Assembly (NCBI RefSeq): GCF_900113315.1
Contig: NZ_FOZG01000002.1
Span: 1,240,001 to 1,304,000, forward strand
DNA length: 64,000 nt
Reading direction: 5' to 3'
Origin: Sphingomonas jatrophae
Lineage (GTDB): Bacteria; Pseudomonadota; Alphaproteobacteria; Sphingomonadales; Sphingomonadaceae
A program made the translations under genes and the position numbers. Below the pieces are notes generated by a model, which saw only the letters and a program-made list of their open reading frames with translations, searched no databases and was not told the DNA's origin. Of this stretch, positions 1 to 64,000 are shown piece after piece (the stretch's first letter is position 1; each line of letters opens with the position of its first letter).

Positions 1-1018
1 GCGTGAACCAGGCGCATTCGATCAGCACGTCGGTGGTCGTCTCCGACACGCCCGACGCCTCGCCGCCGATGATGCCGCCGAGACCCAGCGGACCGCTGGC
101 GTCGGCAATGACGGTCATGTCCTCGGTCGGCGCATAGCTCTTGCCGTTCAGCGCGACGAAGCTTTCGCCCGCACGGCCGCGGCGCGCGACGATGCCGCCG
201 GACAGCTTTGCCACATCATAGACGTGCAAGGGGCGGCCGAGATCGAGCATCACATAGTTGGTGATGTCGACCAAAGCGGAGATGGGCCGCTGGCCAACCG
301 CGCGCAGCCTTGCCTGCATCCATTCGGGCGAGGCGCCGTTCGCCACGTCGCGCACCACGCGACCGTAGAAAGCGGGGCAGCCCTCCTCGTCCTCGATCGC
401 GATGTCAATCGGGCAGGGGCCGCTGGCCTTGATCGCAGGCACGTTGAGCGACTTGAGCGTGCCGAGGCCCGCCGCGGCGAGATCGCGGGCGATGCCGCGC
501 ACGCCCATGCAATCCTGCCGGTTGGGCGTGATCGACAGGTCGATCACCGGATCGGCGAGGCCCGCCACATCGGCGAAGCGCGCGCCAACGGGCGTGTCGG
601 CGGGCAGCTCGATGATGCCGTCATGCTCGTCCGACAGCTGCAGCTCGCGCATCGAGCACATCATGCCGCGCGACTCGACTCCGCGGATCGCCGCGACCTT
701 GAGCGTGATGTCCGACCCCGGAACATAGGTGCCCGGCGCGCCGAACACGCCGACCAGCCCTGCGCGCGCATTGGGCGCACCGCAGACGACCTGCACGGGC
801 GCTCCCTTGCCAGTGTCGACCGACAGCACCTGCAGCTTGTCCGCCTGCGGGTGGCGTTCGGCCGTCAGCACGCGCGCGACGGTGAAGGGCGCGAGGCGCG
901 CGGCGGGATCGTCCACCCCTTCGACCTCGAGGCCGATGCGGGTGAGGGCGACCACCACCTCGTCCAGCGTGGCGCTGGTCTCCAGATGCTCCTTGAGCCA
1001 GCCGAGCGTCAGCTTCAT
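1..1018 (-). CDS. pheT: Phenylalanyl-tRNA synthetase beta subunit (N-terminal part)
   Basis: Beta chain of the cytoplasmic (alphabeta)2 phenylalanyl-tRNA synthetase, which charges tRNA-Phe and carries the editing and tRNA-binding domains. The gene runs off the left edge, so only about 339 of the roughly 800 expected residues are present. The visible part starts [12 protein letters not shown] and contains the EMAP/OB-fold tRNA-binding domain (about residues 40-150, with HPQADKLQ and VVCGAPN) followed by the start of the B3/B4 editing region ([20 protein letters not shown]). The ATG overlaps the pheS stop in an ATGA tetranucleotide, so the two subunits are translationally coupled. Family assignment is firm; the C-terminal half cannot be checked. 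Confidence 0.97.
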
Positions 1019-2103
1019 GCGCCGACTCCCCCCGACAAAGTGGGCACGTCGAGTGCTGCAAAGCCATAATGCCTGAGCCAGCGCAGATCGCCGTCGAAGA
1101 AAGCGCGCAGATCGTCCATCCCGTATTTGAGCATCGCCAGCCGATCGATGCCGCAGCCGAAGGCGAAACCCTGCCACTCGGCGGGATCGAGCCCGCAGGC
1201 GGCGATCACCTTGGGGTGGACCATCCCTGAGCCGAGGATCTCCATCCACCCGTCCGGCTCCGCCCCGCCAATGACGCGGCGGCCTTCCTTGTCGCGGGTG
1301 TAGCCGACATCGACCTCGGCCGAAGGCTCGGTGAAGGGGAAGTAGGAGGGGCGCAGGCGCAGCACGATGTCGTCCCGCTCGAAGAAAGCGCGGACAAACG
1401 TCTCCAACGTCCACTTGAGGTGGCCGAGCGTCACGCCCTTGTCGATGACGAGGCCCTCGACCTGGTGGAACATCGGCGTGTGCGTGGCGTCCGAGTCGGA
1501 GCGATAGGTCCGGCCGGGCGCGATGATGCGGATCGGCGGCTGCTGGCCCAGCATGGTGCGGATCTGCACGGGGCTGGTGTGCGTGCGCAGCAGCATGCGA
1601 TGCCCGTTGGCGTCGCGCTCGTCGAAGTAGAACGTATCGTGCATCGCCCGCGCGGGGTGCGTCTCGGGGATGTTGAGCGCGGTAAAATTATGCCAGTCGT
1701 CCTCGATCTCGGGGCCGGTGGCGACGGCGAAGCCCATGTCGGCGAAGATTTCCGCCAGCTCGTCCATCACCTGCGCGACCGGGTGGACGGACCCTTGCGC
1801 ACCGGCATCGACCGGCAGCGACACGTCGACCCGCTCGGAGGCGAGACGCGCGTCGAGCGCCGCACCTTCCAGCGCCGCCTTGCGCGCGGCGATGGCGGCC
1901 GAGACCGACTCGCGCAGGCCGTTGATGCGCGGCCCTTCGACCTGCCGCTGCTCGGGGCTCATGCCGCCGAGCGTCTTCAGCAGAGCGGAGACGCTGCCCT
2001 GCTTGCCGAGCGCGGCGATACGCACTGTCTCCAGCGCGGGAAGCGTCTCGGCGCTCGCGATGTCGGCCAGCAGCCGCTCGTTCAGATCGTCAGTTTCGCT
2101 CAC
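1015..2103 (-). CDS. pheS: Phenylalanyl-tRNA synthetase alpha subunit
   Basis: Catalytic alpha chain of phenylalanyl-tRNA synthetase, a class II enzyme. The first about 90 residues form the coiled-coil tRNA arm. The catalytic core follows, with class II motif 2 around [20 protein letters not shown] and motif 3 [13 protein letters not shown] near the C-terminus. I place the start at the GTG at 2103 (reading [12 protein letters not shown]), giving 362 residues, the usual family length, with a G-rich GGGGAC just upstream. An ATG 66 bases further out would add an N-terminus that does not look like PheS. The stop overlaps the pheT start by four bases. The gene lies downstream of rplT but behind a terminator, so pheST may have its own promoter. 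Confidence 0.96.
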
Positions 2104-2251
2104 GCTGTCCCCATCCCCGGGCTCAAGGCCAAGGATCCTGCTCCGCTGTTCTGACGGCTGGAAGCGCAAGCCGCCGCCAAGATCAAGCCATTCCGGATTC
2201 TACGGCATCGCCGGAATTGGCACCCGATCCGGCGAGTTCAACATAGACAAA

Positions 2252-2282
2252 GGGCGCGGACCGCTCATCGCCGTCCGCGCCC
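2252..2282 (-). terminator. Hairpin terminator after rpmI-rplT
   Basis: A perfect 10-bp GC-rich stem (2252-2261 paired with 2273-2282) with an 11-base loop starts 24 bases beyond the rplT stop. Read on the minus strand it is followed by a short TTTG tract, as in an intrinsic terminator. It separates the ribosomal protein genes from pheST. Confidence 0.7.
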
Positions 2283-2306
2283 CCGCAATCTGTCGTGCGA
2301 CGTGGC

Positions 2307-2684
2307 TCAGGCCGCGACGCGCGCGCCTTCCGGCAGGGCCGACTTCGCCTGCGCGATCACCGCGCTGAACGCCGCACCCTCGTGCATCGCCATGTCGGCC
2401 AGCACCTTGCGGTCGAGCTGGATGCCGGCGAGCTTCAGGCCGTGCATGAACACGCCGTAGGTGAGACCCTCGGCGCGGACCGCGGCGTTGATGCGCTGGA
2501 TCCAGAGCGCACGGAACGAGCGCTTCTTAACCTTGCGGTCGCGATAGGCGTACTGGCCGGCCTTCTCGACCGCCTGACGGGCGATACGGATCGTGTTCTT
2601 GCGACGGCCATAATAGCCCTTCGCCTGTTCCAGGATCCGCTTGTGCTTTGCGCGCGTGGTTACGCCGCGCTTGACGCGTGCCAT
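2307..2684 (-). CDS. rplT: 50S ribosomal protein L20
   Basis: Large-subunit ribosomal protein L20, which binds 23S rRNA early in 50S assembly. The 125-residue product begins [18 protein letters not shown] and has the family's very basic N-terminal extension and the conserved [15 protein letters not shown] block, followed by the compact C-terminal domain. It lies 12 bases after rpmI, the standard L35-L20 pair. In many bacteria infC precedes this pair; here it does not, as a phosphatase gene diverges upstream instead. Confidence 0.98.
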
Positions 2685-2696
2685 CTGTCAGCCTCC

Positions 2697-2900
2697 TCAG
2701 TTCAGGCCGTAGGGAGCCCAGAGCTTCACGCGCTGGGTGTCCGCCTCGGCGAGCACGGTGGTGCCGCGGTTGGTGCGGATATACTTGCTGTTGTGGCTGA
2801 TCAGCCGGTGGCGCTTGCCAGCGACGCCATGCTTCACCTTGCCGGTGGCGGTAAGCTTGAAGCGCTTCTTCACGCCGCTCTTCGTCTTGAGCTTGGGCAT
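2697..2900 (-). CDS. rpmI: 50S ribosomal protein L35
   Basis: Small basic ribosomal protein L35 of 67 residues starting [21 protein letters not shown], with the typical [13 protein letters not shown] segment. The ATG at 2900 matches the universal N-terminus of the family; the open frame continues upstream but that extension is not L35-like. First gene of a two-gene unit with rplT, with a plausible promoter about 90 bases upstream. Confidence 0.98.
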
Positions 2901-2988
2901 TTTCTCACTCCGTATAGGCGAGTTCTCGGATCGCCGCGGCAGCCCACACTGGCCGGACCATCCCTCCTGAACTTGCGGGAAGCCGCGG

Positions 2989-3017
2989 CCCTTACGGGAG
3001 GGGCCACGGAAAATCAA
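2989..3017 (-). promoter_or_regulatory. Candidate promoter of rpmI-rplT
   Basis: On the minus strand a TTGATT element (3012-3017) and a TAAGGG element (2989-2994) are separated by exactly 17 bases, a sigma-70-like arrangement. The -10 match is imperfect. Position, about 90 bases upstream of the rpmI start, is sensible. No transcript data. Confidence 0.4.
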
Positions 3018-3103
3018 GCGCGCGGCCTGGCAACCGCTTGGAAAGCATGTGCGTTGGGCCGGCTCTAACATCCACCGGCTTATCGCCGACGACGGGACGG
3101 GCA

Positions 3104-3841
3104 ATGGGCAGAGCGGCGATGCAGCATGTGGCGATCAACTCGGGCGCGCGGACGCATCCGGGACGGGTGCGCCGGCTGAACGAGGATGCGATCGTCGCCC
3201 GTGACGACCTGGCGCTGTGGGCGGTGGCCGACGGCATGGGCGGCGAGACCGGCGGGCGCTGGGCTTCGGCCACGGCCGTAGAGGCGCTGGTGCGCGCGGC
3301 GGAGGATGCGGCCGATGCCGGCCGCCGCCTGGATGCCGGGCTCGAAGCCGGACATGCCGAGATCGCCGCCGCGGCGGCCACGCTGTCGGTGACCATGGGC
3401 TCGACCGTCGCCGCGCTGTCGTTCGACGGCATGAGCGTGACGGGGCGCTGGGTGGGTGACAGCCGCATCTATCGCTGGCGCGACGGGCGGCTGCACCAGA
3501 TCAGCCGCGATCACAGCGTCGTGCAGGATCTGGTCGATCGCGGGGCGGTGGCGGCGGACGATGCCGACCGCCACCCGATGGCGCACCTCCTCAGCCGCGC
3601 AGTCGGCATGGGGATGGGCGCTGCGCCGGGGCGCTTCGCCGAGGCGGCCTGCCCGGGCGACCGCTTCCTGCTGTGCAGCGATGGTCTCAGCCGCGTGCTT
3701 CCGGCCGCGCTGATCGAGGCGCGTCTGGGCACGCTGGCGCCCGAGCCGGCAGCCGATGCGCTGCTGGAGGATGCGCTGGCGATGGGCGCGCCGGACAATG
3801 TCAGCGTCGTGGTGGTCGAGGTGGCGGCGACCGCCCACTGA
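3104..3841 (+). CDS. PP2C-family serine/threonine protein phosphatase
   Basis: Metal-dependent PP2C-type phosphatase, expected to remove phosphate from Ser/Thr residues in the cytoplasm. The 245-residue product shows the PP2C metal-binding motifs in order: RRLNEDA (D28), VADGMGG (D43), [19 protein letters not shown] and a terminal PDNVSVVVV (D231). No membrane segment or extra domain is visible. The ATG at 3104 follows a GGGACGGG sequence; the ATG at 3119 is an alternative giving 240 residues. The gene converges on an FHA-domain cyclase gene 13 bases away, so both products may act in one phospho-signalling circuit. No Ser/Thr kinase gene lies in the window. Confidence 0.9.
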
Positions 3842-3854
3842 GGCGGCGGGCCGC

Positions 3855-4883
3855 TCAGAAGTTCTGCAGCGGTCGCGTGCCCGGCGGGATGGCGTGGAGC
3901 AACGTCCCCTGCGGGCGCTCCGCCGTGACCAGCCGGGCGAACCAGGCGACATCGCGGAACTGGAGCATGTGGACACGCTCCACCCCGTCATAGCCCTTCA
4001 TCGTCGCATCCGCCGCGGGCGGCAGCTGCTGCGGCGGCAGCGGCGGCATCAGGAAATCGACGGTCGAGCGGCCGACGACGAGATCGCAGCCGAGATCCTT
4101 GGAGGCGGTTTCCAGCCGGAACGCCTTGTTGACCGCATCGCCAAGCGCGGTGAAATCGGCACTGGCGGCCGAACCCATGTTGCCGAGGCTGGCATAGCCG
4201 GTGTTCAGCGCCGCGCCGAACCGTACCGGCCGGTTCAGCCCGTAGCGCGCGGGCAGGCCATCGAACAGCGACTCGAGATCGATCACCACGCCAAGGATCT
4301 GGTTGAGCGTGTCGGCGGGCAAAGCGGTGCCCTCATGCTTCCACACGCCCATGATCGCATCGCCGATGAACTTCTGCGACCAGGCGCCGGCACCGTCGAG
4401 CAGCTGGCCGGCGGTGCGGAAGATCTCCGCCATCAGCGTGGAGATGCGCGCCTCGCCAAGCTCGCGCGAGAGCGGCGTGAAGCCGCGTATGTCGGTGACG
4501 AGGACGGTGATCAGGCTTTGCGCCGCCATGAACATCGTCGCCGCGGCGACGGGCGGGGCCATGCGCGGCGCTGCGACCTCAAGCGTCCGGAAGCGCAGCC
4601 GCTGCTTGCCGATCTGGATCACGTCACCGTTGCTGAGCGGCACCGGGCGGATCACCTGCCGGCCGTTCAGTAGCGTGCCGTTGCGGCTGCCGGAATCGGA
4701 CAGGTAGCAGCAGCCCGACGCATCGCGCCGGATCATCGCATGTTCGCGCGACGCCATCTCGTCCGACAGGACCACATTGTTATGTTCGCTGCGGCCGATG
4801 CGGCAGACGCCCAGCGCGTCGATCGCCACGGCATGGCCATGCCCAGCCGTCTCGAATTCGACAAACGGATCCGCACTCGACAT
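3855..4883 (-). CDS. FHA-domain class III adenylate cyclase
   Basis: A 342-residue soluble protein with an N-terminal FHA domain (about residues 18-100) and a class III nucleotide cyclase domain (about 122-300). The FHA signature residues for phosphothreonine binding are present: G30-R31-S32, S45-R46-E47-H48 and N68-G69. In the cyclase domain D131 and D175 fit the two metal ligands, K171 and T245 the purine-selecting positions (the ATP rather than GTP pattern), and N252 and R256 the transition-state residues. It should therefore make cAMP and be regulated by binding a phosphoprotein. The neighbouring PP2C phosphatase is a plausible antagonist. The phosphoprotein partner and the cAMP receptor are not visible here. 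Confidence 0.9.
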   Translation of the reverse strand: MSSADPFVEFETAGHGHAVAIDALGVCRIGRSEHNNVVLSDEMASREHAMIRRDASGCCYLSDSGSRNGTLLNGRQVIRPVPLSNGDVIQIGKQRLRFRTLEVAAPRMAPPVAAATMFMAAQSLITVLVTDIRGFTPLSRELGEARISTLMAEIFRTAGQLLDGAGAWSQKFIGDAIMGVWKHEGTALPADTLNQILGVVIDLESLFDGLPARYGLNRPVRFGAALNTGYASLGNMGSAASADFTALGDAVNKAFRLETASKDLGCDLVVGRSTVDFLMPPLPPQQLPPAADATMKGYDGVERVHMLQFRDVAWFARLVTAERPQGTLLHAIPPGTRPLQNF

Positions 4884-5086
4884 CCCGGCCGCCCCCAGCC
4901 TGTTAGGCCGCCCCGGCTGTTCCGGTGGCGGGCCGCTGCACCGGCGGCCTCGCCAAAAGCATCGAGACCGGCCCGCCGCGATACAAGGGACGCCGCGACC
5001 TACGCCGCGGTGCGTGCGACGAGCCCGGCGGTGGGCAGGCGCGGACTGACACGGAACCGGATGGATGCCAAGCGGTTTCGTTTCCC

Positions 5087-7243
5087 ATGCCCGATCGGAC
5101 CGCCTCCGCCACGACCGAGGTCGATGTGTCGGGCCAGACGCCCAATCATCCTGCCCGTCATCGCGATCCCGCCAGCACGGCGATCGCCGCAGGCGTCGGC
5201 GTGGTGGCGACGATCGTCGGCCTGCTCGTTCTCGTCTGGGTGGTGCTGTTCATCACCAAGGGCCGCTTCCTGAAGCCCACATTCGAGAAATATGCCAGCC
5301 GCGCCGCCGGGCGTCCGGTGCGCGTGGCGGGCGATTTCCAGCTCTATTTCGCGCCGATCGACGTGAAGTTCCTCGCTGAGGGGCTGAGCGTCGCCAACCA
5401 GCCGTGGGCGTCGAAGCGCAACTTCTTCGACGCCAAGCTGATCGACACTCGGCTGAAGACGATCCCGCTGATCTTCGGCAAGCGGCGGGTGGACTGGCTG
5501 GAGCTGCGCGACGCCAACATCGATGCCGAATGGCATCCTGACGGCAAGCGCAACACGTGGACCTTCGGTGATCCGAACGCGAAGGGCGAGCCCTTCCAGT
5601 TCCCCGATATCGCCCGCGCGATCGTCAGCGGCACCAACGTGCGTTACCGCGATCCGCGCATGCAGCTCATGCTGGATGCCCGGATCGATCCGATCCAGGC
5701 ATCGGGCAATGCCGCGGGCGCCAACATCGCCAACAATGTCCGCTTCACCGGCGCGGGCACGCTGCGCGCCAAGCCCTTCACCATGTGGGGGCAGCAGACG
5801 ACGCCGAACCAGCTGCTCACCGGAGGGCGCAACCGGTTCGAGCTGCATGCACGCTCGGGCAGCGACCGCCTAGACCTCGCCGGCACGCTGCCGGGCGCCA
5901 CACAGATCGAGGGGTCGGACCTTGCGCTGCGGGTGCGCGGCCGGAACCTGGCCGACCTGTTCGCCCTGCTCGGCATGACGACGCCCGATACGCGGGCGTA
6001 CGGCTTCCGTTCGGCGCTGACCAAGGCGGGCGACGAATGGCGCTTCACCCGGCTGTCCGGCGCATTCGGCAACAGCGATCTCGCGGGTCGGATGACCATA
6101 TCGGTGCCCGACGAGCGGCCGAAGCTGGTCGCCACGATCGAGTCGCGCAGCGTAGACATCGTCGATATTGGGCCGTTCATCGGCTACGAACCCGCGGCGC
6201 TCGCCTCCAAGGGTGCGACCGCGGCGGTGAAGCAGACGGGCGGCACCCCCCGCATCCTGCCCGACGCGCCGCTGCGCATCGAGGCGATCCGCAATTTCGA
6301 CGCGCACGTCGACTACAAGGTGCGCGACATCAAGCAGCCCTTCATCCCCGTGTCCAACATCGCGCTGACCTTCGATCTGGATCGCAGCTTGATGAAGCTG
6401 TCGCCGCTGTCGTTCGACGTGGCCGGCGGGCATCTCGATTCGGATATCTCGATCAACGCGCGCGGCAAGCCGGTGGAGACCGCTTACGACATTCGCCTGT
6501 CGCCGACGCCGATGGGGCGGCTGCTGAAGGGCTTCGGCGTCGATCAGGCGGGCACGACGGGCACGATCAAGGCACGTGTGCAGATGACGGGTGAGGGCGA
6601 CACGCTGCGCGAGTCGCTCGCTTCGTCCGACGGGCGCATCGCGGTGATCCTGCCGCGCGGCACCTTCTGGACGAGCTATACCCAGCTCAGCGAGTTCGAT
6701 GTCGGCACGTTCGTGCAGAAGATGTTCGAGAAGAAGCTGAAGGAGCCGGTGCAGGTCAATTGCGGCCTGATCGCCTTCTCCGTCCGCAACGGCGTGGCGG
6801 CGGCGGACCCGATCCTGATCGACACGCAGAAGAACGTGATGACGGCGAAGGGCGGCTTCAGCTTCCGCGACGAGTCGCTCGATCTCGGCTTCCGCGCGGA
6901 CGCCAAGAAGTTCAGCCTGTTCTCCGGCCAGTCGCCAGTCGGCATCAAGGGCTATTTCGCCGCACCCTCGATCCAGATCATCAGCCCGGAACTGCTGGCG
7001 CGGGGCGGTGCGGGCGTGGCGATCGGCGCGGCGGTGAACCCTCTGGCGGCGGTGCTGGCCTTCGTCGATTTCGGTGACGCGAAGGCAGCGGCATGCGGCC
7101 CGGTCCTGTCGGGCGCGCGGGCGAGCGCGCAGCGGACCAAGGATGGCGAAGCGCGCAAGGACGTCGGCACCCGCACGGAAAATCGCGAAAAAGCCAAGGG
7201 CGGCGAGCCGAAGAAGGAAAAGAAGTTCCTCGGCATCTTCTGA
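5087..7243 (+). CDS. AsmA-family inner-membrane/periplasmic protein
   Basis: A 718-residue AsmA-like protein with one N-terminal membrane segment (about residues 32-57, AIAAGVGVVATIVGLLVLVW) and a long periplasmic part. AsmA relatives belong to the bridge-like proteins that influence phospholipid transport and outer-membrane assembly. The segment just after the membrane anchor (FEKYASRAAGRPVRVAGDF) and the C-terminal stretch ending in VAIGAAVNPLAAVLAFVD are typical of the family. The C-terminal tail is lysine-rich (GEPKKEKKFLGIF). The ATG at 5087 is chosen because it precedes the membrane helix at the usual distance; the frame stays open upstream to 4925 without a recognisable start. Transcribed divergently from the cyclase gene. 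Confidence 0.88.
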   Translation: MPDRTASATTEVDVSGQTPNHPARHRDPASTAIAAGVGVVATIVGLLVLVWVVLFITKGRFLKPTFEKYASRAAGRPVRVAGDFQLYFAPIDVKFLAEGLSVANQPWASKRNFFDAKLIDTRLKTIPLIFGKRRVDWLELRDANIDAEWHPDGKRNTWTFGDPNAKGEPFQFPDIARAIVSGTNVRYRDPRMQLMLDARIDPIQASGNAAGANIANNVRFTGAGTLRAKPFTMWGQQTTPNQLLTGGRNRFELHARSGSDRLDLAGTLPGATQIEGSDLALRVRGRNLADLFALLGMTTPDTRAYGFRSALTKAGDEWRFTRLSGAFGNSDLAGRMTISVPDERPKLVATIESRSVDIVDIGPFIGYEPAALASKGATAAVKQTGGTPRILPDAPLRIEAIRNFDAHVDYKVRDIKQPFIPVSNIALTFDLDRSLMKLSPLSFDVAGGHLDSDISINARGKPVETAYDIRLSPTPMGRLLKGFGVDQAGTTGTIKARVQMTGEGDTLRESLASSDGRIAVILPRGTFWTSYTQLSEFDVGTFVQKMFEKKLKEPVQVNCGLIAFSVRNGVAAADPILIDTQKNVMTAKGGFSFRDESLDLGFRADAKKFSLFSGQSPVGIKGYFAAPSIQIISPELLARGGAGVAIGAAVNPLAAVLAFVDFGDAKAAACGPVLSGARASAQRTKDGEARKDVGTRTENREKAKGGEPKKEKKFLGIF

Positions 7244-7280
7244 GGAGCGTTGCACGCCGGCCTGCAGCAGATAGCCGTCG

Positions 7281-7348
7281 CCCCAGCAAAGGCTGGGGTC
7301 TTGCGAGGTAAGGACCTGCGCCGCACGAGATCCCAGCTTGCGCTGGGA
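7281..7348. repeat. Paired REP-like palindromes
   Basis: Two short inverted repeats lie about 30 bases apart: a 7-bp stem at 7281-7287/7292-7298 (CCCCAGC/GCTGGGG) and a second at 7331-7337/7342-7348 (TCCCAGC/GCTGGGA), each with a 4-base loop. Their similar CCCAGC cores in tandem look like a REP/BIME-type element between the convergent asmA-like gene and the suf operon end. Either hairpin could also act as a terminator. Confidence 0.7.
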
Positions 7349-7384
7349 TGACGGTTTGTCAGAGGCGTGGTTCGGCCGGAGAGA

Positions 7385-7738
7385 TCAGACCGTGAAGCTC
7401 TCGCCGCAGCCGCACGCGCCCTTGGCGTTGGGATTCTGAAAGACGAACCCGGCGGCGAAATCGTCCTCCACCCAGTCCATCCGGCTGCCGATCAAATAGA
7501 GGATCGAGCCGGCATCGACATAGAGGTCGCCGCCGGGCGTGGCGATCTTCTCGTCCATCGGATCGGCGGCGGTGACGTAATCGACCGAGTAAGCGAGGCC
7601 GGAGCAGCCGCGTCGCGGGGTCGACAGCTTGACGCCGACGACGCCCTCCGGCGCGGCTGCCATCAGGTCGGCGATGCGCTGCTCGGCCGCAGGCGTGAGG
7701 TTCAGCGCGGCGGGGCGCGCGCGGGTGGTGGTGGCCAT
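7385..7738 (-). CDS. sufA: SufA/ErpA-type Fe-S cluster carrier (HesB/IscA family)
   Basis: A-type carrier of 117 residues that accepts Fe-S clusters from the SufBCD scaffold and passes them to apoproteins. The three conserved cysteines are visible in PRRGCSGLAY and in ACGCGESF near the C-terminus, and the HesB core MDWVEDDFAAGFVFQNPNAK is intact. The ATG at 7738 (MATTTRARPAALNLT) shares one base with the stop of the upstream sufT-like gene. Last gene of the suf operon, followed by REP-like palindromes. Telling SufA from ErpA by sequence alone is uncertain; the operon context favours SufA. Confidence 0.93.
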   Translation of the reverse strand: MATTTRARPAALNLTPAAEQRIADLMAAAPEGVVGVKLSTPRRGCSGLAYSVDYVTAADPMDEKIATPGGDLYVDAGSILYLIGSRMDWVEDDFAAGFVFQNPNAKGACGCGESFTV

Positions 7739-8196
7739 CACAGCATCCCCAGTTCGAGCTTCGCCTCGTCCGACATCTTCTGCGGATCCCACGGCGGATC
7801 CCAGACGAGGTTGACCTCGGCCGTGGCGACACCCGCGACATTGCCGACGCGCAGCTCCACCTCGCCCGGCATCGATTCGGCGACGGGGCAGTGCGGCGTC
7901 GTCAGCGTCATCGTCACCGCGACATGGCCGCCTTCCGCCACGTCGACCCCGTAGATCAGGCCGAGATCGTAGATGTTGACCGGGATTTCGGGGTCGTAGA
8001 TGTCCTTCAGCGCCTCGATCACGCCGTCATAGATGGGCGTACCGGGCTCTCCCGGTGAAAGCTGCGCAGGTTGTTCGGCAAGGAAGCCGGACAGGTAGTC
8101 GACCGGACGGCGGAACGGCTCGGCCGCATCTTCAACGCGCGCGCGGGGCGGCGTGCTGACATCCGCCACCTCCTCAATCTCGATCTTGTCGCTCAT
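7738..8196 (-). CDS. sufT: SufT-like Fe-S maturation factor (MIP18/DUF59 family)
   Basis: A 152-residue DUF59/MIP18-family protein, associated with Fe-S protein maturation in SUF operons. The first about 55 residues form a low-complexity N-terminal extension; the core contains DPEIPVNIYDLGLIYGV and the conserved cysteine motif TLTTPHCPVAESMPGEV. It sits between sufS and sufA with a 4-base overlap on the upstream side and a one-base overlap on the downstream side. SufT acts as an auxiliary factor rather than as part of the scaffold; its precise partner is not visible from sequence. Confidence 0.9.
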   Translation of the reverse strand: MSDKIEIEEVADVSTPPRARVEDAAEPFRRPVDYLSGFLAEQPAQLSPGEPGTPIYDGVIEALKDIYDPEIPVNIYDLGLIYGVDVAEGGHVAVTMTLTTPHCPVAESMPGEVELRVGNVAGVATAEVNLVWDPPWDPQKMSDEAKLELGML

Positions 8197-9407
8197 CCGA
8201 AGATCCTCGTCACTCGCTCGATCCCTGCCGCCAGTGCGTCCACGTCCGCCGCCCCGTTATAGACGCCGAAGCTGGCGCGCGCGGTGGCAGGCACGCCCAG
8301 CGCCTCCATCAGCGGCTGCGCGCAGTGGTGCCCCGCGCGGATCGCCACATGCGCCTCATCCAATATGGTGCCGACATCGTGCGGATGCACCCCGTCGATC
8401 GCGAAGGAGACGATGCCGGCGGAGTCCTCCGGCCCGAACAGCCGCACGCTGTTGATCCGCGACAACGCCTCCCGCGCGCGGACGACGAGCGCGGCCTCAT
8501 GCGCGTGGATCGCCTCAAGGCCGATCCCCTCGACATAATCGATCGCGGCATGAAGCCCGAGCGCGCCGACGATATGCGGCGTGCCCGCCTCGAACCGCGC
8601 GGGTGCGGGGGCATAGGTGGTGCGCGCGAACGACACGCGGTCGATCATCGCGCCGCCGCCCTGCCACGGCGGCATCGAATCGAGCGTCTCTGCCGAGGCC
8701 CAGAGGCAGCCGAGGCCGGTCGGCCCGTAGAGCTTGTGCGCGGAGAAGACGTAGAAGTCGCACCCGAGCGCCGCCACATCGACCGGCAGGCGAGGCACCG
8801 CCTGGCAGCCGTCGAGCAGCAGCTTCGCGCCGACCTTGTGTGCCAGATCGGCGGCGCGCCGTGCGTCGAGGATCGAGCCGAGCACGTTGGAGACGTGGGC
8901 GAGCGAGACCAGCTTGTGCGCGGGCGTGAGCATCCGCTCCGCCGCATCGAGGTCGATCCGGCCATCGGCCGTCAGCGGGCATACATCGATGGCGAGGCCC
9001 AGGCGGTCGGCCAACAGCTGCCACGGCACGATGTTGCTGTGATGCTCGAGCTGGCTGAGCAGGATGCGGTCGCCCGCCTTGAGGTGCGTCGTGCCCCAGC
9101 TCGCTGCCACGAGGTTGATCGCCTCGGTGGCGCCGCGGACGAAGACGATCTCGTCAGCCGAAGCAGCGCCGATGAAGCGCGCGGCGGCGGCACGCGCCGC
9201 CTCGTAGGCGACCGTCATGTCGGCCGAGCGCTGATACACGCCGCGGTGCACCGTCGCGTAGGTCGTGTCGTAGGCGCGGGTGATCGCGTCGACGACCACC
9301 TGCGGCTTCTGCGCGGTCGCGGCGGTGTCGAGATAGGCCCAGCCGGCGGGAATGGCCGGGAAATCGGCCACGCGGTCGAGCGGGCGGGCATCGGTCAGCA
9401 CGGTCAT
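8193..9407 (-). CDS. sufS: Cysteine desulfurase SufS
   Basis: PLP-dependent group II cysteine desulfurase that provides persulfide sulfur for Fe-S assembly. The 404-residue protein has the N-terminal LDTAATAQKP block, the PLP-binding lysine in FSAHKLYGPTG and the catalytic cysteine in RAGHHCAQP. The ATG at 9407 (MTVLTDARPLDRVADFP) overlaps the sufD stop as ATGA; the open frame extends upstream but only antiparallel to sufD. No SufE gene is in the operon, so the persulfide acceptor is encoded elsewhere or replaced by another protein. Confidence 0.96.
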   Translation of the reverse strand: MTVLTDARPLDRVADFPAIPAGWAYLDTAATAQKPQVVVDAITRAYDTTYATVHRGVYQRSADMTVAYEAARAAAARFIGAASADEIVFVRGATEAINLVAASWGTTHLKAGDRILLSQLEHHSNIVPWQLLADRLGLAIDVCPLTADGRIDLDAAERMLTPAHKLVSLAHVSNVLGSILDARRAADLAHKVGAKLLLDGCQAVPRLPVDVAALGCDFYVFSAHKLYGPTGLGCLWASAETLDSMPPWQGGGAMIDRVSFARTTYAPAPARFEAGTPHIVGALGLHAAIDYVEGIGLEAIHAHEAALVVRAREALSRINSVRLFGPEDSAGIVSFAIDGVHPHDVGTILDEAHVAIRAGHHCAQPLMEALGVPATARASFGVYNGAADVDALAAGIERVTRIFG

Positions 9408-10486
9408 GGATTGGCTCCGAGCCAGGCGTCGGCATCCGCCTCGAACGCCTCGCGCACGGCGGCCTCGCCGATCCGGCCGAGCGCATCGGCGACGAAGGCA
9501 CGCGTGAGCAGCGCCTGCGCCTCCAGCGGCGGCAAACCGCGCGAGGCGAGATAGAAGAGGGCGTTGCGGTCCAGTTCGCCAACTGTGGCGCCGTGCGCGC
9601 ACTTCACATCGTCGGCGAAAATCTCCAGCTCGGGCTTGAGGTTCACCGTTGCGGTGCGGCGCAGCAGCAGGCCGCGGAGCGACTGTTCGCCGTCGGTCTG
9701 CTGGGCATGGCGCGCGACCTCGACGCGGGCGGCGAGGCTGGCGGTGGCATGGTCGTCCGCCACCGCGCGCCACGTCTGTCGGCTCATCCCCTCGGGCGCC
9801 TCGTGGCGGAGCGTGACGGCGGCATCGTGGCGCTGGCCGCCACGCGCGAGCAGCGCACCGCCCACCTCCGCGAACGCACCGGGCGCGGCGAGCTTTACGG
9901 CGGCGTCGATGCGCGTGCCGGCCCCGCCCGCCGCGAGGATGGTCGAGACGAGGCTGGCACCGGTGCCGACCTGCCCCTCGATCCGAAGCGAGGTGAAACC
10001 CGATGCCTGACGCAGCCGTGCGGCGTGCATCAGGCGGGCGCCGTCGCCCAGATCGACCTGCGTCAGCCGATTGGCCCAGCCATCGCCGACGAACGTCTCG
10101 ACGATGCTCGCCTGCGCCTCGGATGCGAGCGTGATCCGTGCGGGAACGTGGCTCGCGCCGCCGGTCGCGACATGGACGATCTCGATCGTGGCGTCGGGAG
10201 AGTGGCCTTTGCCGAGATCCAGCGTCCAGCCCGCACCACGCGCAAGGCGGCCGAGCGGGTGATCGCTGTCGACCTCGACCGCGCCGGCGCCAAGCGGACC
10301 GGGCTCGCTCAGCGCCTCATCAAGCACGCCGTCGACGAACAGCAGCCGCGGACCACCGCAGCCGAGCCACAGGCCCGACGTATCGATCACCCCGCCGCGC
10401 GGGCGCGCCTCGGCCAGCGCGGGCAGGCCCGACAGATCGGACCAGCGCCACGCCTCGTCGCGCGGGGAGGGGAGCGGCAGGCTCAA
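9404..10486 (-). CDS. sufD: Fe-S cluster scaffold subunit SufD
   Basis: SufD component of the SufBC2D scaffold. The 360-residue protein has a divergent N-terminal region and a conserved beta-helical core and C-terminus; KCAHGATVGELDRNALFYL includes the histidine believed to ligate the nascent cluster at the SufB-SufD interface. It overlaps both neighbours, sufC and sufS, by four bases. SufB and SufD are paralogues; lack of the SufB N-terminal region and the shorter length identify this one as SufD. Confidence 0.93.
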   Translation of the reverse strand: MSLPLPSPRDEAWRWSDLSGLPALAEARPRGGVIDTSGLWLGCGGPRLLFVDGVLDEALSEPGPLGAGAVEVDSDHPLGRLARGAGWTLDLGKGHSPDATIEIVHVATGGASHVPARITLASEAQASIVETFVGDGWANRLTQVDLGDGARLMHAARLRQASGFTSLRIEGQVGTGASLVSTILAAGGAGTRIDAAVKLAAPGAFAEVGGALLARGGQRHDAAVTLRHEAPEGMSRQTWRAVADDHATASLAARVEVARHAQQTDGEQSLRGLLLRRTATVNLKPELEIFADDVKCAHGATVGELDRNALFYLASRGLPPLEAQALLTRAFVADALGRIGEAAVREAFEADADAWLGANP

Positions 10487-11232
10487 GCCGCCACCTCGGC
10501 ATAGCCCTCACGCTCCAGCTCGAGCGCGAGTTCGGGCCCGCCCGAGCGGACGATGCGGCCGCCCGCCAGCACGTGGACGAAATCGGGCCGCACATAGTCG
10601 AGCAGGCGTTGGTAGTGGGTGATGAGCAGCACCGCCTTGTCTGGCGCGCGCATGATCGTGTTGATGCCCTGTCCGACGACGCGCAGCGCATCGATGTCGA
10701 GGCCGGAGTCAGTCTCGTCGAGGATGGCGAGCTTCGGCGCGAGGATGCCCATCTGGACCATCTCGGCGCGCTTCTTCTCACCGCCGGAGAAACCGACATT
10801 GACCGGGCGCTTGAGCATCTCGGGATCGAGCCCGAGCGCATTCGCCTGCGCGCGGGCAAGCTTGATGAACTCACCACCCGAGAGCTCCGCCTCGCCGCGC
10901 GCGCGCTTCTGCGCGTTGAGCGCGGTGCGGAGGAACTGGAGGTTGGAGACGCCGGGGATCTCGACCGGATATTGGAAGCCGAGGAACAGGCCCGCGGCGG
11001 CGCGCTCATGCGGCTCCAGCGCGAGCAGGTCCGCGCCGTCGAACGTAGCGGAGCCCGCCGTTACCTCATAGCCGGGCCGCCCGCCGAGCGTATAGGCCAG
11101 CGTCGACTTGCCCGCGCCGTTCGGGCCCATGATCGCATGCACCTCGCCCGCATTGATCTGGAGCGAGAGGCCCTGGAGAATCGTCTTGCCGGCGGTCTCG
11201 GCGTGAAGGTCGGTAATCTGGAGCATCGTCAT
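10483..11232 (-). CDS. sufC: Fe-S assembly ATPase SufC
   Basis: Soluble ABC-type ATPase of the SufBC2D complex; 249 residues. Walker A GPNGAGKST, the SufC-typical FLGFQYPVEIPGV block, signature FSGGEKKRAEM and Walker B LAILDETDSGLD are all intact, followed by the switch histidine in LLITHYQRLL. Two in-frame ATGs lie six bases apart (11232 and 11226); I give the outer one, but the inner one is equally plausible. It follows sufB after a 49-base gap, the only gap in the operon, and overlaps sufD by four bases. Confidence 0.96.
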   Translation of the reverse strand: MTMLQITDLHAETAGKTILQGLSLQINAGEVHAIMGPNGAGKSTLAYTLGGRPGYEVTAGSATFDGADLLALEPHERAAAGLFLGFQYPVEIPGVSNLQFLRTALNAQKRARGEAELSGGEFIKLARAQANALGLDPEMLKRPVNVGFSGGEKKRAEMVQMGILAPKLAILDETDSGLDIDALRVVGQGINTIMRAPDKAVLLITHYQRLLDYVRPDFVHVLAGGRIVRSGGPELALELEREGYAEVAA

Positions 11233-11281
11233 TCCGTCGGAAGCGTGAAAGTGCGCGGGAGGTAGGGAACAGGGGCGGCGA

Positions 11282-12775
11282 TCACCCGACCGATCCTTCG
11301 AGCGAGATGCCCAGCAGCTTCTGCGCCTCGACCGCAAACTCCATGGGCAGCTGTTGCAGCACTTCCTTGGCGAAGCCGTTGACGATCAGCGCCACGGCCG
11401 ATTCGCGATCCAGCCCGCGCTGCTGGGCGTAGAACAGCTGATCGTCGCTGATCTTGCTGGTGGTCGCCTCATGCTCGATCGTGGCGGTGGGGTTGCGCAC
11501 CTCGATATAGGGGACGGTGTGCGCGCCGCACTGATCGCCGAGCAGCAGCGAATCGCACTGGGTGAAGTTGCGGACATTCTCCGCATTGGGGCCGACGCGG
11601 ACGAGGCCGCGATAGGTGTTGTCCGAGCGGCCGGCGGAAATGCCCTTCGAAACGATGGTCGAGCGCGATCCACGGCCGTTGTGGATCATCTTGGTGCCGG
11701 TATCGGCCTGCTGGCGATTGTTGGTGACGGCGACCGAATAGAATTCGCCGACGGAGTCCTCGCCGTTCAGCACGCAGGACGGATATTTCCACGTGACGGC
11801 GGATCCCGTCTCAACCTGCGTCCACGACACCTTGCTGCGCGCGCCCTGGCAGAGCGCGCGCTTGGTGACGAAATTGTAGATGCCGCCCAAGCCCTGCTCG
11901 TCGCCGGGATACCAGTTCTGCACCGTCGAATATTTGATCTCGGCATCGTCGAGCGCGACCAGCTCGACCACTGCGGCGTGGAGCTGGTTCTCGTCGCGCT
12001 GGGGGGCGGTGCAGCCTTCGAGATAGGAGACGTAGGCGCCCTTGTCCGCGACGATCAGCGTGCGCTCGAACTGGCCGGTATTGGCCGCATTGATGCGGAA
12101 ATAGGTGGACAGCTCCATGGGGCAGCGCACGCCCTCCGGCACATAGACGAAGGTGCCGTCGGAGAAGACCGCGGCGTTCAGCGCGGCGAAGTAATTGTCG
12201 TGCGCGGGCACGACCTTGCCGAGCCACTTGCGCACGAGATCTGGGAATTCGCGCACCGCCTCCGAGATCGAGCGGAAGATCACGCCCGCCCGCTCCAGCT
12301 CGGCGCGGAAGGTGGTGGCGACGGAGACGCTGTCGAACACCGCATCGACCGCGATCTTGCGCGCGGGCAGGCCGGCGCCCTCGACACCGGCGAGCACCTT
12401 CTGCTCCTCGATCGGGATGCCAAGCTTCTCGTAGGTGCGGCGGATCTCGGGGTCGAGCTCGTCCAGCGAGGCAAGCGTCGGCTTGGCCTTGGGTGCGGCG
12501 TAGTAGAAGGCGTCCTGATAATCGATCGGCGCGATGTCGAGCTTCGCCCAGTCGGGCGATTCCATCTCGAGCCAGCGGCGATAGGCCTTCAGGCGCCACT
12601 CCAGCATCCACTCCGGCTCCTCCTTCTTGGCGGAGATGAAGCGGACGGTGGCCTCGGACAGGCCCTTGGGCGCGAACTCGGTCTCGAGCTCGGTCGAGAA
12701 GCCCCACTCATATTTCTTGTTCGCGGCGTCCAGCGCCTCGCGATTCTTCACGCCAGTGTCTACCGTGGTGGTCAT
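11282..12775 (-). CDS. sufB: Fe-S cluster scaffold subunit SufB
   Basis: Core scaffold on which Fe-S clusters are built; 497 residues starting [18 protein letters not shown]. Strongly conserved SufB blocks are visible, including [38 protein letters not shown], and [17 protein letters not shown], which carries the cysteine thought to receive sulfur. The ATG at 12775 overlaps the regulator stop as ATGA. The frame happens to remain open far upstream across the regulator and pyrD, but that extension has no SufB character and runs antiparallel to real genes. Confidence 0.97.
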
Positions 12776-13227
12776 ATAGCTTCCCCGGCGAGCGTGAGCG
12801 CCGCCGCCTGCTGGTCCGGCGCCGGGGCGCGGGACAGGGTTTCGAGGCTGACGCCCGCCAGCGCGCCGCGGATCGCACCGTTCACCGCCGCCCAGTGCGG
12901 GCGCACGCGGCACGCCTCCTCCAGCGCGCAATCGTGGCGGTGGCCATCGACGCAGCTGGTCATGGCGATCGGGCCTTCGACCGCCTCGACGATCTCGGCG
13001 AGGCTGATCGCCTGCGGGCTGCGGGCGAGCGCGAAGCCGCCGCCGCTGCCGCGCGCCGAGACGAGCAGACCGGCGCCGGCGAGGCGGCCCATCAGCTTCT
13101 GCGCGGTGGGCAGCGGCACGCCCGTCTCCTCCGCCAGCGCCGTCGCCGACAGGCGCGCGCCGACGGGCCCGCGCGCAGCGGCGGTGAGGATCACGACAGC
13201 ATAGTCGGCAAGGCTGGAGAGGCGCAT
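12772..13227 (-). CDS. Rrf2-family regulator of the SUF operon
   Basis: Rrf2-family winged-helix transcription factor of the SUF-associated type, likely sensing Fe-S cluster status and controlling the operon it heads. In the 151-residue product the helix-turn-helix covers about residues 10-65, and three cysteines lie at 92, 100 and 106 ([16 protein letters not shown]). This is a C-x7-C-x5-C pattern, wider than the x5-x5 spacing of IscR, but able to hold a cluster. The ATG at 13227 gives [10 protein letters not shown], the usual family start; a TTG four codons earlier is possible. The stop overlaps sufB by four bases, so regulator and scaffold are coupled. Confidence 0.92.
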
Positions 13228-13309
13228 GGCAGCGCTCAAATAAGATCAAGTTGGTCGGATTGGAAGGGCGGTGTTGGCTCGACGCTGCGGAAGCGGCTAG
13301 GCGCGGCTC
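13228..13309. promoter_or_regulatory. Divergent suf/pyrD intergenic region
   Basis: The 82 bases between the divergent suf regulator and pyrD starts must hold the suf operon promoter and probably the regulator's own operator. An AT-richer patch at 13236-13254, unusual in this GC-rich DNA, lies just upstream of the regulator ATG. I cannot assign a confident -35/-10 pair or a palindromic Rrf2 box. Confidence 0.4.
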
Positions 13310-14329
13310 ATGCTCTATCGCCTCGCCCGCCCGGCCCTGTTCGCGCTCGATCCGGAGCGCGCCCATGGGCTGACCCTCGCCGCGCTGAAGGCCGCGCCGG
13401 GCGGCGTGGCGGCACGCGATCCGGTGCTGGCGACGCGTGTGGCGGGGCTCGACTTCCCCAATCCGATCGGGCTGGCAGCGGGGTTCGACAAGGATGCGGT
13501 GGCGCCTGACGCGCTGCTGCGCATGGGCTTCGGCTCGGTCGAGGTGGGCACGCTGACGCCGCTGGCGCAGGCGGGCAATCCCAGGCCGCGGCTGTTCCGG
13601 CTGGTGGAGGATCGCGCGGTGATCAACCGCATGGGCTTCAACAATGGCGGGCAGGCGGCGGCGCTGGCGCGGCTGAAGGCGCGGACACGGCGCGGCATCC
13701 TCGGCATCAATGTCGGCGCCAACAAAGATGCGGCTGATCGCGTCGCCGATTATGCTGCGGGCGTGCGGCAGATGGCGCCACATGCCGACTACCTCACGAT
13801 CAACATTTCCTCTCCCAATACGCCGGGCTTGCGCGCGTTGCAGACGGGGGCGGCGCTGGCGGAACTGCTCACGGCGGTGGCCGAGGCGCGGGGGGCGAGC
13901 GGCCCGCCGGTCTTCCTGAAAGTGGCGCCGGACCTCGAGCCTGCCGAGATCGACGCGATCGTCGCGGCGGCGAGCGGCAAGGTGGATGCGCTGATCGTCA
14001 GCAACACGACGGTGGCACGCCCGCCGCTCGCCAGTCGCCATGCAGGCGAGGTGGGAGGCCTGTCGGGTGCGCCGCTGCGCGACATGGCGTTGCAGCGGCT
14101 GCGCGACTTCCGCGCGGCGGGTGCGGCAATGCCGCTGATCGGCGTCGGCGGGATCGCCAGCGGGGCGGACGCTTATGCCCGCATCCGCGCGGGCGCGTCG
14201 CTGGTGCAGCTCTATTCGGCTTTGGTCTATGAGGGGCCGGGCCTGCCGCGGCGGATCGCGCGCGAGCTGAAAGCGCTGCTGGCGCGCGACGGCTTCGCGA
14301 CCGTGGCCGAGGCGGTCGGCGCGGAGTGA
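13310..14329 (+). CDS. pyrD: Dihydroorotate dehydrogenase (quinone), class 2
   Basis: Membrane-associated, quinone-linked dihydroorotate dehydrogenase of pyrimidine synthesis; 339 residues. The N-terminal amphipathic helix of class 2 enzymes ([21 protein letters not shown]) is present, as are the FMN-site motifs LAAGFDKDA and NRMGFNNGG, the catalytic serine region [11 protein letters not shown] and the phosphate-binding [12 protein letters not shown]. Divergent from the suf operon; followed after 46 bases by a gamma-glutamyltransferase gene on the same strand. Confidence 0.96.
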
Positions 14330-14375
14330 CGGTGCGGGGATGACGCGCGCGGGGCGGAGGGTTAGACCCGCGGCC

Positions 14376-16103
14376 ATGGCGCGCCGCTTCCTCATCCTTC
14401 TCCTCGCCCTGTTGCCGGCCCCGGCCCTTGCCAAGGGCGGCATCGTCTCCGCCGCGGATCCGCGTGCGGCAGCAGCGGGGGCCGAGATCCTGCGTGCGGG
14501 CGGCAGCGCGGCGGATGCGGCGATCGCGACGATGCTGGCGCTGAACGTCGTCGAGCCGCAATCGGCGGGCATTGGCGGCGGCGCGTTCATCGTCTTCCAC
14601 GAGGCGAAGACCAAGCGGATCGTCACCATCGACGGGCGCGAGGCGGCGCCGGCGGCGGCGGACATGCGCTGGTTCTTCGGGCCGGACGGTCAGCCGCTGC
14701 CGAAAGGGCAGGCGATCCCCGGCGGGCGCTCGGTCGGCGTGCCGGGGACGCTGCGCGCGATGGCGATGGCGCATCGCCGCTTCGGCAAGCTGCCGTGGGC
14801 GCGGCTGTTCCAGCCCGCCATCCGGCTGGCACAGGGGTTCGACGTTTCACCGCGGCTCAACCGGAGTCTTACCCAGCAGGCGAACCTGCTGCGCGACAAT
14901 GCGTGGGTCCACGGCGTCTTCTACCAGCCGGACGGAACGCCGAAGCCGGTCGGCACGCGCATCGTCAATGCCGACTTCGCCGCGACGCTGCGGCGGGTCG
15001 CGGCACAGGGTGCCGACAGCTTCTATGTCGGCCCGCAGGCGCAGCGGATCGCCGCCACGGTGAACGGCGCCACGCGCAACCCGTCCAAGATGACGCCGGG
15101 CGATCTCGCCAGCTATGACGCGAAGGAGCGGACGCCCGTCTGCCAGACCTACCGCGCCTATCGGGTTTGCGGCATCGCGCCGCCGTCGTCCGGTGTCGTG
15201 GCGGTGCTGCTGATCCTCAAGCAACTCGAACGCTTCGACCTGAAGGCGCTGGGCAAGGACTCGCCCACCGCATGGCACCTGATCGCGGAGAGCGAGCGGC
15301 TGGCCTATGCGGATCGCGACATGTTCGTCGGCGATCCCGACTTCGTGTCGGTGCCTGTCGCAGGTCTGCTCGACCCCGCTTACCTCGCCCGACGATCCGC
15401 GCTGATCGCGCCCGACCGGACGATGGCGGAGGTGCGCGCGGGCGAGCCGGCGGGCGCGCCGCCGCGCGTGCGGGCCGAGCCGCAGGAGGTGCACGGCACG
15501 ACCAGCCTTGCCGCTGCCGACCGCCAGGGCAATGTCGCGACGGTGACGACGACGATCGAAAGCCCGTTCGGCTCGGGCCTGACGGTGGACGGCTTCTTCC
15601 TCAACAACGAGCTGACCGATTTCGATCTGGCGCCGGTGAAGGACGGCTATCTCGTCGCCAACCGGGTGGAGGGCGGCAAGCGGCCGCGTTCCTCGATGGC
15701 GCCGCTGATCGCTTATGGCCCGGACGGGCAGGTCCGCGTGGCGATCGGTGCAGCGGGCGGCTCCACCATCATCGCGCAGGTGGCCAAGGCGCTGATCGGC
15801 ACGCTCGACTGGGGTCTTTCCGTGCAGGACGCGATCGCGCTGCCGCTGATCTACGCGCCGGGCAAGACCGCGGTCCTGGAGGCAGGCACGCCGCTGGAGG
15901 CGATGGCGCCGGCGCTTAAAGCCTTGGGCGAGACGGTGCAGGTGGCGCCGCTCGGCCTCAAGATGAACGGCATCGAGCGCGTGAACGGCACCTGGGCGGG
16001 CGGCGCGGACCCGCGCAGCGAGGGCGTGGTGCTGGGTGAGGACGGCAAGCCGCTCGGCGCTTTCTCGCGCGTGCGGCTGAACCCGAAAGGACCGCAGGAG
16101 TAG
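14376..16103 (+). CDS. ggt: Gamma-glutamyltransferase, exported
   Basis: Ntn-hydrolase gamma-glutamyltransferase that cleaves glutathione and related gamma-glutamyl compounds in the periplasm. The 575-residue precursor starts with a Sec signal ([19 protein letters not shown]). Autoprocessing should occur before T375 in the motif [13 protein letters not shown], producing large and small subunits; T375 would be the nucleophile. The downstream [11 protein letters not shown] block matches the small subunit. The ATG at 14376 is chosen because it begins the signal peptide; upstream in-frame starts add a charged stretch before it. Confidence 0.93.
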
Positions 16104-16162
16104 GGCAGTTTCATCGCCTTGCCGTAGCGTCTAGAAGCGGGCCCAAGCCGGACCCAACCGGC

Positions 16163-16170
16163 AAGGGAGA
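16163..16170 (+). promoter_or_regulatory. Ribosome binding site deciding a TTG start
   Basis: AAGGGAGA lies five bases before a TTG codon at 16176 and is a strong anti-anti-Shine-Dalgarno match. No ATG or GTG nearby gives as good a spacing, so it supports the TTG start of the acyl-CoA ligase gene. Confidence 0.7.
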
Positions 16171-16175
16171 GACGC

Positions 16176-17969
16176 TTGGCACGGCAGCTGGAACATTTCC
16201 CCAACCTCGTCGCGATGTTCCTCGATCGCGCGCAGACGAACGGGGACGCGCCGTTCCTTTGGGCCAAGCAGGACGGCGCGTGGCAGCCGACAAGTTGGGC
16301 ACGCGCCGCCGAGATCGTGTCCAGCCTATCCGAAGGGCTGAAGGCGCTGGGATTGCAGCGCGGCGATCGGGTGATGCTGGTCTCCGAGAACCGGCCGGAA
16401 TGGTGCCTGGCCGATCTTGCCATCATGGCGGCTGGCTGCGTCACCGTGCCGACCTACACCACCAACACCGAGCGCGATCATGCGCACATCCTGGAGAATA
16501 GCGGCGCGCGGGCGGTGATCGTCTCCAGCGCGAAGCTGGCGCGCACCCTGCTGCCGGCCGTGCTGCGCTCGACCGCGTGCGACCATCTGATCGGGATCGA
16601 GCCGATGCGCGGCGCGCAGGGCGTGCAGACGCATGACTGGGCCGGCCTGATCGAGGCGCACCCCGCCGACCTCGCCGCGACCGCCGCGGCTGCGCTGACG
16701 CTGGCGCGGGACGACCTCGCCTGCATCATCTACACGTCGGGCACGGGCGGCGCGCCGCGCGGGGTGCGCCAGCACCATGGCGCGATCCTGCACAATGTGG
16801 CGGGCTGCATCGACATCATCTCGGAGGATTTCTTCTGGGGCGAGGAGGTGTTCCTCTCCTTCCTGCCGCTCAGCCACGCCTATGAGCATAGCGGCGGCCA
16901 GTTCCTGCCGATCGGGCTGGGCGGGCAGATCTATTATGCCGAAGGCCTGGAGAAGCTCGCCTCCAACATCGAGGAGACGCGGCCGACGATCATGGTGGTG
17001 GTGCCGCGCCTGTTCGAGGTGCTGCGCGCGCGCATCCTGAAGCAGATCGAGAAGCAGGGCCGCTTCGCCACCTACCTGCTCGATCAGGCGCAGGGCATTG
17101 CCGAGCGCGATTTGGCGGGGCGCAGCCGCTGGACGAGGCTGATGGACACGCCGATGGAGCTGCTGCTCGGCCGCACGCTCCGCCCCAAGATCGCGGCACG
17201 GTTCGGCGGGCGGATGAAGGCGATGGTGTCGGGCGGCGCGCCGCTCAACCCCGAGGTCGGCCGCTTCTTCCACGCCATGGGGCTGACCCTGCTGCAGGGC
17301 TATGGCCAGACCGAATCCGGGCCCGTCATCTCGTGCAATCGCCCGGCAGCGGGGATCGGCATGGAGACGGTCGGCCCGCCGCTCCTCAACACCGAGGTGC
17401 GCATCGCCGAGGATGGCGAAATCCTGGTCCGCGGCGAACAGGTGATGCACGGCTACTGGCGCAACGATCAGGAAACGGCACGCGTCCTGAAGGATGGCTG
17501 GCTCTACACGGGCGATGTCGGCCACATCGATGCGCGCGGCCGCATCGTCATCACCGATCGCAAGAAGGACCTGCTGATCAACGACAAGGGCGACAATGTC
17601 GCGCCGCAGCGGGTCGAGGGGATGCTGACGCTGGAGCCGGAGATCCTCCAGGCGATGGTGCATGGCGACAGACGACCCTACCTCGTCGGCCTCGTCGTGC
17701 CCGATCCCGAATGGCTGGCCGATTGGGCAGCGCGCGAGGGCATCGCCCAGCCCGTCGGAAAGGACGATCCGCGGCTGGCGCGCGCGCTGCAGGCGGCGGT
17801 GGACCGGGTGAATGGCGGCCTGTCGGTGATCGAGAAGGTGCGCCGCATCATCGTCGCGGATGAGCCGTTCGCGATCGAAAACGAAGAGCTGACCCCGTCG
17901 ATGAAGATCCGCCGCCACGTGCTGCGCGCCCGCTATGGCGAGCGGTTGGAGGGGCTGTACAAGAAGTAG
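16176..17969 (+). CDS. Long-chain acyl-CoA synthetase-like AMP-forming ligase
   Basis: ANL-superfamily ligase of 597 residues, most like the FadD15-type long-chain acyl-CoA synthetases that activate fatty acids for beta-oxidation or lipid synthesis. The core motifs are present: the P-loop region YTSGTGGAPRGV, LLQGYGQTESGP, YTGDVGHIDARG and DRKKDLLINDKGDN. The P-loop differs from the usual YTSGTTGxPKG in having Gly for Thr and Arg for Lys; I believe related alphaproteobacterial ligases share this. No membrane segment. The start is a TTG backed by a strong ribosome binding site. Substrate length cannot be read from sequence. Confidence 0.85.
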   Translation: MARQLEHFPNLVAMFLDRAQTNGDAPFLWAKQDGAWQPTSWARAAEIVSSLSEGLKALGLQRGDRVMLVSENRPEWCLADLAIMAAGCVTVPTYTTNTERDHAHILENSGARAVIVSSAKLARTLLPAVLRSTACDHLIGIEPMRGAQGVQTHDWAGLIEAHPADLAATAAAALTLARDDLACIIYTSGTGGAPRGVRQHHGAILHNVAGCIDIISEDFFWGEEVFLSFLPLSHAYEHSGGQFLPIGLGGQIYYAEGLEKLASNIEETRPTIMVVVPRLFEVLRARILKQIEKQGRFATYLLDQAQGIAERDLAGRSRWTRLMDTPMELLLGRTLRPKIAARFGGRMKAMVSGGAPLNPEVGRFFHAMGLTLLQGYGQTESGPVISCNRPAAGIGMETVGPPLLNTEVRIAEDGEILVRGEQVMHGYWRNDQETARVLKDGWLYTGDVGHIDARGRIVITDRKKDLLINDKGDNVAPQRVEGMLTLEPEILQAMVHGDRRPYLVGLVVPDPEWLADWAAREGIAQPVGKDDPRLARALQAAVDRVNGGLSVIEKVRRIIVADEPFAIENEELTPSMKIRRHVLRARYGERLEGLYKK

Positions 17970-18150
17970 GCGGGGGCGGAGCCGCCCGCATCACGCCCAA
18001 GATCCGGCGTGCGTGTGGCGCTTCGGCAACGCTTTGTCACACGAATACCATCTTTCGCTTCTACCGGCCGGGCTGAAGGGCGACGCGGCCCGTGGCGGAC
18101 GGCGGGAAGACCCGCGCTGCACGATCATCCCCGCGCGCCCTGGCCATCCA

Positions 18151-18160
18151 GGGGGAAAAT
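18151..18160 (+). promoter_or_regulatory. Ribosome binding site of the TonB receptor gene
   Basis: GGGGGA followed by AAAT sits a few bases before the GTG at 18163. It marks that GTG, which opens directly into a signal peptide, as the start in preference to upstream codons that run back into the ligase gene. Confidence 0.6.
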
Positions 18161-18162
18161 AC

Positions 18163-20478
18163 GTGTCTTCGTTCCGTTCGCGCTCGTCCGTCATCCTTGC
18201 GGCTTTTGCCGCGGCCACCGCATGGCCGGCCATGGCCGCCGCCCAGCCCGCGGACGATGCGCTCGCCTCCGCCGATGGCGTGGGTGAGATCATCGTCACC
18301 GCCGAGCGGCGGCAGGAGAGCCTGATCGACACGCCGGTCTCGGTCGGCGTCGTCTCGGGCGAGCAGCTGCGCAGCTTCACGCAGGGTGGCGACGATACCT
18401 TGCTGTCGCTCGCCGGCCGCGTGCCGAGCCTGTATGTCGAGACGACCACGGGCCGCATCTTCCCGCGCTTCTACATTCGCGGCCTCGGCAATATCGATTT
18501 CTATCTCGGCGCATCGCAGCCGGTGGAGATCATCCAGGACGACGTGGTGCTGGAGCATGTCGTGCTCAAGTCCAACCCCGTCTACGACGTGGCGCAGGTC
18601 GAGGTGCTGCGCGGGCCGCAGGGCACGCTGTTCGGCCGCAACACGACCGCCGGTATCATCAAGTTCGACACGGTGCGCCCCAGCCAGGAGCTGAGCGGTC
18701 AGATCCAGGCGAGCTACGGCACCTACAACAGCATCAACCTCGACATGGGCGTCGGCGGGCCGCTGGTGCAGGACAAGATCGCGATGCGCGTCTCCGCGCT
18801 CTACCAGCACCGCGACGATTATGTGGACAACGTCTATGTCGGCCCCAGCGCCGACGGCACCGTCTCGCCGAAGAAGAACGCCATGGGCGGCTTCGACGAC
18901 AAGAACGCCCGCCTCCAGCTGCTGCTGACGCCCACCGAGCGCTTCTCGCTGCTGCTGAACGGCCATGTCCGCGAATATGAGGGCACGTCGACGCTGTTCC
19001 TGCGTGGCGGCCTGGTGAAGGGATCGAACGATCCGATCGCGCTGCGCAACGTCGTCGCGTTCGACGAGGCGGACAACAACCAGCAGGATTACAGCACGGC
19101 CGGCGCCTCGGCCAATGCGGCGTGGGATTTCGGCGGCGTCACGCTGACCTCGATCACCGCTTATGAGCGGACGCAGGGGCAGAGCCGCGGCGACACGGAC
19201 GGTGGTGCGGCGGCGAACTTTCCGTTCAATGGCGTCGCCAACGGCTTTGGCCAGAGCCGCGGCAACGTCCGCGATCTCGACCAGTGGACGCAGGAGCTGC
19301 GGCTGGCGAGCGATGGCGATCAGGCGCTTAAGTGGCAGGTGGGCGGTTATTATTTCGACAGCCGCGACATCACCGATTTCTATCAGCGCGCCTTCTTCCT
19401 GACGGGCGCCGCCCGCAATCCGAACAACTGGGTGCGCCTGCGCAACAAGAACACCAGCTACGCGCTGTTCGGCCAGGTGAGCTACCAGCTGACCGACCAG
19501 CTGACGCTGACGGGTGGTGCGCGCTGGACCAAGGACACCAAGAAGACGCGGTTGCTGAAGACCGCCAACACTGCGGCGAACGTCGTCACCTATACTGGTC
19601 GCACCAACGTCCGCCTGTCGGACAAGGAGCCGAGCTGGGACGTCTCCGCGCTTTATGAAGTCAACCCGAACTTCAGCGTCTATGCCCGCGTGGCGCGCGG
19701 TTTCCGCGGACCGACGATCCAGGGCCGCTCGGCCGTGTTCAACGCCGACTTCACGACGGCGAACTCCGAGACGATCCTGTCGGGCGAGGCAGGCTTCAAG
19801 AGCGTGCTGCTGGACGGCAAGCTGCGCCTCAACGCGACGGGTTTTGCCTACCGCGTCAAGGACATCCAGCTGAACGGCAACGATTCGAACGGCAACGGCG
19901 TGCTGTTCAATGCCGACAAGGCGGAGGCCTATGGTCTCGAGGCGGATTTGGAACTGCGGCCCGTGCCGAACCTGTCGATCACCGCGGGCGCCAGCTGGCT
20001 GCACAGCGAGATCAAGGATCCGGACGTGTTCGCGCAGACGTGCGGGCTGAACGGGGTGCAGGTGTGCACGGTCAACGATCCGTTCTTCACCCGCGGCACG
20101 GGCACGGGCCGCACCTATTTTGCGTCGATCGACGGCAATCCGCTGCCGAACGCGCCGGAATATAACTTCAACATCGCAGCGCGCTACGACCTGCCGGTCA
20201 GCGACGATGGCCGCCTGTTCATCAGCACCGACTGGAACGTGCAGGGCTATACGAACCTCGTCCTCTACAAGACCGAGGAATTCTACTCGAAGGGCAATTT
20301 GGAGGGCGGCCTGCGCATCGGCTATGCCGGCGGCAACGGCGCCTGGGAGGTGTCGGCGTTCGCGCGCAACATTACAAAGGAGAAGAACCTGAAGGGCGTG
20401 ATCGAGAATTACATGGCCGCGGTGTATAACGAGCCGCGGATCATCGGCATCTCGCTCTCCGGCCGCCTGCGGCCGTAA
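18163..20478 (+). CDS. TonB-dependent outer-membrane receptor
   Basis: A 771-residue TonB-dependent receptor for active uptake of a ligand across the outer membrane. A signal peptide (about residues 1-29) is followed by a TonB-box-like EIIVTAERR, a plug domain (RFYIRGLGNIDFY, VEVLRGPQGTLFGRNTTAG) and a 22-strand-type barrel ending in GISLSGRLRP. The GTG start is supported by a GGGGGA site. It is an orphan: no TonB, FecR-type regulator, transporter or substrate enzyme adjoins it, so the ligand is unknown. The overall style is that of the large sphingomonad receptor family often linked to plant-derived or aromatic compounds, but this is only an inference. Confidence 0.92.
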   Translation: MSSFRSRSSVILAAFAAATAWPAMAAAQPADDALASADGVGEIIVTAERRQESLIDTPVSVGVVSGEQLRSFTQGGDDTLLSLAGRVPSLYVETTTGRIFPRFYIRGLGNIDFYLGASQPVEIIQDDVVLEHVVLKSNPVYDVAQVEVLRGPQGTLFGRNTTAGIIKFDTVRPSQELSGQIQASYGTYNSINLDMGVGGPLVQDKIAMRVSALYQHRDDYVDNVYVGPSADGTVSPKKNAMGGFDDKNARLQLLLTPTERFSLLLNGHVREYEGTSTLFLRGGLVKGSNDPIALRNVVAFDEADNNQQDYSTAGASANAAWDFGGVTLTSITAYERTQGQSRGDTDGGAAANFPFNGVANGFGQSRGNVRDLDQWTQELRLASDGDQALKWQVGGYYFDSRDITDFYQRAFFLTGAARNPNNWVRLRNKNTSYALFGQVSYQLTDQLTLTGGARWTKDTKKTRLLKTANTAANVVTYTGRTNVRLSDKEPSWDVSALYEVNPNFSVYARVARGFRGPTIQGRSAVFNADFTTANSETILSGEAGFKSVLLDGKLRLNATGFAYRVKDIQLNGNDSNGNGVLFNADKAEAYGLEADLELRPVPNLSITAGASWLHSEIKDPDVFAQTCGLNGVQVCTVNDPFFTRGTGTGRTYFASIDGNPLPNAPEYNFNIAARYDLPVSDDGRLFISTDWNVQGYTNLVLYKTEEFYSKGNLEGGLRIGYAGGNGAWEVSAFARNITKEKNLKGVIENYMAAVYNEPRIIGISLSGRLRP

Positions 20479-20487
20479 GCGGTCAGG

Positions 20488-20518
20488 CCGTCGCCTCGGC
20501 CACATGCCGGGGCGACGG
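20488..20518. terminator. Hairpin between convergent genes
   Basis: An 8-bp stem (CCGTCGCC at 20488-20495 with GGCGACGG at 20511-20518) encloses a further short stem. It lies between the 3' ends of the TonB receptor and the Old Yellow Enzyme genes and probably works as a terminator in both directions, although no T-run follows. Confidence 0.5.
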
Positions 20519-20524
20519 ACGGCC

Positions 20525-21643
20525 TCAATTCTCCGCGCTGCCGCCCACGTCGAACAGGTGGCGATACTGGCGCGGCTGCGAGCGGAGATACTGGTCGGGC
20601 GCACGCACCCGGCCGCCGAGATGCGCCGCGGCATGCCACGGCCAGCGCGGATCGTAGAGGATGGTGCGGGCGAGCGCGACCATGTCCGCATCGCCGGTGC
20701 CGACGATCGCCTCGGCATGATCGGGGTCGGTGATCAGGCCGACCGCGACGACGGGGATCGACACCGCCTGCTTCACCGCGCGCGCCAGCGGCACCTGATA
20801 GCCGGGGCCGACCGGGATATCCTGCCGCGGATCGAGCCCGCCCGACGAGACGTGGATCGCCGCGGCACCACGCGCCTCCAGCGCCTGCGCGAAGGCGACG
20901 GTCTGCTCGATGTCCCAGCCGCCCTCGACCCAGTCGGTGCCGGAGAGGCGCATCGTCACCGGCCTGTCCGCGGGGAAGGCGGCACGGACCGCATCATGCA
21001 CCTCCAGCGGGAAGCGCAGGCGGTTCTCGAGGCTGCCGCCATAATCATCGTCGCGCCGGTTCGAGAGCGGCGAGAGGAACTGGTGCAGCAGATAGCCGTG
21101 CGCCCCGTGCAGCTGGATGGCATCGATCCCCAGCCGCGCCGCGCGCGCAGCAGCAGCGGCGAAGGCATCGCGGATGCGGGCGAGGCCGTCGCGGTCGAGC
21201 GCGGTGGGCGCATTATCCTGCGTGCCGAAGGGCAGGGCGGAGGGAGCCACCGTCTGCCAGCCGTTGGCATGGCTGGGCGCGATCTGGCCGCCGCCCTTCC
21301 ACGGCAGGTCGGTCGAGGCCTTGCGGCCGGCATGGCCGAGCTGGATGGCGATCGGCATGTCCGACCAGCGGCGTATGCTCTCCAGCACCCGCGCCATCGC
21401 CGCCTCGGTCGCATCGTCCCACAGGCCGACATCGGCATAGCTGATGCGCCCCTCGGGCTCGACCGCGGTCGCCTCGATCGTCAGCAGCGCCGCGCCCGAC
21501 AGCGCAAGCTGGCCGAGATGGATCTGGTGCCAGTCGGTCATCCGGCCATCCTCGGCCGAATATTGGCACATCGGCGCGATGACGATGCGATTGGCAAGGG
21601 TGAGGCCACCCACGTCGAGCGGCTGGAACAGCTTGGGCGTCAT
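20525..21643 (-). CDS. NADH:flavin oxidoreductase, Old Yellow Enzyme family (YqjM/NamA-like)
   Basis: FMN-dependent ene-reductase of 372 residues, closest in style to the YqjM/NamA class that reduces activated C=C bonds in electrophiles. Visible signatures are IVIAPMCQYSAEDG with the redox-tuning cysteine, the active-site LHGAHGYLLHQFLSP, NRRDDDYGGSLENR, and the phosphate-binding C-terminal region ending MVALARTILYDPRWPWHAA. The ATG at 21643 follows an AAGGAGA site; the upstream in-frame extension overlaps the exporter gene. It starts 17 bases after the Atm1-like exporter gene, so the two are likely one transcript. Physiological substrate unknown. Confidence 0.92.
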   Translation of the reverse strand: MTPKLFQPLDVGGLTLANRIVIAPMCQYSAEDGRMTDWHQIHLGQLALSGAALLTIEATAVEPEGRISYADVGLWDDATEAAMARVLESIRRWSDMPIAIQLGHAGRKASTDLPWKGGGQIAPSHANGWQTVAPSALPFGTQDNAPTALDRDGLARIRDAFAAAAARAARLGIDAIQLHGAHGYLLHQFLSPLSNRRDDDYGGSLENRLRFPLEVHDAVRAAFPADRPVTMRLSGTDWVEGGWDIEQTVAFAQALEARGAAAIHVSSGGLDPRQDIPVGPGYQVPLARAVKQAVSIPVVAVGLITDPDHAEAIVGTGDADMVALARTILYDPRWPWHAAAHLGGRVRAPDQYLRSQPRQYRHLFDVGGSAEN

Positions 21644-21660
21644 CCGGGTCTCCTTGGGGA

Positions 21661-23475
21661 TCAGGCGGCTTCCAGCGCGGTCTCGCGCTCGGCCTGCTGG
21701 CGCCGCCACATTTCGGCATAAAGGCCGTCCTTGGCGAGCAGGCGGGCATGCGTGCCGCGCTCCACGACGCGGCCCGCCTCGACTACCGCAATCTCGTCGG
21801 CATCGACCACGGTGGACAGGCGGTGCGCGACGACGATGGTGGTCCGCCTCGCCGACACGCGGGCGAGCGTCGCCTGGATGTCCGCCTCCGTCCGGCTGTC
21901 GAGCGCGCTGGTCGCTTCGTCGAGGATCAGGATGGGCGGGTTCTTGAGCAGGGTGCGCGCAATGGCGACGCGCTGCTTCTCGCCGCCCGACAGCTTCAGA
22001 CCGCGCTCACCGACGGGCGTGTCATACCCTTGCGGCAGGCCCATGATGAAATCGTGGATCGCCGCGCCCTTCGCCGCGGCGACGATCTCGTCCTGCGTCG
22101 AGCCATCCCGGCCATAGCCGATATTGTAGCCGATCGTGTCGTTGAACAGCACCGTATCCTGCGGGACGATGCCGATCGAGCGGCGCAAAGTCGCCTGGCT
22201 GACTGCCGAGATATCCTGCCCGTCGATGGTGATGCGGCCCTCGCTCGGATCGTAGAAGCGGTAGAGCAGGCGCGCGAGAGTCGACTTGCCTGCCCCCGAG
22301 GGGCCGACGACGGCAAGCGTGTGGCCGGCCGGCACCGTCAGGTCGATGCCGTGGAGGATCGGGCGATCCTTGTCGTAGCGGAAATCGACATGCTCGAACC
22401 GCACCGTGCCGCCCAGCACGACAAGCGGCTTGGCGTCTGCCGCATCCGTCACCTCGGGCGGCGTGTCGATCAGGCGGAACATCGCCTCCATGTCGATCAG
22501 GCCCTGGCGGATCTCGCGATAGACCATGCCGAGCATGTCGAGCGGGCGGAAAAGCTGCGCGAGCAGGGTGTTGACCAGCACCACGTCGCCCGTGGTGAAG
22601 CGGCCTTGGCTCCATCCCCAGATGGTGAAGCCCATCGCGCCCGCCATCATCAGGTTGGTAATCAGCGCCTGACCGATGTTGAGCGCGGCGAGCGAGCCTT
22701 CATTCTTGGTCGCGGCATTGGCATAGGCCTGCACCGCCTCACCGTAGCGGCGCGTCTCGACACCCTCGGCGTTGAAATATTTGACCGTCTCGTAATTCAG
22801 CAGCGAATCGACCGCACGCGCGACGGCGCGGGTATCATGCTCCACCATCGCGCGGCGCATCTTGGTGCGCCATTCGGTGACGACGCGGGTATAGACGATA
22901 TAGGCCGCGACCATCGCCAGCGTGGCGGCGACCAGCCCGATGCCAAATTTGACGAAGAAGATCAGCGAAACGGCGACCAGCTCCAGCACCGTCGGGCCGA
23001 TGTTGAACAGCAGGAAATAGAGCATCGTGTCGATGCTCTTGGTGCCGCGCTCGACCACCTTGGTGACGGCGCCGGTGCGGCGTTCCAGATGGTAGCGGAG
23101 CGACAGGCCGTGGAGATGGCCGAACACCTCCACCGACAGGCGGCGCGCGGCGTCCTGGCCGACCCGCTCGAAGATGGCGTTGCGCAGGTTGTCGAACAGC
23201 ACGCCGCCGAAGCGCGCGGCGGCATAGGCCGCGACCAGCGCGATGGCGAGGCCGACGCCCGGCTCCAGCCCAGGCGTCATCCGGTCGATCGCCGCCTTGT
23301 AGGCGAACGGCATCAGCAGCACCGCACCCTTGGCGGCGAGCACGAGAGCCATCGCGGCGGCGACGCGCGCACGCAGCGCAGGCGCATCCGCCGGCCAGAG
23401 ATAGGGCAGGAAACGGCGCAGCGTGTGCAGACCGCGTTCGGGGGCGGCGGTCTCGGTCGGGCGTTCGGGTGGCAT
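21661..23475 (-). CDS. Atm1-type ABC exporter (fused membrane and ATPase domains)
   Basis: Half-transporter of 604 residues with six transmembrane helices (about residues 35-330) and a C-terminal ABC ATPase: Walker A VVGPSGAGKST, signature LSGGEKQRVAIARTLLK, Walker B ILILDEATSALD. It resembles the ABCB7/Atm1/HMT1 group, which in Novosphingobium exports glutathione derivatives and glutathione-metal adducts. The NYETVKYFNAE segment is typical of that group. It heads a probable two-gene unit with an ene-reductase, which fits handling of reactive electrophiles or metals. Export direction and substrate are inferred from the family. Confidence 0.9.
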   Translation of the reverse strand: MPPERPTETAAPERGLHTLRRFLPYLWPADAPALRARVAAAMALVLAAKGAVLLMPFAYKAAIDRMTPGLEPGVGLAIALVAAYAAARFGGVLFDNLRNAIFERVGQDAARRLSVEVFGHLHGLSLRYHLERRTGAVTKVVERGTKSIDTMLYFLLFNIGPTVLELVAVSLIFFVKFGIGLVAATLAMVAAYIVYTRVVTEWRTKMRRAMVEHDTRAVARAVDSLLNYETVKYFNAEGVETRRYGEAVQAYANAATKNEGSLAALNIGQALITNLMMAGAMGFTIWGWSQGRFTTGDVVLVNTLLAQLFRPLDMLGMVYREIRQGLIDMEAMFRLIDTPPEVTDAADAKPLVVLGGTVRFEHVDFRYDKDRPILHGIDLTVPAGHTLAVVGPSGAGKSTLARLLYRFYDPSEGRITIDGQDISAVSQATLRRSIGIVPQDTVLFNDTIGYNIGYGRDGSTQDEIVAAAKGAAIHDFIMGLPQGYDTPVGERGLKLSGGEKQRVAIARTLLKNPPILILDEATSALDSRTEADIQATLARVSARRTTIVVAHRLSTVVDADEIAVVEAGRVVERGTHARLLAKDGLYAEMWRRQQAERETALEAA

Positions 23476-23582
23476 CGCGGCCCGAGATAGGGAGGCGGAG
23501 CGCCTGCGCCAATGTGGGACCGATCACAATGCAACCGGCCCGAACATGGCACGTTTCGTCGTGGAAGGTTGGGGAGGCAGCC

Positions 23583-23807
23583 ATGGGCCCGGCGCTTTAC
23601 GTGATTGCGATCCTGGGATGCGGCGACAGCGAGGCGGCGTGTCGCGAAGTGCGCCGGATCGACAGGGCCTATGCCACGGCCGCAGCGTGCAGCGCGGCGA
23701 GCGCCACCGTGCTGGCGACGCAGGCCGATCTCGACTTCCCCGTCGTGCAGGCGGAATGCCGGCCTGCGACCGCGCTTGCCGCGATGACGCCCCGCCCGCG
23801 CGGCTGA
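23583..23807 (+). CDS. Small cysteine-containing hypothetical protein
   Basis: A 74-residue protein of unknown function. The ATG at 23583 is preceded by a strong GGGGAGG site, which is the main reason to accept it. It begins with a short hydrophobic stretch (MGPALYVIAILG) followed by four cysteines (13, 20, 36 and 59) that could form disulfides if exported, although the hydrophobic start is short for a signal peptide. It lies 13 bases before another uncharacterised gene on the same strand and diverges from the Atm1-like exporter. Confidence 0.6.
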   Translation: MGPALYVIAILGCGDSEAACREVRRIDRAYATAAACSAASATVLATQADLDFPVVQAECRPATALAAMTPRPRG

Positions 23808-23820
23808 GCGCGTCTCTCCC

Positions 23821-24186
23821 ATGAGCGAAGGGCCGGGTTCGATCGCGGACGTCGGCCGCGTCCGTGCGCTGCTGGTCGAGGCGGCGCGGGAGGAACGCAG
23901 CGTCAGCTATTCGGAGCTGCTGGCGCTGCTCGGCCACCGCTTTACCCGCCCGAAAATGCGTGCCTTGTGCAAGACGCTCGACGCGGTGGACCGGGACGGC
24001 GCGGCTGCGGGCGAGCCCGCGCTGGCGGTGCTGGTGGTGCGCGAATCGGATCGGCTGCCCGGGCAGGGCTGGTGGACGAGCGGGCCGGGCCTGCTGCTCG
24101 ACGAGGCGGACTGGTATGGACCCGAGGCGCACGCGCTGGTGCGCGAGCTGCAGGGCGTGGCGTTCGACTGGTGGCGCGGGCGATAG
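23821..24186 (+). CDS. Conserved hypothetical protein (YSELL-type)
   Basis: A 121-residue protein with no domain that I recognise with certainty. It is hydrophilic, with no membrane segment or signal. The segment SVSYSELLALLGHRFTRPKM followed by RALCKTLDAVD and a later LPGQGWWTSGPG has the look of a small winged-helix-like fold, faintly recalling the C-terminal helix-turn-helix part of alkyltransferase-like proteins, but the catalytic PCHR motif is absent. Codon use matches real genes here. Convergent with the ubiquinone hydroxylase gene, nine bases away. Confidence 0.75.
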   Translation: MSEGPGSIADVGRVRALLVEAAREERSVSYSELLALLGHRFTRPKMRALCKTLDAVDRDGAAAGEPALAVLVVRESDRLPGQGWWTSGPGLLLDEADWYGPEAHALVRELQGVAFDWWRGR

Positions 24187-24195
24187 CGGCTCGCG

Positions 24196-25425
24196 CTAGA
24201 CCAGTTCGCCCCTGAGCAGTGTCGGCAGCTCACCCGATTCGCCGCGCGCCTCCGCCATGAACATGTCCTTCAGCGGGCCGACGCGCTCCACCACGCCGAG
24301 GCCGAAGCGGCGCACGGCGCGCGGCACAGCGCCGGGCAGGCCGAACAGGCGGGTCAGCCCGTCGGTGGCGGCAGCGACGGACAGCGTGTCGAGCCCGCGC
24401 CAGCGATCATAACGGGCGAGCAGCTGGGCATCGCCCGGATCGAGACCGAGGCGGGCGCCTTCCACCAGCACCTGGGCGAGCGCCGCTGCATCGCGGAAGC
24501 CGAGATTGAGGCCCTGGCCGGCAATCGGGTGGATGCCGTGGCCGGCATCGCCGATCAGCGCCAGCCGCTCCGCCGTCATCGTCGCGGCATGATGGAAGCC
24601 GAGCGGATAGGTCGAGCGCGCGGCGATCAGCTCGACCGATCCCAGCAGCCCGCCCATTGCTTTCAGCGCCGCATCGGCAAAGCCGCGCGGGCCGAGACCG
24701 AGCAGGCCCGGCGCGTCCGCCGCCGCGACCGACCAGACCAGAGCCGAGCGATGCCTGCCCTCCGCATCGTCGATCAGCGGCAGCAGCGCGAAGGGACCGG
24801 CGGGATAGAAGATTTCGTGCGCGACATGGCCGTGCGGTCGCTCATGACCGAGCATGGTGACGATCGCGGCATGATCGTAGCTCCACCGGGCAATGCGGAT
24901 GCCCGCCGCCTCGCGCGTCGGCGATTGACGCCCCTCGGCCGCAACCAGCAGCGCACCCCGCGCAATGCGGCCGTCGGCGAGCGTCACGGTCACGCCATGC
25001 ACGCTCCGCTCCGTCGCGACCGGACGGGCGGGCTGGAGCAGGCGGACGTTCGCCGCGCCGGCGGCCGCATCGTGCAGCGTGCGGCGCAGCGTGCGATTCT
25101 CGACCATGATGCCGAGCGGATCGCCCTGATCCGCATCGAAGCGCAGCGGCCGCGGCTCGAGCCCGTCACGCACGGCGATGGTGCGGATGGCGCAGCCGGC
25201 TCCTTCCAGCCGCGGGGCGACGCCGATCGCCTCCAGGAACCGCCACGAGGCGCTGGCGACGGCGGAGGCGCGCCCGTCATGCCCCGGTGCGTGCAGCGAG
25301 GCGGGATCCGCCGGGTCGATCACGATCGCCGAAAGCCCGTGCGCGTCGAGCGCAAGCGCGAGGGTGAGGCCGACCAGGCCTGCGCCAAGGATCACGACGT
25401 CGGCGCGCAGCTCTTCTGTGTCCAT
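24196..25425 (-). CDS. UbiH/UbiF/Coq6-family FAD-dependent hydroxylase
   Basis: FAD monooxygenase of 409 residues, of the group that hydroxylates the ubiquinone ring. The N-terminal dinucleotide-binding motif GAGLVG (residues 14-19), an acidic strand end IVIDPADP and the second FAD-contact motif LIGDAGHGIHPIAGQGLNLG are all present. Alphaproteobacteria use several UbiH-family enzymes (UbiH, UbiF, UbiL, UbiM) with different ring positions, and sequence inspection alone does not decide which this is. Diverges from ftsK. Confidence 0.88.
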   Translation of the reverse strand: MDTEELRADVVILGAGLVGLTLALALDAHGLSAIVIDPADPASLHAPGHDGRASAVASASWRFLEAIGVAPRLEGAGCAIRTIAVRDGLEPRPLRFDADQGDPLGIMVENRTLRRTLHDAAAGAANVRLLQPARPVATERSVHGVTVTLADGRIARGALLVAAEGRQSPTREAAGIRIARWSYDHAAIVTMLGHERPHGHVAHEIFYPAGPFALLPLIDDAEGRHRSALVWSVAAADAPGLLGLGPRGFADAALKAMGGLLGSVELIAARSTYPLGFHHAATMTAERLALIGDAGHGIHPIAGQGLNLGFRDAAALAQVLVEGARLGLDPGDAQLLARYDRWRGLDTLSVAAATDGLTRLFGLPGAVPRAVRRFGLGVVERVGPLKDMFMAEARGESGELPTLLRGELV

Positions 25426-25553
25426 GGCGCATGCCTTAGGCGCAAATCCGCCGCGCCGAAACCCGACCCGGCTTGACCGAGACGCCCCCGCAGCGGCATT
25501 TTCGGCGGAACGGATGCGGACCGGCAGGGGCCGCGGGGCAAGGCAGCACAGGC

Positions 25554-27944
25554 ATGGCGAGCAAGGCAGCGGCGGGCACGGCGATCGTGCGGCCGACCCT
25601 CAAGGACAGTGCAGGCGTGATCGCCGCGCGGACGCGGGCGCTGGCCGGCGCCGCTGCGCTGATCGTGCTGACGCTGGCGCTCGGCTTCGCGCTGGCGAGC
25701 TATTCGGCGGCCGATCCGGCGATCAACACGGCCGCGGGCGGCGCACCGCAGAACGTGTTCGGCCACGCCGGCGCGTGGATTGCGGACCTGCTGCTGAGCA
25801 CGCTCGGGCTCGGTGCGGTGCTGCTGCCGCCCTTCGCGCTGCTGGCGGCGGCACGGCTGTGGCGCGACGGCCGGGTGATCCGGTGGAAGCGGCGGCTGCT
25901 GATCGTGGTTGTGGCGGCGATGCTGCTGGCGGGCGGCCTGTCGCTGCTGCAGGGGCCGCGCGCGGGCGCGCTGCCGGCGGGCTGGGGCGGCGTCACCGGC
26001 ATCGCCATCGGCTGGGGTGTCGAGGCGCTGTCGGCGCTGGCCCCCGGCGAGAGCGTGCGCTGGGCGCGCTTAAGCGGCATGGCGCTGCTGCTGGCAGGCG
26101 GGCCGGCCTTGTGGCTGTGGGGCCTCGGCCTCGATGCGACCGAGCGGGCCAAGATCGCGGCGCTGCGGCCCCGCCGTCGCCGCGCTGCCGCCGATCTGCT
26201 GGCCGCCGGCGACGACGAGCATGACGACCTGCCGTTCGACGCGGAGGAGGACGCCGCACTTGCCGAGGAGCGTGCGGTGGAGCGGGCGATGCACCCTGCG
26301 CCGCGCGCCGCCGTCGCGCCGGTGGAGCCGCGCGATCCGCCGACCATCGTAACGCCCGCTCCCGCACCGAGCACGGCCAAGCGCCCCGCTGGCCCGGCCC
26401 AGCCCAGCCTCGATCTCGGCGACCGCTATCAGCTGCCCCCGCTCGACCTGCTGGCGGAGGCGCCGCCATCGACCGGCCACACGATCGACCGTGCCGCACT
26501 GGAGCGGAACGCCCGGCTGCTGGAAAGCGTGCTGGAGGACTTCAAGGTGAAGGGCCGGATCGTCGAGATCCGCCCCGGTCCCGTCGTCACCATGTACGAA
26601 CTGGAGCCGGAGGCGGGCATCAAGGCGAGCCGCGTCGTCGCGCTGGCAGACGACATCGCGCGCAACATGTCGGCCTTGTCCGCCCGCATCGCGACGATCC
26701 CGGGGCGCACCGTGATCGGCATCGAGCTGCCCAACGTTAAGCGCGAGGCGGTGGTGCTGCACGAACTGGTGGCGAGCGACGGCTTCGCCGAGCATGGCGG
26801 CGCGCTGCCGATCATCCTCGGCAAGAATATCGCCGGCGATGCGGTGATCGCGGATCTGGCGCCCATGCCGCACCTGCTGGTCGCGGGCACCACCGGCTCG
26901 GGCAAGTCGGTCGGCCTCAACTGCATGATCCTGTCGCTGCTCTACAAGCTGACGCCGGCGCAGTGCCGCATGATCATGATCGATCCGAAGATGCTGGAAC
27001 TCAGCATCTACGATGACATCCCCCACCTCCTGTCGCCCGTCGTCACCGAGCCGCAGAAGGCGATCCGCGCGCTGAAATGGGCGGTGGAGCAGATGGAGGA
27101 GCGCTATCGCATGATGGCGAGCGTCTCCGTCCGCAGCCTCGCCTCGTTCAACGAGAAGGTGCGCGCGGCCAAGGCACGTGGCCAGCAGCTCGGCCGCCGC
27201 GTGCAGACCGGCTATGACGGCGAGACGGGCCAGCCCATCTACGAGGAGGAGACGCTCGCCTACGAGGTGCTGCCGCAGATCGTGGTGGTGGTGGACGAGC
27301 TGGCCGACCTGATGATGACCGCCGGCAAGGAGGTGGAATTCCTCATCCAGCGGCTGGCGCAGAAGGCGCGCGCGGCGGGCATCCACCTGATCATGGCGAC
27401 GCAGCGGCCGTCGGTCGACGTCATCACCGGCGTCATCAAGGCGAACCTGCCGACGCGGATCAGCTTCCACGTCACCTCCAAGATCGATTCGCGCACCATC
27501 CTGGGCGAGCAGGGTGCAGAGCAGCTGCTGGGCAAGGGCGACATGCTCTACATGCCCGGCGGCAAGCAGATCGCGCGCGTCCACGGGCCGTTCGTGTCCG
27601 ACGACGAGGTGCGCGGCGTGGCGGACCATTGGCGCGCGCAAGGGCAGCCCGACTATATCTCCTCCGTCACCGAGGAGCCGGAGGATGGCGGCTGGGCGAT
27701 GGAAGGCGCGCCCTCCGGCCCCGACGATCCCGAGACGGCGACCTATCGCCGTGCGGTGCAGCTGGTGGTCGACAACAAGAAGGCGTCGACCAGCTGGCTG
27801 CAGCGCCAGCTGCGCGTCGGCTACAACAGCGCGGCGCGGCTGATCGAGCGGATGGAGAAAGATTCGATCATCTCGTCGCCCGACCATGTCGGCCGGCGCG
27901 AGGTGATGATCGAGCCCGAAGAGGTGTCGCGCTACGTCAACTGA
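25554..27944 (+). CDS. ftsK: DNA translocase FtsK
   Basis: Septum-anchored DNA pump that clears and aligns chromosome ends at division. The 796-residue product has four or so N-terminal membrane helices (to about residue 185), a proline/alanine-rich linker, and the motor domains: alpha (EIRPGPVVTMYELEPEAGIK), beta with Walker A AGTTGSGKSVGLN (about residue 445) and Walker B VVVVDELADLMM. The C-terminal gamma winged helix (WLQRQLRVGYNSAARLIERME) recognises KOPS sites. The ATG at 25554 is preferred over an upstream TTG at 25473, which would add an odd basic leader. Confidence 0.95.
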   Translation: MASKAAAGTAIVRPTLKDSAGVIAARTRALAGAAALIVLTLALGFALASYSAADPAINTAAGGAPQNVFGHAGAWIADLLLSTLGLGAVLLPPFALLAAARLWRDGRVIRWKRRLLIVVVAAMLLAGGLSLLQGPRAGALPAGWGGVTGIAIGWGVEALSALAPGESVRWARLSGMALLLAGGPALWLWGLGLDATERAKIAALRPRRRRAAADLLAAGDDEHDDLPFDAEEDAALAEERAVERAMHPAPRAAVAPVEPRDPPTIVTPAPAPSTAKRPAGPAQPSLDLGDRYQLPPLDLLAEAPPSTGHTIDRAALERNARLLESVLEDFKVKGRIVEIRPGPVVTMYELEPEAGIKASRVVALADDIARNMSALSARIATIPGRTVIGIELPNVKREAVVLHELVASDGFAEHGGALPIILGKNIAGDAVIADLAPMPHLLVAGTTGSGKSVGLNCMILSLLYKLTPAQCRMIMIDPKMLELSIYDDIPHLLSPVVTEPQKAIRALKWAVEQMEERYRMMASVSVRSLASFNEKVRAAKARGQQLGRRVQTGYDGETGQPIYEEETLAYEVLPQIVVVVDELADLMMTAGKEVEFLIQRLAQKARAAGIHLIMATQRPSVDVITGVIKANLPTRISFHVTSKIDSRTILGEQGAEQLLGKGDMLYMPGGKQIARVHGPFVSDDEVRGVADHWRAQGQPDYISSVTEEPEDGGWAMEGAPSGPDDPETATYRRAVQLVVDNKKASTSWLQRQLRVGYNSAARLIERMEKDSIISSPDHVGRREVMIEPEEVSRYVN

Positions 27945-27987
27945 GGAGGTCCCCTCTACGGGCGGCGGACAATGCGGCGACCGCTTG

Positions 27988-28494
27988 ATGTCCTTCCTTC
28001 CCACCGTTGTGGCGTTGACCCAAGCGGATGCCGCCGCAGTCGCAAAGCTGTTCGGCCGCTGTGCCAGATACTTTCTCCTCCAGGATGGCGAGCCGGCGGG
28101 CATGGCGGACGCTCATGCAGTGTTCACCGACGTGCCGCCCGGCCACGATGCGCGCGAGAAGATGGTGCTGGGCTGCTGGGCCGGCTGCGACCTGCTCGGG
28201 GTGGCGGAGATCCTGCGCGACTATCCCGATACGGGCGTCTGGTATCTGGGCTTCCTGATTGTGGATGAGGCAGCACGGGGTCGCGGGGTGGGCTGCGCGC
28301 TCTATGCCGCGGTCGAGGATCGGGCGGCGCGTGCCGGCGCGAGCGAGATTCGGCTGGCGGTTCTGGAGGACAATACGGCCGGCGCGCGCTTCTGGTGCGC
28401 GCGCGGTTTTGCCGAGATCCGGCGCGTCGGGCCGGACACCTTCAAGCGGCGGCGCCACCGTCGGATCGAATTCGGCCGCCGGATCGAGCCGTAA
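27988..28494 (+). CDS. GNAT-family N-acetyltransferase
   Basis: A 168-residue single-domain GNAT enzyme. The acetyl-CoA pyrophosphate loop is in VDEAARGRGVGCALYAAVE, followed by the family's C-terminal LEDNTAGARFWCARGFAEI. The acceptor cannot be predicted; both small molecules and protein amines are possible. Same strand as ftsK, 43 bases downstream, and convergent with an HPP-family gene. The ATG at 27988 is used; a TTG directly before it would add one residue. Confidence 0.88.
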   Translation: MSFLPTVVALTQADAAAVAKLFGRCARYFLLQDGEPAGMADAHAVFTDVPPGHDAREKMVLGCWAGCDLLGVAEILRDYPDTGVWYLGFLIVDEAARGRGVGCALYAAVEDRAARAGASEIRLAVLEDNTAGARFWCARGFAEIRRVGPDTFKRRRHRRIEFGRRIEP

Positions 28495-28506
28495 TGATCG
28501 GCGGGG

Positions 28507-29193
28507 TCAGCGCGTGCCTGCGCGACGGCGCCTCGCGTGCGTCTCTGCGGTGGCGAGCAGCAGGTCGAGATCGGCGCGATCGATGTCGAAACTTTCGTGC
28601 ATGTCGGCCAGAGCGAGATCGAGATCCTCCGGCGCGAAGCCCGCGGCGCGTTCCGCCGCGGCGACGACCGCGGGGGCGGCGGGGCGGTGCGGATAGCTGT
28701 GTCCGCGCAGCCGGTGGAACGCCACGGCGAGCAGGACGAGCAGCAGCGAGTTGATCCCGACCGGGGCAAAGGCGAAACCGAAGCCTGCGGCGTGGATCGG
28801 TGCGCCGCCGATCACCGCCGTCAGCGCCGCCGCGCCGCCGGGGGGGTGGAGGCAGCGCAGCAGCGACATGGCGACGATCGCCGCCCCAACCGCCACGCCC
28901 GCGGCGATGCCCGCGTCCGGAATCGTCCGATAAACGGCAACGCCGACCAGCGCAGAGACGGTGTTGCCGCCGATCACCGACCAGGGTTGTGCCAGCGGGC
29001 TGGCCGGGACGGCGAAGGCGAGCACGGCGGATGCGCCGAGCGGAGCGACGATCGCCGGCAGCCGTGCGCCCCAAGGCAGGTGCGCGCACAGCGCGTAGGT
29101 GACAGCCAGCCCGAGCGCCGCGCCTGCTGCCGTGGCAAGCCGCTCGCCCAAGGTCGCGCCGGCGAGGATGGGTCTGAACAGTTTGACTGGCAT
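28507..29193 (-). CDS. HPP-family integral membrane protein
   Basis: A 228-residue membrane protein with about five hydrophobic helices and the family's defining motif CLHPPGGAAAL (here about residues 114-124). HPP proteins have been linked to nitrite transport in plastids and cyanobacteria, but most bacterial members are uncharacterised, so no substrate is assigned. The C-terminal about 60 residues are hydrophilic and acidic (PEDLDLALADMHESFDIDRADLDLLLA) and probably cytoplasmic. Lies downstream of recF and the ZIP gene on the same strand, 89 bases from the latter. Confidence 0.87.
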   Translation of the reverse strand: MPVKLFRPILAGATLGERLATAAGAALGLAVTYALCAHLPWGARLPAIVAPLGASAVLAFAVPASPLAQPWSVIGGNTVSALVGVAVYRTIPDAGIAAGVAVGAAIVAMSLLRCLHPPGGAAALTAVIGGAPIHAAGFGFAFAPVGINSLLLVLLAVAFHRLRGHSYPHRPAAPAVVAAAERAAGFAPEDLDLALADMHESFDIDRADLDLLLATAETHARRRRAGTR

Positions 29194-29282
29194 GCCGCTT
29201 CCCCCGCGCGTTCACGAAAGCGCCGTGCCGCGTCCCCGGCGCGCGGTCATGCGAGTTTCTCTGCGGGCCTCGATAGCGGGGC

Positions 29283-30038
29283 TCAGCCGCCCAGCTTGGA
29301 GAGAAGGAAGGCGCCGAGGAAACCGGCCACGGCGATCAGGCCCGACGCTTCATGCGATTCGGAGGCCGCCTCGGGGATCATGGTGTCGATCAGCATGGCA
29401 AGGATCGCGCCCGCCGCGACGCTGGTGATCGCCGCCACCGTCACCGGCGCCGCGCCCGCCAGCGCGACATTGCCGATCAGCGCGGCCAGCCCGGAGACGA
29501 GCGCGATCCCACCCCACAAGGCGAAGACATAGCCGACCCGGTGGCCCGACGCCTTGAGGCCCGCCGCGCTCGACAGGCCTTCGGGCACGTTGGACAGGAA
29601 GACGGCGATCACCGTCACCCAGCTGACCGCGCCGCCGCCCAGCAGGCTGACGCCGATCACCACCGATTCGGGGATGCCATCCAGCAGCGCGCCGATAGCG
29701 ATGGCGGTGCCCGCCTCCTGCCCGGCGGGGGCCTGATCCTTGTCCGCACCCGAGCGCTTGCGATGCCGCGCGCCGTTGCGCGAGACGATGATGTTGGCGA
29801 CCGTATAGAGGGCGGCACCGCCCAGAGCGCCGAGTGCGGAGGGGCCAAAGCCGCCCTGCCTGTAGGCCTCGTCCATCAGGTCGAACGCGACTGCCGAGAT
29901 CAGCACGCCCGCGCCGACCGCCATGACATAGGCGATGGCCCGCTGCGGCAGCCTGGCAAACCAGCCGATGGCCGCGCCGATCAGCAGCGCCGATCCGCCG
30001 ACCAGCCCCCAGAAACCTGCCGCAAGTGCCATGCTCAT
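29283..30038 (-). CDS. ZIP-family metal transporter
   Basis: A 251-residue membrane protein of the ZIP type, predicted to move divalent metals such as zinc towards the cytoplasm. The paired metal-site helices are visible as [14 protein letters not shown] and [14 protein letters not shown], with the hydrophilic variable loop ([18 protein letters not shown]) after helix 3. Seven or eight helices are expected. Its ATG overlaps the recF stop as ATGA, so it is translationally coupled to recF, an unusual partnership. An internal ATG two codons in is a possible alternative start. Substrate metal not decidable from sequence. Confidence 0.88.
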
Positions 30039-31129
30039 GCCGTCGCTCCGATCACTCCATGCTCAACCGTCAGACGGCAGGCATGGCTCCCGAGCGCCGC
30101 GAAGGGTTCGGGCTCGGTGCCGGTCAGCCAGACCTGCCCGCCCGATCCTTCCAGCCGGGCGAACAAGGCGGCACGGCGGGCAGGATCGAGATGCGCGGCA
30201 ACCTCGTCGAGCAGCAGAATCGGGCGGGTGCCGCGCGCATCGGCGACGAGGTCGGCATGGGCGAGGACGAGGCCGACCAGCAGCGCCTTCTGCTCGCCGG
30301 TGGAGCAGCGTGCGGCGGGCTGGCCCGCGCTGCCCGCGCCGCCGGCGGGCTTGTCGAGGTGCGTGACGAGCAGGTCCACGCGGTGCGGCCCGGCGAGCGC
30401 GCGGCCGGCCGCAACGTCGCGCCCGCGTGAGGCGCGCAGCGTGCGGGCGAGATCGGCGCCGTCCCAGCCCTCCAGCGCAAGGCCGGCCCGCGCGAAGGGC
30501 CCGGCGGGCGCGGCGGCGAGGCGTTCGGCCAAGCGCGACACGGTGGCGACGCGTGCGGCGTGCAGCGCGGTGCCATGCTCGGCCATTCCCGCCTCCAGCG
30601 CGGCGAGCCAGTCGGGATCGGCGCCCTCGGGTTCGGCGAGCAGGCGATTGCGCGCACGCATGGCGGCCTCGTAGCGCGCGGCGTGGGTGCCGTGGGCGGG
30701 ATCGAGCGCCAGCACCAGCCGGTCGAGAAAGCGGCGTCGGCCGCCCGGGCTTTCGGTGAACAGCCGGTCCATGGCGGGGGTGAGCCAGAGCAGAGCGAGC
30801 CGCTCCGCCAGCGCAGCGGCCGAGGCGGTCGCGCCGTTGACGCGCACCTGTCGACGCTCGGGCGCGGCGGCGAGCGTACCGGTGCCGATGCGATCCCCAC
30901 CGCCGAGCTCTGCGGCGACGGCGAAATTGCCCGGACCTTCGCTGCGCGCCATCTCCGACAATGCGGCGCCGCGCAGGCCGCGCCCTGGGGCAAGCAGCGA
31001 CAGCGCTTCCAGCACATTGGTCTTGCCCGCGCCATTCTCCCCGGTCAGCACGACGATGCCTGGTCCGGCATCGAGCGCGGCGGTGGCGTAGGAGCGGAAA
31101 TCGGTGAGGAGCAAGCGGCGAACGGCCAT
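30035..31129 (-). CDS. recF: DNA replication/repair protein RecF
   Basis: SMC-like ATPase that loads RecA at single-strand gaps through RecFOR. The 364-residue protein shows Walker [16 protein letters not shown], the RecF-typical start [11 protein letters not shown], the signature [13 protein letters not shown] and Walker [13 protein letters not shown]. Not next to dnaA/dnaN/gyrB as in many bacteria, which is usual in sphingomonads. The stop overlaps the ZIP transporter start. Divergent from a secreted protein gene. Confidence 0.95.
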
Positions 31130-31209
31130 GACGGGCCCTTAACGCAGCAGCGCGCGCGGGGGCAGCACGACGTTGCGGAGCGCAAGCGAGCGCGGCTAGG
31201 CTGGCGTCC

Positions 31210-31920
31210 ATGTCGCCGTTCCGCACCTCCGTTCGGCTGTTGCCGCTCCTGCTGTCTCTCGCCGCGCCGGCTTTGGCGGGAACGCGGGCGACCTATGTCG
31301 GGCAGGATGGCGGGCGCGTGATCGTTGAGGTGGCGGACAATGGCGACGCGCGCGTCGGGACGCCGGGTGCGGAGGATTATGGGCTGCTGGTCGGCGGGCG
31401 GTTCCACGTCGTGGGCCTGCGCGACGGCCGTCTGACGGTGGCACGGGCGGAGGACGTGGCGACCGCGATCGGGCGGGTGGTGCCGCCGATCTTCGCGCGC
31501 CGCCCCTCGTCGCCTGCCCAGACGCCCGCACAGAAGATCGAGCCGGATGGGATCGCGGACGTGGCGGGCCGGCCAGGGCGGCGCTTCCGCGTCTCGCCCC
31601 GTCCTGCGGGGCAAGACCGGCTGGTGGTGAGCGACGATCCGGCGCTCAAACCCGTTGGTGCGGCCTTGGAGGGCTTCTCCACCGCGGCGCTGCTGCCGAT
31701 GGCGGTGCTGCTCGGCCCCGCGGCGGCCACGACGACGCGGGACATACAGGCGATGTTCGCGCTGGGAACGCCGCTGGAGACACCGGACGGGCTGACGCTG
31801 ACCGCGGTCGACACGGTTGACGTTCCGGCCGAGCGGGTGCGCCTGCCCGCGCCGCCCATATCGCTGGAGACGCTTGAGGCGGACCTGCGGGCAGGCCTGA
31901 TCGGAGCTTCTCCGCGCTAG
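31210..31920 (+). CDS. Secreted protein of unknown function
   Basis: A 236-residue protein beginning with a clear Sec signal peptide (MSPFRTSVRLLPLLLSLAAPALAG). The mature part is rich in beta-favouring segments (ATYVGQDGGRVIVEVADNGDA) with a proline-rich middle (RRPSSPAQTPAQKIEPDG). A hydrophobic patch around ALLPMAVLLGPAAA is too short and interrupted to be a sure membrane helix. No recognised domain. It stands alone between divergent recF and a PLP-enzyme gene on the same strand 132 bases downstream. Confidence 0.75.
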   Translation: MSPFRTSVRLLPLLLSLAAPALAGTRATYVGQDGGRVIVEVADNGDARVGTPGAEDYGLLVGGRFHVVGLRDGRLTVARAEDVATAIGRVVPPIFARRPSSPAQTPAQKIEPDGIADVAGRPGRRFRVSPRPAGQDRLVVSDDPALKPVGAALEGFSTAALLPMAVLLGPAAATTTRDIQAMFALGTPLETPDGLTLTAVDTVDVPAERVRLPAPPISLETLEADLRAGLIGASPR

Positions 31921-32052
31921 ATCGCGCCCGGCGTGCGACGGGGCCGGTCTGCGATGCGCCAGGTCCGCCACGCACGCCCTTATGCGTCACGATAATCGTC
32001 GATAGGCTCGGCCCCAGTATGGCGCAGAGAGCGCCCCGAGATGGAGACGATG

Positions 32053-33390
32053 ATGAGCGACGAAACGCCGGGAACCGCCGGCACCGAGGCGGACCTGACC
32101 GCGGTGGCCGCGCCGACGCAGCGCCGCCGGCCCAAGCCCGAGGTGATGGAGATTGGCGGCCGCCGCCTCTCCCCCGCCACGCTGATGATGGGGCACGGCT
32201 ATGATCCGACGCTGTCGGAGGGCAGCCTTAAGCCGCCCATCTTCCTCACCTCCACCTTCGTGTTCGAGAATGCAGCGGCCGGCAAACGCCATTTCGAGGG
32301 CGTGACGGGCAAGCGGCCGGGCGGGGCGGAGGGGCTCGTCTATTCGCGCTTCAACGGTCCCAACCAGGAGATCTTGGAAGACCGGCTCGGCATCTGGGAG
32401 GATGCGGAGGACGCGCTCACCTTCTCGTCCGGCATGGCCGCGATCGCGACGGTGCTGCTGGCGCATGTGCGGCCGGGCGACACGATCGTCCACTCCGCCC
32501 CGCTCTATGCCGCGACGGAGACGCTGATCGGCAAGGTGCTCGGCCGATTCGGTGTCCACTGGCTGGACTTTCCGGCGGGCGCCAGCCGGGCGGAGATCGA
32601 CGCGGTGCTGGCCAAGGCCAATGCCGGCCGCGTCGCGCTCATCTATCTCGAAAGTCCCGCCAACCCGACCAACGCGCTGGTCGACGTGGAGGCGGTGGCC
32701 GCCGCGCGCGACGCGATCTTCACCGGCGCCGACAAGCCGCCGATCGTGATCGACAACACCTTCCTCGGGCCCCTCTGGCAGAAGCCGCTGAAGCACGGCG
32801 CGGACCTCGTCCTCTACAGCCTGACCAAATATGCCGGCGGCCATTCGGATCTGGTGGCGGGCGGCGCGGTGGGCGCCAAAGCGGTAATCGATCCGGTGCG
32901 CGCGATGCGCAACACGATCGGCACGATCACCGATCCCAACACCGCCTGGATGCTGCTCCGCTCGCTGGAGACGCTGGAGCTGCGGATGAGCCGCGCGGGC
33001 GAGAATGCGGCCAAGGTGTGCGCGTTCCTGCGCGATCATCCGAAGGTGGAACGCGTCGGCTATCTCGGCTTCCTCGATCCGGACTCGAGCCAGGGCGACA
33101 TCTATCGCCGCCACTGCACGGGCGCGGGATCGACCTTCTCGCTGATCCTGCGCGGCGGCGAGGCGGAGAGCTTCCGCTTCCTCGATGCGCTGAAGATCGC
33201 CAAGCTGGCCGTCAGCCTCGGCGGCACCGAGACGCTGGCGAGCCACCCCGCGGCGATGACGCACCTGTCCGTGCCCGACGCGCGGAAGGCAGCGCTGGGG
33301 ATCGGCGACAATCTGGTGCGCATCTCCATCGGCGTGGAGGATGCGGACGACCTGATCGCCGATTTCAAGCAGGCGCTGGACGCGATCTGA
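32053..33390 (+). CDS. Cystathionine gamma-synthase/methionine gamma-lyase family PLP enzyme
   Basis: Cys/Met-metabolism PLP-dependent enzyme of 445 residues. It has the family blocks LVYSRFNGPNQEILEDRL, the cofactor ring-stacking region SAPLYAATETL, DNTFLGPLWQ, the PLP lysine in YSLTKYAGGHSD, and the late SLGGTETLASHPAAMTHL. It may be a cystathionine gamma-synthase, methionine gamma-lyase or sulfhydrylase; sequence inspection does not decide. The first about 30 residues are a hydrophilic extension. I chose the ATG at 32053 because GGAGA lies five bases before it; ATGs at 32041 and 32050 are alternatives. No SAM or other riboswitch is apparent in the leader. Confidence 0.9.
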   Translation: MSDETPGTAGTEADLTAVAAPTQRRRPKPEVMEIGGRRLSPATLMMGHGYDPTLSEGSLKPPIFLTSTFVFENAAAGKRHFEGVTGKRPGGAEGLVYSRFNGPNQEILEDRLGIWEDAEDALTFSSGMAAIATVLLAHVRPGDTIVHSAPLYAATETLIGKVLGRFGVHWLDFPAGASRAEIDAVLAKANAGRVALIYLESPANPTNALVDVEAVAAARDAIFTGADKPPIVIDNTFLGPLWQKPLKHGADLVLYSLTKYAGGHSDLVAGGAVGAKAVIDPVRAMRNTIGTITDPNTAWMLLRSLETLELRMSRAGENAAKVCAFLRDHPKVERVGYLGFLDPDSSQGDIYRRHCTGAGSTFSLILRGGEAESFRFLDALKIAKLAVSLGGTETLASHPAAMTHLSVPDARKAALGIGDNLVRISIGVEDADDLIADFKQALDAI

Positions 33391-33461
33391 CCGCTTAACC
33401 CCGGCTTAGCCGCACTGCCTTATGACGGTGGGGCGGCTTGGCCGGCGGGGAGGGGCGAGCG

Positions 33462-33782
33462 ATGTGGAGCGATGTCGGCTGGAAGGTGGCCGTACTGCTG
33501 GTGCCGCTCGCAGCCTTTCTCACCGGCCTCTTCGTCGCGCCGCATTTCGGTCCCGCCCGCCGCGGCTGGCTGATCGGCGGCGCGCTCACCCTGCTGCCGC
33601 CGGCGATCTGGCTCGCGCTCTATCGGGCGGCATCGGGCACCGGCTGCTCGGGTGGCGATTGCGCCGGCGCGATAATCTTCATGCTGCTGCTGGCGGTGCC
33701 GTTCGCGCTGGCCGCACTGCTCGGCGTCGGCGTGCTGCTGCGCACGCTGATCGGCAGCGTCGTGCGAGCGGTGTCGGCCTGA
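33462..33782 (+). CDS. Small multi-spanning membrane protein
   Basis: A 106-residue hypothetical protein with three predicted membrane helices (about residues 8-28, 36-54 and 69-96) and a loop with two cysteines (GTGCSGGDCAG). The ATG at 33462 follows a GGGGAGGGG sequence. Lies 71 bases downstream of the PLP-enzyme gene on the same strand and upstream of a two-component system. No family recognised. Confidence 0.65.
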   Translation: MWSDVGWKVAVLLVPLAAFLTGLFVAPHFGPARRGWLIGGALTLLPPAIWLALYRAASGTGCSGGDCAGAIIFMLLLAVPFALAALLGVGVLLRTLIGSVVRAVSA

Positions 33783-33896
33783 GCAGCGCGCCCCGTCTGC
33801 GTCCCTGCGGTTACGAACCGTTGCTCCCGCGTGCTGCAGTGCAGAAATATCGGTCCGCGGTTGACCCTTTCCCGCGCTAAACCTAGCTCAATCCGC

Positions 33897-34607
33897 ATGA
33901 CTGCTCCCACGATCCTGCTGGTCGAGGACGACCCGCCGCTCCGCACCCTCACCGCCCGCGCGTTGCAGGAGCATGGCTATACGGTGCGGCCCGCGGCGAC
34001 GGGTGCCGAGATGTGGATCGCGTTCGACAACGGGCCGGTCGATCTCGTGCTGCTCGACATCATGCTGCCCGGCACCAACGGCATCGATCTGTGCCGCGAG
34101 ATCCGGCGCAAGTCGGACGTGCCGATCATCTTCATCTCGGCCAAGGGCAGCGAGGCGGATCGCGTGCTGGGGCTGGAACTCGGCGCGGACGATTATCTCG
34201 CCAAGCCGTTCGGCACGCGCGAGCTGATCGCGCGGGTGCGTGCAGTGCTGCGCCGCGGCGGGCTGGAGCGGGGTCCGAGCGAACCGCGCGAGCGCGAGGC
34301 CCATTTCGACGGCTGGGTGGTGAGCTTCCCGCGGCGCGAGCTGAAGTCCCCGAGCGGTGCGCTGGTCGAGCTGACGGGTGCCGAGTTCGACCTGCTGGCG
34401 AGCTTCCTCAGCCATCCCGGCCGCGTGATCGCGCGCGAACGGCTGATCGAGCTGTCGCGCACGCGGCTGGGCGACTCGTCGGACCGGTCGGTCGACGTGC
34501 TGGTCAGCCGGCTGCGGCGCAAGCTGTCCGCCGCCGGGCAGCCCGCGCCGATCACGACGGTGCGCGGCATCGGCTACATGCTGAATACCGAGGTGGAGCG
34601 CGCGTGA
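33897..34607 (+). CDS. OmpR-family response regulator
   Basis: A 236-residue DNA-binding response regulator. The receiver domain (about 5-118) has the acidic pair E10-D11-D12, phospho-acceptor D54 in VLLDIMLPG, and K103 in DYLAKPFG. The OmpR-type winged helix occupies about 135-232 (LTGAEFDLLASFL, SRLRRKL, VRGIGYML). The ATG at 33897 begins the receiver; an upstream ATG at 33831 adds an unrelated leader. It is 13 bases upstream of its cognate sensor kinase. The regulon is not apparent from the surroundings, though the carbonic anhydrase operon follows. Confidence 0.93.
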   Translation: MTAPTILLVEDDPPLRTLTARALQEHGYTVRPAATGAEMWIAFDNGPVDLVLLDIMLPGTNGIDLCREIRRKSDVPIIFISAKGSEADRVLGLELGADDYLAKPFGTRELIARVRAVLRRGGLERGPSEPREREAHFDGWVVSFPRRELKSPSGALVELTGAEFDLLASFLSHPGRVIARERLIELSRTRLGDSSDRSVDVLVSRLRRKLSAAGQPAPITTVRGIGYMLNTEVERA

Positions 34608-34620
34608 CGCCTCGGGCCGC

Positions 34621-35952
34621 GTGACCGAGAACGGGCCGCTCGGTCGGTTGCTGCACGGGCATCTCGGCCTGCTCGGCCGCATCCTCGCCATCCTGCTGCT
34701 GACGGTGGTGATCGAGTTCGGCGTATCGACCGTGCTGTACGAGCGCGCATCGGGCACGCTGGTGCGCGAGGACGAGGCGCGGCGGCTGGCAGAGCATCTC
34801 GTCATCGCGCGCAAGCTGGTGGCGGAGCGGCCATGGCGGGAGCGGCCCGACATGGCGGACGAACTGACCACCGGCCGCTATCTCGTCCATTGGCAGCCGA
34901 CCCGCCCGCCTGCGCCGCGCATCGCCCCCGAGCTTGAGGAGATGCGCCGCCAGATCCTCGCCTGGGAGCCGGAACTGGCGCGCAGCAACCTGACGCTGCG
35001 GCTCGCCTCGCCGGGCCGCGACTCGACCGTCATGGGCGAACTGGCGCTGCCGGACGCGAGCTGGCTGCATTTCGCGACGCGGCAAAAGGTGTTGCGCTGG
35101 GATCTGGCGCTCGGCCGGATCGCGCAGGCGCTGGTGCCCGCATTCGCGCTGCTGCTGGTCGGCGGACTGCTGATCCGCCGCACGCTCAGCCCCTTGCGCC
35201 GCCTCGCTCATGCGACCGAGACGGTCGGTCTCGGTCAGCAGGTGTCGATGCCTGAGGCGGGCACGGAGGAGGTGCGCCACCTGATCCGCGCCTTCAACAC
35301 CATGCAGCGCCGCATCCACCGCCTGATCGAAGATCGCACGCAGGCGCTGGCCGCGGTCGGCCACGATCTGCGCACGCCGATCTCCCGCCTGCGGCTGCGG
35401 CTGGAGTCACTCGGCGACGAGGCGGCGGAGCGGACGCTCGGGCCCGACATCGACGAGATGGAGGAGATGGTGAGTTCGCTGCTCGCCTTCCTCGCCGGGG
35501 AAGATGATCCGGAGCCGGCGGTGCTGACCGATCTTGCCGTTCTCGCCGCCACCTGCGCGGACGATTATGCCGATGCTGGCCGGGAGGTGGATTATGTCGG
35601 CCCGGACAATCTCGATCACCGGCTGCGGCGCAGCGCCATCAAGCGGGCGCTGACCAACCTCGTCGACAATGCGCTGCGCCACGGCAGCCGCGCCACCATC
35701 CGGCTGGATGTCGGCGCGGACGAGGTGCGCCTGGCGGTCGAGGATGATGGCCCGGGTATCCCGGCCGAGCGGCTGACGGAGGTTGTGCGGCCGTTCGTCC
35801 GGCTGAACGAGGCACGTGCGCGGGACACCAAGGGGCTCGGCCTCGGCCTTGCCATCGTTCAGCGCGCGGCACGGCGGGAGAGCGGCGCATTGCGCCTGTC
35901 CAACCGCCCGAACGGGGGCCTGCGCGCCGAGATCATCCTGCCTCGGACATAA
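34621..35952 (+). CDS. Membrane sensor histidine kinase (EnvZ-like)
   Basis: A 443-residue sensor kinase. A first membrane helix (about 20-40) and a second (about 167-186) flank a periplasmic domain of about 125 residues. A HAMP linker follows, then HisKA with phospho-acceptor H248 in VGHDLRTPISRLRL, and the ATPase domain with N-box LTNLVDNALRHG, G1 EDDGPGIP and G2 KGLGLGLAI. Start is a GTG at 34621, 13 bases after the regulator stop. The periplasmic part has no recognisable ligand-binding fold, so the signal is unknown. Confidence 0.93.
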   Translation: MTENGPLGRLLHGHLGLLGRILAILLLTVVIEFGVSTVLYERASGTLVREDEARRLAEHLVIARKLVAERPWRERPDMADELTTGRYLVHWQPTRPPAPRIAPELEEMRRQILAWEPELARSNLTLRLASPGRDSTVMGELALPDASWLHFATRQKVLRWDLALGRIAQALVPAFALLLVGGLLIRRTLSPLRRLAHATETVGLGQQVSMPEAGTEEVRHLIRAFNTMQRRIHRLIEDRTQALAAVGHDLRTPISRLRLRLESLGDEAAERTLGPDIDEMEEMVSSLLAFLAGEDDPEPAVLTDLAVLAATCADDYADAGREVDYVGPDNLDHRLRRSAIKRALTNLVDNALRHGSRATIRLDVGADEVRLAVEDDGPGIPAERLTEVVRPFVRLNEARARDTKGLGLGLAIVQRAARRESGALRLSNRPNGGLRAEIILPRT

Positions 35953-36057
35953 TTCCTTACGACCCTGCTGCTTTGCAGAAAGCGACGGTCGCTAACCAGA
36001 CTCGCTTAGAGCGCCCGCCTGAACATGGGCGGTGCCAGAGATCCGGAGCACCGCGAA

Positions 36058-36750
36058 GTGAACGAGCTGATCGGCCGCGTCTTCTCCTTCGAGAAGTCCA
36101 CCTTCCCCAACCAGAGCACGTTATTCGCCAAGCTGACCAGCGAGGGGCAGAGCCCCAAGGCGCTGATGATCAGCTGCGCGGACAGCCGCATCGTGCCCGA
36201 GCAGATCATGCAGGCGCAGCCCGGCGATCTGTTCGTCTGCCGCAATGCGGGCAACATCGTGCCGCCTTATGCGACGCAGAATGGCGGCGTGACCTCCACC
36301 GTCGAATATGCCGTGATGGCGCTGGGCATCCGCGACATCATCGTCTGCGGCCACTCCGACTGCGGCGCGATGAAGGCGGTGGCGAACCCGGCCGGGCTCG
36401 ACGCGATGCCGAACGTCGCCGCCTGGCTGAAGCACAGCGTGGCGGCCGAGCGTGTCGTGACCGAGGGTTACAAGGATCTGGACGATGGCGGCCGCGTGCG
36501 CGCCATCAGCCTCGAGAATGTCGTGGCGCAGCTGAACCACCTGCGCACGCACCCGTCGGTGGCCGCCGGCATCGCGCGCGGCGAGATCGCGCTGCACGGC
36601 TGGTTCGTCGACATCCATGCCGGCCAGATCCTCGGCCTCGATGGCCAGACCGGCCGCTTCACGCCGCTGCGCGAAGACAAGCCGCTGCCCGTCGCCCACG
36701 CCGCCGCGCGCCGCTTCGCGGGTGAGCCGGTGATGGAAGCCGCGGAATGA
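36058..36750 (+). CDS. can: Beta-class carbonic anhydrase
   Basis: Zinc enzyme interconverting CO2 and bicarbonate. In the 230-residue product the zinc ligands C40, H99 and C102 and the catalytic dyad D42-R44 are all in place (SCADSRIVPEQ and CGHSDCGAM). I prefer the GTG at 36058, which yields NELIGRVFSFEK right at the N-terminus, with CGGAG about ten bases upstream. The ATG at 36025 would add 11 residues rich in charge and not typical of the family. The stop overlaps the SulP transporter start as ATGA, indicating coupled synthesis and suggesting a bicarbonate link. Confidence 0.94.
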   Translation: MNELIGRVFSFEKSTFPNQSTLFAKLTSEGQSPKALMISCADSRIVPEQIMQAQPGDLFVCRNAGNIVPPYATQNGGVTSTVEYAVMALGIRDIIVCGHSDCGAMKAVANPAGLDAMPNVAAWLKHSVAAERVVTEGYKDLDDGGRVRAISLENVVAQLNHLRTHPSVAAGIARGEIALHGWFVDIHAGQILGLDGQTGRFTPLREDKPLPVAHAAARRFAGEPVMEAAE

Positions 36751-38297
36751 GTGCCGCCGACACAGTGGCCGCCCCGACGGCCCCGTCGGCTGGGGAGGCG
36801 GCTCCCGCCGGCAATACGTGGGTGCGGGATTTCACCGCATCCATCGTCGTGTTTCTCGTCGCCATGCCGCTGTGCATGGGCATTGCGGTCGCCTCCGGCG
36901 TGCCGGCGGAGAAGGGCCTGATCACCGGCATCATCGGCGGCATCGTCGTCGGCATGCTGGCAGGATCGCCGCTGCAGGTGAGCGGCCCTGCCGCGGGCCT
37001 CGCGGTAATCGTGTTCGAGATCGTGCGCGATCAGGGCCTGATCGCGCTCGCACCGATCCTGGTGATCGCCGGCGTGATCCAGTTTGCCGCCGGCGTGTTC
37101 AAGCTGGGCGGCTGGTTCCGCGCCATCTCGCCCGCGGTCGTCCACGGCATGCTGGCAGGCATCGGCGCGCTGATCGTCATCGGCCAGTTCCATGTGCTGT
37201 TCGATCACAAGCCGATGGGCCACGGCCTCGACAATCTGGCGGCGATGCCAGGCCGCGTGCTGGGCGTCGACTTCTCCAGCATCCAGGCGACCGAGCTGGC
37301 GCTGCTGGTGGGTGGGCTGACCATCGCGTCGATGCTGTTGTGGGAGAAGCTGCGGCCGGCGTCGCTGAAGCTGGTGCCGGGTGCGCTGGTGGGCGTTGTG
37401 CTGGGCACGCTGCTTGCCTATCTCGCCGGCTTCGACGTGGCGCGTGTGACCGTACCCGAATCGCTGGTGGCGGCGGTGACGCTGCCGGATGCGACCTTCC
37501 TCGGCCGTTTCGCCGCGCCCGCGGTGTGGACGACGGCGCTGGCCATTGCCTTCATCGCCTCTGCCGAGACGCTGCTGTCGGCCGCGGCGGTGGACCGCAT
37601 GCATGACGGCGTGCGGACCAACTACGACAAGGAACTGCGCGCGCAGGGCGTCGGCAACCTGCTGTGCGGTGTCGCCGGCGCGCTGCCGATGACGGGCGTG
37701 ATCGTCCGCTCCTCGGCCAACGTGCAGGCGGGCGCCACGTCGCGCGCGTCGACCATCATGCATGGCTTGTGGATCCTCGGCTTCGTCGCGCTGCTGCCCT
37801 GGCTGCTGCGCGAGATCCCGATGGCGGCGCTCGGCGGCATCCTTGTCGTCACCGGCTGGCGGCTGGTCAGCCTCAGCCATGTCAAGCACCTGTTCCACCG
37901 GTACGGCGTGCTGCCCGCGGCGATCTGGGCAGCGACGTTCGTGATGGTGATCGCGACCGACCTGCTGACGGGCGTGCTCGTCGGTCTCGGCCTGTCGCTG
38001 CTGGAGCTGGTGCCGCATCGCCGCCGCCTCGGGCTGAACGTCAAGGCGACCGAAGAAGCTGGCGAGCATCGCGTCGTCCTCGCCGGTGGCGCGACCTTCG
38101 TCACGCTCCCCAAGCTGACCCGCGTGCTGGAAGGCCTGCCCTCGACCGGTGCGGTCAAGCTCGATATGCGCCGGGTGGATGCGGTGGACCACACCACTTC
38201 GGAAATGCTGATCGACTGGCTGCAGCGCCGCCGTGCGCGCGGCGGCAGCGTCCAGCTGACCGGGGCGACGGGCCGATTGCGCGCCCTGGCCGTGTGA
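36747..38297 (+). CDS. SulP-family anion transporter with STAS domain
   Basis: A 516-residue SLC26/SulP transporter with 10-14 membrane helices (about residues 25-420) and a C-terminal cytoplasmic STAS domain (about 430-516, KLDMRRVDAVDHTTSEMLIDW). The family carries sulfate, bicarbonate and other anions. Translational coupling to a carbonic anhydrase points to bicarbonate or CO2 homeostasis here, as in BicA-like systems. This is inference; the substrate-site helices VSGPAAGLAV and ASAETLLSAAAVDRM do not prove it. A strong hairpin follows the gene. Confidence 0.9.
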   Translation: MSAADTVAAPTAPSAGEAAPAGNTWVRDFTASIVVFLVAMPLCMGIAVASGVPAEKGLITGIIGGIVVGMLAGSPLQVSGPAAGLAVIVFEIVRDQGLIALAPILVIAGVIQFAAGVFKLGGWFRAISPAVVHGMLAGIGALIVIGQFHVLFDHKPMGHGLDNLAAMPGRVLGVDFSSIQATELALLVGGLTIASMLLWEKLRPASLKLVPGALVGVVLGTLLAYLAGFDVARVTVPESLVAAVTLPDATFLGRFAAPAVWTTALAIAFIASAETLLSAAAVDRMHDGVRTNYDKELRAQGVGNLLCGVAGALPMTGVIVRSSANVQAGATSRASTIMHGLWILGFVALLPWLLREIPMAALGGILVVTGWRLVSLSHVKHLFHRYGVLPAAIWAATFVMVIATDLLTGVLVGLGLSLLELVPHRRRLGLNVKATEEAGEHRVVLAGGATFVTLPKLTRVLEGLPSTGAVKLDMRRVDAVDHTTSEMLIDWLQRRRARGGSVQLTGATGRLRALAV

Positions 38298-38337
38298 CGC
38301 CGGGCGTCGCCGCGACGCCGATCCCTGTCGAACAAGC

Positions 38338-38378
38338 TGTGGCGGCTCTCCCCTGGGAGGGTCGCCACACTGCTTTTG
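38338..38378 (+). terminator. Terminator after the carbonic anhydrase-SulP operon
   Basis: The 32 bases at 38338-38369 form a nearly perfect hairpin: 14 pairs, two of them G-U, closing a four-base loop. CTGCTTTT follows, a short T-tract. It begins 41 bases after the sulP stop. Confidence 0.65.
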
Positions 38379-38583
38379 TCAGGGTTGCCGCAGTGCAACA
38401 CTGCGACGCTAGCAGCGCTCACGCCACCGACCGCGACCGAATAGCCATGGACTCGCCCGAAAGAGCAGCGTTATTTCCTGCACACCCGGTTCGACGTGCC
38501 TCCGCTTCGCCCTGAAGCCGAGATGGGCGCGCGACGAGGGTGCAGGCGGAACATTCAGTCCCAAAGAAAAAGGGGAATGTTCC

Positions 38584-39435
38584 ATGAAGTATCGTCTCCT
38601 CGCCGCCGCTGCGGCGCTCGCCTTCGCGGCGCCCGCCGTTGCGCAGGACACCGCCCCGCCCAAGCCGTTCACCGTCAACGGCAGCATCGGCCTCGTCTCC
38701 GAATATCGCTTCCGCGGCGTTTCGCAGTCGGACAAGGATCCGGCGGTGCAAGGCGGCGTCACCGTGACGCATGAGAGCGGCCTGTATGGCGGCTTCTGGG
38801 GATCCAACCTGGCGGGCTGGGGCACGTTCGGCGGCTCGAACATGGAGCTGGACCTGATCGCCGGCTTCAAGGCGCCGGTGGCCGAAGGTGCCACGGTGGA
38901 CGTGGGCGTGACCTATTACATGTACCCGGGCGGCTTCAATAACACCGACTTCTTCGAGCCCTACGTCAAGCTGTCGGGCACCGCCGGGCCGGTCAACCTG
39001 CTGGCGGGTGTCGCCTACGCGCCGAAGCAGCAGGCGCTGGGCGCATGGTCGTCGACGGGCGCGATTGCAGCCGATCCGGTCAACGGGCCGTATGATGATC
39101 CCAACGACAAGAATGACAATCTGTACCTGTGGGGCGACGTTTCCACCGCCATTCCCGACACAGGGCTGACGCTGAAAGGCCATATCGGCTATTCCAACGG
39201 CAATAAGGGTCTCGGGCCGTTCGCCACCTCCGTTGCACCGACGGGCGAGTATTTCGACTGGCTGGTGGGCGCGGATTATACGCTGGGGCCGGTGACACTG
39301 GGGGTCGCCTATGTCGACACCGACATCACCAAGCGCGATGCCGCCTATCTCCAGCCGAGCTTCAGCAAGGGGCAGGACGGTGTCGGCAGCATCGCCGATT
39401 CAGCAGTCCTGTTCTCGATCACCGCCGCCTTCTGA
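38584..39435 (+). CDS. TorF-family putative porin (Gcw_chp type)
   Basis: Outer-membrane beta-barrel protein of 283 residues. It starts with a signal peptide (residues 1-21, ending AAPAVAQ), then the characteristic VNGSIGLVSEYRFRGVSQSD of the proteobacterial Gcw_chp/TorF group, and ends in a phenylalanine (FSITAAF), the usual barrel-assembly signal. The exact solute is unknown. An AAAGGGG site precedes the ATG. A 286-base upstream region holds the terminator of the preceding operon and presumably its own promoter. Confidence 0.9.
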   Translation: MKYRLLAAAAALAFAAPAVAQDTAPPKPFTVNGSIGLVSEYRFRGVSQSDKDPAVQGGVTVTHESGLYGGFWGSNLAGWGTFGGSNMELDLIAGFKAPVAEGATVDVGVTYYMYPGGFNNTDFFEPYVKLSGTAGPVNLLAGVAYAPKQQALGAWSSTGAIAADPVNGPYDDPNDKNDNLYLWGDVSTAIPDTGLTLKGHIGYSNGNKGLGPFATSVAPTGEYFDWLVGADYTLGPVTLGVAYVDTDITKRDAAYLQPSFSKGQDGVGSIADSAVLFSITAAF

Positions 39436-39443
39436 TCGGGCGC

Positions 39444-39470
39444 CGCCGCCCCGGCCTGTCCGGGGCGGTG
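39444..39470. terminator. GC-rich hairpin between convergent genes
   Basis: An 11-bp stem (39444-39454 with 39460-39470, one G-T pair) and five-base loop lies between the porin gene and a convergent PPOX-family gene. Likely a bidirectional terminator; no T-run is present on either side. Confidence 0.55.
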
Positions 39471-39481
39471 GACGCAGGAGC

Positions 39482-39913
39482 CTAGACCAGCAGCTCGCCT
39501 TCCTTCTCGCCGTCCCAATAATGGATGCGGCTGGCGCGGACGTGGATCAGGACAAGGCTGGGCGTATCAATCCCCTGCGGGAACCAGCGGTCGAGATCGC
39601 TGGTCCAATGCGCGGAGAAGGCGCCGCGATCGCGGATCAGCGTCGCCTTGCCCTCGACCGCGACGAAGAAGGGCCGCTGGCCGAGCAGGCCCGACGAGCC
39701 GAGGTAGCTGAGCGAGACCTGCGGGTTATGCTCGATATCCTCCACCGTCAGCGTCGCCGCGTCGGTGAAGAAATAGCTGTCGCCGTCATAATCGACGTCG
39801 CGATTGTTGCTCATCGGGCGCATCGCGATGGTGCCGTTGCGGCTGTGCGTCGCCAGCATGGCGAAGTCGATCGAGCGCATCGCTTTGGCGAGTTCAGGCA
39901 GGGTCTTGGCCAT
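39482..39913 (-). CDS. Pyridoxamine 5'-phosphate oxidase-like general stress protein
   Basis: A 143-residue split-barrel FMN-binding-fold protein of the general stress protein 26 type. Typical segments are FAMLATHSRNGTIAMRPMSN, YFFTDAATLTVEDIEHNPQV and the C-terminal RASRIHYWDGEKEGELL. These proteins bind flavin but usually lack a defined reaction. Stands alone, convergent with the porin gene and divergent from a PEBP-like gene. Confidence 0.88.
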   Translation of the reverse strand: MAKTLPELAKAMRSIDFAMLATHSRNGTIAMRPMSNNRDVDYDGDSYFFTDAATLTVEDIEHNPQVSLSYLGSSGLLGQRPFFVAVEGKATLIRDRGAFSAHWTSDLDRWFPQGIDTPSLVLIHVRASRIHYWDGEKEGELLV

Positions 39914-40016
39914 CGTCGTTTCTCCTCTGCAATGACCAACGCGCGTGGACGCCTCCGGCTCCGCGGAGCCGATGGCAGGCCGGCTCGTTCACGCTTCGGC
40001 CAACGAAGGAGTGATG

Positions 40017-40643
40017 ATGCTGGAGCATGTGCCGCGCTGGCTGGGTGCCGCTTTCCGCCCCCTGCGGGCCGGAGCCGACAAGCTGACCATCGGCAGCGCG
40101 CAACTCGGCCACGATCTGCCGCGGATCGATCTGCAATCGCCCGCCTTCGCCGATGGCGCGCGCCTGCCGCCCCGATTCACCGCGGATGGGGAGGGCGTGT
40201 CGCCGCCGCTTGTATGGGGACCGTTGCCGGAGGGTACGGCGGGATTGGCGCTGATCGTCGAGGATGCCGACGCACCCGCGCCGACGCCGCTCGTCCACGC
40301 CATCGTCTGGAACCTGCCGGCCGACCTCCACCGGCTGGAGGAAGGCGCGATCCGGCGCGATGGCGCGGGCGGGCCCGATGGCCGCGATGTCGGGCGCAAC
40401 AGCTTCGGCCGGGAGGGATGGCTGCCGCCCGACCCGCCGACCGGACATGGCGCCCACGCTTATGCCTTCCAGCTCTTCGCGTTGTCCGAGCCGATCGATG
40501 CGGGAGAGACGCCGGGGCGCAGCGCCCTGGTGCGCGCGATGGCGGGCAAGGTGCTGGCCGCGGGGTTGCTGACGGGCACCTATTCGCGCGGCGAGGATGC
40601 GCCGGTGGGGCCGGTCGGGGCGGCGGCGCCCGCGCTCGGCTGA
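40017..40643 (+). CDS. YbhB/YbcL family (PEBP/RKIP-like) protein
   Basis: Phosphatidylethanolamine-binding-protein-fold protein of 208 residues, cytoplasmic, no signal. Family motifs include SPPLVWGPLPEGT, LIVEDADAPAPTPLVHAIVWNLPA, and YAFQLFALSEPID. The bacterial members have no established reaction. An AAGGAG site five bases before the ATG at 40017 fixes the start; the adjoining ATG at 40014 is nearly equivalent. Convergent with a DUF962 gene. Confidence 0.87.
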   Translation: MLEHVPRWLGAAFRPLRAGADKLTIGSAQLGHDLPRIDLQSPAFADGARLPPRFTADGEGVSPPLVWGPLPEGTAGLALIVEDADAPAPTPLVHAIVWNLPADLHRLEEGAIRRDGAGGPDGRDVGRNSFGREGWLPPDPPTGHGAHAYAFQLFALSEPIDAGETPGRSALVRAMAGKVLAAGLLTGTYSRGEDAPVGPVGAAAPALG

Positions 40644-40650
40644 ACCCTGC

Positions 40651-40977
40651 TCAGCCGATCCCGGCGCGCTTCAGCTCGGGCCCGAGGCGGCCGGTGATCC
40701 ACAGGCCCCACATCCGGAAATCCGCCGCAAGCGACCAGAGCGGGTGGCGAAAGGTGGCGGGGCGGTTGCGCTCCACCAGCATGTGCGCGGCCCAGGCGAA
40801 GCCGTAGCCCGCAAGCGGCAGCAGCCACCACAGCGACCAGCGCCCGCTGACTGCCAGCCACAAGGCGATGGCGACGACGAGGCTGGTGCCGGCAAAGTGC
40901 AGTGCGCGCGTGCCGGGCCGCGCATGGTCGCGCAGATAGGTCGGCCAGAATTCGACGAAGCTGCGCGGGCGGGTCAT
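40651..40977 (-). CDS. DUF962/Mpo1-like membrane protein
   Basis: A 108-residue membrane protein with two or three helices. PATFRHPLWSLAADFRMW and the N-terminal FVEFWPTYLRDHARPGTRALHFAG match the DUF962 family. The yeast relative Mpo1 is a dioxygenase in fatty-acid alpha-oxidation; the histidines involved (H in ALHF, AHML, FRHP) are present here, so a related lipid role is possible but unproven. Seven bases from the convergent PEBP-like gene. Confidence 0.85.
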   Translation of the reverse strand: MTRPRSFVEFWPTYLRDHARPGTRALHFAGTSLVVAIALWLAVSGRWSLWWLLPLAGYGFAWAAHMLVERNRPATFRHPLWSLAADFRMWGLWITGRLGPELKRAGIG

Positions 40978-41026
40978 GCCCGGCAGGATAGGGCGTCTGG
41001 CCGCAGCCTGCCAGTGGCTGCGCTGC

Positions 41027-41668
41027 TCAGGCGAAGCTCGCCTTCAGGCCGTCGATGACGAATTGCGCGGCGAGGGCGGCGAGGATCACGCCGAGGACGC
41101 GGGTGATCATCGCTTCCAGCTTGGGGCCGAGCACCTTCATCAGCGGCCCGGCGGCAAGCAGCGACAGCAGCATGAGGGCGAGCGTCGCCAGCAGGGCGCC
41201 GAACACGACGAAGCTCGAGGCCAGGCCATGCGCCCGGCTCATCAGCAGCATGGTGGTGGCGATCGAGCCCGGCCCCGCGATCATCGGGATCGCCATGGGG
41301 AAGACGGAGATATCCTCCGCCTCCAGCGGGCGGTGCTCCGCCTCGGCGGTGCGGGTGATCTCGTCCGCGCGCTCCTCCCGCCGCTGCGTGCGCTTCTCGA
41401 ACACCATCTCCAGCGCGATCAGGAACAGCATGATGCCGCCCGCGGTGCGGAAAGCGTCGAGGCTGATGCCGAGCGTCCGGAGCAACGGCTCACCGACCAG
41501 CGCGAAGACCAGCAGGATCGCGGCGGCGACGACGACCGAGCGGATCGCCATGGCGCGCCGGTGTGCGCCCGACGAGCCCGCCGTCAGGCTGGCGAAGATC
41601 GGCGCACAGCCGGGCGGATCGATCACCACGAAGAAGGTGACGAAGGCGGAGAGGAACAGCTCGGTCAT
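41027..41668 (-). CDS. MarC-family integral membrane protein
   Basis: A 213-residue membrane protein with six helices of the MarC type, starting MTELFLSAFVTFFVVIDPPG and including PMAIPMIAGPGSIATTMLL. The family was once linked to antibiotic resistance, without support, and its substrate is unknown. The start overlaps the end of the upstream small gene as ATGA, placing it at the end of a long minus-strand string that includes folD, yggT, argB and yhhQ. Confidence 0.88.
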   Translation of the reverse strand: MTELFLSAFVTFFVVIDPPGCAPIFASLTAGSSGAHRRAMAIRSVVVAAAILLVFALVGEPLLRTLGISLDAFRTAGGIMLFLIALEMVFEKRTQRREERADEITRTAEAEHRPLEAEDISVFPMAIPMIAGPGSIATTMLLMSRAHGLASSFVVFGALLATLALMLLSLLAAGPLMKVLGPKLEAMITRVLGVILAALAAQFVIDGLKASFA

Positions 41669-41895
41669 TTCGGGGCAGCGACGTGATCGTCGATCACCTT
41701 GTCCCAGGTGCTGCCGGTCCACAGCCATGCCTGCACCACGCGGGAATGGTCGCGTTGAGCATACCATTCGTAAGCCAGCGTGCCATCTGCAGACGCGCCG
41801 CGCTTCCAATAAGCGGGACTGTGCCGAAACGCTGTGCCCGGCATCCAACTGGGTTTGCCTTTGCAAGCCGCTCTGCGGACCAAAGGCTTGCTCAT
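41665..41895 (-). pseudogene. C-terminal part of a frameshifted secreted protein
   Basis: A 76-residue frame reading RRAACKGKPSW, SADGTLAYEWYAQRDHS and WDKVIDDHVAAPK. I read it as the C-terminal half of the protein whose N-terminal half is the next frame (41892-42275): as I remember related sphingomonad proteins, they carry a similar tail directly after a GDTLA-type segment. The two halves overlap as ATGA, so translation by coupling is conceivable, and the ATG here could be used. A single lost C in the short C-run (41903-41906 on the plus strand as G) would explain the split. No domain recognised in this part. Confidence 0.6.
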
Positions 41896-42275
41896 CGGCT
41901 GCGGGGTGTGGCAAGCGTATCACCAGCGTCGATCAGCCAGTGCCAGCCGCCAACGGCCTTGCGCTGCCAGAGAGTCGTGAAGTAGCCCGCGGCCTTGCCG
42001 CCGCGCCACTCTCCGGTGTTGACCGCGAAGCTGCCATCACAGGACACGAAGTTGGCAGTCGGGCTCCAGCGGAGCGCCTGTGGCGGATCCTTGCGGTCCT
42101 TCAGCCACTCCTGCGCCTTCACCGGCTCCGGCACGAACATCATGCCCTCGGGCGCGGCATAGTGGCGGAAGGCGGTCCACTGGCCCTTGGCCTGCGCCAT
42201 TGCCGCAAAGGCGCGCTCGGCGTCGATTGCGGTCGTCGGCGCGGGCACCGCCGCGGCGAGGAGGAGCGCCAGCAT
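41892..42275 (-). pseudogene. N-terminal part of a frameshifted secreted protein
   Basis: A 127-residue frame with a signal peptide ([16 protein letters not shown]) and a small alpha+beta region (AERAFAAMAQAKGQWTAFR, MFVPEPVKAQEWLKDRKDPP, FTTLWQRKAVGGWHWLIDAGD) resembling the SnoaL/DUF4440-like NTF2 fold. It stops soon after GDTLATP. Adding one C in the C-run at that point would join it to the following frame as a protein of about 200 residues. The start shares bases with the folD stop (TGATG). If the split is real, an N-terminal domain alone might still fold. Confidence 0.6.
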
Positions 42276-43147
42276 CAGGCGAGCCCGGCGTGGCGCCGCG
42301 CGGCCTCCAGCGTGTTGGCAAGCAGCATCGCGATCGTCATCGGCCCGACTCCTCCGGGCACGGGCGTGATGGCCCGCGCCACGGCCGATGCCTCGGCAAA
42401 GTGGACGTCACCGACCAGCTTCGTTCGACCGGGCGTCGATGCGATGCGATTGATGCCCACATCGATGACGATCGCGCCAGGCTTTACCCAGTCGCCGCGC
42501 ACCATTTCGGGCCGGCCGACCGCCGCGACGAGGATGTCGGCGCGACGCGCCACCTCCGGCAGATCGCGCGTGCGCGAATGGGCGATGGTGACGGTGCAGT
42601 CGGCGCCCAGCAGCAGCGCCGCCATCGGCTTGCCGACGATGTTGGAGCGGCCGATCACCACCGCCTCGGCACCGCGCAGGTCCGGTCCGACCGAGCGGAT
42701 CAGGTGGAGGCAGCCGAGCGGCGTGCAGGGGACGAAGCCGGGCAGGCCGGTGGCGAGGCGCCCGGCATTGGTCGCGTGGAAGCCGTCGACATCCTTGTCC
42801 GCCGAGATGGCGGCGAGGATGCGGGAAGCATCGATCTGCGGCGGCAGCGGCAACTGGACGAGGATACCGTCGACCGACGGATCGGCATTGAGCCCCAGGA
42901 CGACTGCGAGCAGCGCCTCCTCGCTCGTGTCGGCGGGCAGGCGGTGCTCATGGCCGGCAATGCCGGCGGCGGCGCAGGCAGCGGCCTTGTTGCGGACATA
43001 GACGGCGCTTGCCGCATCGTCGCCGACGAGGACGACGGCGAGGCCCGGCACGCGGCCGGCGCTTGCGGCGAAATCGGCCACGTCGTCGGCGATCCGCTCC
43101 CTGAGCGAAGCGGCGACGGCCTTGCCGTCGATCAGCGCCGCGCTCAT
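42275..43147 (-). CDS. folD: Bifunctional methylene-THF dehydrogenase/cyclohydrolase
   Basis: FolD interconverts 5,10-methylene- and 10-formyl-tetrahydrofolate using NADP. The 290-residue protein has the catalytic lysine region [14 protein letters not shown], the [10 protein letters not shown] block, cofactor motif [13 protein letters not shown] and the signature [16 protein letters not shown]. The start overlaps the yggT stop by four bases. Core one-carbon metabolism; complete. Confidence 0.96.
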
Positions 43148-43452
43148 GCGCCGACCAGAGCGGCCTGCATCAGCCGCGGCAGCACGATGCCCGAGAGGAT
43201 CTGGATGATCAGCAGCACGACGAGCGGCGCCAGATCAAGCGCGCCGAAATCGGGCAGGATGCGGCGGATCGGCCGATAGAGCGGCTCGGTGATCCGGTCG
43301 AGCGCGTAGAGCAGCTGGCGGACGAACTGGTTGGAGGTGTTGATGACGTTGAACGCCACCAGCCACGACAGGATCGCCTGCACGATGATGATCCAGGACA
43401 GGATCTGCAGCAGGAACTGGATGATCTGATAGAGGATTTCAATGATGAACAA
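43144..43452 (-). CDS. YggT-family membrane protein
   Basis: A 102-residue membrane protein with two hydrophobic hairpins and the YggT signature [21 protein letters not shown]. YggT proteins have been connected to ion homeostasis and cell division in various bacteria without a settled function. The start is a TTG at 43452, decided by a CGGAGG five bases upstream; the frame begins [16 protein letters not shown]. Overlaps folD by four bases. Confidence 0.88.
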
Positions 43453-43457
43453 GGCGG

Positions 43458-43463
43458 CCTCCG
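43458..43463 (-). promoter_or_regulatory. Ribosome binding site deciding a TTG start (yggT)
   Basis: On the minus strand CGGAGG stands five bases before the TTG at 43452. There is no nearby ATG in frame that keeps the first membrane helix whole, so this site fixes the rare start codon. Confidence 0.7.
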
Positions 43464-43526
43464 GAGATTGGCGGGGGCTTAGCGGATTGCGACGCCGCTG
43501 TCGTCAGGCGTAACGAGCGGCCGGCC

Positions 43527-44399
43527 TCAGCCCAGCCGCACCAGCGTGCCGGCGCCTCGCCTCGTGAACACCTCTATCAGCATGGCATGCGGCACGCGAC
43601 CGTCGAGGATGACCGCGGCATCGACGCCGCCCTGCACCGCATCGGTGCAGGTGCGCAGCTTCGGGATCATGCCGCCGCTGATCGTGCCGTCCGCCTCCAA
43701 GAGCGCGATCTCGGCCGGGGTGAGATCGGTGAGCAGGCGCTTTTCCTTGTCGAGCACGCCCGCCACATCGGTCAGCAGGAACAGCCGCTCGGCGCCGAGA
43801 GCGATGGCGAGCGCGCCGGCCATCGTGTCGGCATTGACGTTGTAGGTCTCGCCGTCCGGGCCAACCGCGATGGGCGCGATCACCGGGATCATGCCCGCCT
43901 TGCCGATCGTGTCGAACAGGCGCCGGTCAATCTCCACCGGCTCCCCGACGAAGCCGAGATCGGCGGTCGGGTGCTTGACCTTCTCGACCAGCACGGCGCC
44001 GCCATCCTTGCCCGAAATGCCGACCGCACGGCCGCCGGCGCGGCCGATCCAGCCGACGATCTCCTTGTTGATCTGGCCGGACAGGACCATTTCGGCCGCG
44101 TTGGCGGTCTGCCGGTCGGTGACGCGGAGGCCATCGACGAAGGTCGATTCGACGCCCATCGTCTTCAGCATGCGGCCGATCTGTGGGCCGCCGCCATGGA
44201 CGACGACCGGATTGATGCCGACCGCCTTCAAGAGCACCACGTCCTGCGCGAAATCCTCCGCGGCCTCGGGATCGCCCATGGCATGGCCGCCATATTTCAC
44301 GACGAATGTCGCGCCGGCATAACGCTGGAGATAGGGCAGCGCCTCGGTCAGCGTTTCGGCCTTGGCGAGCAGCGCGGGATCGGGGGCGTGGGCGTCCAT
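43527..44399 (-). CDS. argB: Acetylglutamate kinase
   Basis: ATP-dependent N-acetylglutamate kinase of arginine synthesis, 290 residues. Visible blocks are [23 protein letters not shown], the NAG-binding [33 protein letters not shown] and [13 protein letters not shown]. The ATG at 44399 gives an N-terminal helix ([20 protein letters not shown]) typical of arginine-regulated hexameric forms, so feedback inhibition by arginine is likely. Starts 41 bases after yhhQ and is followed after 74 bases by yggT. Confidence 0.96.
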
Positions 44400-44440
44400 C
44401 GCGCGGGCGCTTAGCGGCTTCCGCGGCGATTTGCGAGCGA

Positions 44441-45082
44441 TCAGGCGCGATCCAGCCGCCGGCCGAGCGCGACGAACAGATAGATCGCCCACGGCACCAG
44501 CAGCGCCGACAGCAGCACCTTGGCGATTCCCTGGCCGAGCAGCAGCCCGCCGATCGGGAACACGCCCCAGAAAGCGATGGTGACGAACAGCAAGGTATCG
44601 ACCAGCTGGCTGGCGACCGAGGCGATGCCGGCGCGCAGCCACAGCAGCGCCGCGCCCTCCCGCCCCTTCAGCCACGAGAAGATCGTGACGTTGAGCGTCT
44701 GCGACACGCCGTAGGCGATGATACCGCCCAGCCAGATGCGCGGCGTGCCCGACATCATCAGCTGGAAGGCGGCAAGGCGATCGGGTGCCATTTCGGGGCT
44801 GGCCGGCACCGCCAGGACAAGGATGGCCAGCGCCAGCGACACGAGCAGCGGCACGAAGCCGATCCGCACCAGGCGGTTGGCGATGTGCGGGCCGTGCAGC
44901 TCCGCCACCGCGCTGGAGGTGACGACGAGCAGCAGGAAGGCGAAGATCCCCGCCTCCACCGACAGGCCGCCGCCCAGCGACACCTGCTTGTTGCCGAGCA
45001 CGCCGGCGATGCAGACCATGCCGCCGTAGAAGATGGCAAAGGCGAACAGGGAGGGCGGGATCGAGGGGCGGGGAGCGTCCAT
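44441..45082 (-). CDS. yhhQ: Queuosine precursor transporter (VUT/YhhQ family)
   Basis: A 213-residue membrane protein of the vitamin-uptake-transporter type, which in E. coli imports queuosine precursors (preQ0/preQ1). Six helices are evident; [32 protein letters not shown] and [15 protein letters not shown] are family segments. A GTG directly before the ATG at 45082 is an alternative start. Probably the first gene of the argB string; divergent from nupC. Confidence 0.88.
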
Positions 45083-45187
45083 CACCCCTTGCTATCCGCA
45101 TTGAAGGCTTGCGAAAAGCGGCTGGTGACGTGGGCGGGCGCGTGTAGTGTCGCGCCGCAACCAGAAGCGTGGGCAAGCCGGACCTTC

Positions 45188-46444
45188 ATGCAGCATTATC
45201 TGATCGGCCTTGCCGGTATCCTCCTGATTTTGGGGCTGGCGGTGCTGCTGTCGGCGAACCGGCGCGCGATCCGGCTGCGCGTGGTGGGCGCGGCGTTCGC
45301 GCTCCAGGCCGCGATCGCGGTGATCGTGCTCTACATGCCGGCCGGTCGGACGGCGCTGCAATGGATGGCGGGCGGAGTCGCCAACCTGCTCGGCTATGCC
45401 AATGCGGGCACCAGCTTCCTTTTCGGGCAGCTGGCGGCCGACCCGCTGGGCAAGAACTTCGCCATTCAAGCGCTGCCGGTGATCATCTTCTTCGCCGCCC
45501 TCGTCTCCATCCTCTACCATCTGGGCGTGATGCAGCAGATCGTCCGCTGGATCGGCGGCGCGATCGAGCAGGTGATCGGCGTGTCCAAGGTGGAATCGCT
45601 GTGCGCTGCCGCCAACATCTTCGTCGGCCAATCCGAATCGCCGCTGGTGATCCGGCCCTATCTGGCGGGGCTGACGCCGCCGCAGCTGTTCACCGTGATG
45701 ACGAGCGGCATGGCGGGCGTCGCGGGCACGATCCTCGCGGCCTATGCCTCGATGGGCATCCGCATCGATTATCTGCTGGCGGCCTCGTTCATGTCCGCAC
45801 CCGGCGGCATCCTGATGGCCAAGCTGATGATGCCCGACATGCCGGCGCCCGAGCCCGAGCTGCCGCTCGGCACCGACACCGAGGAGGCCGAGCTGGTGCT
45901 GGCCGAGGCAACGCATGACGAGGAGCGGCCGGCGAACATCATCATGGCGGCGGCGCAGGGCGCGCAGACGGGCGTGCGGCTGGCGGTGGCGGTGGGCGCG
46001 ATGGTGCTCGCCTTCGTCGCGCTGGTGGCGCTGGCAAACGGGCTGCTTGCGGGCCTCGGCAACATGGTCGGCGTGCCGGGCCTGAGCTTCGAGCGGCTGC
46101 TCGGCTTTGTTTTCGCGCCGGTCATGTGGCTGCTCAACGTGCCGTGGCGCGAGGCGCTGGTGGCGGGCGGGCTGTTCGGCCAGAAGATCGTGCTGAACGA
46201 GTTCGTGTCGTACATCTCGCTGGGGCAGCAGGCAGCGAACCTGAGCGAGCGGACGGTGGCGGTGGTCACCTTCGCGCTGTGCGGCTTCGCCAATTTCTCC
46301 TCCATCGCGATCCAGATGGCGGTGACCGGGAGCCTCGCGCCCAATCAGCGACCGGTGATCGCGAAGCTCGGCATCCGCGCGCTGGTGGCGGCGAGCCTTG
46401 CCAACCTCATGTCCGCGGCGCTGGCGGGGCTGCTGATCGGCTGA
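45188..46444 (+). CDS. nupC: Concentrative nucleoside transporter (NupC/CNT family)
   Basis: A 418-residue inner-membrane nucleoside:cation symporter. CNT signatures include ALPVIIFFAALVSILYHLG, the substrate-site AANIFVGQSESPLVIRPYL, and GGLFGQKIVLNEFVSYISL and CGFANFSSIAIQM near the end. It begins MQHYLIGLAGILLILGLAV; the frame stays open far upstream, antiparallel to yhhQ and argB, without membrane-protein character. Its 3' end overlaps the convergent acyltransferase gene by 38 bases. Confidence 0.94.
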   Translation: MQHYLIGLAGILLILGLAVLLSANRRAIRLRVVGAAFALQAAIAVIVLYMPAGRTALQWMAGGVANLLGYANAGTSFLFGQLAADPLGKNFAIQALPVIIFFAALVSILYHLGVMQQIVRWIGGAIEQVIGVSKVESLCAAANIFVGQSESPLVIRPYLAGLTPPQLFTVMTSGMAGVAGTILAAYASMGIRIDYLLAASFMSAPGGILMAKLMMPDMPAPEPELPLGTDTEEAELVLAEATHDEERPANIIMAAAQGAQTGVRLAVAVGAMVLAFVALVALANGLLAGLGNMVGVPGLSFERLLGFVFAPVMWLLNVPWREALVAGGLFGQKIVLNEFVSYISLGQQAANLSERTVAVVTFALCGFANFSSIAIQMAVTGSLAPNQRPVIAKLGIRALVAASLANLMSAALAGLLIG

Positions 46445-47567
46445 ACGGACGGCCGGCATAGAGCAAAGCCAGCAGCGGCACGCGGAGGGTCAGCCGCGCG
46501 AACGCCCAGCTGAGCGCGAGCGTGCCGAGGCAGACGAGCGGGAAGGCCGCCCACGCGCCGACCCCCGCGGCATCGCAGAGCGACACCAAAGCGACCACGA
46601 CGCCGAGGTGGACGAGGTAGATCGGGAAGGAGGCGGCGACGAGCGCATCGACCGTGCGGCTCGGCCGATCGAACCAGCGGCGGCAGGCGGCGAGCAGCAC
46701 GCGTGTGACCGTCACCGCCGCGATGGCCGCAAGCGCGCGGCCGAGGGCGGGGTGGACCCGGTTGAGCAGGGCCAGATGCAGCGCGGCGGCGCCGAGCGCG
46801 ACGGCGGCCATGGCGATGCCCGGCCGCTCGAACGCGGCCATCGCCCGGGGGGCGCGGGCGAGGAGCAGGCCCAGCGTGAAGAAGGGCAGCGCGGCGAGCA
46901 GATCGTCGAGCCTGAGCGCCTGTTGCCACACGGCCCCCGCGAGCCCGAGCGCGTAGAAGGCCTCGATCGTGCCCGCTTCGCATGCCGCGATGACGAGCGC
47001 GGCTGCTGCCAGCCACAGGCCCGGCCGGCGGGCGAGCGCCGCATCCAGCCGGTCGGGCAGCGTCGCGGTGCGCAGGTGCGGGCGGGCGAGGCAGGCCAGC
47101 ACGCACAGGCTGGAGAGCTGGAGCAGCACGATCAGGAACCACAGGTGCCGCACCCAATAGCCGGGCGAGGTGGCATATTCGTGCGCGAAGGAGGCGAGCG
47201 CGGCGGGCCACGGCCGCTGCGGCCATTCGCAGGCGAGGTTGAGCAGCGGCACCAGCGTGACCAGCGACGCGAGCAGCGGCACCCCCAGCCGAACCAGCCG
47301 CCCACGCCACCATGTCGCCGCACTGTTCCGCGCGAGCAGCAGGGCGGCGAACCAGCCCGCGACGACGAAGAAAGCGGGCATCCGCATCATGTGGATCGCT
47401 TCCGCCAGCGTGGCGAAGCCGGGGGCGCCGGGCACCGGCCCGTTGATCCAGGGCTGGCCGAGCCGATAGGGCATGGCGGCGTGATAGGGGATGCCGAGCA
47501 GCATCAGCACCGCGCGGGCGACATCGAGATGGTGCGCGCGGCCGGTATCAGGATACCCGAAAGTCAC
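46407..47567 (-). CDS. Acyltransferase-3 family membrane protein (OpgC-like)
   Basis: A membrane O-acyltransferase of about 386 residues with ten or so helices, of the acyltransferase-3 group that modifies surface or periplasmic glycans, including OpgC. Early family features are HHLDVARAVLMLLGIPYHAA and, after a second helix, MRMPAFFVVAGWFAALL; a late SFPIYLVHLGVVV matches the family. The N-terminus is uncertain: GTG at 47567 gives a typical short leader, while a TTG at 47600 would add 11 residues; neither has a good ribosome site. Its 3' end overlaps nupC. Acceptor unknown. Confidence 0.82.
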   Translation of the reverse strand: MTFGYPDTGRAHHLDVARAVLMLLGIPYHAAMPYRLGQPWINGPVPGAPGFATLAEAIHMMRMPAFFVVAGWFAALLLARNSAATWWRGRLVRLGVPLLASLVTLVPLLNLACEWPQRPWPAALASFAHEYATSPGYWVRHLWFLIVLLQLSSLCVLACLARPHLRTATLPDRLDAALARRPGLWLAAAALVIAACEAGTIEAFYALGLAGAVWQQALRLDDLLAALPFFTLGLLLARAPRAMAAFERPGIAMAAVALGAAALHLALLNRVHPALGRALAAIAAVTVTRVLLAACRRWFDRPSRTVDALVAASFPIYLVHLGVVVALVSLCDAAGVGAWAAFPLVCLGTLALSWAFARLTLRVPLLALLYAGRPFSRSAAPPAPRT

Positions 47568-47654
47568 GAAGGTCGCACCAAAGACGTGAATTCCGCGCAA
47601 GCGCTTGGGGCGATCACCGGATCAACGGTTATATCGCGATCTCCGACAAGGCAA

Positions 47655-48596
47655 TCACGGCGCGATCGGCCGCGGCCGCGCTTCGGCGAGGATCAGCGCG
47701 AACTGGTCCGCCGCGTCCGTCCATTCGGTAACCGGCGTCCAGCCGCCCGCGCGGAGCAGCAGGCGCGCGTCGCGGGCGCCATATTTGTGGCTGTTCTCGG
47801 TGTGGATGCCGCCGCCTTCGGCGATGCGGAAGTCCTGACCGGCGACGGTGAAGGCCACATCGCGGCGGGCGACGAGATGCATCTCGATCCGCGCGGCGGC
47901 GTCGTTCCAGCGGGCTTCGTGGGCGAAGGCGTCGACGGGTACGTCGGCCTCAAGCTCGCGGTTGATCCGGTGGAGCAGGTTGAGGTTGAACGCGGCGGTG
48001 ACGCCTGCGGCGTCGTCATAGGCGGGGATCAGGATTGCGGGGGACTTCACCCGGTCCATCCCGATCAGCAGCATCGCGCCGTCACCCAGCGTGCCTGCCA
48101 TGGCCCGCAGCAGATCGACCGCCGCCGCGGCATCGAGATTGCCGATGGTGGAGCCGGGAAAGAAGCCGAGCCGCGGCAGATCGGCGACCTCCGCCGGCAG
48201 CGCCAGCGGGCGGGTGAAATCGGCCTCGAGCGGCAGGACGGCGAGGCCGGGAAAGTCGCGCCCGAGCGCCGCCGCGCTGTCGCGCAGGAAATCGCCCGAT
48301 ATGTCGATCGGCACATAAGCGGCGGGGGCGACGGCGCGCAGCAGGTGCGGCGTCTTGGCGGAGGAGCCCGAGCCGAACTCGATCACCGCGCGGCCACGCC
48401 CGGCGGCTTCCGCAATGGCGGGGCCATATTCGGCGAGCAAAGCGGTCTCGACCCGCGTGGGGTAATATTCGGGCAGGTCGGTGATCCGCTCGAACAGCTC
48501 GGAGCCGCGCCGATCGTAGAACCATCGTGCGGGGATGGCCGGCGGGTCGGCGCGCAGGCCGGCGAGCACGTCGGCGCGGAAGGCGGGATCGGTCAT
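47655..48596 (-). CDS. egtD: L-histidine N-alpha-methyltransferase EgtD
   Basis: SAM-dependent enzyme that trimethylates histidine to hercynine, the first step of ergothioneine synthesis. The 313-residue protein has the EgtD start (VLAGLRADPPAIPARWFYD), the SAM-binding loop VIEFGSGSSAKT, the acidic VPIDIS strand and FFPGSTIGNLD. Lies 22 bases after egtB, so the pair is almost surely one operon. Complete. Confidence 0.94.
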   Translation of the reverse strand: MTDPAFRADVLAGLRADPPAIPARWFYDRRGSELFERITDLPEYYPTRVETALLAEYGPAIAEAAGRGRAVIEFGSGSSAKTPHLLRAVAPAAYVPIDISGDFLRDSAAALGRDFPGLAVLPLEADFTRPLALPAEVADLPRLGFFPGSTIGNLDAAAAVDLLRAMAGTLGDGAMLLIGMDRVKSPAILIPAYDDAAGVTAAFNLNLLHRINRELEADVPVDAFAHEARWNDAAARIEMHLVARRDVAFTVAGQDFRIAEGGGIHTENSHKYGARDARLLLRAGGWTPVTEWTDAADQFALILAEARPRPIAP

Positions 48597-48618
48597 CGGG
48601 GAGCTCCGTGGCGGATCG

Positions 48619-49881
48619 TCAGAGATCGCGCGCCAGACGCACGCCGGTGAACTGCCAGCGCTGATGCGGGTGGAAGAAGTTGCGATAGGACGCGCGCGAA
48701 TGGCCCCGCGGCGTCGCGCAGCTCGCGCCCTTCAGCACGAACTGGGCCGACATGAACTTGCCGTTATACTCGCCGACCGCACCCGCCGCGGGGCGGAAGC
48801 CGGGATAGGGGAGGAAGGCCGAGCCGGTCCATTCCCACACATCGCCGAACATCTGGCGCAGCCCGTCACCCACCGGGGCCGCGCGCGGGCGGACGGGGCC
48901 GGCGGCGTCGAGCTGGTTGCCCGCCGTCGGATCCATCCCCGCGGCACTCGCCTCCCACTCCGCCTCGGTCGGCAGGCGCGCGCCGGCCCAGCGGGCAAAG
49001 GCCTCCGCCTCGTAATAGCTGATATGCGTGACCGGCGCGGCGGGGTGGAGCGGATGCATCCCGTCCAGCGCGAACTGATGCCAGCGCCCGTTGACCTGCC
49101 GCCAGTGGAGCGGCGCGGAAATGCCCTCGGCGCGGACCCAGGCCCAGCCGTCGCTCAGCCAGTGATCCGGCCGGGTGTAGCCCCCGTCGTCGACGAAGGA
49201 CTGCCATTCGGCATTGGTGACCGGCCGATCCGCCAGCGCGTGCGGGTGGAGCAAAGCGGCGTGGCGCGGCCCTTCGCAGTCGAAGGCGAAGCCGCCGCCG
49301 TCATGGCCGATCTCGACGATGCCCTGCCGGCCCTCGATCCAGCGGATCGGCCCGGGATGGACCGCAGGCGCGGGGCGGGGGCGATCCCAGATGGCAGGCG
49401 CCAGGGGATTTTCGCCGAACAGGTGAAGGATGTCGGTCAGCAGCAATTCCTGGTGCTGCTGCTCATGGTGGATACCGAGCTCGACCAAGGCGACGGCGTC
49501 GGCGGGAAGGCGCGGCAGCGCGCGGGCGAGGGCGGCGTCCACCGCGGCGCGCCACGCGCGCACCCCGTCCAGCGTCGGCCGGGTCAGCAGGCCGCGGCGA
49601 TCGCGCGCGTGGCGGGCGCCCTCCGCCTCGTAATAGCTGTTGAACAGGAAGGCGAAGCGCGGATCGAACGCTTCGTAGCCGGCGACATGATCGCGCAGCA
49701 CGAACGTCTCGAAGAACCAGGTGGTGTGCGCGAGGTGCCATTTGGCGGGCGACGCATCCGGCATGGACTGGACGGTGGCATCCGCATCCGACAGCGGATC
49801 GACCAGCGCGAGGCTGAGCGCGCGGGTGGCGGCGAAACGCTGCGCCAGCGCGCCCGCCTGATCCTCAACCCTTGTCGCCAA
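48619..49881 (-). CDS. egtB: Ergothioneine sulfoxide synthase EgtB
   Basis: Non-heme iron oxygenase that joins hercynine to a thiol (cysteine or gamma-glutamylcysteine) through a C-S bond. The 420-residue protein has an N-terminal DinB-like domain and a C-terminal formylglycine-generating-enzyme-like domain (LPTEAEWEASAAG, MFGDVWEWTGSAF, GASCATPRGHSRASYRNFF). H52, H139 and H143 fit the three-histidine iron site (HLAHTTWFFE; HHEQQHQELL). The start is a TTG at 49881 supported by a GGGAGGG site. No egtA, egtC or egtE gene is near, so the sulfur donor and final lyase step must involve other loci. Confidence 0.93.
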   Translation of the reverse strand: MATRVEDQAGALAQRFAATRALSLALVDPLSDADATVQSMPDASPAKWHLAHTTWFFETFVLRDHVAGYEAFDPRFAFLFNSYYEAEGARHARDRRGLLTRPTLDGVRAWRAAVDAALARALPRLPADAVALVELGIHHEQQHQELLLTDILHLFGENPLAPAIWDRPRPAPAVHPGPIRWIEGRQGIVEIGHDGGGFAFDCEGPRHAALLHPHALADRPVTNAEWQSFVDDGGYTRPDHWLSDGWAWVRAEGISAPLHWRQVNGRWHQFALDGMHPLHPAAPVTHISYYEAEAFARWAGARLPTEAEWEASAAGMDPTAGNQLDAAGPVRPRAAPVGDGLRQMFGDVWEWTGSAFLPYPGFRPAAGAVGEYNGKFMSAQFVLKGASCATPRGHSRASYRNFFHPHQRWQFTGVRLARDL

Positions 49882-49885
49882 TCCG

Positions 49886-49892
49886 CCCTCCC
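49886..49892 (-). promoter_or_regulatory. Ribosome binding site deciding a TTG start (egtB)
   Basis: GGGAGGG on the minus strand ends four bases before the TTG at 49881. The next in-frame ATG lies 39 codons inside the gene, so the TTG is accepted. Confidence 0.65.
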
Positions 49893-49944
49893 GAGCCGGT
49901 TATAACCCAGGTCAATGCGGATTGGTTGCGAAACGAAATCCTGC

Positions 49945-50514
49945 TCAGCGTGTCGCGCCAGGTTGCCACAGCACGTCGCCGCCAGCCCCGAGATTGACCA
50001 CACGCGCCAGCACGAACAGGTGATCGGACAGACGGTTGAGATAGGTCAGCGCCGCGGGGTTGAGCGATACTTCGGCCGCCGCGGCGACACCGGTCCGCTC
50101 CGCCCGCCGCGCCGTTGCACGGGCGAGGTGCAGCGCCGCGGCGGCCGGGCTGCCGCCGGGCAGGATGAAGCTGCGCAGCGGCTCCAGCCGGTCGGTCATC
50201 GCGTCGATCTCGGCCTCGAGCCGCTCGACCTGGGCGGGCACGATGCGCAGCGTCATCTCCGACGGGGCGAAATCCTCACCCGGCGTCGCCACGTCCGCGC
50301 CGAGATCGAACAGTTCGTTCTGGATGCGGGCGAGCATCGACCGCTCGGGCCCCGCGGGCAGCTGCGCCGCGGCGACGCCGATCGCGCTGTTCGCCTCGTC
50401 CACGTCGCCGATCAGCGCCATGCGCGGGTGCGACTTGGCGATGCGCGATCCGTCGACGAGGCCCGTCGTGCCCGCGTCACCGGTGCGCGTGTAGATGCGG
50501 TTGAGCTTGACCAT
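49945..50514 (-). CDS. PduO-type cob(I)alamin adenosyltransferase
   Basis: ATP:corrinoid adenosyltransferase of 189 residues that converts cob(I)alamin to coenzyme B12. The N-terminal ATP site is in YTRTGDAGTTGLVDGSRI with the following KSHPRMALIGDVDEANSAIG; the C-terminal ERTGVAAAAEVSLNPAALTYLNRLSDHLFVLAR helix (given here only as its ends, ERTGV to LFVLAR) is also typical. Starts four bases after a small membrane protein gene, in a three-gene unit headed by gluQ-RS. A B12-dependent enzyme is not seen in the window. Confidence 0.93.
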   Translation of the reverse strand: MVKLNRIYTRTGDAGTTGLVDGSRIAKSHPRMALIGDVDEANSAIGVAAAQLPAGPERSMLARIQNELFDLGADVATPGEDFAPSEMTLRIVPAQVERLEAEIDAMTDRLEPLRSFILPGGSPAAAALHLARATARRAERTGVAAAAEVSLNPAALTYLNRLSDHLFVLARVVNLGAGGDVLWQPGATR

Positions 50515-50518
50515 CGCC

Positions 50519-50746
50519 TCAGCCCGGCCGCGCCATCATCAGGAACAGCATGGCGACGACCACCGCCGCCGCCTGGAACTGGATGCGCCGCCACATCATC
50601 TTGTTCTGCGCGAGGCCGGAGCGGCTGGGCCCGGTGCCTTTCAGGTCGGCCTCGGTGGTCTTCAGGAAGATCACGATGCCGCGCACCAGTGCCGCCAGCG
50701 CGCCGAGCGCGAACAGCAGGATGAGGATGAAGAGAAAGGTCTGCAT
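50519..50746 (-). CDS. Twin-transmembrane-helix small protein (HIG1-like)
   Basis: A 75-residue protein with two hydrophobic helices (about residues 3-27 and 54-72) joined by a basic loop containing GLAQNKMMWRRIQFQA. The arrangement resembles HIG1-domain proteins, whose mitochondrial relatives associate with respiratory complexes, and in my experience such genes often precede adenosyltransferase genes in alphaproteobacteria. Six bases after gluQ-RS. Role unknown. Confidence 0.82.
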   Translation of the reverse strand: MQTFLFILILLFALGALAALVRGIVIFLKTTEADLKGTGPSRSGLAQNKMMWRRIQFQAAAVVVAMLFLMMARPG

Positions 50747-50752
50747 GGCGCC

Positions 50753-51604
50753 CTATGTAGGGTGCGTGAGGCCTTCGGGAAAGCCGCGTGCGCGCAGATT
50801 GCCGAGGATTTCCGCGGGGTCCGCGCCTGCCGCGCGCAGGTCCGCAAGCGGGGGCGCGCCATCGCGCTTGGCAAGGCGGCGACCGTCGGGGCCGGTGAGC
50901 AGCGGATGGTGATGGTAGCGCGGGGTCGGCAGGCCGAGCAGCGCCTGGAGCAGGCGGTGGACGTGCGTCGCATCGAACAGGTCGGCGCCACGGACGATAT
51001 CGGTCACGCCCTGCGCCGCATCGTCGATGACGACGGCGAGGTGGTAGGAAGCGGGCGCATCCTTGCGGGCGAGGACGACATCGCCGAACCGTTCGGGCGC
51101 TGCCGTGATGGCGCAGCCATGATCCTCCCACCGGAGCGTCCCCGCCAGCGCGGCGGCGGCGGCCATGTCCAGCCGCCAGGCGTGCGGCTCCCCGGCCGCG
51201 ATGCGCGTGGCGGCGATGTCGGGCGCGAGTGCGCGGCAGGTGCCGGGATAGATGGCGCCCTCGGGCCCATGCGGGGCGGAGGTGCTGGCGGCGATATCGC
51301 GCCGGGTGCAGAAACAGGGATAGACGAGGCCGCGCGCCTTCAGCCCGGCCAGAGCATCGGCATAGAGGCCGAGGCGCGCGGACTGGCGCAGCACGGGGCC
51401 GTCCCACGACAGGCCGAGCCAGCGCAGATCCTCCCCGATCCCGTCGACGAACGCCTCGCGCGTGCGGCCGGGGTCGATATCCTCGATCCTGAGGAGGAAG
51501 CGGCCGCCGCGGTCGCGCGCGAAATCATGGGCGCGCATCGCCGAAAAAGCGTGGCCGAGATGCAGCCGGCCGGTGGGGCTTGGAGCGAAGCGGGTGACGA
51601 TCAT
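50753..51604 (-). CDS. gluQ: Glutamyl-Q tRNA(Asp) synthetase
   Basis: Truncated GluRS-like enzyme that glutamylates the queuosine base at the wobble position of tRNA-Asp. The 283-residue product has the class I HIGH region (RFAPSPTGRLHLGHAFSAM), a zinc-type cysteine cluster (YPCFCTRRD and YPGTCR) and a KMSK-like RRLAKRDG, and lacks the anticodon-binding domain of full GluRS. The ATG at 51604 gives MIVTRFAPSPT, the typical start. Functionally it complements the queuosine precursor transporter at 44441-45082. Confidence 0.93.
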   Translation of the reverse strand: MIVTRFAPSPTGRLHLGHAFSAMRAHDFARDRGGRFLLRIEDIDPGRTREAFVDGIGEDLRWLGLSWDGPVLRQSARLGLYADALAGLKARGLVYPCFCTRRDIAASTSAPHGPEGAIYPGTCRALAPDIAATRIAAGEPHAWRLDMAAAAALAGTLRWEDHGCAITAAPERFGDVVLARKDAPASYHLAVVIDDAAQGVTDIVRGADLFDATHVHRLLQALLGLPTPRYHHHPLLTGPDGRRLAKRDGAPPLADLRAAGADPAEILGNLRARGFPEGLTHPT

Positions 51605-51792
51605 CGCTGTGGATAACCGAGCGCGGAGCCCTTGACCGCGCTTCGCCAAGGATATGTCATGGCCGCGTCACGCCCGATGCGCTAAAGGGCGGGACGACGA
51701 CGGAGCGCGGGCAAACCCGCTCTCCCCGCGTGCGACGGTGAGACGGGCTTCGCTGGCAGCTCCGCGACGAGAAGCGGAGGGCCGGCCGTTCC

Positions 51793-52359
51793 ATGTATCA
51801 TCCCGACATCCTCAAGCATCCCGACGCGTGCCCGACCCTGGTGCTGAATGCGGACTATACGCCGCTCAGCTATTATCCGCTGAGCCTGTGGCCGTGGCAA
51901 ACCGCGGTGAAGGCGGTGTTCCTGGAGCGCGTCGACATCGTTCGCGAATATGACCGGGAGGTGCATTCGCCCAGCCAGTCGATCCGGCTGCCGTCGGTGA
52001 TCGCGCTCAGGCAATATGTGAAGCCGTCGCAGCACCCTGCCTTCACCCGGTTCAACCTGTTCCTGCGGGACCGGTTCGAGTGCCAATATTGCGGATCACG
52101 CAGCGAGCTGACGTTCGATCATGTCGTGCCGCGGGCGCAGGGCGGGCGCACGACGTGGGAGAATGTCGCCACCGCCTGCGCGCCGTGCAACCTGAAGAAG
52201 GGCGGGCGCACGCCACGCCAAGCCGGGCTGGCGCTGTTCCAGGTGCCGTTCCGGCCGACCAGCTGGCAGTTGCAGGAAAATGGCCGCAGTTTCCCGCCGC
52301 ACTATCTGCACCAGAGCTGGCGCGACTGGCTCTACTGGGATGTCGAGCTGGACGCGTGA
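51793..52359 (+). CDS. HNH endonuclease-fold protein
   Basis: A 188-residue protein with a C-terminal HNH domain. The zinc-knuckle cysteines CQYCGS and CAPCNLKK flank the catalytic LTFDHVVPRAQGGRTTWENV. The N-terminal half (VLNADYTPLSYYPLSLWPWQ) is conserved in a widely distributed housekeeping HNH family whose substrate is unknown. No methylase or other defence gene adjoins it, so a restriction role is unlikely. Convergent with the DUF2141 gene, one base apart. Confidence 0.9.
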   Translation: MYHPDILKHPDACPTLVLNADYTPLSYYPLSLWPWQTAVKAVFLERVDIVREYDREVHSPSQSIRLPSVIALRQYVKPSQHPAFTRFNLFLRDRFECQYCGSRSELTFDHVVPRAQGGRTTWENVATACAPCNLKKGGRTPRQAGLALFQVPFRPTSWQLQENGRSFPPHYLHQSWRDWLYWDVELDA

Positions 52360-52360
52360 G

Positions 52361-52783
52361 CTACAGCAGGTAGCGTACCGTCACCGGCTCGGCGATCATG
52401 CGGTTGTCGAGCGTGAAGCGCGCGGCATCGAAGCGCGGCGGGCCGAAGCGGATCGCGGGGTTGCGCGAAAAGCCGAAGCCTTCGCGCGGCAGGCCGGCGA
52501 AGGTATCCAGCTTGCGATTGCCATTCTCGTCGTGGATCAGCGCGACGGCGTAATTGCCGGACGCGAGCCCGTCGAAGCGGAGCGCGCGGCCGTCCGCCGG
52601 CACGCTCAGCCGCCTGGCCGCAGGATCGGTCTGGCAATCGGGGAACTTGCCCGGATTGGCGGTGAGGCAGGCGCGAATTTCACCCTTGGTCGAGCGCAGG
52701 CCGGAGAGCGGCACCTCGACACCCGCGGTCGGGCTGGCGCCGCTAAGCGCTGCGGCGAGCGCGCCCAGGCCCGCGAGGCGCAT
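52361..52783 (-). CDS. DUF2141 secreted protein
   Basis: A 140-residue protein with a signal peptide (MRLAGLGALAAALSGASPTA) and a beta-sandwich DUF2141 domain. Typical blocks are GEIRACLTANPGKFPDC, GNYAVALIHDENGNRKLDTF and GLPREGFGFSRNPAIRFGPP. The ATG at 52783 lies inside the 3' end of the sterol-desaturase gene, overlapping it by 41 bases in another frame. Members often adjoin carotenoid or lipid-modifying genes. Reaction or ligand unknown. Confidence 0.88.
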   Translation of the reverse strand: MRLAGLGALAAALSGASPTAGVEVPLSGLRSTKGEIRACLTANPGKFPDCQTDPAARRLSVPADGRALRFDGLASGNYAVALIHDENGNRKLDTFAGLPREGFGFSRNPAIRFGPPRFDAARFTLDNRMIAEPVTVRYLL

Positions 52784-53495
52784 CGGCAAAGCTGCCGAGC
52801 CCCTTGTCCGTGCCGCAGAGACGATCCCAGAACCGAAAATAGAGGCCATAATTGCACCTGTAATCGACATGGTGCCGCTGGTGGTGGCTCGCGGTGATCA
52901 GCCAGCGCCCCCCGGCGCCCTTGACCAGACGGTCCGGGAAGATTTCCCAGCCCATATGGTTGGTCACGCCCATAAAGGTCATGACCGACAGCACAATGCC
53001 AAGTGCGGCGACGTGGATCGGAATGACGAACACCAGTGTCGGAATTACCACGGCGCCGGTCAGCGACTCCCAGGGGTGAAAGCTCATCGCCGTCCAGGCG
53101 GTCGGCGGGCGGCTCTGGTGGTGGACCGCGTGCATGCGGCGGAACAGCCGGGGATCGTGCATCAGCCGGTGGGTCCAGTAGAACCATGCGTCGTGCGCCA
53201 GCAGGTAGAGCAGCACCGAGGCGGGCAGCCACCAGAGCGGCATCGCGTTCACATCGGCGTAGATGCGCGTCCAGCCATGCGCCTGCCAGCCCCATGCGAC
53301 GATGCCGGCGGGCAGGCCGTAGATTGCGGCGGCGGCGAAGCTCCAGCCGATCTCGCGCCCGATCTGCGCGCCGCGGTCGGCATAAAGGCCGGGCAGGCGC
53401 CGTGCGGTGACGAGCGCGAACACGCCCGAGACGATGACGTAGCGCACGGCGACGATCGCGATCATCGCAAGCGCGGAGAGGATGAGGGCGGGCAT
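52743..53495 (-). CDS. Sterol desaturase/fatty acid hydroxylase superfamily protein
   Basis: A 250-residue membrane di-iron oxygenase. The histidine clusters that bind iron are HDAWFYWTHRLMH, HAVHHQS and, after more helices, HHQRHH. Members hydroxylate sterols, fatty acids, ceramides or carotenoids; which one applies here is open, but carotenoid or sphingolipid tailoring would suit a sphingomonad. Co-directional and overlapping with the DUF2141 gene; 42 bases separate it from the barrel-protein gene upstream. Confidence 0.9.
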   Translation of the reverse strand: MPALILSALAMIAIVAVRYVIVSGVFALVTARRLPGLYADRGAQIGREIGWSFAAAAIYGLPAGIVAWGWQAHGWTRIYADVNAMPLWWLPASVLLYLLAHDAWFYWTHRLMHDPRLFRRMHAVHHQSRPPTAWTAMSFHPWESLTGAVVIPTLVFVIPIHVAALGIVLSVMTFMGVTNHMGWEIFPDRLVKGAGGRWLITASHHQRHHVDYRCNYGLYFRFWDRLCGTDKGLGSFADAPRGPGRARRSA

Positions 53496-53537
53496 TGCCG
53501 GCCAGCATAAGCGCGCGGGCGGCCGGGCGGAACCCGC

Positions 53538-54548
53538 TCAGAAATCGGTGGCGAGCGTGAGCGCCACGCCCGACCCCGGTGCCGCCCGGCCGGCGACGCG
53601 CAGCCGTCCTTCGAGCGCCAGCGTGGCGGGCGCGTCGGCGAGCGGCAGCGTGACGGCGGCGCGCGGGCCGACATCGAGCCTGGCGACGCCGGGCTGCGCC
53701 GCGCCCCAGGCGCCGGCGCCGAGCGACAGCGGCCCTGCGACGCGGCGCCCGGCCCGGATCGCGCCGTCGGCGAACAGATCGCCCGCACGGGCGCCGACCA
53801 GGCCCGCCTGCGCGTAGGCGTCGAGATCGATGCCGTTCACCTGCCGCCAGGCGCCGCCCGCCGCGTAGAGGCTCCACGCATTGCGGGCGTGCGCGCCGAG
53901 CGCGATGCGCCGTTCCGCCGAGAGTCGGACGGCGACCTGTTCCGCCGGCTGCCAGTCCAGCCCAACCGCCGCTTCCAGCCCGCGACGATCGTGCAGCGGG
54001 GCGGAGACGCGTGCGGCGACGGCGAAGCCGCTGCCGATGCTGCGGGCGACGCGCAGGCCCGCCTGCGATCCGCCGAGCTGGCCGCCGGGGGCAAGCCCGG
54101 CCCGGCCGCTGCCGCTCCGCGCAAACAGCCAGGCCGAGGCGCGGAAGCGGGCGGCACGCTCGGCCGGATCGAGCCGCGGCACCGGGCCGGCGGGTTGCGT
54201 CCAGCGGATCGGCTGCGTGGCGGAGGCGAGCAGGACGGCCATGGACAGGCGGCGTTCGAGGTCTGCCGCGCCGGATGCGAGCGGCGGAGGCGTGTTCGCG
54301 CCGGCAGCCGCCACGGCGGGCGGCATGAAGGGCGCGGCGCGGGCCGGGACAAGGTCCGCCGAGCTGGCGACCGGATCGGACAGAGCGGCGATCCGGCGCT
54401 CGAACGGCGTGGGCTCGGCCAAGGGGATGTGCCACTCCGACAAAGCGGCCTGCACCGGCGTCCACGGCACCAGCCAGGCCCCGCGCGCACCCGCCCAGCT
54501 GGCGATGACGAGCGCGAGGAAGCGCAGCGGCGGACGGCGGATCGGCAT
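53538..54548 (-). CDS. NfrA-C-terminal-like outer-membrane barrel protein (putative)
   Basis: A 336-residue protein with an N-terminal hydrophobic export segment (LRFLALVIASWAGARGAWL), a proline- and alanine-rich linker to about residue 130, and a C-terminal half of alternating strands ending in ALTLATDF, a terminal phenylalanine as in outer-membrane barrels. Segments such as VGLDWQPAEQVAVRLSAERR and WSLYAAGGAWRQVNGIDLDAYAQAG recall the C-terminal domain of phage N4 adsorption protein NfrA. Unlike NfrA it has no TPR region. It starts four bases after an NfrB-like glycosyltransferase gene, which supports the guess. Alternative: an unrelated secreted protein. Confidence 0.65.
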   Translation of the reverse strand: MPIRRPPLRFLALVIASWAGARGAWLVPWTPVQAALSEWHIPLAEPTPFERRIAALSDPVASSADLVPARAAPFMPPAVAAAGANTPPPLASGAADLERRLSMAVLLASATQPIRWTQPAGPVPRLDPAERAARFRASAWLFARSGSGRAGLAPGGQLGGSQAGLRVARSIGSGFAVAARVSAPLHDRRGLEAAVGLDWQPAEQVAVRLSAERRIALGAHARNAWSLYAAGGAWRQVNGIDLDAYAQAGLVGARAGDLFADGAIRAGRRVAGPLSLGAGAWGAAQPGVARLDVGPRAAVTLPLADAPATLALEGRLRVAGRAAPGSGVALTLATDF

Positions 54549-54552
54549 GAGG

Positions 54553-55944
54553 TTATTCGGCCGGCAGCGTGGCGGGGAAGACGTGCGCCGTCTTGTCCCA
54601 CTGCGGCGGGTGCGGCGACAGATAGCGGCGCAGCGCCCGCCACGAGCTGGCGATCAGCACGAAATTGGCGACCACCAGCCGCGGCATCGACCAGAGCCCT
54701 TCCTTCGCACCGTAGATGCGGCTGACGAACAGCACGCGCATGCCGACCCGCCAGCCGAGCAGCAGCGTGAGCGCGATGCCGAGCGCATCGGGCCGCCACA
54801 GCATGATTGCGGGCTCACCCGCGGCGAGGCGCAGCAAGGTGGCGAGCAGGCCCATGAGCGCGCCCGCATAGCCGGCCGTCAGCACCAGCGCGGCGAGCGG
54901 CGCGCGCCGATCCCGCAGCCGCATCCACGCCTCCGCCGGGCCGCCGGCCCAGCCGAGCCGATCCCAGCCGGCGAACGCGATCCCGTCGATCCAGCGCGCC
55001 TTCTGCCGCACCGCTTCGCCGAAGGTCGCGGGGAAATGCGCGCGCACCGCAACGAAATTGTCTTCGTTGCGGTGTTTCCGGTCTTCCGGCCTGACCAGCA
55101 TGCGGACAAAGGCGGCGCGCGCACCGAGATCGCCCATGCGCAGCCCGAGTTCATAATCCTCGGTGACGCTGCCTTCATCGAACGGGGAGCCGCCGTGAAG
55201 CCGCGCCATCTCGTCCAGCGCGGCGCGCGAAAGCGCACAGCCGGTGCCGGCGAGTGGGACGCCTGCGCCGACGAGCTCGCGCACAAGCAGCGTCTTGGTG
55301 TGCGATTCGCCGAATTCATCGGCATAGTGGCGGCTGACCCAGCTGGCGCCGGAGAGCGGCAGCACCGGCAGCTGGACGATATCGAACCGGCCGACCAGCG
55401 CGGAGAAGACGGTCAGTTCGTCCCGGTGGACCTGATCCTCGGCGTCGTGGATCGCGACGATGCTGGCGACGGGGCCACCCCGCGCCTCTTCCTCCAGCAT
55501 CGCGGCATAACAGCGGTTGAGCGCTTCGGACTTGCTGGTCGGCCCGTTCCGGTCGCCATGCACGATGCGCACCTTCGGATCGAGGGCGAAGTCTGCGTGC
55601 AGCTCCCACAAGGTCGCGTAATCATTGGGATAGACACCGATGTAGAGGCGGTAGTCGGCATCGCCCCAGCGCCGCCGGGCGTGCTTCACCATCTTGCCGA
55701 TGACGCCCGCTTCGTCCCACGCGCCGACGAAGATGGCGATGTGCGGTGCCACGTCCGGCAGCGTCAGCGTGCCGACATGCGCGCGCCTGCCCGGCCAGTT
55801 GACGCGGATCTGCTTCCAGCCCCGCCGTGCGAAGAAGATCAGGTCGACGGCAAGGTCGTCCACCCCGCCGATCAGCAGACCGGCGGCGGCGAACAACAGC
55901 AGTTCGCGCGCGAGCGCGTCCGTCAGCCAGATCAACTCCGTCAT
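54553..55944 (-). CDS. NfrB-like processive family 2 glycosyltransferase
   Basis: Membrane glycosyltransferase of 463 residues. An N-terminal hydrophobic region (about 12-38) precedes the catalytic domain, and three or four helices close the protein (about 350-435). All processive GT2 motifs are present: HDAED (166-170), TED (261-263) and QKARW (314-318, fitting QxxRW). GPTSKSEALNRCY is typical of the NfrB/cellulose-synthase-like group. It lacks a PilZ domain, and the c-di-GMP-binding C-terminal region of E. coli NfrB (a protein of about 745 residues) is absent. Product likely an exopolysaccharide exported with the adjacent barrel protein. A GGDEF gene lies 77 bases upstream. Confidence 0.85.
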   Translation of the reverse strand: MTELIWLTDALARELLLFAAAGLLIGGVDDLAVDLIFFARRGWKQIRVNWPGRRAHVGTLTLPDVAPHIAIFVGAWDEAGVIGKMVKHARRRWGDADYRLYIGVYPNDYATLWELHADFALDPKVRIVHGDRNGPTSKSEALNRCYAAMLEEEARGGPVASIVAIHDAEDQVHRDELTVFSALVGRFDIVQLPVLPLSGASWVSRHYADEFGESHTKTLLVRELVGAGVPLAGTGCALSRAALDEMARLHGGSPFDEGSVTEDYELGLRMGDLGARAAFVRMLVRPEDRKHRNEDNFVAVRAHFPATFGEAVRQKARWIDGIAFAGWDRLGWAGGPAEAWMRLRDRRAPLAALVLTAGYAGALMGLLATLLRLAAGEPAIMLWRPDALGIALTLLLGWRVGMRVLFVSRIYGAKEGLWSMPRLVVANFVLIASSWRALRRYLSPHPPQWDKTAHVFPATLPAE

Positions 55945-56021
55945 CGGTGCCCCCTCCGATTCGGCGGGTCATTCATCCGAAACGGATCGGTTGGGGGCAA
56001 GGACTTTCGGTTAGCGGGCCT

Positions 56022-57077
56022 TTAAGCCTCGATGCGGTTCCGCCCGGCCTGCTTGGCCCGGTAGAGCAGGGTGTCGGCGCGGCGGATCGCGGCGGCGCAG
56101 CTTTCCGCGCCCTTCAGGGCGACGAGGCCGGCGGAGAAGGTGAGCGTGCCGAGTTCGCGTCCGGTGCCCGCCACCTTAAGCGTCCGCCCGGCGAGATCGG
56201 CGCGGGTGGCGTCGAGCAGCGCGCGCGCGGCGGGCAGCGGAGTGCCGTCGAACAGGATGATGAACTCCTCGCCGCCGTGGCGGCCGACGAGGTGGCCCGT
56301 GCAACCGCGCAGCAGCTCCTTGCCGACGAGCTGGATCACGCGGTCGCCCACCTCATGCCCGTGAACGTCGTTGACCGCCTTGAACCGGTCGATGTCGATC
56401 AGGGCGACGGCAAGCGGACGCGCCTCGGCGATCGCCGTTTCGCGTGCCTCGGCAAAGCGCGCGGCGAAGGCGCGGCGATTGGGCAGAGCGGTCAGCGGGT
56501 CGGTCTCCGCATCGGCCCGCGCAGCGGCGAGGCTGGCGCGCAGCTCCGCCATTTCGGCACCCGTCGCGCGCAGCCGTTCCTCGGCCTGCCGGGTCGTATC
56601 GATCATCGTGCGGGTGATGTCGAGCAGCGCCGCCACCGCCTCGAGATCGAGCGCATCGGCAGCGGCGATCCCCGCGGCCCCTTGTTCCAGCGCATCGCCG
56701 AAGCGGGCCGCATCGTCGCGCGAGCTGTCGACCAGGCCGGAGAAGCTGTCGAACCGGGCCTGCGCCTCGCCGATCATCTGTGCCAGCGCGGCGGGCGAGA
56801 CCGGGGCGGAGCCGCCGGTGTCGGGGATCGCCATGATCGTGTCGGCATCCTGCTGCGTCAGCCCCGCGCCGCCGGCAAGCGCGGCATCGACCGCCGCGAC
56901 GATGCGCGGGTCGCGCTCCACATAGGCGTGGGCCAGCGCATAATTGCCGGGGCTCGGCCGCAGATCGTGATCGAACAGCAGCACGCCCGCGCGGTAATAG
57001 ATGTCCCGGTCCGCCGACATGGCCGGAACAGGCGCAGTTGCCCCGAACAGGCCGGCAAGCCGCCCCGGTGATCGCAT
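56022..57077 (-). CDS. Diguanylate cyclase (GGDEF domain)
   Basis: A 351-residue soluble protein with a C-terminal GGDEF domain (about 190-350) that should make c-di-GMP from two GTP. Active-site motif RHGGEEF at 266-272, with DPLTALPNRR and DIDRFKAVND also intact. The inhibitory RxxD site upstream is replaced by C259-T-G-H262, so product inhibition is probably absent. The N-terminal about 185 residues are helical, without a known sensor domain. I choose the ATG at 57077; a GTG at 57089 adds four residues. Same strand and 77 bases upstream of the NfrB-like gene. Confidence 0.9.
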   Translation of the reverse strand: MRSPGRLAGLFGATAPVPAMSADRDIYYRAGVLLFDHDLRPSPGNYALAHAYVERDPRIVAAVDAALAGGAGLTQQDADTIMAIPDTGGSAPVSPAALAQMIGEAQARFDSFSGLVDSSRDDAARFGDALEQGAAGIAAADALDLEAVAALLDITRTMIDTTRQAEERLRATGAEMAELRASLAAARADAETDPLTALPNRRAFAARFAEARETAIAEARPLAVALIDIDRFKAVNDVHGHEVGDRVIQLVGKELLRGCTGHLVGRHGGEEFIILFDGTPLPAARALLDATRADLAGRTLKVAGTGRELGTLTFSAGLVALKGAESCAAAIRRADTLLYRAKQAGRNRIEA

Positions 57078-57239
57078 CGTCTTCAGCACTTCCGCCCCGC
57101 TCTTCTTCCCCCGGCAAGGACGCTAGGCGAAGCTGGGTTAAGGCGCCGTTGATGGCGTTCGGGCGCGGGGTTGCCTGTCCGTGTCGGCCGGGGGCATAAG
57201 CGCGCCTTCTTCCAACATCCCGGAAAACCGAGCGTCTCC

Positions 57240-59243
57240 ATGTCCGCGCCCTTCAAGATCAGCCTGCCCGACGGTTCCGTGCGCGAAGTGGCGCCCGGCA
57301 CCACCCCGGCGGACGTGGCGGCGGCGATCGGGCCGGGGCTCGCCAAGGCGGCGCTGGCCGCGCGTGTCGACGGCGAGCTGCGCGACCTCAACCGTCCGTT
57401 CGACGGCGATGCGCAGCTGGCGCTGGTGACGGCGCGCGACGAGGCGGACGCGCTGGAGCTGGCGCGCCACGATTACGCGCACGTGCTGGCGGAGGCGGTG
57501 CAGCACCTGTTTCCGGGCACGCAGATCACCTTCGGCCCGGCGACGGACGACGGCTTCTATTACGACTTCGCGCCGAAGGACCGGCCCTTCACCGAGGAGG
57601 ACCTGCCCGCGATCGAGGCGGAGATGCGCCGCATCATCGCGAAGGACGAGCCGCTGATCCGCGAGGTGTGGAGCCGCGCCGACCTGATCGCGCGCTGGCA
57701 AAGGGAAGGCGAGACGTTCAAGGCCGAGTGGGCGGCCGAGCTGCCCGACGCGGAGGAGTTGACCGTCTACCGCGCCGGCCGCGGTGAGGATGCGTGGCTC
57801 GACATGTGCCGCGGGCCGCATCTGCCCTCCACCGGCAAGCTCGACCCGCAGGCGTTCAAGCTGACGCGCGTCTCCGGCGCCTATTGGCGCGGCGACCAGA
57901 AGAATGCGATGCTGAGCCGCGTCTACGGCACCGGCTGGCTCAACAAGAAGCAGCTCGACCAGCATCTGACGCGGCTGGAGGAGGCGGCCAAGCGCGACCA
58001 TCGCCGGCTGGGACAGGAGATGGACCTGTTCCACCTGCAGGCGGAGGCGCACGGCTCCGTCTTCTGGCACCCCAAGGGCTTCCGCATCTGGCGCGAGCTG
58101 GAGGCCTATATGCGCCGCGCGATCGATGGCGCCGGCTACCGCGAGGTGAAGACGCCGCAGATCATGGATGCGCGCCAGTGGGAGGCGAGCGGCCACTGGG
58201 GCAAGTATCGCGAGAACATGTTCGTCATCCCCGACGAGGTGCCGAACGTCGAGGATGAAGGCCCGGTCATCAGCGGCGAGGCCGACTGGATGGCGCTGAA
58301 GCCGATGAACTGCCCGGCGCACGTGCTGATCTTCCGCCAGGGCATCAAGAGCTATCGCGACCTGCCGATGCGGCTCTACGAAAATGGCTGCTGCCACCGG
58401 AACGAGCCGCACGGCGCGCTGCACGGGCTGATGCGCGTGCGCCAGTTCACGCAGGACGATGCGCACATCTTCTGCCGCGAAGACCAGATCGTCGACGAGG
58501 TGAAGGCGTTCTGCGCGCTGGCGGACCGGATCTACAAGGATTTCGGCTTCACCTACGCGATCAAGCTGGCGCTCAGGCCCGAGAAGCGGTTCGGCAGCGA
58601 CGAAATGTGGGACCAGGCCGAGGCGGAGCTGCGCGATGCGGTGGCGGCGGCGGGCCTCGCGACGCCCGAATATGGCTGGGAGGAGCTGCCGGGCGAGGGC
58701 GCCTTCTATGCGCCGAAGCTCGAATGGCACCTGACCGACGCGATCGGGCGGACGTGGCAGGTGGGCACGATCCAGTCCGACCGGGTGCTGCCCGAGCGGC
58801 TGGATGCTGCTTACGTCGCCGAGGATGGCGCGCGCCACCGGCCGATCATGCTCCACCGCGCGATCTTCGGCTCGTACGAGCGTTTCATCGGCATCCTGAT
58901 CGAGCATTTCGCGGGCAAGCTGCCGATGTGGCTGGCGCCGGTGCAGGCGGTGGTCGCCACCATCGTCTCGGACGCGGACGATTATGCCCGCGAGGTGGAG
59001 CGGCGGCTGGCGGCAGCGGGCGTGCGCGTGGAGACGGATCTCAGGAACGAGAAGATCAACTACAAGGTGCGCGAGCACTCGCTGGCCAAGGTGCCGGTGC
59101 TGCTGGTGGTCGGCAAGCGCGAGGCGGAAGAGGGCAAGGTTGCGCTCCGCCGGCTGGGCAGCCAGGCGCAGGAGGTGGTGACGCTGGATGAAGCGGTGGC
59201 GCTGCTGAGGGATGAGGGACTGGCGCCGGACCTGCTGGGGTGA
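57240..59243 (+). CDS. thrS: Threonyl-tRNA synthetase
   Basis: Class II threonyl-tRNA synthetase of 667 residues: TGS domain (about 1-62), editing domain ([17 protein letters not shown] onward; HLPSTGKL), catalytic core with [29 protein letters not shown] and the zinc site, then the anticodon-binding domain ([35 protein letters not shown]). The ATG at 57240 gives a standard TGS start. Divergent from the diguanylate cyclase gene; no T-box or tRNA-like leader is seen in the 162-base upstream gap. Followed by an inverted repeat. Confidence 0.97.
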
Positions 59244-59256
59244 TTTCGGGCCGCGC

Positions 59257-59337
59257 CGTTCGCCCTGAGCTTGTCGAAGGGCTGTTCTTCTCCTTGCGAA
59301 GGGGGAGAGCGGTGCTTCGACAAGCTCAGCACGAACG
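59257..59337. repeat. Imperfect palindrome of the CTTCGACAAGCTCAG type
   Basis: Two arms of about 23 bases (59257-59279 and 59315-59337) are inverted copies with a core of GAGCTTGTCGAAG against CTTCGACAAGCTC. A loop of about 35 bases separates them. This is a repeat pattern that I know from many sphingomonad and related genomes. It lies directly between thrS and ybaK and may serve as a transcription attenuator or simply as an interspersed repeat. Confidence 0.75.
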
Positions 59338-59347
59338 GGGCCAGTAA

Positions 59348-59818
59348 ATGGCGGCGACGCGCGCCATTGCTGCGCTCGAAGCGGCGGGCGTGGGCTACAC
59401 GCTGCACCGCTACGACTATGATCCCGCCGCCGACTCGGTCGGGCTGGCGGCGGCGGCGGCGCTCGGGATCGAGCCGGCGCGCATGCTGAAGACGCTGATG
59501 CTGCTGGCGGACGGCAAGCCTGCCTGTGCGGTGCTGCCGTCGGACGCTTCGCTGTCGATGAAGCGGGCGGCCGCACTGCTCGGCGCCAAGGCGGCGAAGA
59601 TGATGCCGCCGGCGGACGCCGAGCGGATGACCGGGTACAAGGTGGGCGGGATCAGCCCGTTCGGTCAGCTGAAACGCGTGCCGGTGCTGGTCGAGGCGGC
59701 GGCGCTCGGCCACGCGCGCGTGTTCGTCAATGGCGGGCAGCGCGGCCTCCAGCTGGAGATCGCGCCGGCAGTGCTGGTGGACCTGCTCGGCGCGAAGGCG
59801 GGGGAGATCGTGGCGTAA
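59348..59818 (+). CDS. ybaK: Cys-tRNA(Pro) deacylase, YbaK family
   Basis: A 156-residue trans-editing enzyme that hydrolyses Cys-tRNA(Pro). The family layout is clear: a start of TRAIAALEAAGVGYTLHRY, MLKTLMLLADGKPACAVLPSD with the essential lysine, LGAKAAKMMPPADAERMTGYKVGGISPFGQ and the C-terminal NGGQRGLQLEIAP. The position next to thrS is apt, both being tRNA-charging functions. Confidence 0.93.
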   Translation: MAATRAIAALEAAGVGYTLHRYDYDPAADSVGLAAAAALGIEPARMLKTLMLLADGKPACAVLPSDASLSMKRAAALLGAKAAKMMPPADAERMTGYKVGGISPFGQLKRVPVLVEAAALGHARVFVNGGQRGLQLEIAPAVLVDLLGAKAGEIVA

Positions 59819-59926
59819 CCTCTCTGCCCGTTATGCCGGACTTGTTCCCGGGCGGACGACGGACGGCTTTAGCGCCGAGCTTGACGCTCCCGCCCCATTC
59901 CTTTCCAACCATCGCATCAAATCACC

Positions 59927-59930
59927 GGAG
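59927..59930 (+). promoter_or_regulatory. Ribosome binding site deciding a TTG start (symporter)
   Basis: GGAG six bases before the TTG at 59937. The frame is open further upstream but overlaps ybaK and has no membrane-helix character there, so the TTG that begins AKRLTLYILIGMV is accepted. Confidence 0.55.
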
Positions 59931-59936
59931 CCTGCC

Positions 59937-61250
59937 TTGGCCAAGCGCCTGACCCTCTACATCCTGATCGGCATGGTGCTGGGCATCGTCGTCGGCGCCG
60001 TGCTGAATGCCGCGATCGGCGCGAACGAGGCGCAGGCCAAGCAGGTGTCGGGCTATCTCCACCTGCTGGCCGACATCTTCCTCCACCTGATCAAGATGAT
60101 CATCGCGCCGCTCGTCTTCTCCACGCTGGTGACGGGCATCGCGCACATGGGCGATACGGCGGCGCTCGGCCGGATCGGCGGGCGCGCGCTGGCCTGGTTC
60201 ATCCTGGCGAGCCTCGTCTCGCTGTCGATGGGGCTGATCTTCGTCAACCTCTTCGAGCCGGGCGTGGGCCTGAACCTCGTCCGCACCGCGGCGGACAGCG
60301 GGGTGGATGCCAAGGCGCTGAACTTCACCGATTTCGTGCTGCACATCTTTCCGACATCGATGGTGCAGGCGATGGCGGAGAACCAGATCCTCCAGATCGT
60401 CGTCTTCTCGCTGTTCGTCGGCGTGGCGCTGACCGCCATCGGCGAGCGGGGAAAGCCGATCCTCGTCGTCGTCGAGGCGCTGGTCGAGCTGATGCTGCAG
60501 GTGACCGCTTATGTGATGCGGTTCGCGCCGGTCGCGGTGTTCGGGGCGCTGGCGGCGGTGGTGACGGTGCGGGGGCTGGAGGTGCTCGTCACCTTCGGGC
60601 AGCTGCTGGGCGAATTCTACCTCGCGCTTGCCACCTTCTGGGTGGTGCTGTTGGGCGTGGCGTCCATCTTCCTCGGCAAGCGCGTGCTGCGGCTGATGGG
60701 CTATATCCGCGAGCCGCTGCTGCTCGCTTTCTCCACCGCCTCGTCGGAGAGCGCCTATCCGAAGCTGCTGGAGCAGCTCGACCGGTTCGGCGTGCCGCGG
60801 CGCATCTCGTCCTTCGTGCTGCCGCTCGGCTATTCGTTCAATCTCGACGGATCGATGATGTATGCGTCCTTCGCGACGATCTTCATCGCGCAGGCTTATG
60901 GCATCAGCCTGCCGCTCTCGACGCAGATCGTGATCCTGCTGGTGCTGATGATCACCTCCAAGGGCATTGCCGCGGTGCCGCGGGCGAGCCTCGTCGTCGT
61001 CGCGGCGACGCTGACGCAGTTCGACCTGCCGGTGGAGGGCGTCGCCTTCGTGCTGGCGATCGACCAGTTCCTCGACATGGGGCGCACCTGCACCAACGTG
61101 CTCGGCAATGCGGTGGCGACCAGCGTCATCACCAAGTGGGAGGGCATGCTCGAGCCCGAGGAGCCGATCGCGGTGGAGCCGCCGCACGCGCCGGCGAACA
61201 CGCCGCATCATGGTGCTCGCGGGCTGGAGCGGGAAAGTTCCACGATTTGA
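59937..61250 (+). CDS. Dicarboxylate/amino acid:cation symporter (DAACS family)
   Basis: A 437-residue secondary transporter of the GltP/DctA family. Evidence includes the first helix LTLYILIGMVLGIVVG, the serine-rich re-entrant loop FSTASSESAYPKLLEQL, FNLDGSMMYASFA, SKGIAAVPRASLVV, and the substrate/cation motif DMGRTCTNVLGNAVAT. In DctA- and GltP-type members the residue set near the last motif discriminates dicarboxylates from glutamate; I cannot settle this by eye. TTG start, weakly supported by GGAG. Histidine- and proline-rich C-terminal tail. Confidence 0.93.
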   Translation: MAKRLTLYILIGMVLGIVVGAVLNAAIGANEAQAKQVSGYLHLLADIFLHLIKMIIAPLVFSTLVTGIAHMGDTAALGRIGGRALAWFILASLVSLSMGLIFVNLFEPGVGLNLVRTAADSGVDAKALNFTDFVLHIFPTSMVQAMAENQILQIVVFSLFVGVALTAIGERGKPILVVVEALVELMLQVTAYVMRFAPVAVFGALAAVVTVRGLEVLVTFGQLLGEFYLALATFWVVLLGVASIFLGKRVLRLMGYIREPLLLAFSTASSESAYPKLLEQLDRFGVPRRISSFVLPLGYSFNLDGSMMYASFATIFIAQAYGISLPLSTQIVILLVLMITSKGIAAVPRASLVVVAATLTQFDLPVEGVAFVLAIDQFLDMGRTCTNVLGNAVATSVITKWEGMLEPEEPIAVEPPHAPANTPHHGARGLERESSTI

Positions 61251-61355
61251 TCGCACCAGCGGCGCATTTCGCCGCAGTGCAGCGCCGGTGGAGTGGACTC
61301 GTTAACCGCGCTTTGCCTAGCCTGTCCCGGCAAGTCCTGATCCGGGGGGATCTTT

Positions 61356-61547
61356 GTGCTCGAAGCCGTTGCCGTCACCTACACGTTTATCGCCAGCTTC
61401 GTGCTGGCCTCTGCCGAACGGAATCGCCGCCAGCAGCGGCCGCATGCGCGCCAGCTCGAATTCTTCGGCCGGCTGCTGATGGCGCTGTCGCTGACGCTCA
61501 GCGTGCTGCTGGGCGGCTGGGCGGCGTGGAGCCGGCTGATCGGCTGA
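61356..61547 (+). CDS. Small single- or double-helix membrane protein
   Basis: A 63-residue hypothetical protein with hydrophobic stretches at about residues 4-18 and 40-60 and a basic middle (ERNRRQQRPHARQLEFF). Starts at a GTG preceded by GGGGGGA, which gives the main support. Lies between the symporter gene and the convergent nuclease gene. No family recognised. Confidence 0.55.
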   Translation: MLEAVAVTYTFIASFVLASAERNRRQQRPHARQLEFFGRLLMALSLTLSVLLGGWAAWSRLIG

Positions 61548-61560
61548 CGCGCCGGCCCGC

Positions 61561-62424
61561 TCAGCGCGGGCCGAGCGCCTCGTCGAGCAGGCGCGCCAGT
61601 CTGATCCCGCCCTTGGCGACCTGCTCGCGCAGCACCGGCACCAGCTTCGCGATCGTCGCCTCGTCGAGCCGGGCTACCCTATCCGACTTCGGTCCGCACG
61701 GATCGGCGACGGCGCTGGCATAGGCCGCGTCGCGTGCGACCTGCCATTCCTCACGCGACCAATCCTCGACGCTGCCCTGCGCCCACGCGGCGCGCTCGGC
61801 CGGCGTGACCTGTGACAGGATGCCGGGCGCGTCGGCCGGCGGCGTCGAGAGCGCCCGGTCGGCGAGATAGCCGTCCCACACGGCGTGCAGGTTCACGCGC
61901 TTGCCCTCGATCCGGCCATAGGCCGCCTTCACCTGATTGCCGCCGAGATCGGCGTGATCGCCCGCGTGCAGCGGCTGGTGCAGATCGCCGACGAAGTGGA
62001 GCAGGAAGTTGAGCGCCATGATCCGCTCGCGCACCGGCACCGCTTGGTCCGCCAGCAGCCGGGCGTTGCGCTCGATCTGCTTGGACACGCAATTGCCGTC
62101 CTTGCACGGCACCGCGAGGTCGAACGGCTTGCAGATGTCGGCATTCTGATAGTGCCAGCTATAGGCGTAGCTGAAGCGGTCCTTCAGCTCCTTGACGCAA
62201 TCGGGCCAGTAGGACGCCTGCGCCACCGTCCGCGCCGGGCAGGTGGGCGTGTCCAGCAGCGCGGACTGGCGGAGCAGCGCGTCGATCTGGCGGCGCGTCT
62301 CGGGCTTGGCCGCGGCATAGGCGATCTCGGCGACGGTGGCGTGGCCATATTCCCACCAGGCCAAGGCCGGCGAGGCGGGCAGGAGCGCGAGAAGGCAGGC
62401 GAGGATCAGGCGAAGGCGGGTCAT
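61561..62424 (-). CDS. S1/P1-type nuclease, secreted
   Basis: Zinc-dependent nuclease of 287 residues acting on single-stranded nucleic acids, exported by a signal peptide (residues 1-22). Cleavage after ALA would free W23, whose amino group and side chain make the N-terminal zinc ligand in this family, and H28 follows as ligand at mature position 6. Further ligand clusters are YSWHYQNADIC, LLHFVGDLHQPLHAGD and NLHAVWD. Four cysteines (TCPARTV, DCVKE, ICKPF, PCKDGNC region) suggest disulfides, as in fungal P1. 44 bases after the isoaspartyl peptidase gene. Confidence 0.93.
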   Translation of the reverse strand: MTRLRLILACLLALLPASPALAWWEYGHATVAEIAYAAAKPETRRQIDALLRQSALLDTPTCPARTVAQASYWPDCVKELKDRFSYAYSWHYQNADICKPFDLAVPCKDGNCVSKQIERNARLLADQAVPVRERIMALNFLLHFVGDLHQPLHAGDHADLGGNQVKAAYGRIEGKRVNLHAVWDGYLADRALSTPPADAPGILSQVTPAERAAWAQGSVEDWSREEWQVARDAAYASAVADPCGPKSDRVARLDEATIAKLVPVLREQVAKGGIRLARLLDEALGPR

Positions 62425-62468
62425 TCGCCTGCCGCTAGGCCAGTTGCGTGACGAATCAACCGCTTCGC

Positions 62469-63389
62469 TTATGCCTCGTCGCCGTAGATGGCGATTTCGG
62501 GTGCGGCATCGGCGGCGGCGCGGGCACGGTACATGCCGGGCGTGTTGAACGCCCAGCCACCGGGCCCGTCGCGGCCGACGTGGATCAGCCCGCCCTTGCC
62601 GCCCATCGTGCCGAGTTCGCCGATCATCGCCTCGCCGGCCGCCGACGGCAGATCGCCCGCCAGCCGCACGCGCGCGCACAGTTCGTGCGCGATGCCGAGG
62701 CGGATGAAATATTCGCCGGCGCCCGTGCAGGAGACGGCGGCGGCGCGATCGTCGGCATAGGTGCCGGCCCCGATCAGCGGCGAATCGCCGACGCGTCCCC
62801 ACTTCTTGCCGGTCAGCCCGCCGGTCGATGTGGCCGCGGCCATCCGGCCTGCCATGTCGCGCGCAACCGCGCCGACGGTGCCGTATTTCATGTCGCTGTC
62901 GAACCGGCCATCGGGGCGGGCGAGGATCTCGTCGAGCTGGCGGCGGCGCTCGGCCGTCTCGAACCAGGCCGGATCCGCCGCCTCGATGTCGTGCGCGTGG
63001 GCGAAGGCATCCGCCCCGGCACCGGCGAGGAAGACGTGGGGCGAGCGCTCCATCACCGCGCGGGCGGCGGCGACCGGGTGGCGCGTGGTGCGCAGGCCCG
63101 CGACCGCGCCGGCGGCGAGATCGCTGCCAGCCATGATCGCGGCATCGCACTCGATCCGCCCCTCGGCGGTGAAGACGGAGCCGCGGCCGGCATTGAAGTG
63201 CGGATCATCCTCCAGCACCTCGACCGCGGCCTGCGCCGCATCCAGCGCGCTGCCGCCGCGGCGCAGCACCGCGGCGCCCGCCTCCAGCGCGGCGGCGAGG
63301 CCGGCGCGGCCCGCCTCGTCATCGGCTTGGGACAAATGGCCGCGGCGCATCGAGCCCGAGCCACCGTGGATGGCGAGCGCCCAGCTCAT
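62469..63389 (-). CDS. Isoaspartyl peptidase/L-asparaginase (IaaA-like)
   Basis: Plant-type asparaginase of the Ntn-hydrolase class, 306 residues, cleaving beta-aspartyl dipeptides and asparagine. IHGGSG near the N-terminus and NAGRGSVFTAEGRIECDAAIM are family marks; autoprocessing is expected before T171 in MKYGTVGAVARD. The small subunit then contains GDSPLIGAGTYADD and TGAGEYFIR. No signal peptide. Divergent from ispG. Confidence 0.93.
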   Translation of the reverse strand: MSWALAIHGGSGSMRRGHLSQADDEAGRAGLAAALEAGAAVLRRGGSALDAAQAAVEVLEDDPHFNAGRGSVFTAEGRIECDAAIMAGSDLAAGAVAGLRTTRHPVAAARAVMERSPHVFLAGAGADAFAHAHDIEAADPAWFETAERRRQLDEILARPDGRFDSDMKYGTVGAVARDMAGRMAAATSTGGLTGKKWGRVGDSPLIGAGTYADDRAAAVSCTGAGEYFIRLGIAHELCARVRLAGDLPSAAGEAMIGELGTMGGKGGLIHVGRDGPGGWAFNTPGMYRARAAADAAPEIAIYGDEA

Positions 63390-63513
63390 GCGGCGGTCCT
63401 GCGGGAAGAGGGTCGGTCAAGCATCTGCGCGGGACGCCTAGGCAGTGCGGTGGTTCCGGGCAAGCGGGCGGCCTGCCTTGGCGGCGTCACGCGGGCATCG
63501 TATATCAGCGGCC

Positions 63514-64000
63514 ATGTCCTCCATCCGTCCCTGGCGCGATATCGCGCGGCGCCCGTCCCGTCAGATCATGGTGGGCAACGTGCCCGTCGGCGGCGGCGCG
63601 CCCGTCACCGTTCAGACGATGACCAACACGCCCACCTCCGACGCGCGCGCGACGATCGACCAGATCCGCCGCTGCGAGGAAGCGGGGGCGGACATCATCC
63701 GCGTCTCCTGCCCCGACGTCGAATCGACCGCGGCGTTCAAGCAGATCGCCCGCGCATCGCGCGTGCCGCTCGTCGCCGACATCCATTTCCACTATCAGCG
63801 CGCGCTGGAGGCGGCGGATGCGGGGGCGGCGTGCCTCCGGATCAATCCTGGCAATATCGGCTCGTCCGAGCGGGTGGCCGAGGTGGTGCGCGCGGCCAAG
63901 GCGAATGGCTGCTCGATCCGCATCGGCGTGAATGCCGGCAGCCTCGAGCGCGACCTGCTGGAGAAATATGGCGAGCCCTGCCCCGAGGCGCTGGTGGAAA
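63514..64000 (+). CDS. ispG: 4-hydroxy-3-methylbut-2-enyl diphosphate synthase (N-terminal part)
   Basis: IspG/GcpE of the non-mevalonate isoprenoid route, an Fe4S4 enzyme that reductively opens the cyclodiphosphate. The gene runs off the right edge with 162 codons visible, of about 370 to 400 expected. The N-terminal TIM-barrel part is clear: [44 protein letters not shown] and LRINPGNIG. The C-terminal cluster-binding part is outside the window. ATG at 63514. Confidence 0.95.

Follow-up and report, generated by a model that had tools for sequence, protein, structure and literature searches.

The window analysed here, a stretch of 64,000 nucleotides from Sphingomonas jatrophae, carries on its minus strand a gene for a GGDEF protein, followed after 77 nt by a gene for a family 2 glycosyltransferase (GT2) and, after a further 4 nt, by a gene for a small barrel-like protein (Table 1). 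The first-pass annotation had described these three co-directional genes with their spacing and motifs, and the coordinates, motifs and Pfam matches obtained here agree with it. Position 57077, the upper limit of the region it considered, corresponds to the fifth codon of the GGDEF gene, an ATG in frame with the GTG start at 57089. A GGAGGGG stretch resembling a ribosome-binding site lies ahead of the GT2 gene, and a search for terminator-like sites across the three-gene region found none, so co-transcription of the genes is possible. Beyond the barrel gene, an FA_hydroxylase gene (window 52743-53495) starts after 42 nt, an order shared with locus L062 (74% identity) and with no other context locus, and two minus-strand ORFs (window 47655-49881) presumably resemble the EgtD/EgtB ergothioneine pair. 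Because the ORF caller was rough, neighbours other than the GT2, barrel and GGDEF genes are indicative only.

Table 1 Features of the three-gene locus, in window coordinates
Feature	Coordinates	Strand	Properties and evidence
GGDEF gene	57089-56022	-	GTG start; GGEEF intact; PF00990 2.1e-34
NfrB-like GT2 synthase (putative), 463 aa	54553..55944	-	HDAED/TED/QKARW; stops before the MshEN tail position of NfrB
NfrA-C-like barrel protein (predicted), 336 aa, no TPR	53538..54548	-	Profile match to NfrA_C-bearing relatives; GT2 adjacency
N-terminal hydrophobic helix of barrel protein, residues 6-26	54471..54533	-	Near-invariant W18, R22 (W-x3-R)
Ala/Pro-rich linker, residues 29-132, in place of TPRs	54153..54464	-	Mostly low pLDDT
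12-stranded beta-barrel domain (predicted), residues 133-336, C-terminal Phe	53541..54152	-	AF2 strands; outer-membrane channel matches

The GT2 protein matches PF13641 (Glyco_tranf_2_3, 4.5e-33) and, over nearly its full length, NF011307, with 454.5 bits against a curated cut-off of 431; NF008411 (NfrB, c-di-GMP-activated glycosyltransferase) scores 288 bits, below its equivalog cut-off of 1170. Residues 3-479 of E. coli NfrB align colinearly with it (34% identity, E 1e-75), and it ends 5 residues past the last residue so aligned, at the point right after which E. coli NfrB has its MshEN motif pair. The MshEN domain of NfrB binds c-di-GMP (PMC8669469). PilZ or T2SSE_N (MshEN)-type Pfam models gave 0 matches across 47 GT2 relatives; as this test misses short MshEN-like tails too, it is weak for the absence of MshEN, for which the window protein's length argues more strongly. 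Across 47 relatives the HDAED, TED and QxxRW catalytic motifs are invariant. A sequence search of the PDB with the GT2 protein found no match, and the solved folds nearest to its AlphaFold (AF2) model (pLDDT 93.2) are those of cellulose (BcsA) and hyaluronan synthases.

Sequence searches of Pfam, NCBIfam and the PDB with the third protein returned no match of its own. Its AF2 model begins with a helix (residues 6-26) and a mostly low-confidence stretch, after which 12 strands span residues 135-335, with most strand blocks above a pLDDT of 84; the protein ends in ALTLATDF. Solved outer-membrane channels match the predicted barrel with Z up to 13.2, and the barrel's structure matches include 4y25, a polysaccharide secretin of the outer membrane. 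PF13283 (NfrA_C) matched neither this protein nor anything else in its whole genome, and it weakly matched 4 of 35 barrels from the window's family, Sphingomonadaceae. A profile of those 35 barrels aligns over 220 columns (prob 99.3, E 9e-21) with 10 barrels that come from different families within the order, all 10 of which contain NfrA_C and 8 of which contain matches to TPR models. Given the lack of a PF13283 match in the genome itself, the link to NfrA is made through these relatives. Pfam TPR models found nothing in the window barrel protein, where an Ala/Pro-rich, low-confidence linker stands instead. The third gene is predicted to encode a barrel of the outer membrane with kinship to the C-terminal part of NfrA, a tie visible by profile only.

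The first-pass annotation had proposed an NfrB-like synthase without the c-di-GMP-binding tail, next to an NfrA-C-like barrel without the TPR part. The former is borne out by its identity to NfrB and by an end point ahead of MshEN, and the latter by the barrel in the AF2 model of the 336-residue protein, the profile link to NfrA_C-bearing relatives and the absence of a TPR match. As for the named families, the synthase is homologous to NfrB and passes NF011307 yet misses the NF008411 cut-off, and the third protein has no direct PF13283 match but a profile match to relatives that all have one.

The GT2 gene is present in 258 of 299 genomes and in 87 of the 96 sampled genera of Sphingomonadaceae. 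Scanning named genomes with the single GT2 sequence found no relative; an alignment was used as query instead and recovered 515, almost only from Sphingomonadaceae or Sphingomonadales. Counts for named loci refer to the 80 best, 76 of which have enough sequence past the GT2 gene to judge the barrel. A barrel gene follows on the same strand in 75 of the 76, the sole locus without one seen being L218, and it overlaps or adjoins the GT2 gene in nearly all relatives. That the pair recurs in nearly every sphingomonad examined argues that its association is more than chance. A literature search with little subscription-journal coverage found no report of an Nfr system in sphingomonads.

Several other genes recur around the pair. 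In many relatives, though not in the window, it is followed by TauE/SafE, Alph_Pro_TM and HerA-type ATPase genes (e.g., L065 10583-14092), which we treat as neighbourhood and not as parts of the system. An autoinducer-synthase gene (PF00765, scanned in L079) lies just upstream of the GT2 gene at L079 6161-7105, in a cluster also found in L078 and L094 and so in three genera. Furthermore, several genera have a divergent ORF upstream of the GT2 gene, roughly 1900 aa long and without a Pfam match (L159 8835-14609 and seven similar ORFs).

Relatives outside the family indicate how the short form may have arisen. The MshEN motif pair has a consensus of 24 + 5 + 24 residues. MshEN-like motif pairs come after a W-x-KT-x-H motif in L080, L086, L087 and L089, all from the order, and in class-level homologues, and 8 of 9 class-level matches outside the family extend into an MshEN-like tail. 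In the GT2 tree, drawn at midpoint, rows that carry MshEN fall together with E. coli NfrB, and members of the family form a supported clade without the tail; with the root placed at E. coli NfrB, the tail would have been lost and not gained. L068 and L079, the first branches inside the family, each have one TPR-like repeat seen by eye. Since MshEN tails, TPRs or both are retained beyond the family, the MshEN switch and the TPR scaffold were, judging from these sequences, probably lost stepwise, and such intermediate forms fit the earlier description of the system as a miniaturised relative.

The GGDEF gene behaves otherwise. The first-pass annotation had counted its diguanylate cyclase as a linked partner and all three genes as a unit; the GT2 and barrel genes do stay together in relatives, but the GGDEF gene does not, and we reject it as a conserved partner. 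One BLAST query at 1e-5, which a distant GGDEF could escape, found no GGDEF beside the 80 best named loci in flanks of up to 5 kb, nor is there one at L062, the nearest GT2 relative in the tree. Homologues of the window GGDEF lie about 550 kb from the GT2 gene in genome G118, on other contigs in G180 and G230, and in G032, G071 and G092, where the GT2 gene is absent at the threshold used. Elsewhere, a divergent GGDEF is among the GT2 neighbours in L068, and in L063, L092 and L170 a GGDEF lies several kb away. In L158 (5301-8309), the GT2 gene is preceded in the same direction by a GGDEF and a GAF-domain gene that overlap by 4 nt, the GAF gene in between; this GGDEF is a different protein, with 34% identity to that of the window over the domain. 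Because 22 GGDEF genes are present in the genome and this one is not retained at the same place in relatives, its adjacency does not clearly exceed chance. The GGDEF protein is therefore probably not a conserved partner of the pair, and a c-di-GMP link rests on adjacency in this genome.

WecB/NfrC-like epimerase or diguanylate cyclase genes have been reported to neighbour NfrB homologues (PMC8669469). In a similar way, the gene immediately upstream of the GT2 gene in G038, G050 and G055, from one related family of the order, encodes a UDP-GlcNAc 2-epimerase. Epimerase_2 was found in 43 of 44 genomes with the GT2 gene and in 8 of 16 without it (p 4e-5), an association confounded by kinship and weaker inside the family (p 0.066). 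The genome of the window has one Epimerase_2 (PF02350) gene, located elsewhere than the pair, and an ORF beside it resembles, by eye, a UDP-ManNAc dehydrogenase. UDP-ManNAc is accordingly a candidate donor, the first to consider. This sole epimerase gene also adjoins, within L174 6597-12258, ORFs resembling, by eye, a phage-type portal and terminase, so that a gene transfer agent or prophage is possible there.

The near-invariant helix with which the barrel protein begins fits no category we know of. A W-x3-R motif occurs near the start in 75 of 75 named loci, where we roughly estimate from composition a chance expectation of about 0.1 match per sequence, and, by regular expression, in 38 of 40 context loci (L062 has Tyr for Trp); among the context-locus alignment rows that reach the column, Trp is found in 30 of 30 and Arg in 31 of 32. 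Relatives outside the family do not have the motif at that place. The helix comes after the GT2 gene even in L076 and L169, where no barrel was matched at first, and in L079 and L092 helix and barrel lie in different frames, perhaps through assembly errors. Residues 29-130, which follow it, are 23% Ala and 17% Pro.

Taken together, we favour a reading, with somewhat better than even confidence, in which synthase and barrel form a reduced Nfr-type synthase/exporter freed from c-di-GMP control. Seated in the inner membrane, the GT2 protein would use a nucleotide-sugar donor to build a polymer chain and push it outward, and the barrel protein would serve as the outer-membrane pore that exports it. 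With the MshEN switch and the periplasmic TPR scaffold absent, output would depend on how strongly the genes are expressed or on the supply of substrate instead of c-di-GMP, and the W-x3-R helix and linker would stand in for the scaffold.

This reading has to be weighed against others at each of its steps. The GT2 protein could instead attach a single sugar, or a few, to a lipid or a protein, with the barrel as a separate, co-travelling channel: many GT2 proteins are non-processive, the polymer product is putative, and the solved fold matches also include single-sugar transferases and a mannosyltransferase. We regard this as unlikely, however, as TED and QxxRW, kept in 47 of 47 relatives, are typical of processive glycosyltransferases (PMC8669469), polymer synthases are the top fold matches, and the barrel gene is so closely coupled in nearly all relatives. 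It is also conceivable that the neighbouring GGDEF protein, as a local source of c-di-GMP, drives the synthase by direct contact or through an unrecognised binding site, since E. coli DgcJ serves NfrB through direct contact (PMC8669469), the short co-directional spacing has no terminator-like site, the GGEEF motif is intact, and L158 provides another genome with GGDEF and GAF genes upstream of the GT2 gene. Nonetheless, we find such local control quite improbable: the search around the 80 named loci turned up no GGDEF, the closest relative has none there, homologues of the window GGDEF lie elsewhere and even in genomes lacking the GT2 gene, the synthase has neither MshEN nor PilZ, and neither synthase nor barrel has a recognisable c-di-GMP site. 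Possibly, a c-di-GMP-binding partner, or a diguanylate cyclase acting on the pair, is encoded elsewhere in the genome.

One possible role of the helix is that of an anchor in the inner membrane, left uncleaved, which would tie the pore to the synthase. In the fullest version of this idea, which we put forward tentatively and think rather doubtful, the helix would remain inserted in the inner membrane and dock on the synthase via W18 and R22, while the barrel sits in the outer membrane, so that one polypeptide spans the envelope and two proteins make up a glycan machine needing neither TPR scaffold nor c-di-GMP. The helix could also belong to an unusual yet ordinary cleaved signal peptide on a plain outer-membrane pore without an inner-membrane tether, a serious contender that we place a little below even. 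Its positively charged start and hydrophobic core are as in signal peptides, and several out-of-family relatives begin with apparent classical ones; on the other hand, near-invariant Trp and Arg within a hydrophobic stretch are unlike a signal peptide, and in the window protein no cleavage site of the usual small-residue kind is seen by eye just past the helix, Arg22 occupying position -3 for a cut after Ala24.

Our analysis proposes a testable function for the pair, whose glycosyltransferase is found in most of the sampled genera. The intermediate forms outline a route by which an exopolysaccharide machine gated by c-di-GMP may have come to lack switch and scaffold, and the near-invariant helix is a possible link between an outer-membrane pore and its synthase. 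Moreover, the Nfr glycan serves as a receptor for phage in E. coli, which makes the product of the pair a candidate surface receptor in sphingomonads.

Among known systems, the synthase-pore systems BcsA-BcsC and PgaC-PgaA resemble the pair in that the GT2 fold is nearest to BcsA and the secretin 4y25 is among the barrel matches. Pores of these types are built with TPR scaffolds, and a PilZ c-di-GMP domain is part of BcsA, whereas neither TPR scaffold nor PilZ was found in the window pair. The GT2 protein exceeds the cut-off of NF011307 (PRK14716.1-5, 'glycosyl transferase family protein'), a family whose name assigns no function and which says nothing about a partner barrel. With the E. coli NfrB-NfrA pair, the N4 glycan receptor system used by phage N4 (PMC8669469, PMC8669472), it shares an inner-membrane GT2 with HDAED, TED and QxxRW and an adjoining gene for an outer-membrane barrel of the NfrA C-terminal type; it differs in having neither MshEN tail, TPRs nor a conserved diguanylate cyclase, in the W-x3-R helix at the barrel start, and in 12 predicted strands where NfrA is modelled with 16 (PMC8669472). 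By sequence comparison, then, the pair is homologous to NfrBA yet outside the NfrB and NfrA definitions on MshEN and TPR. Nfr homologues with a neighbouring WecB-like epimerase have a counterpart in the related family of the order in which the epimerase directly precedes the GT2 gene, whereas in the window genome the epimerase lies elsewhere and the diguanylate cyclase is not conserved. Finally, although alphaproteobacterial Nfr homologues have been reported as occasional (PMC8669469), the GT2-barrel pair is nearly universal in one of their families.
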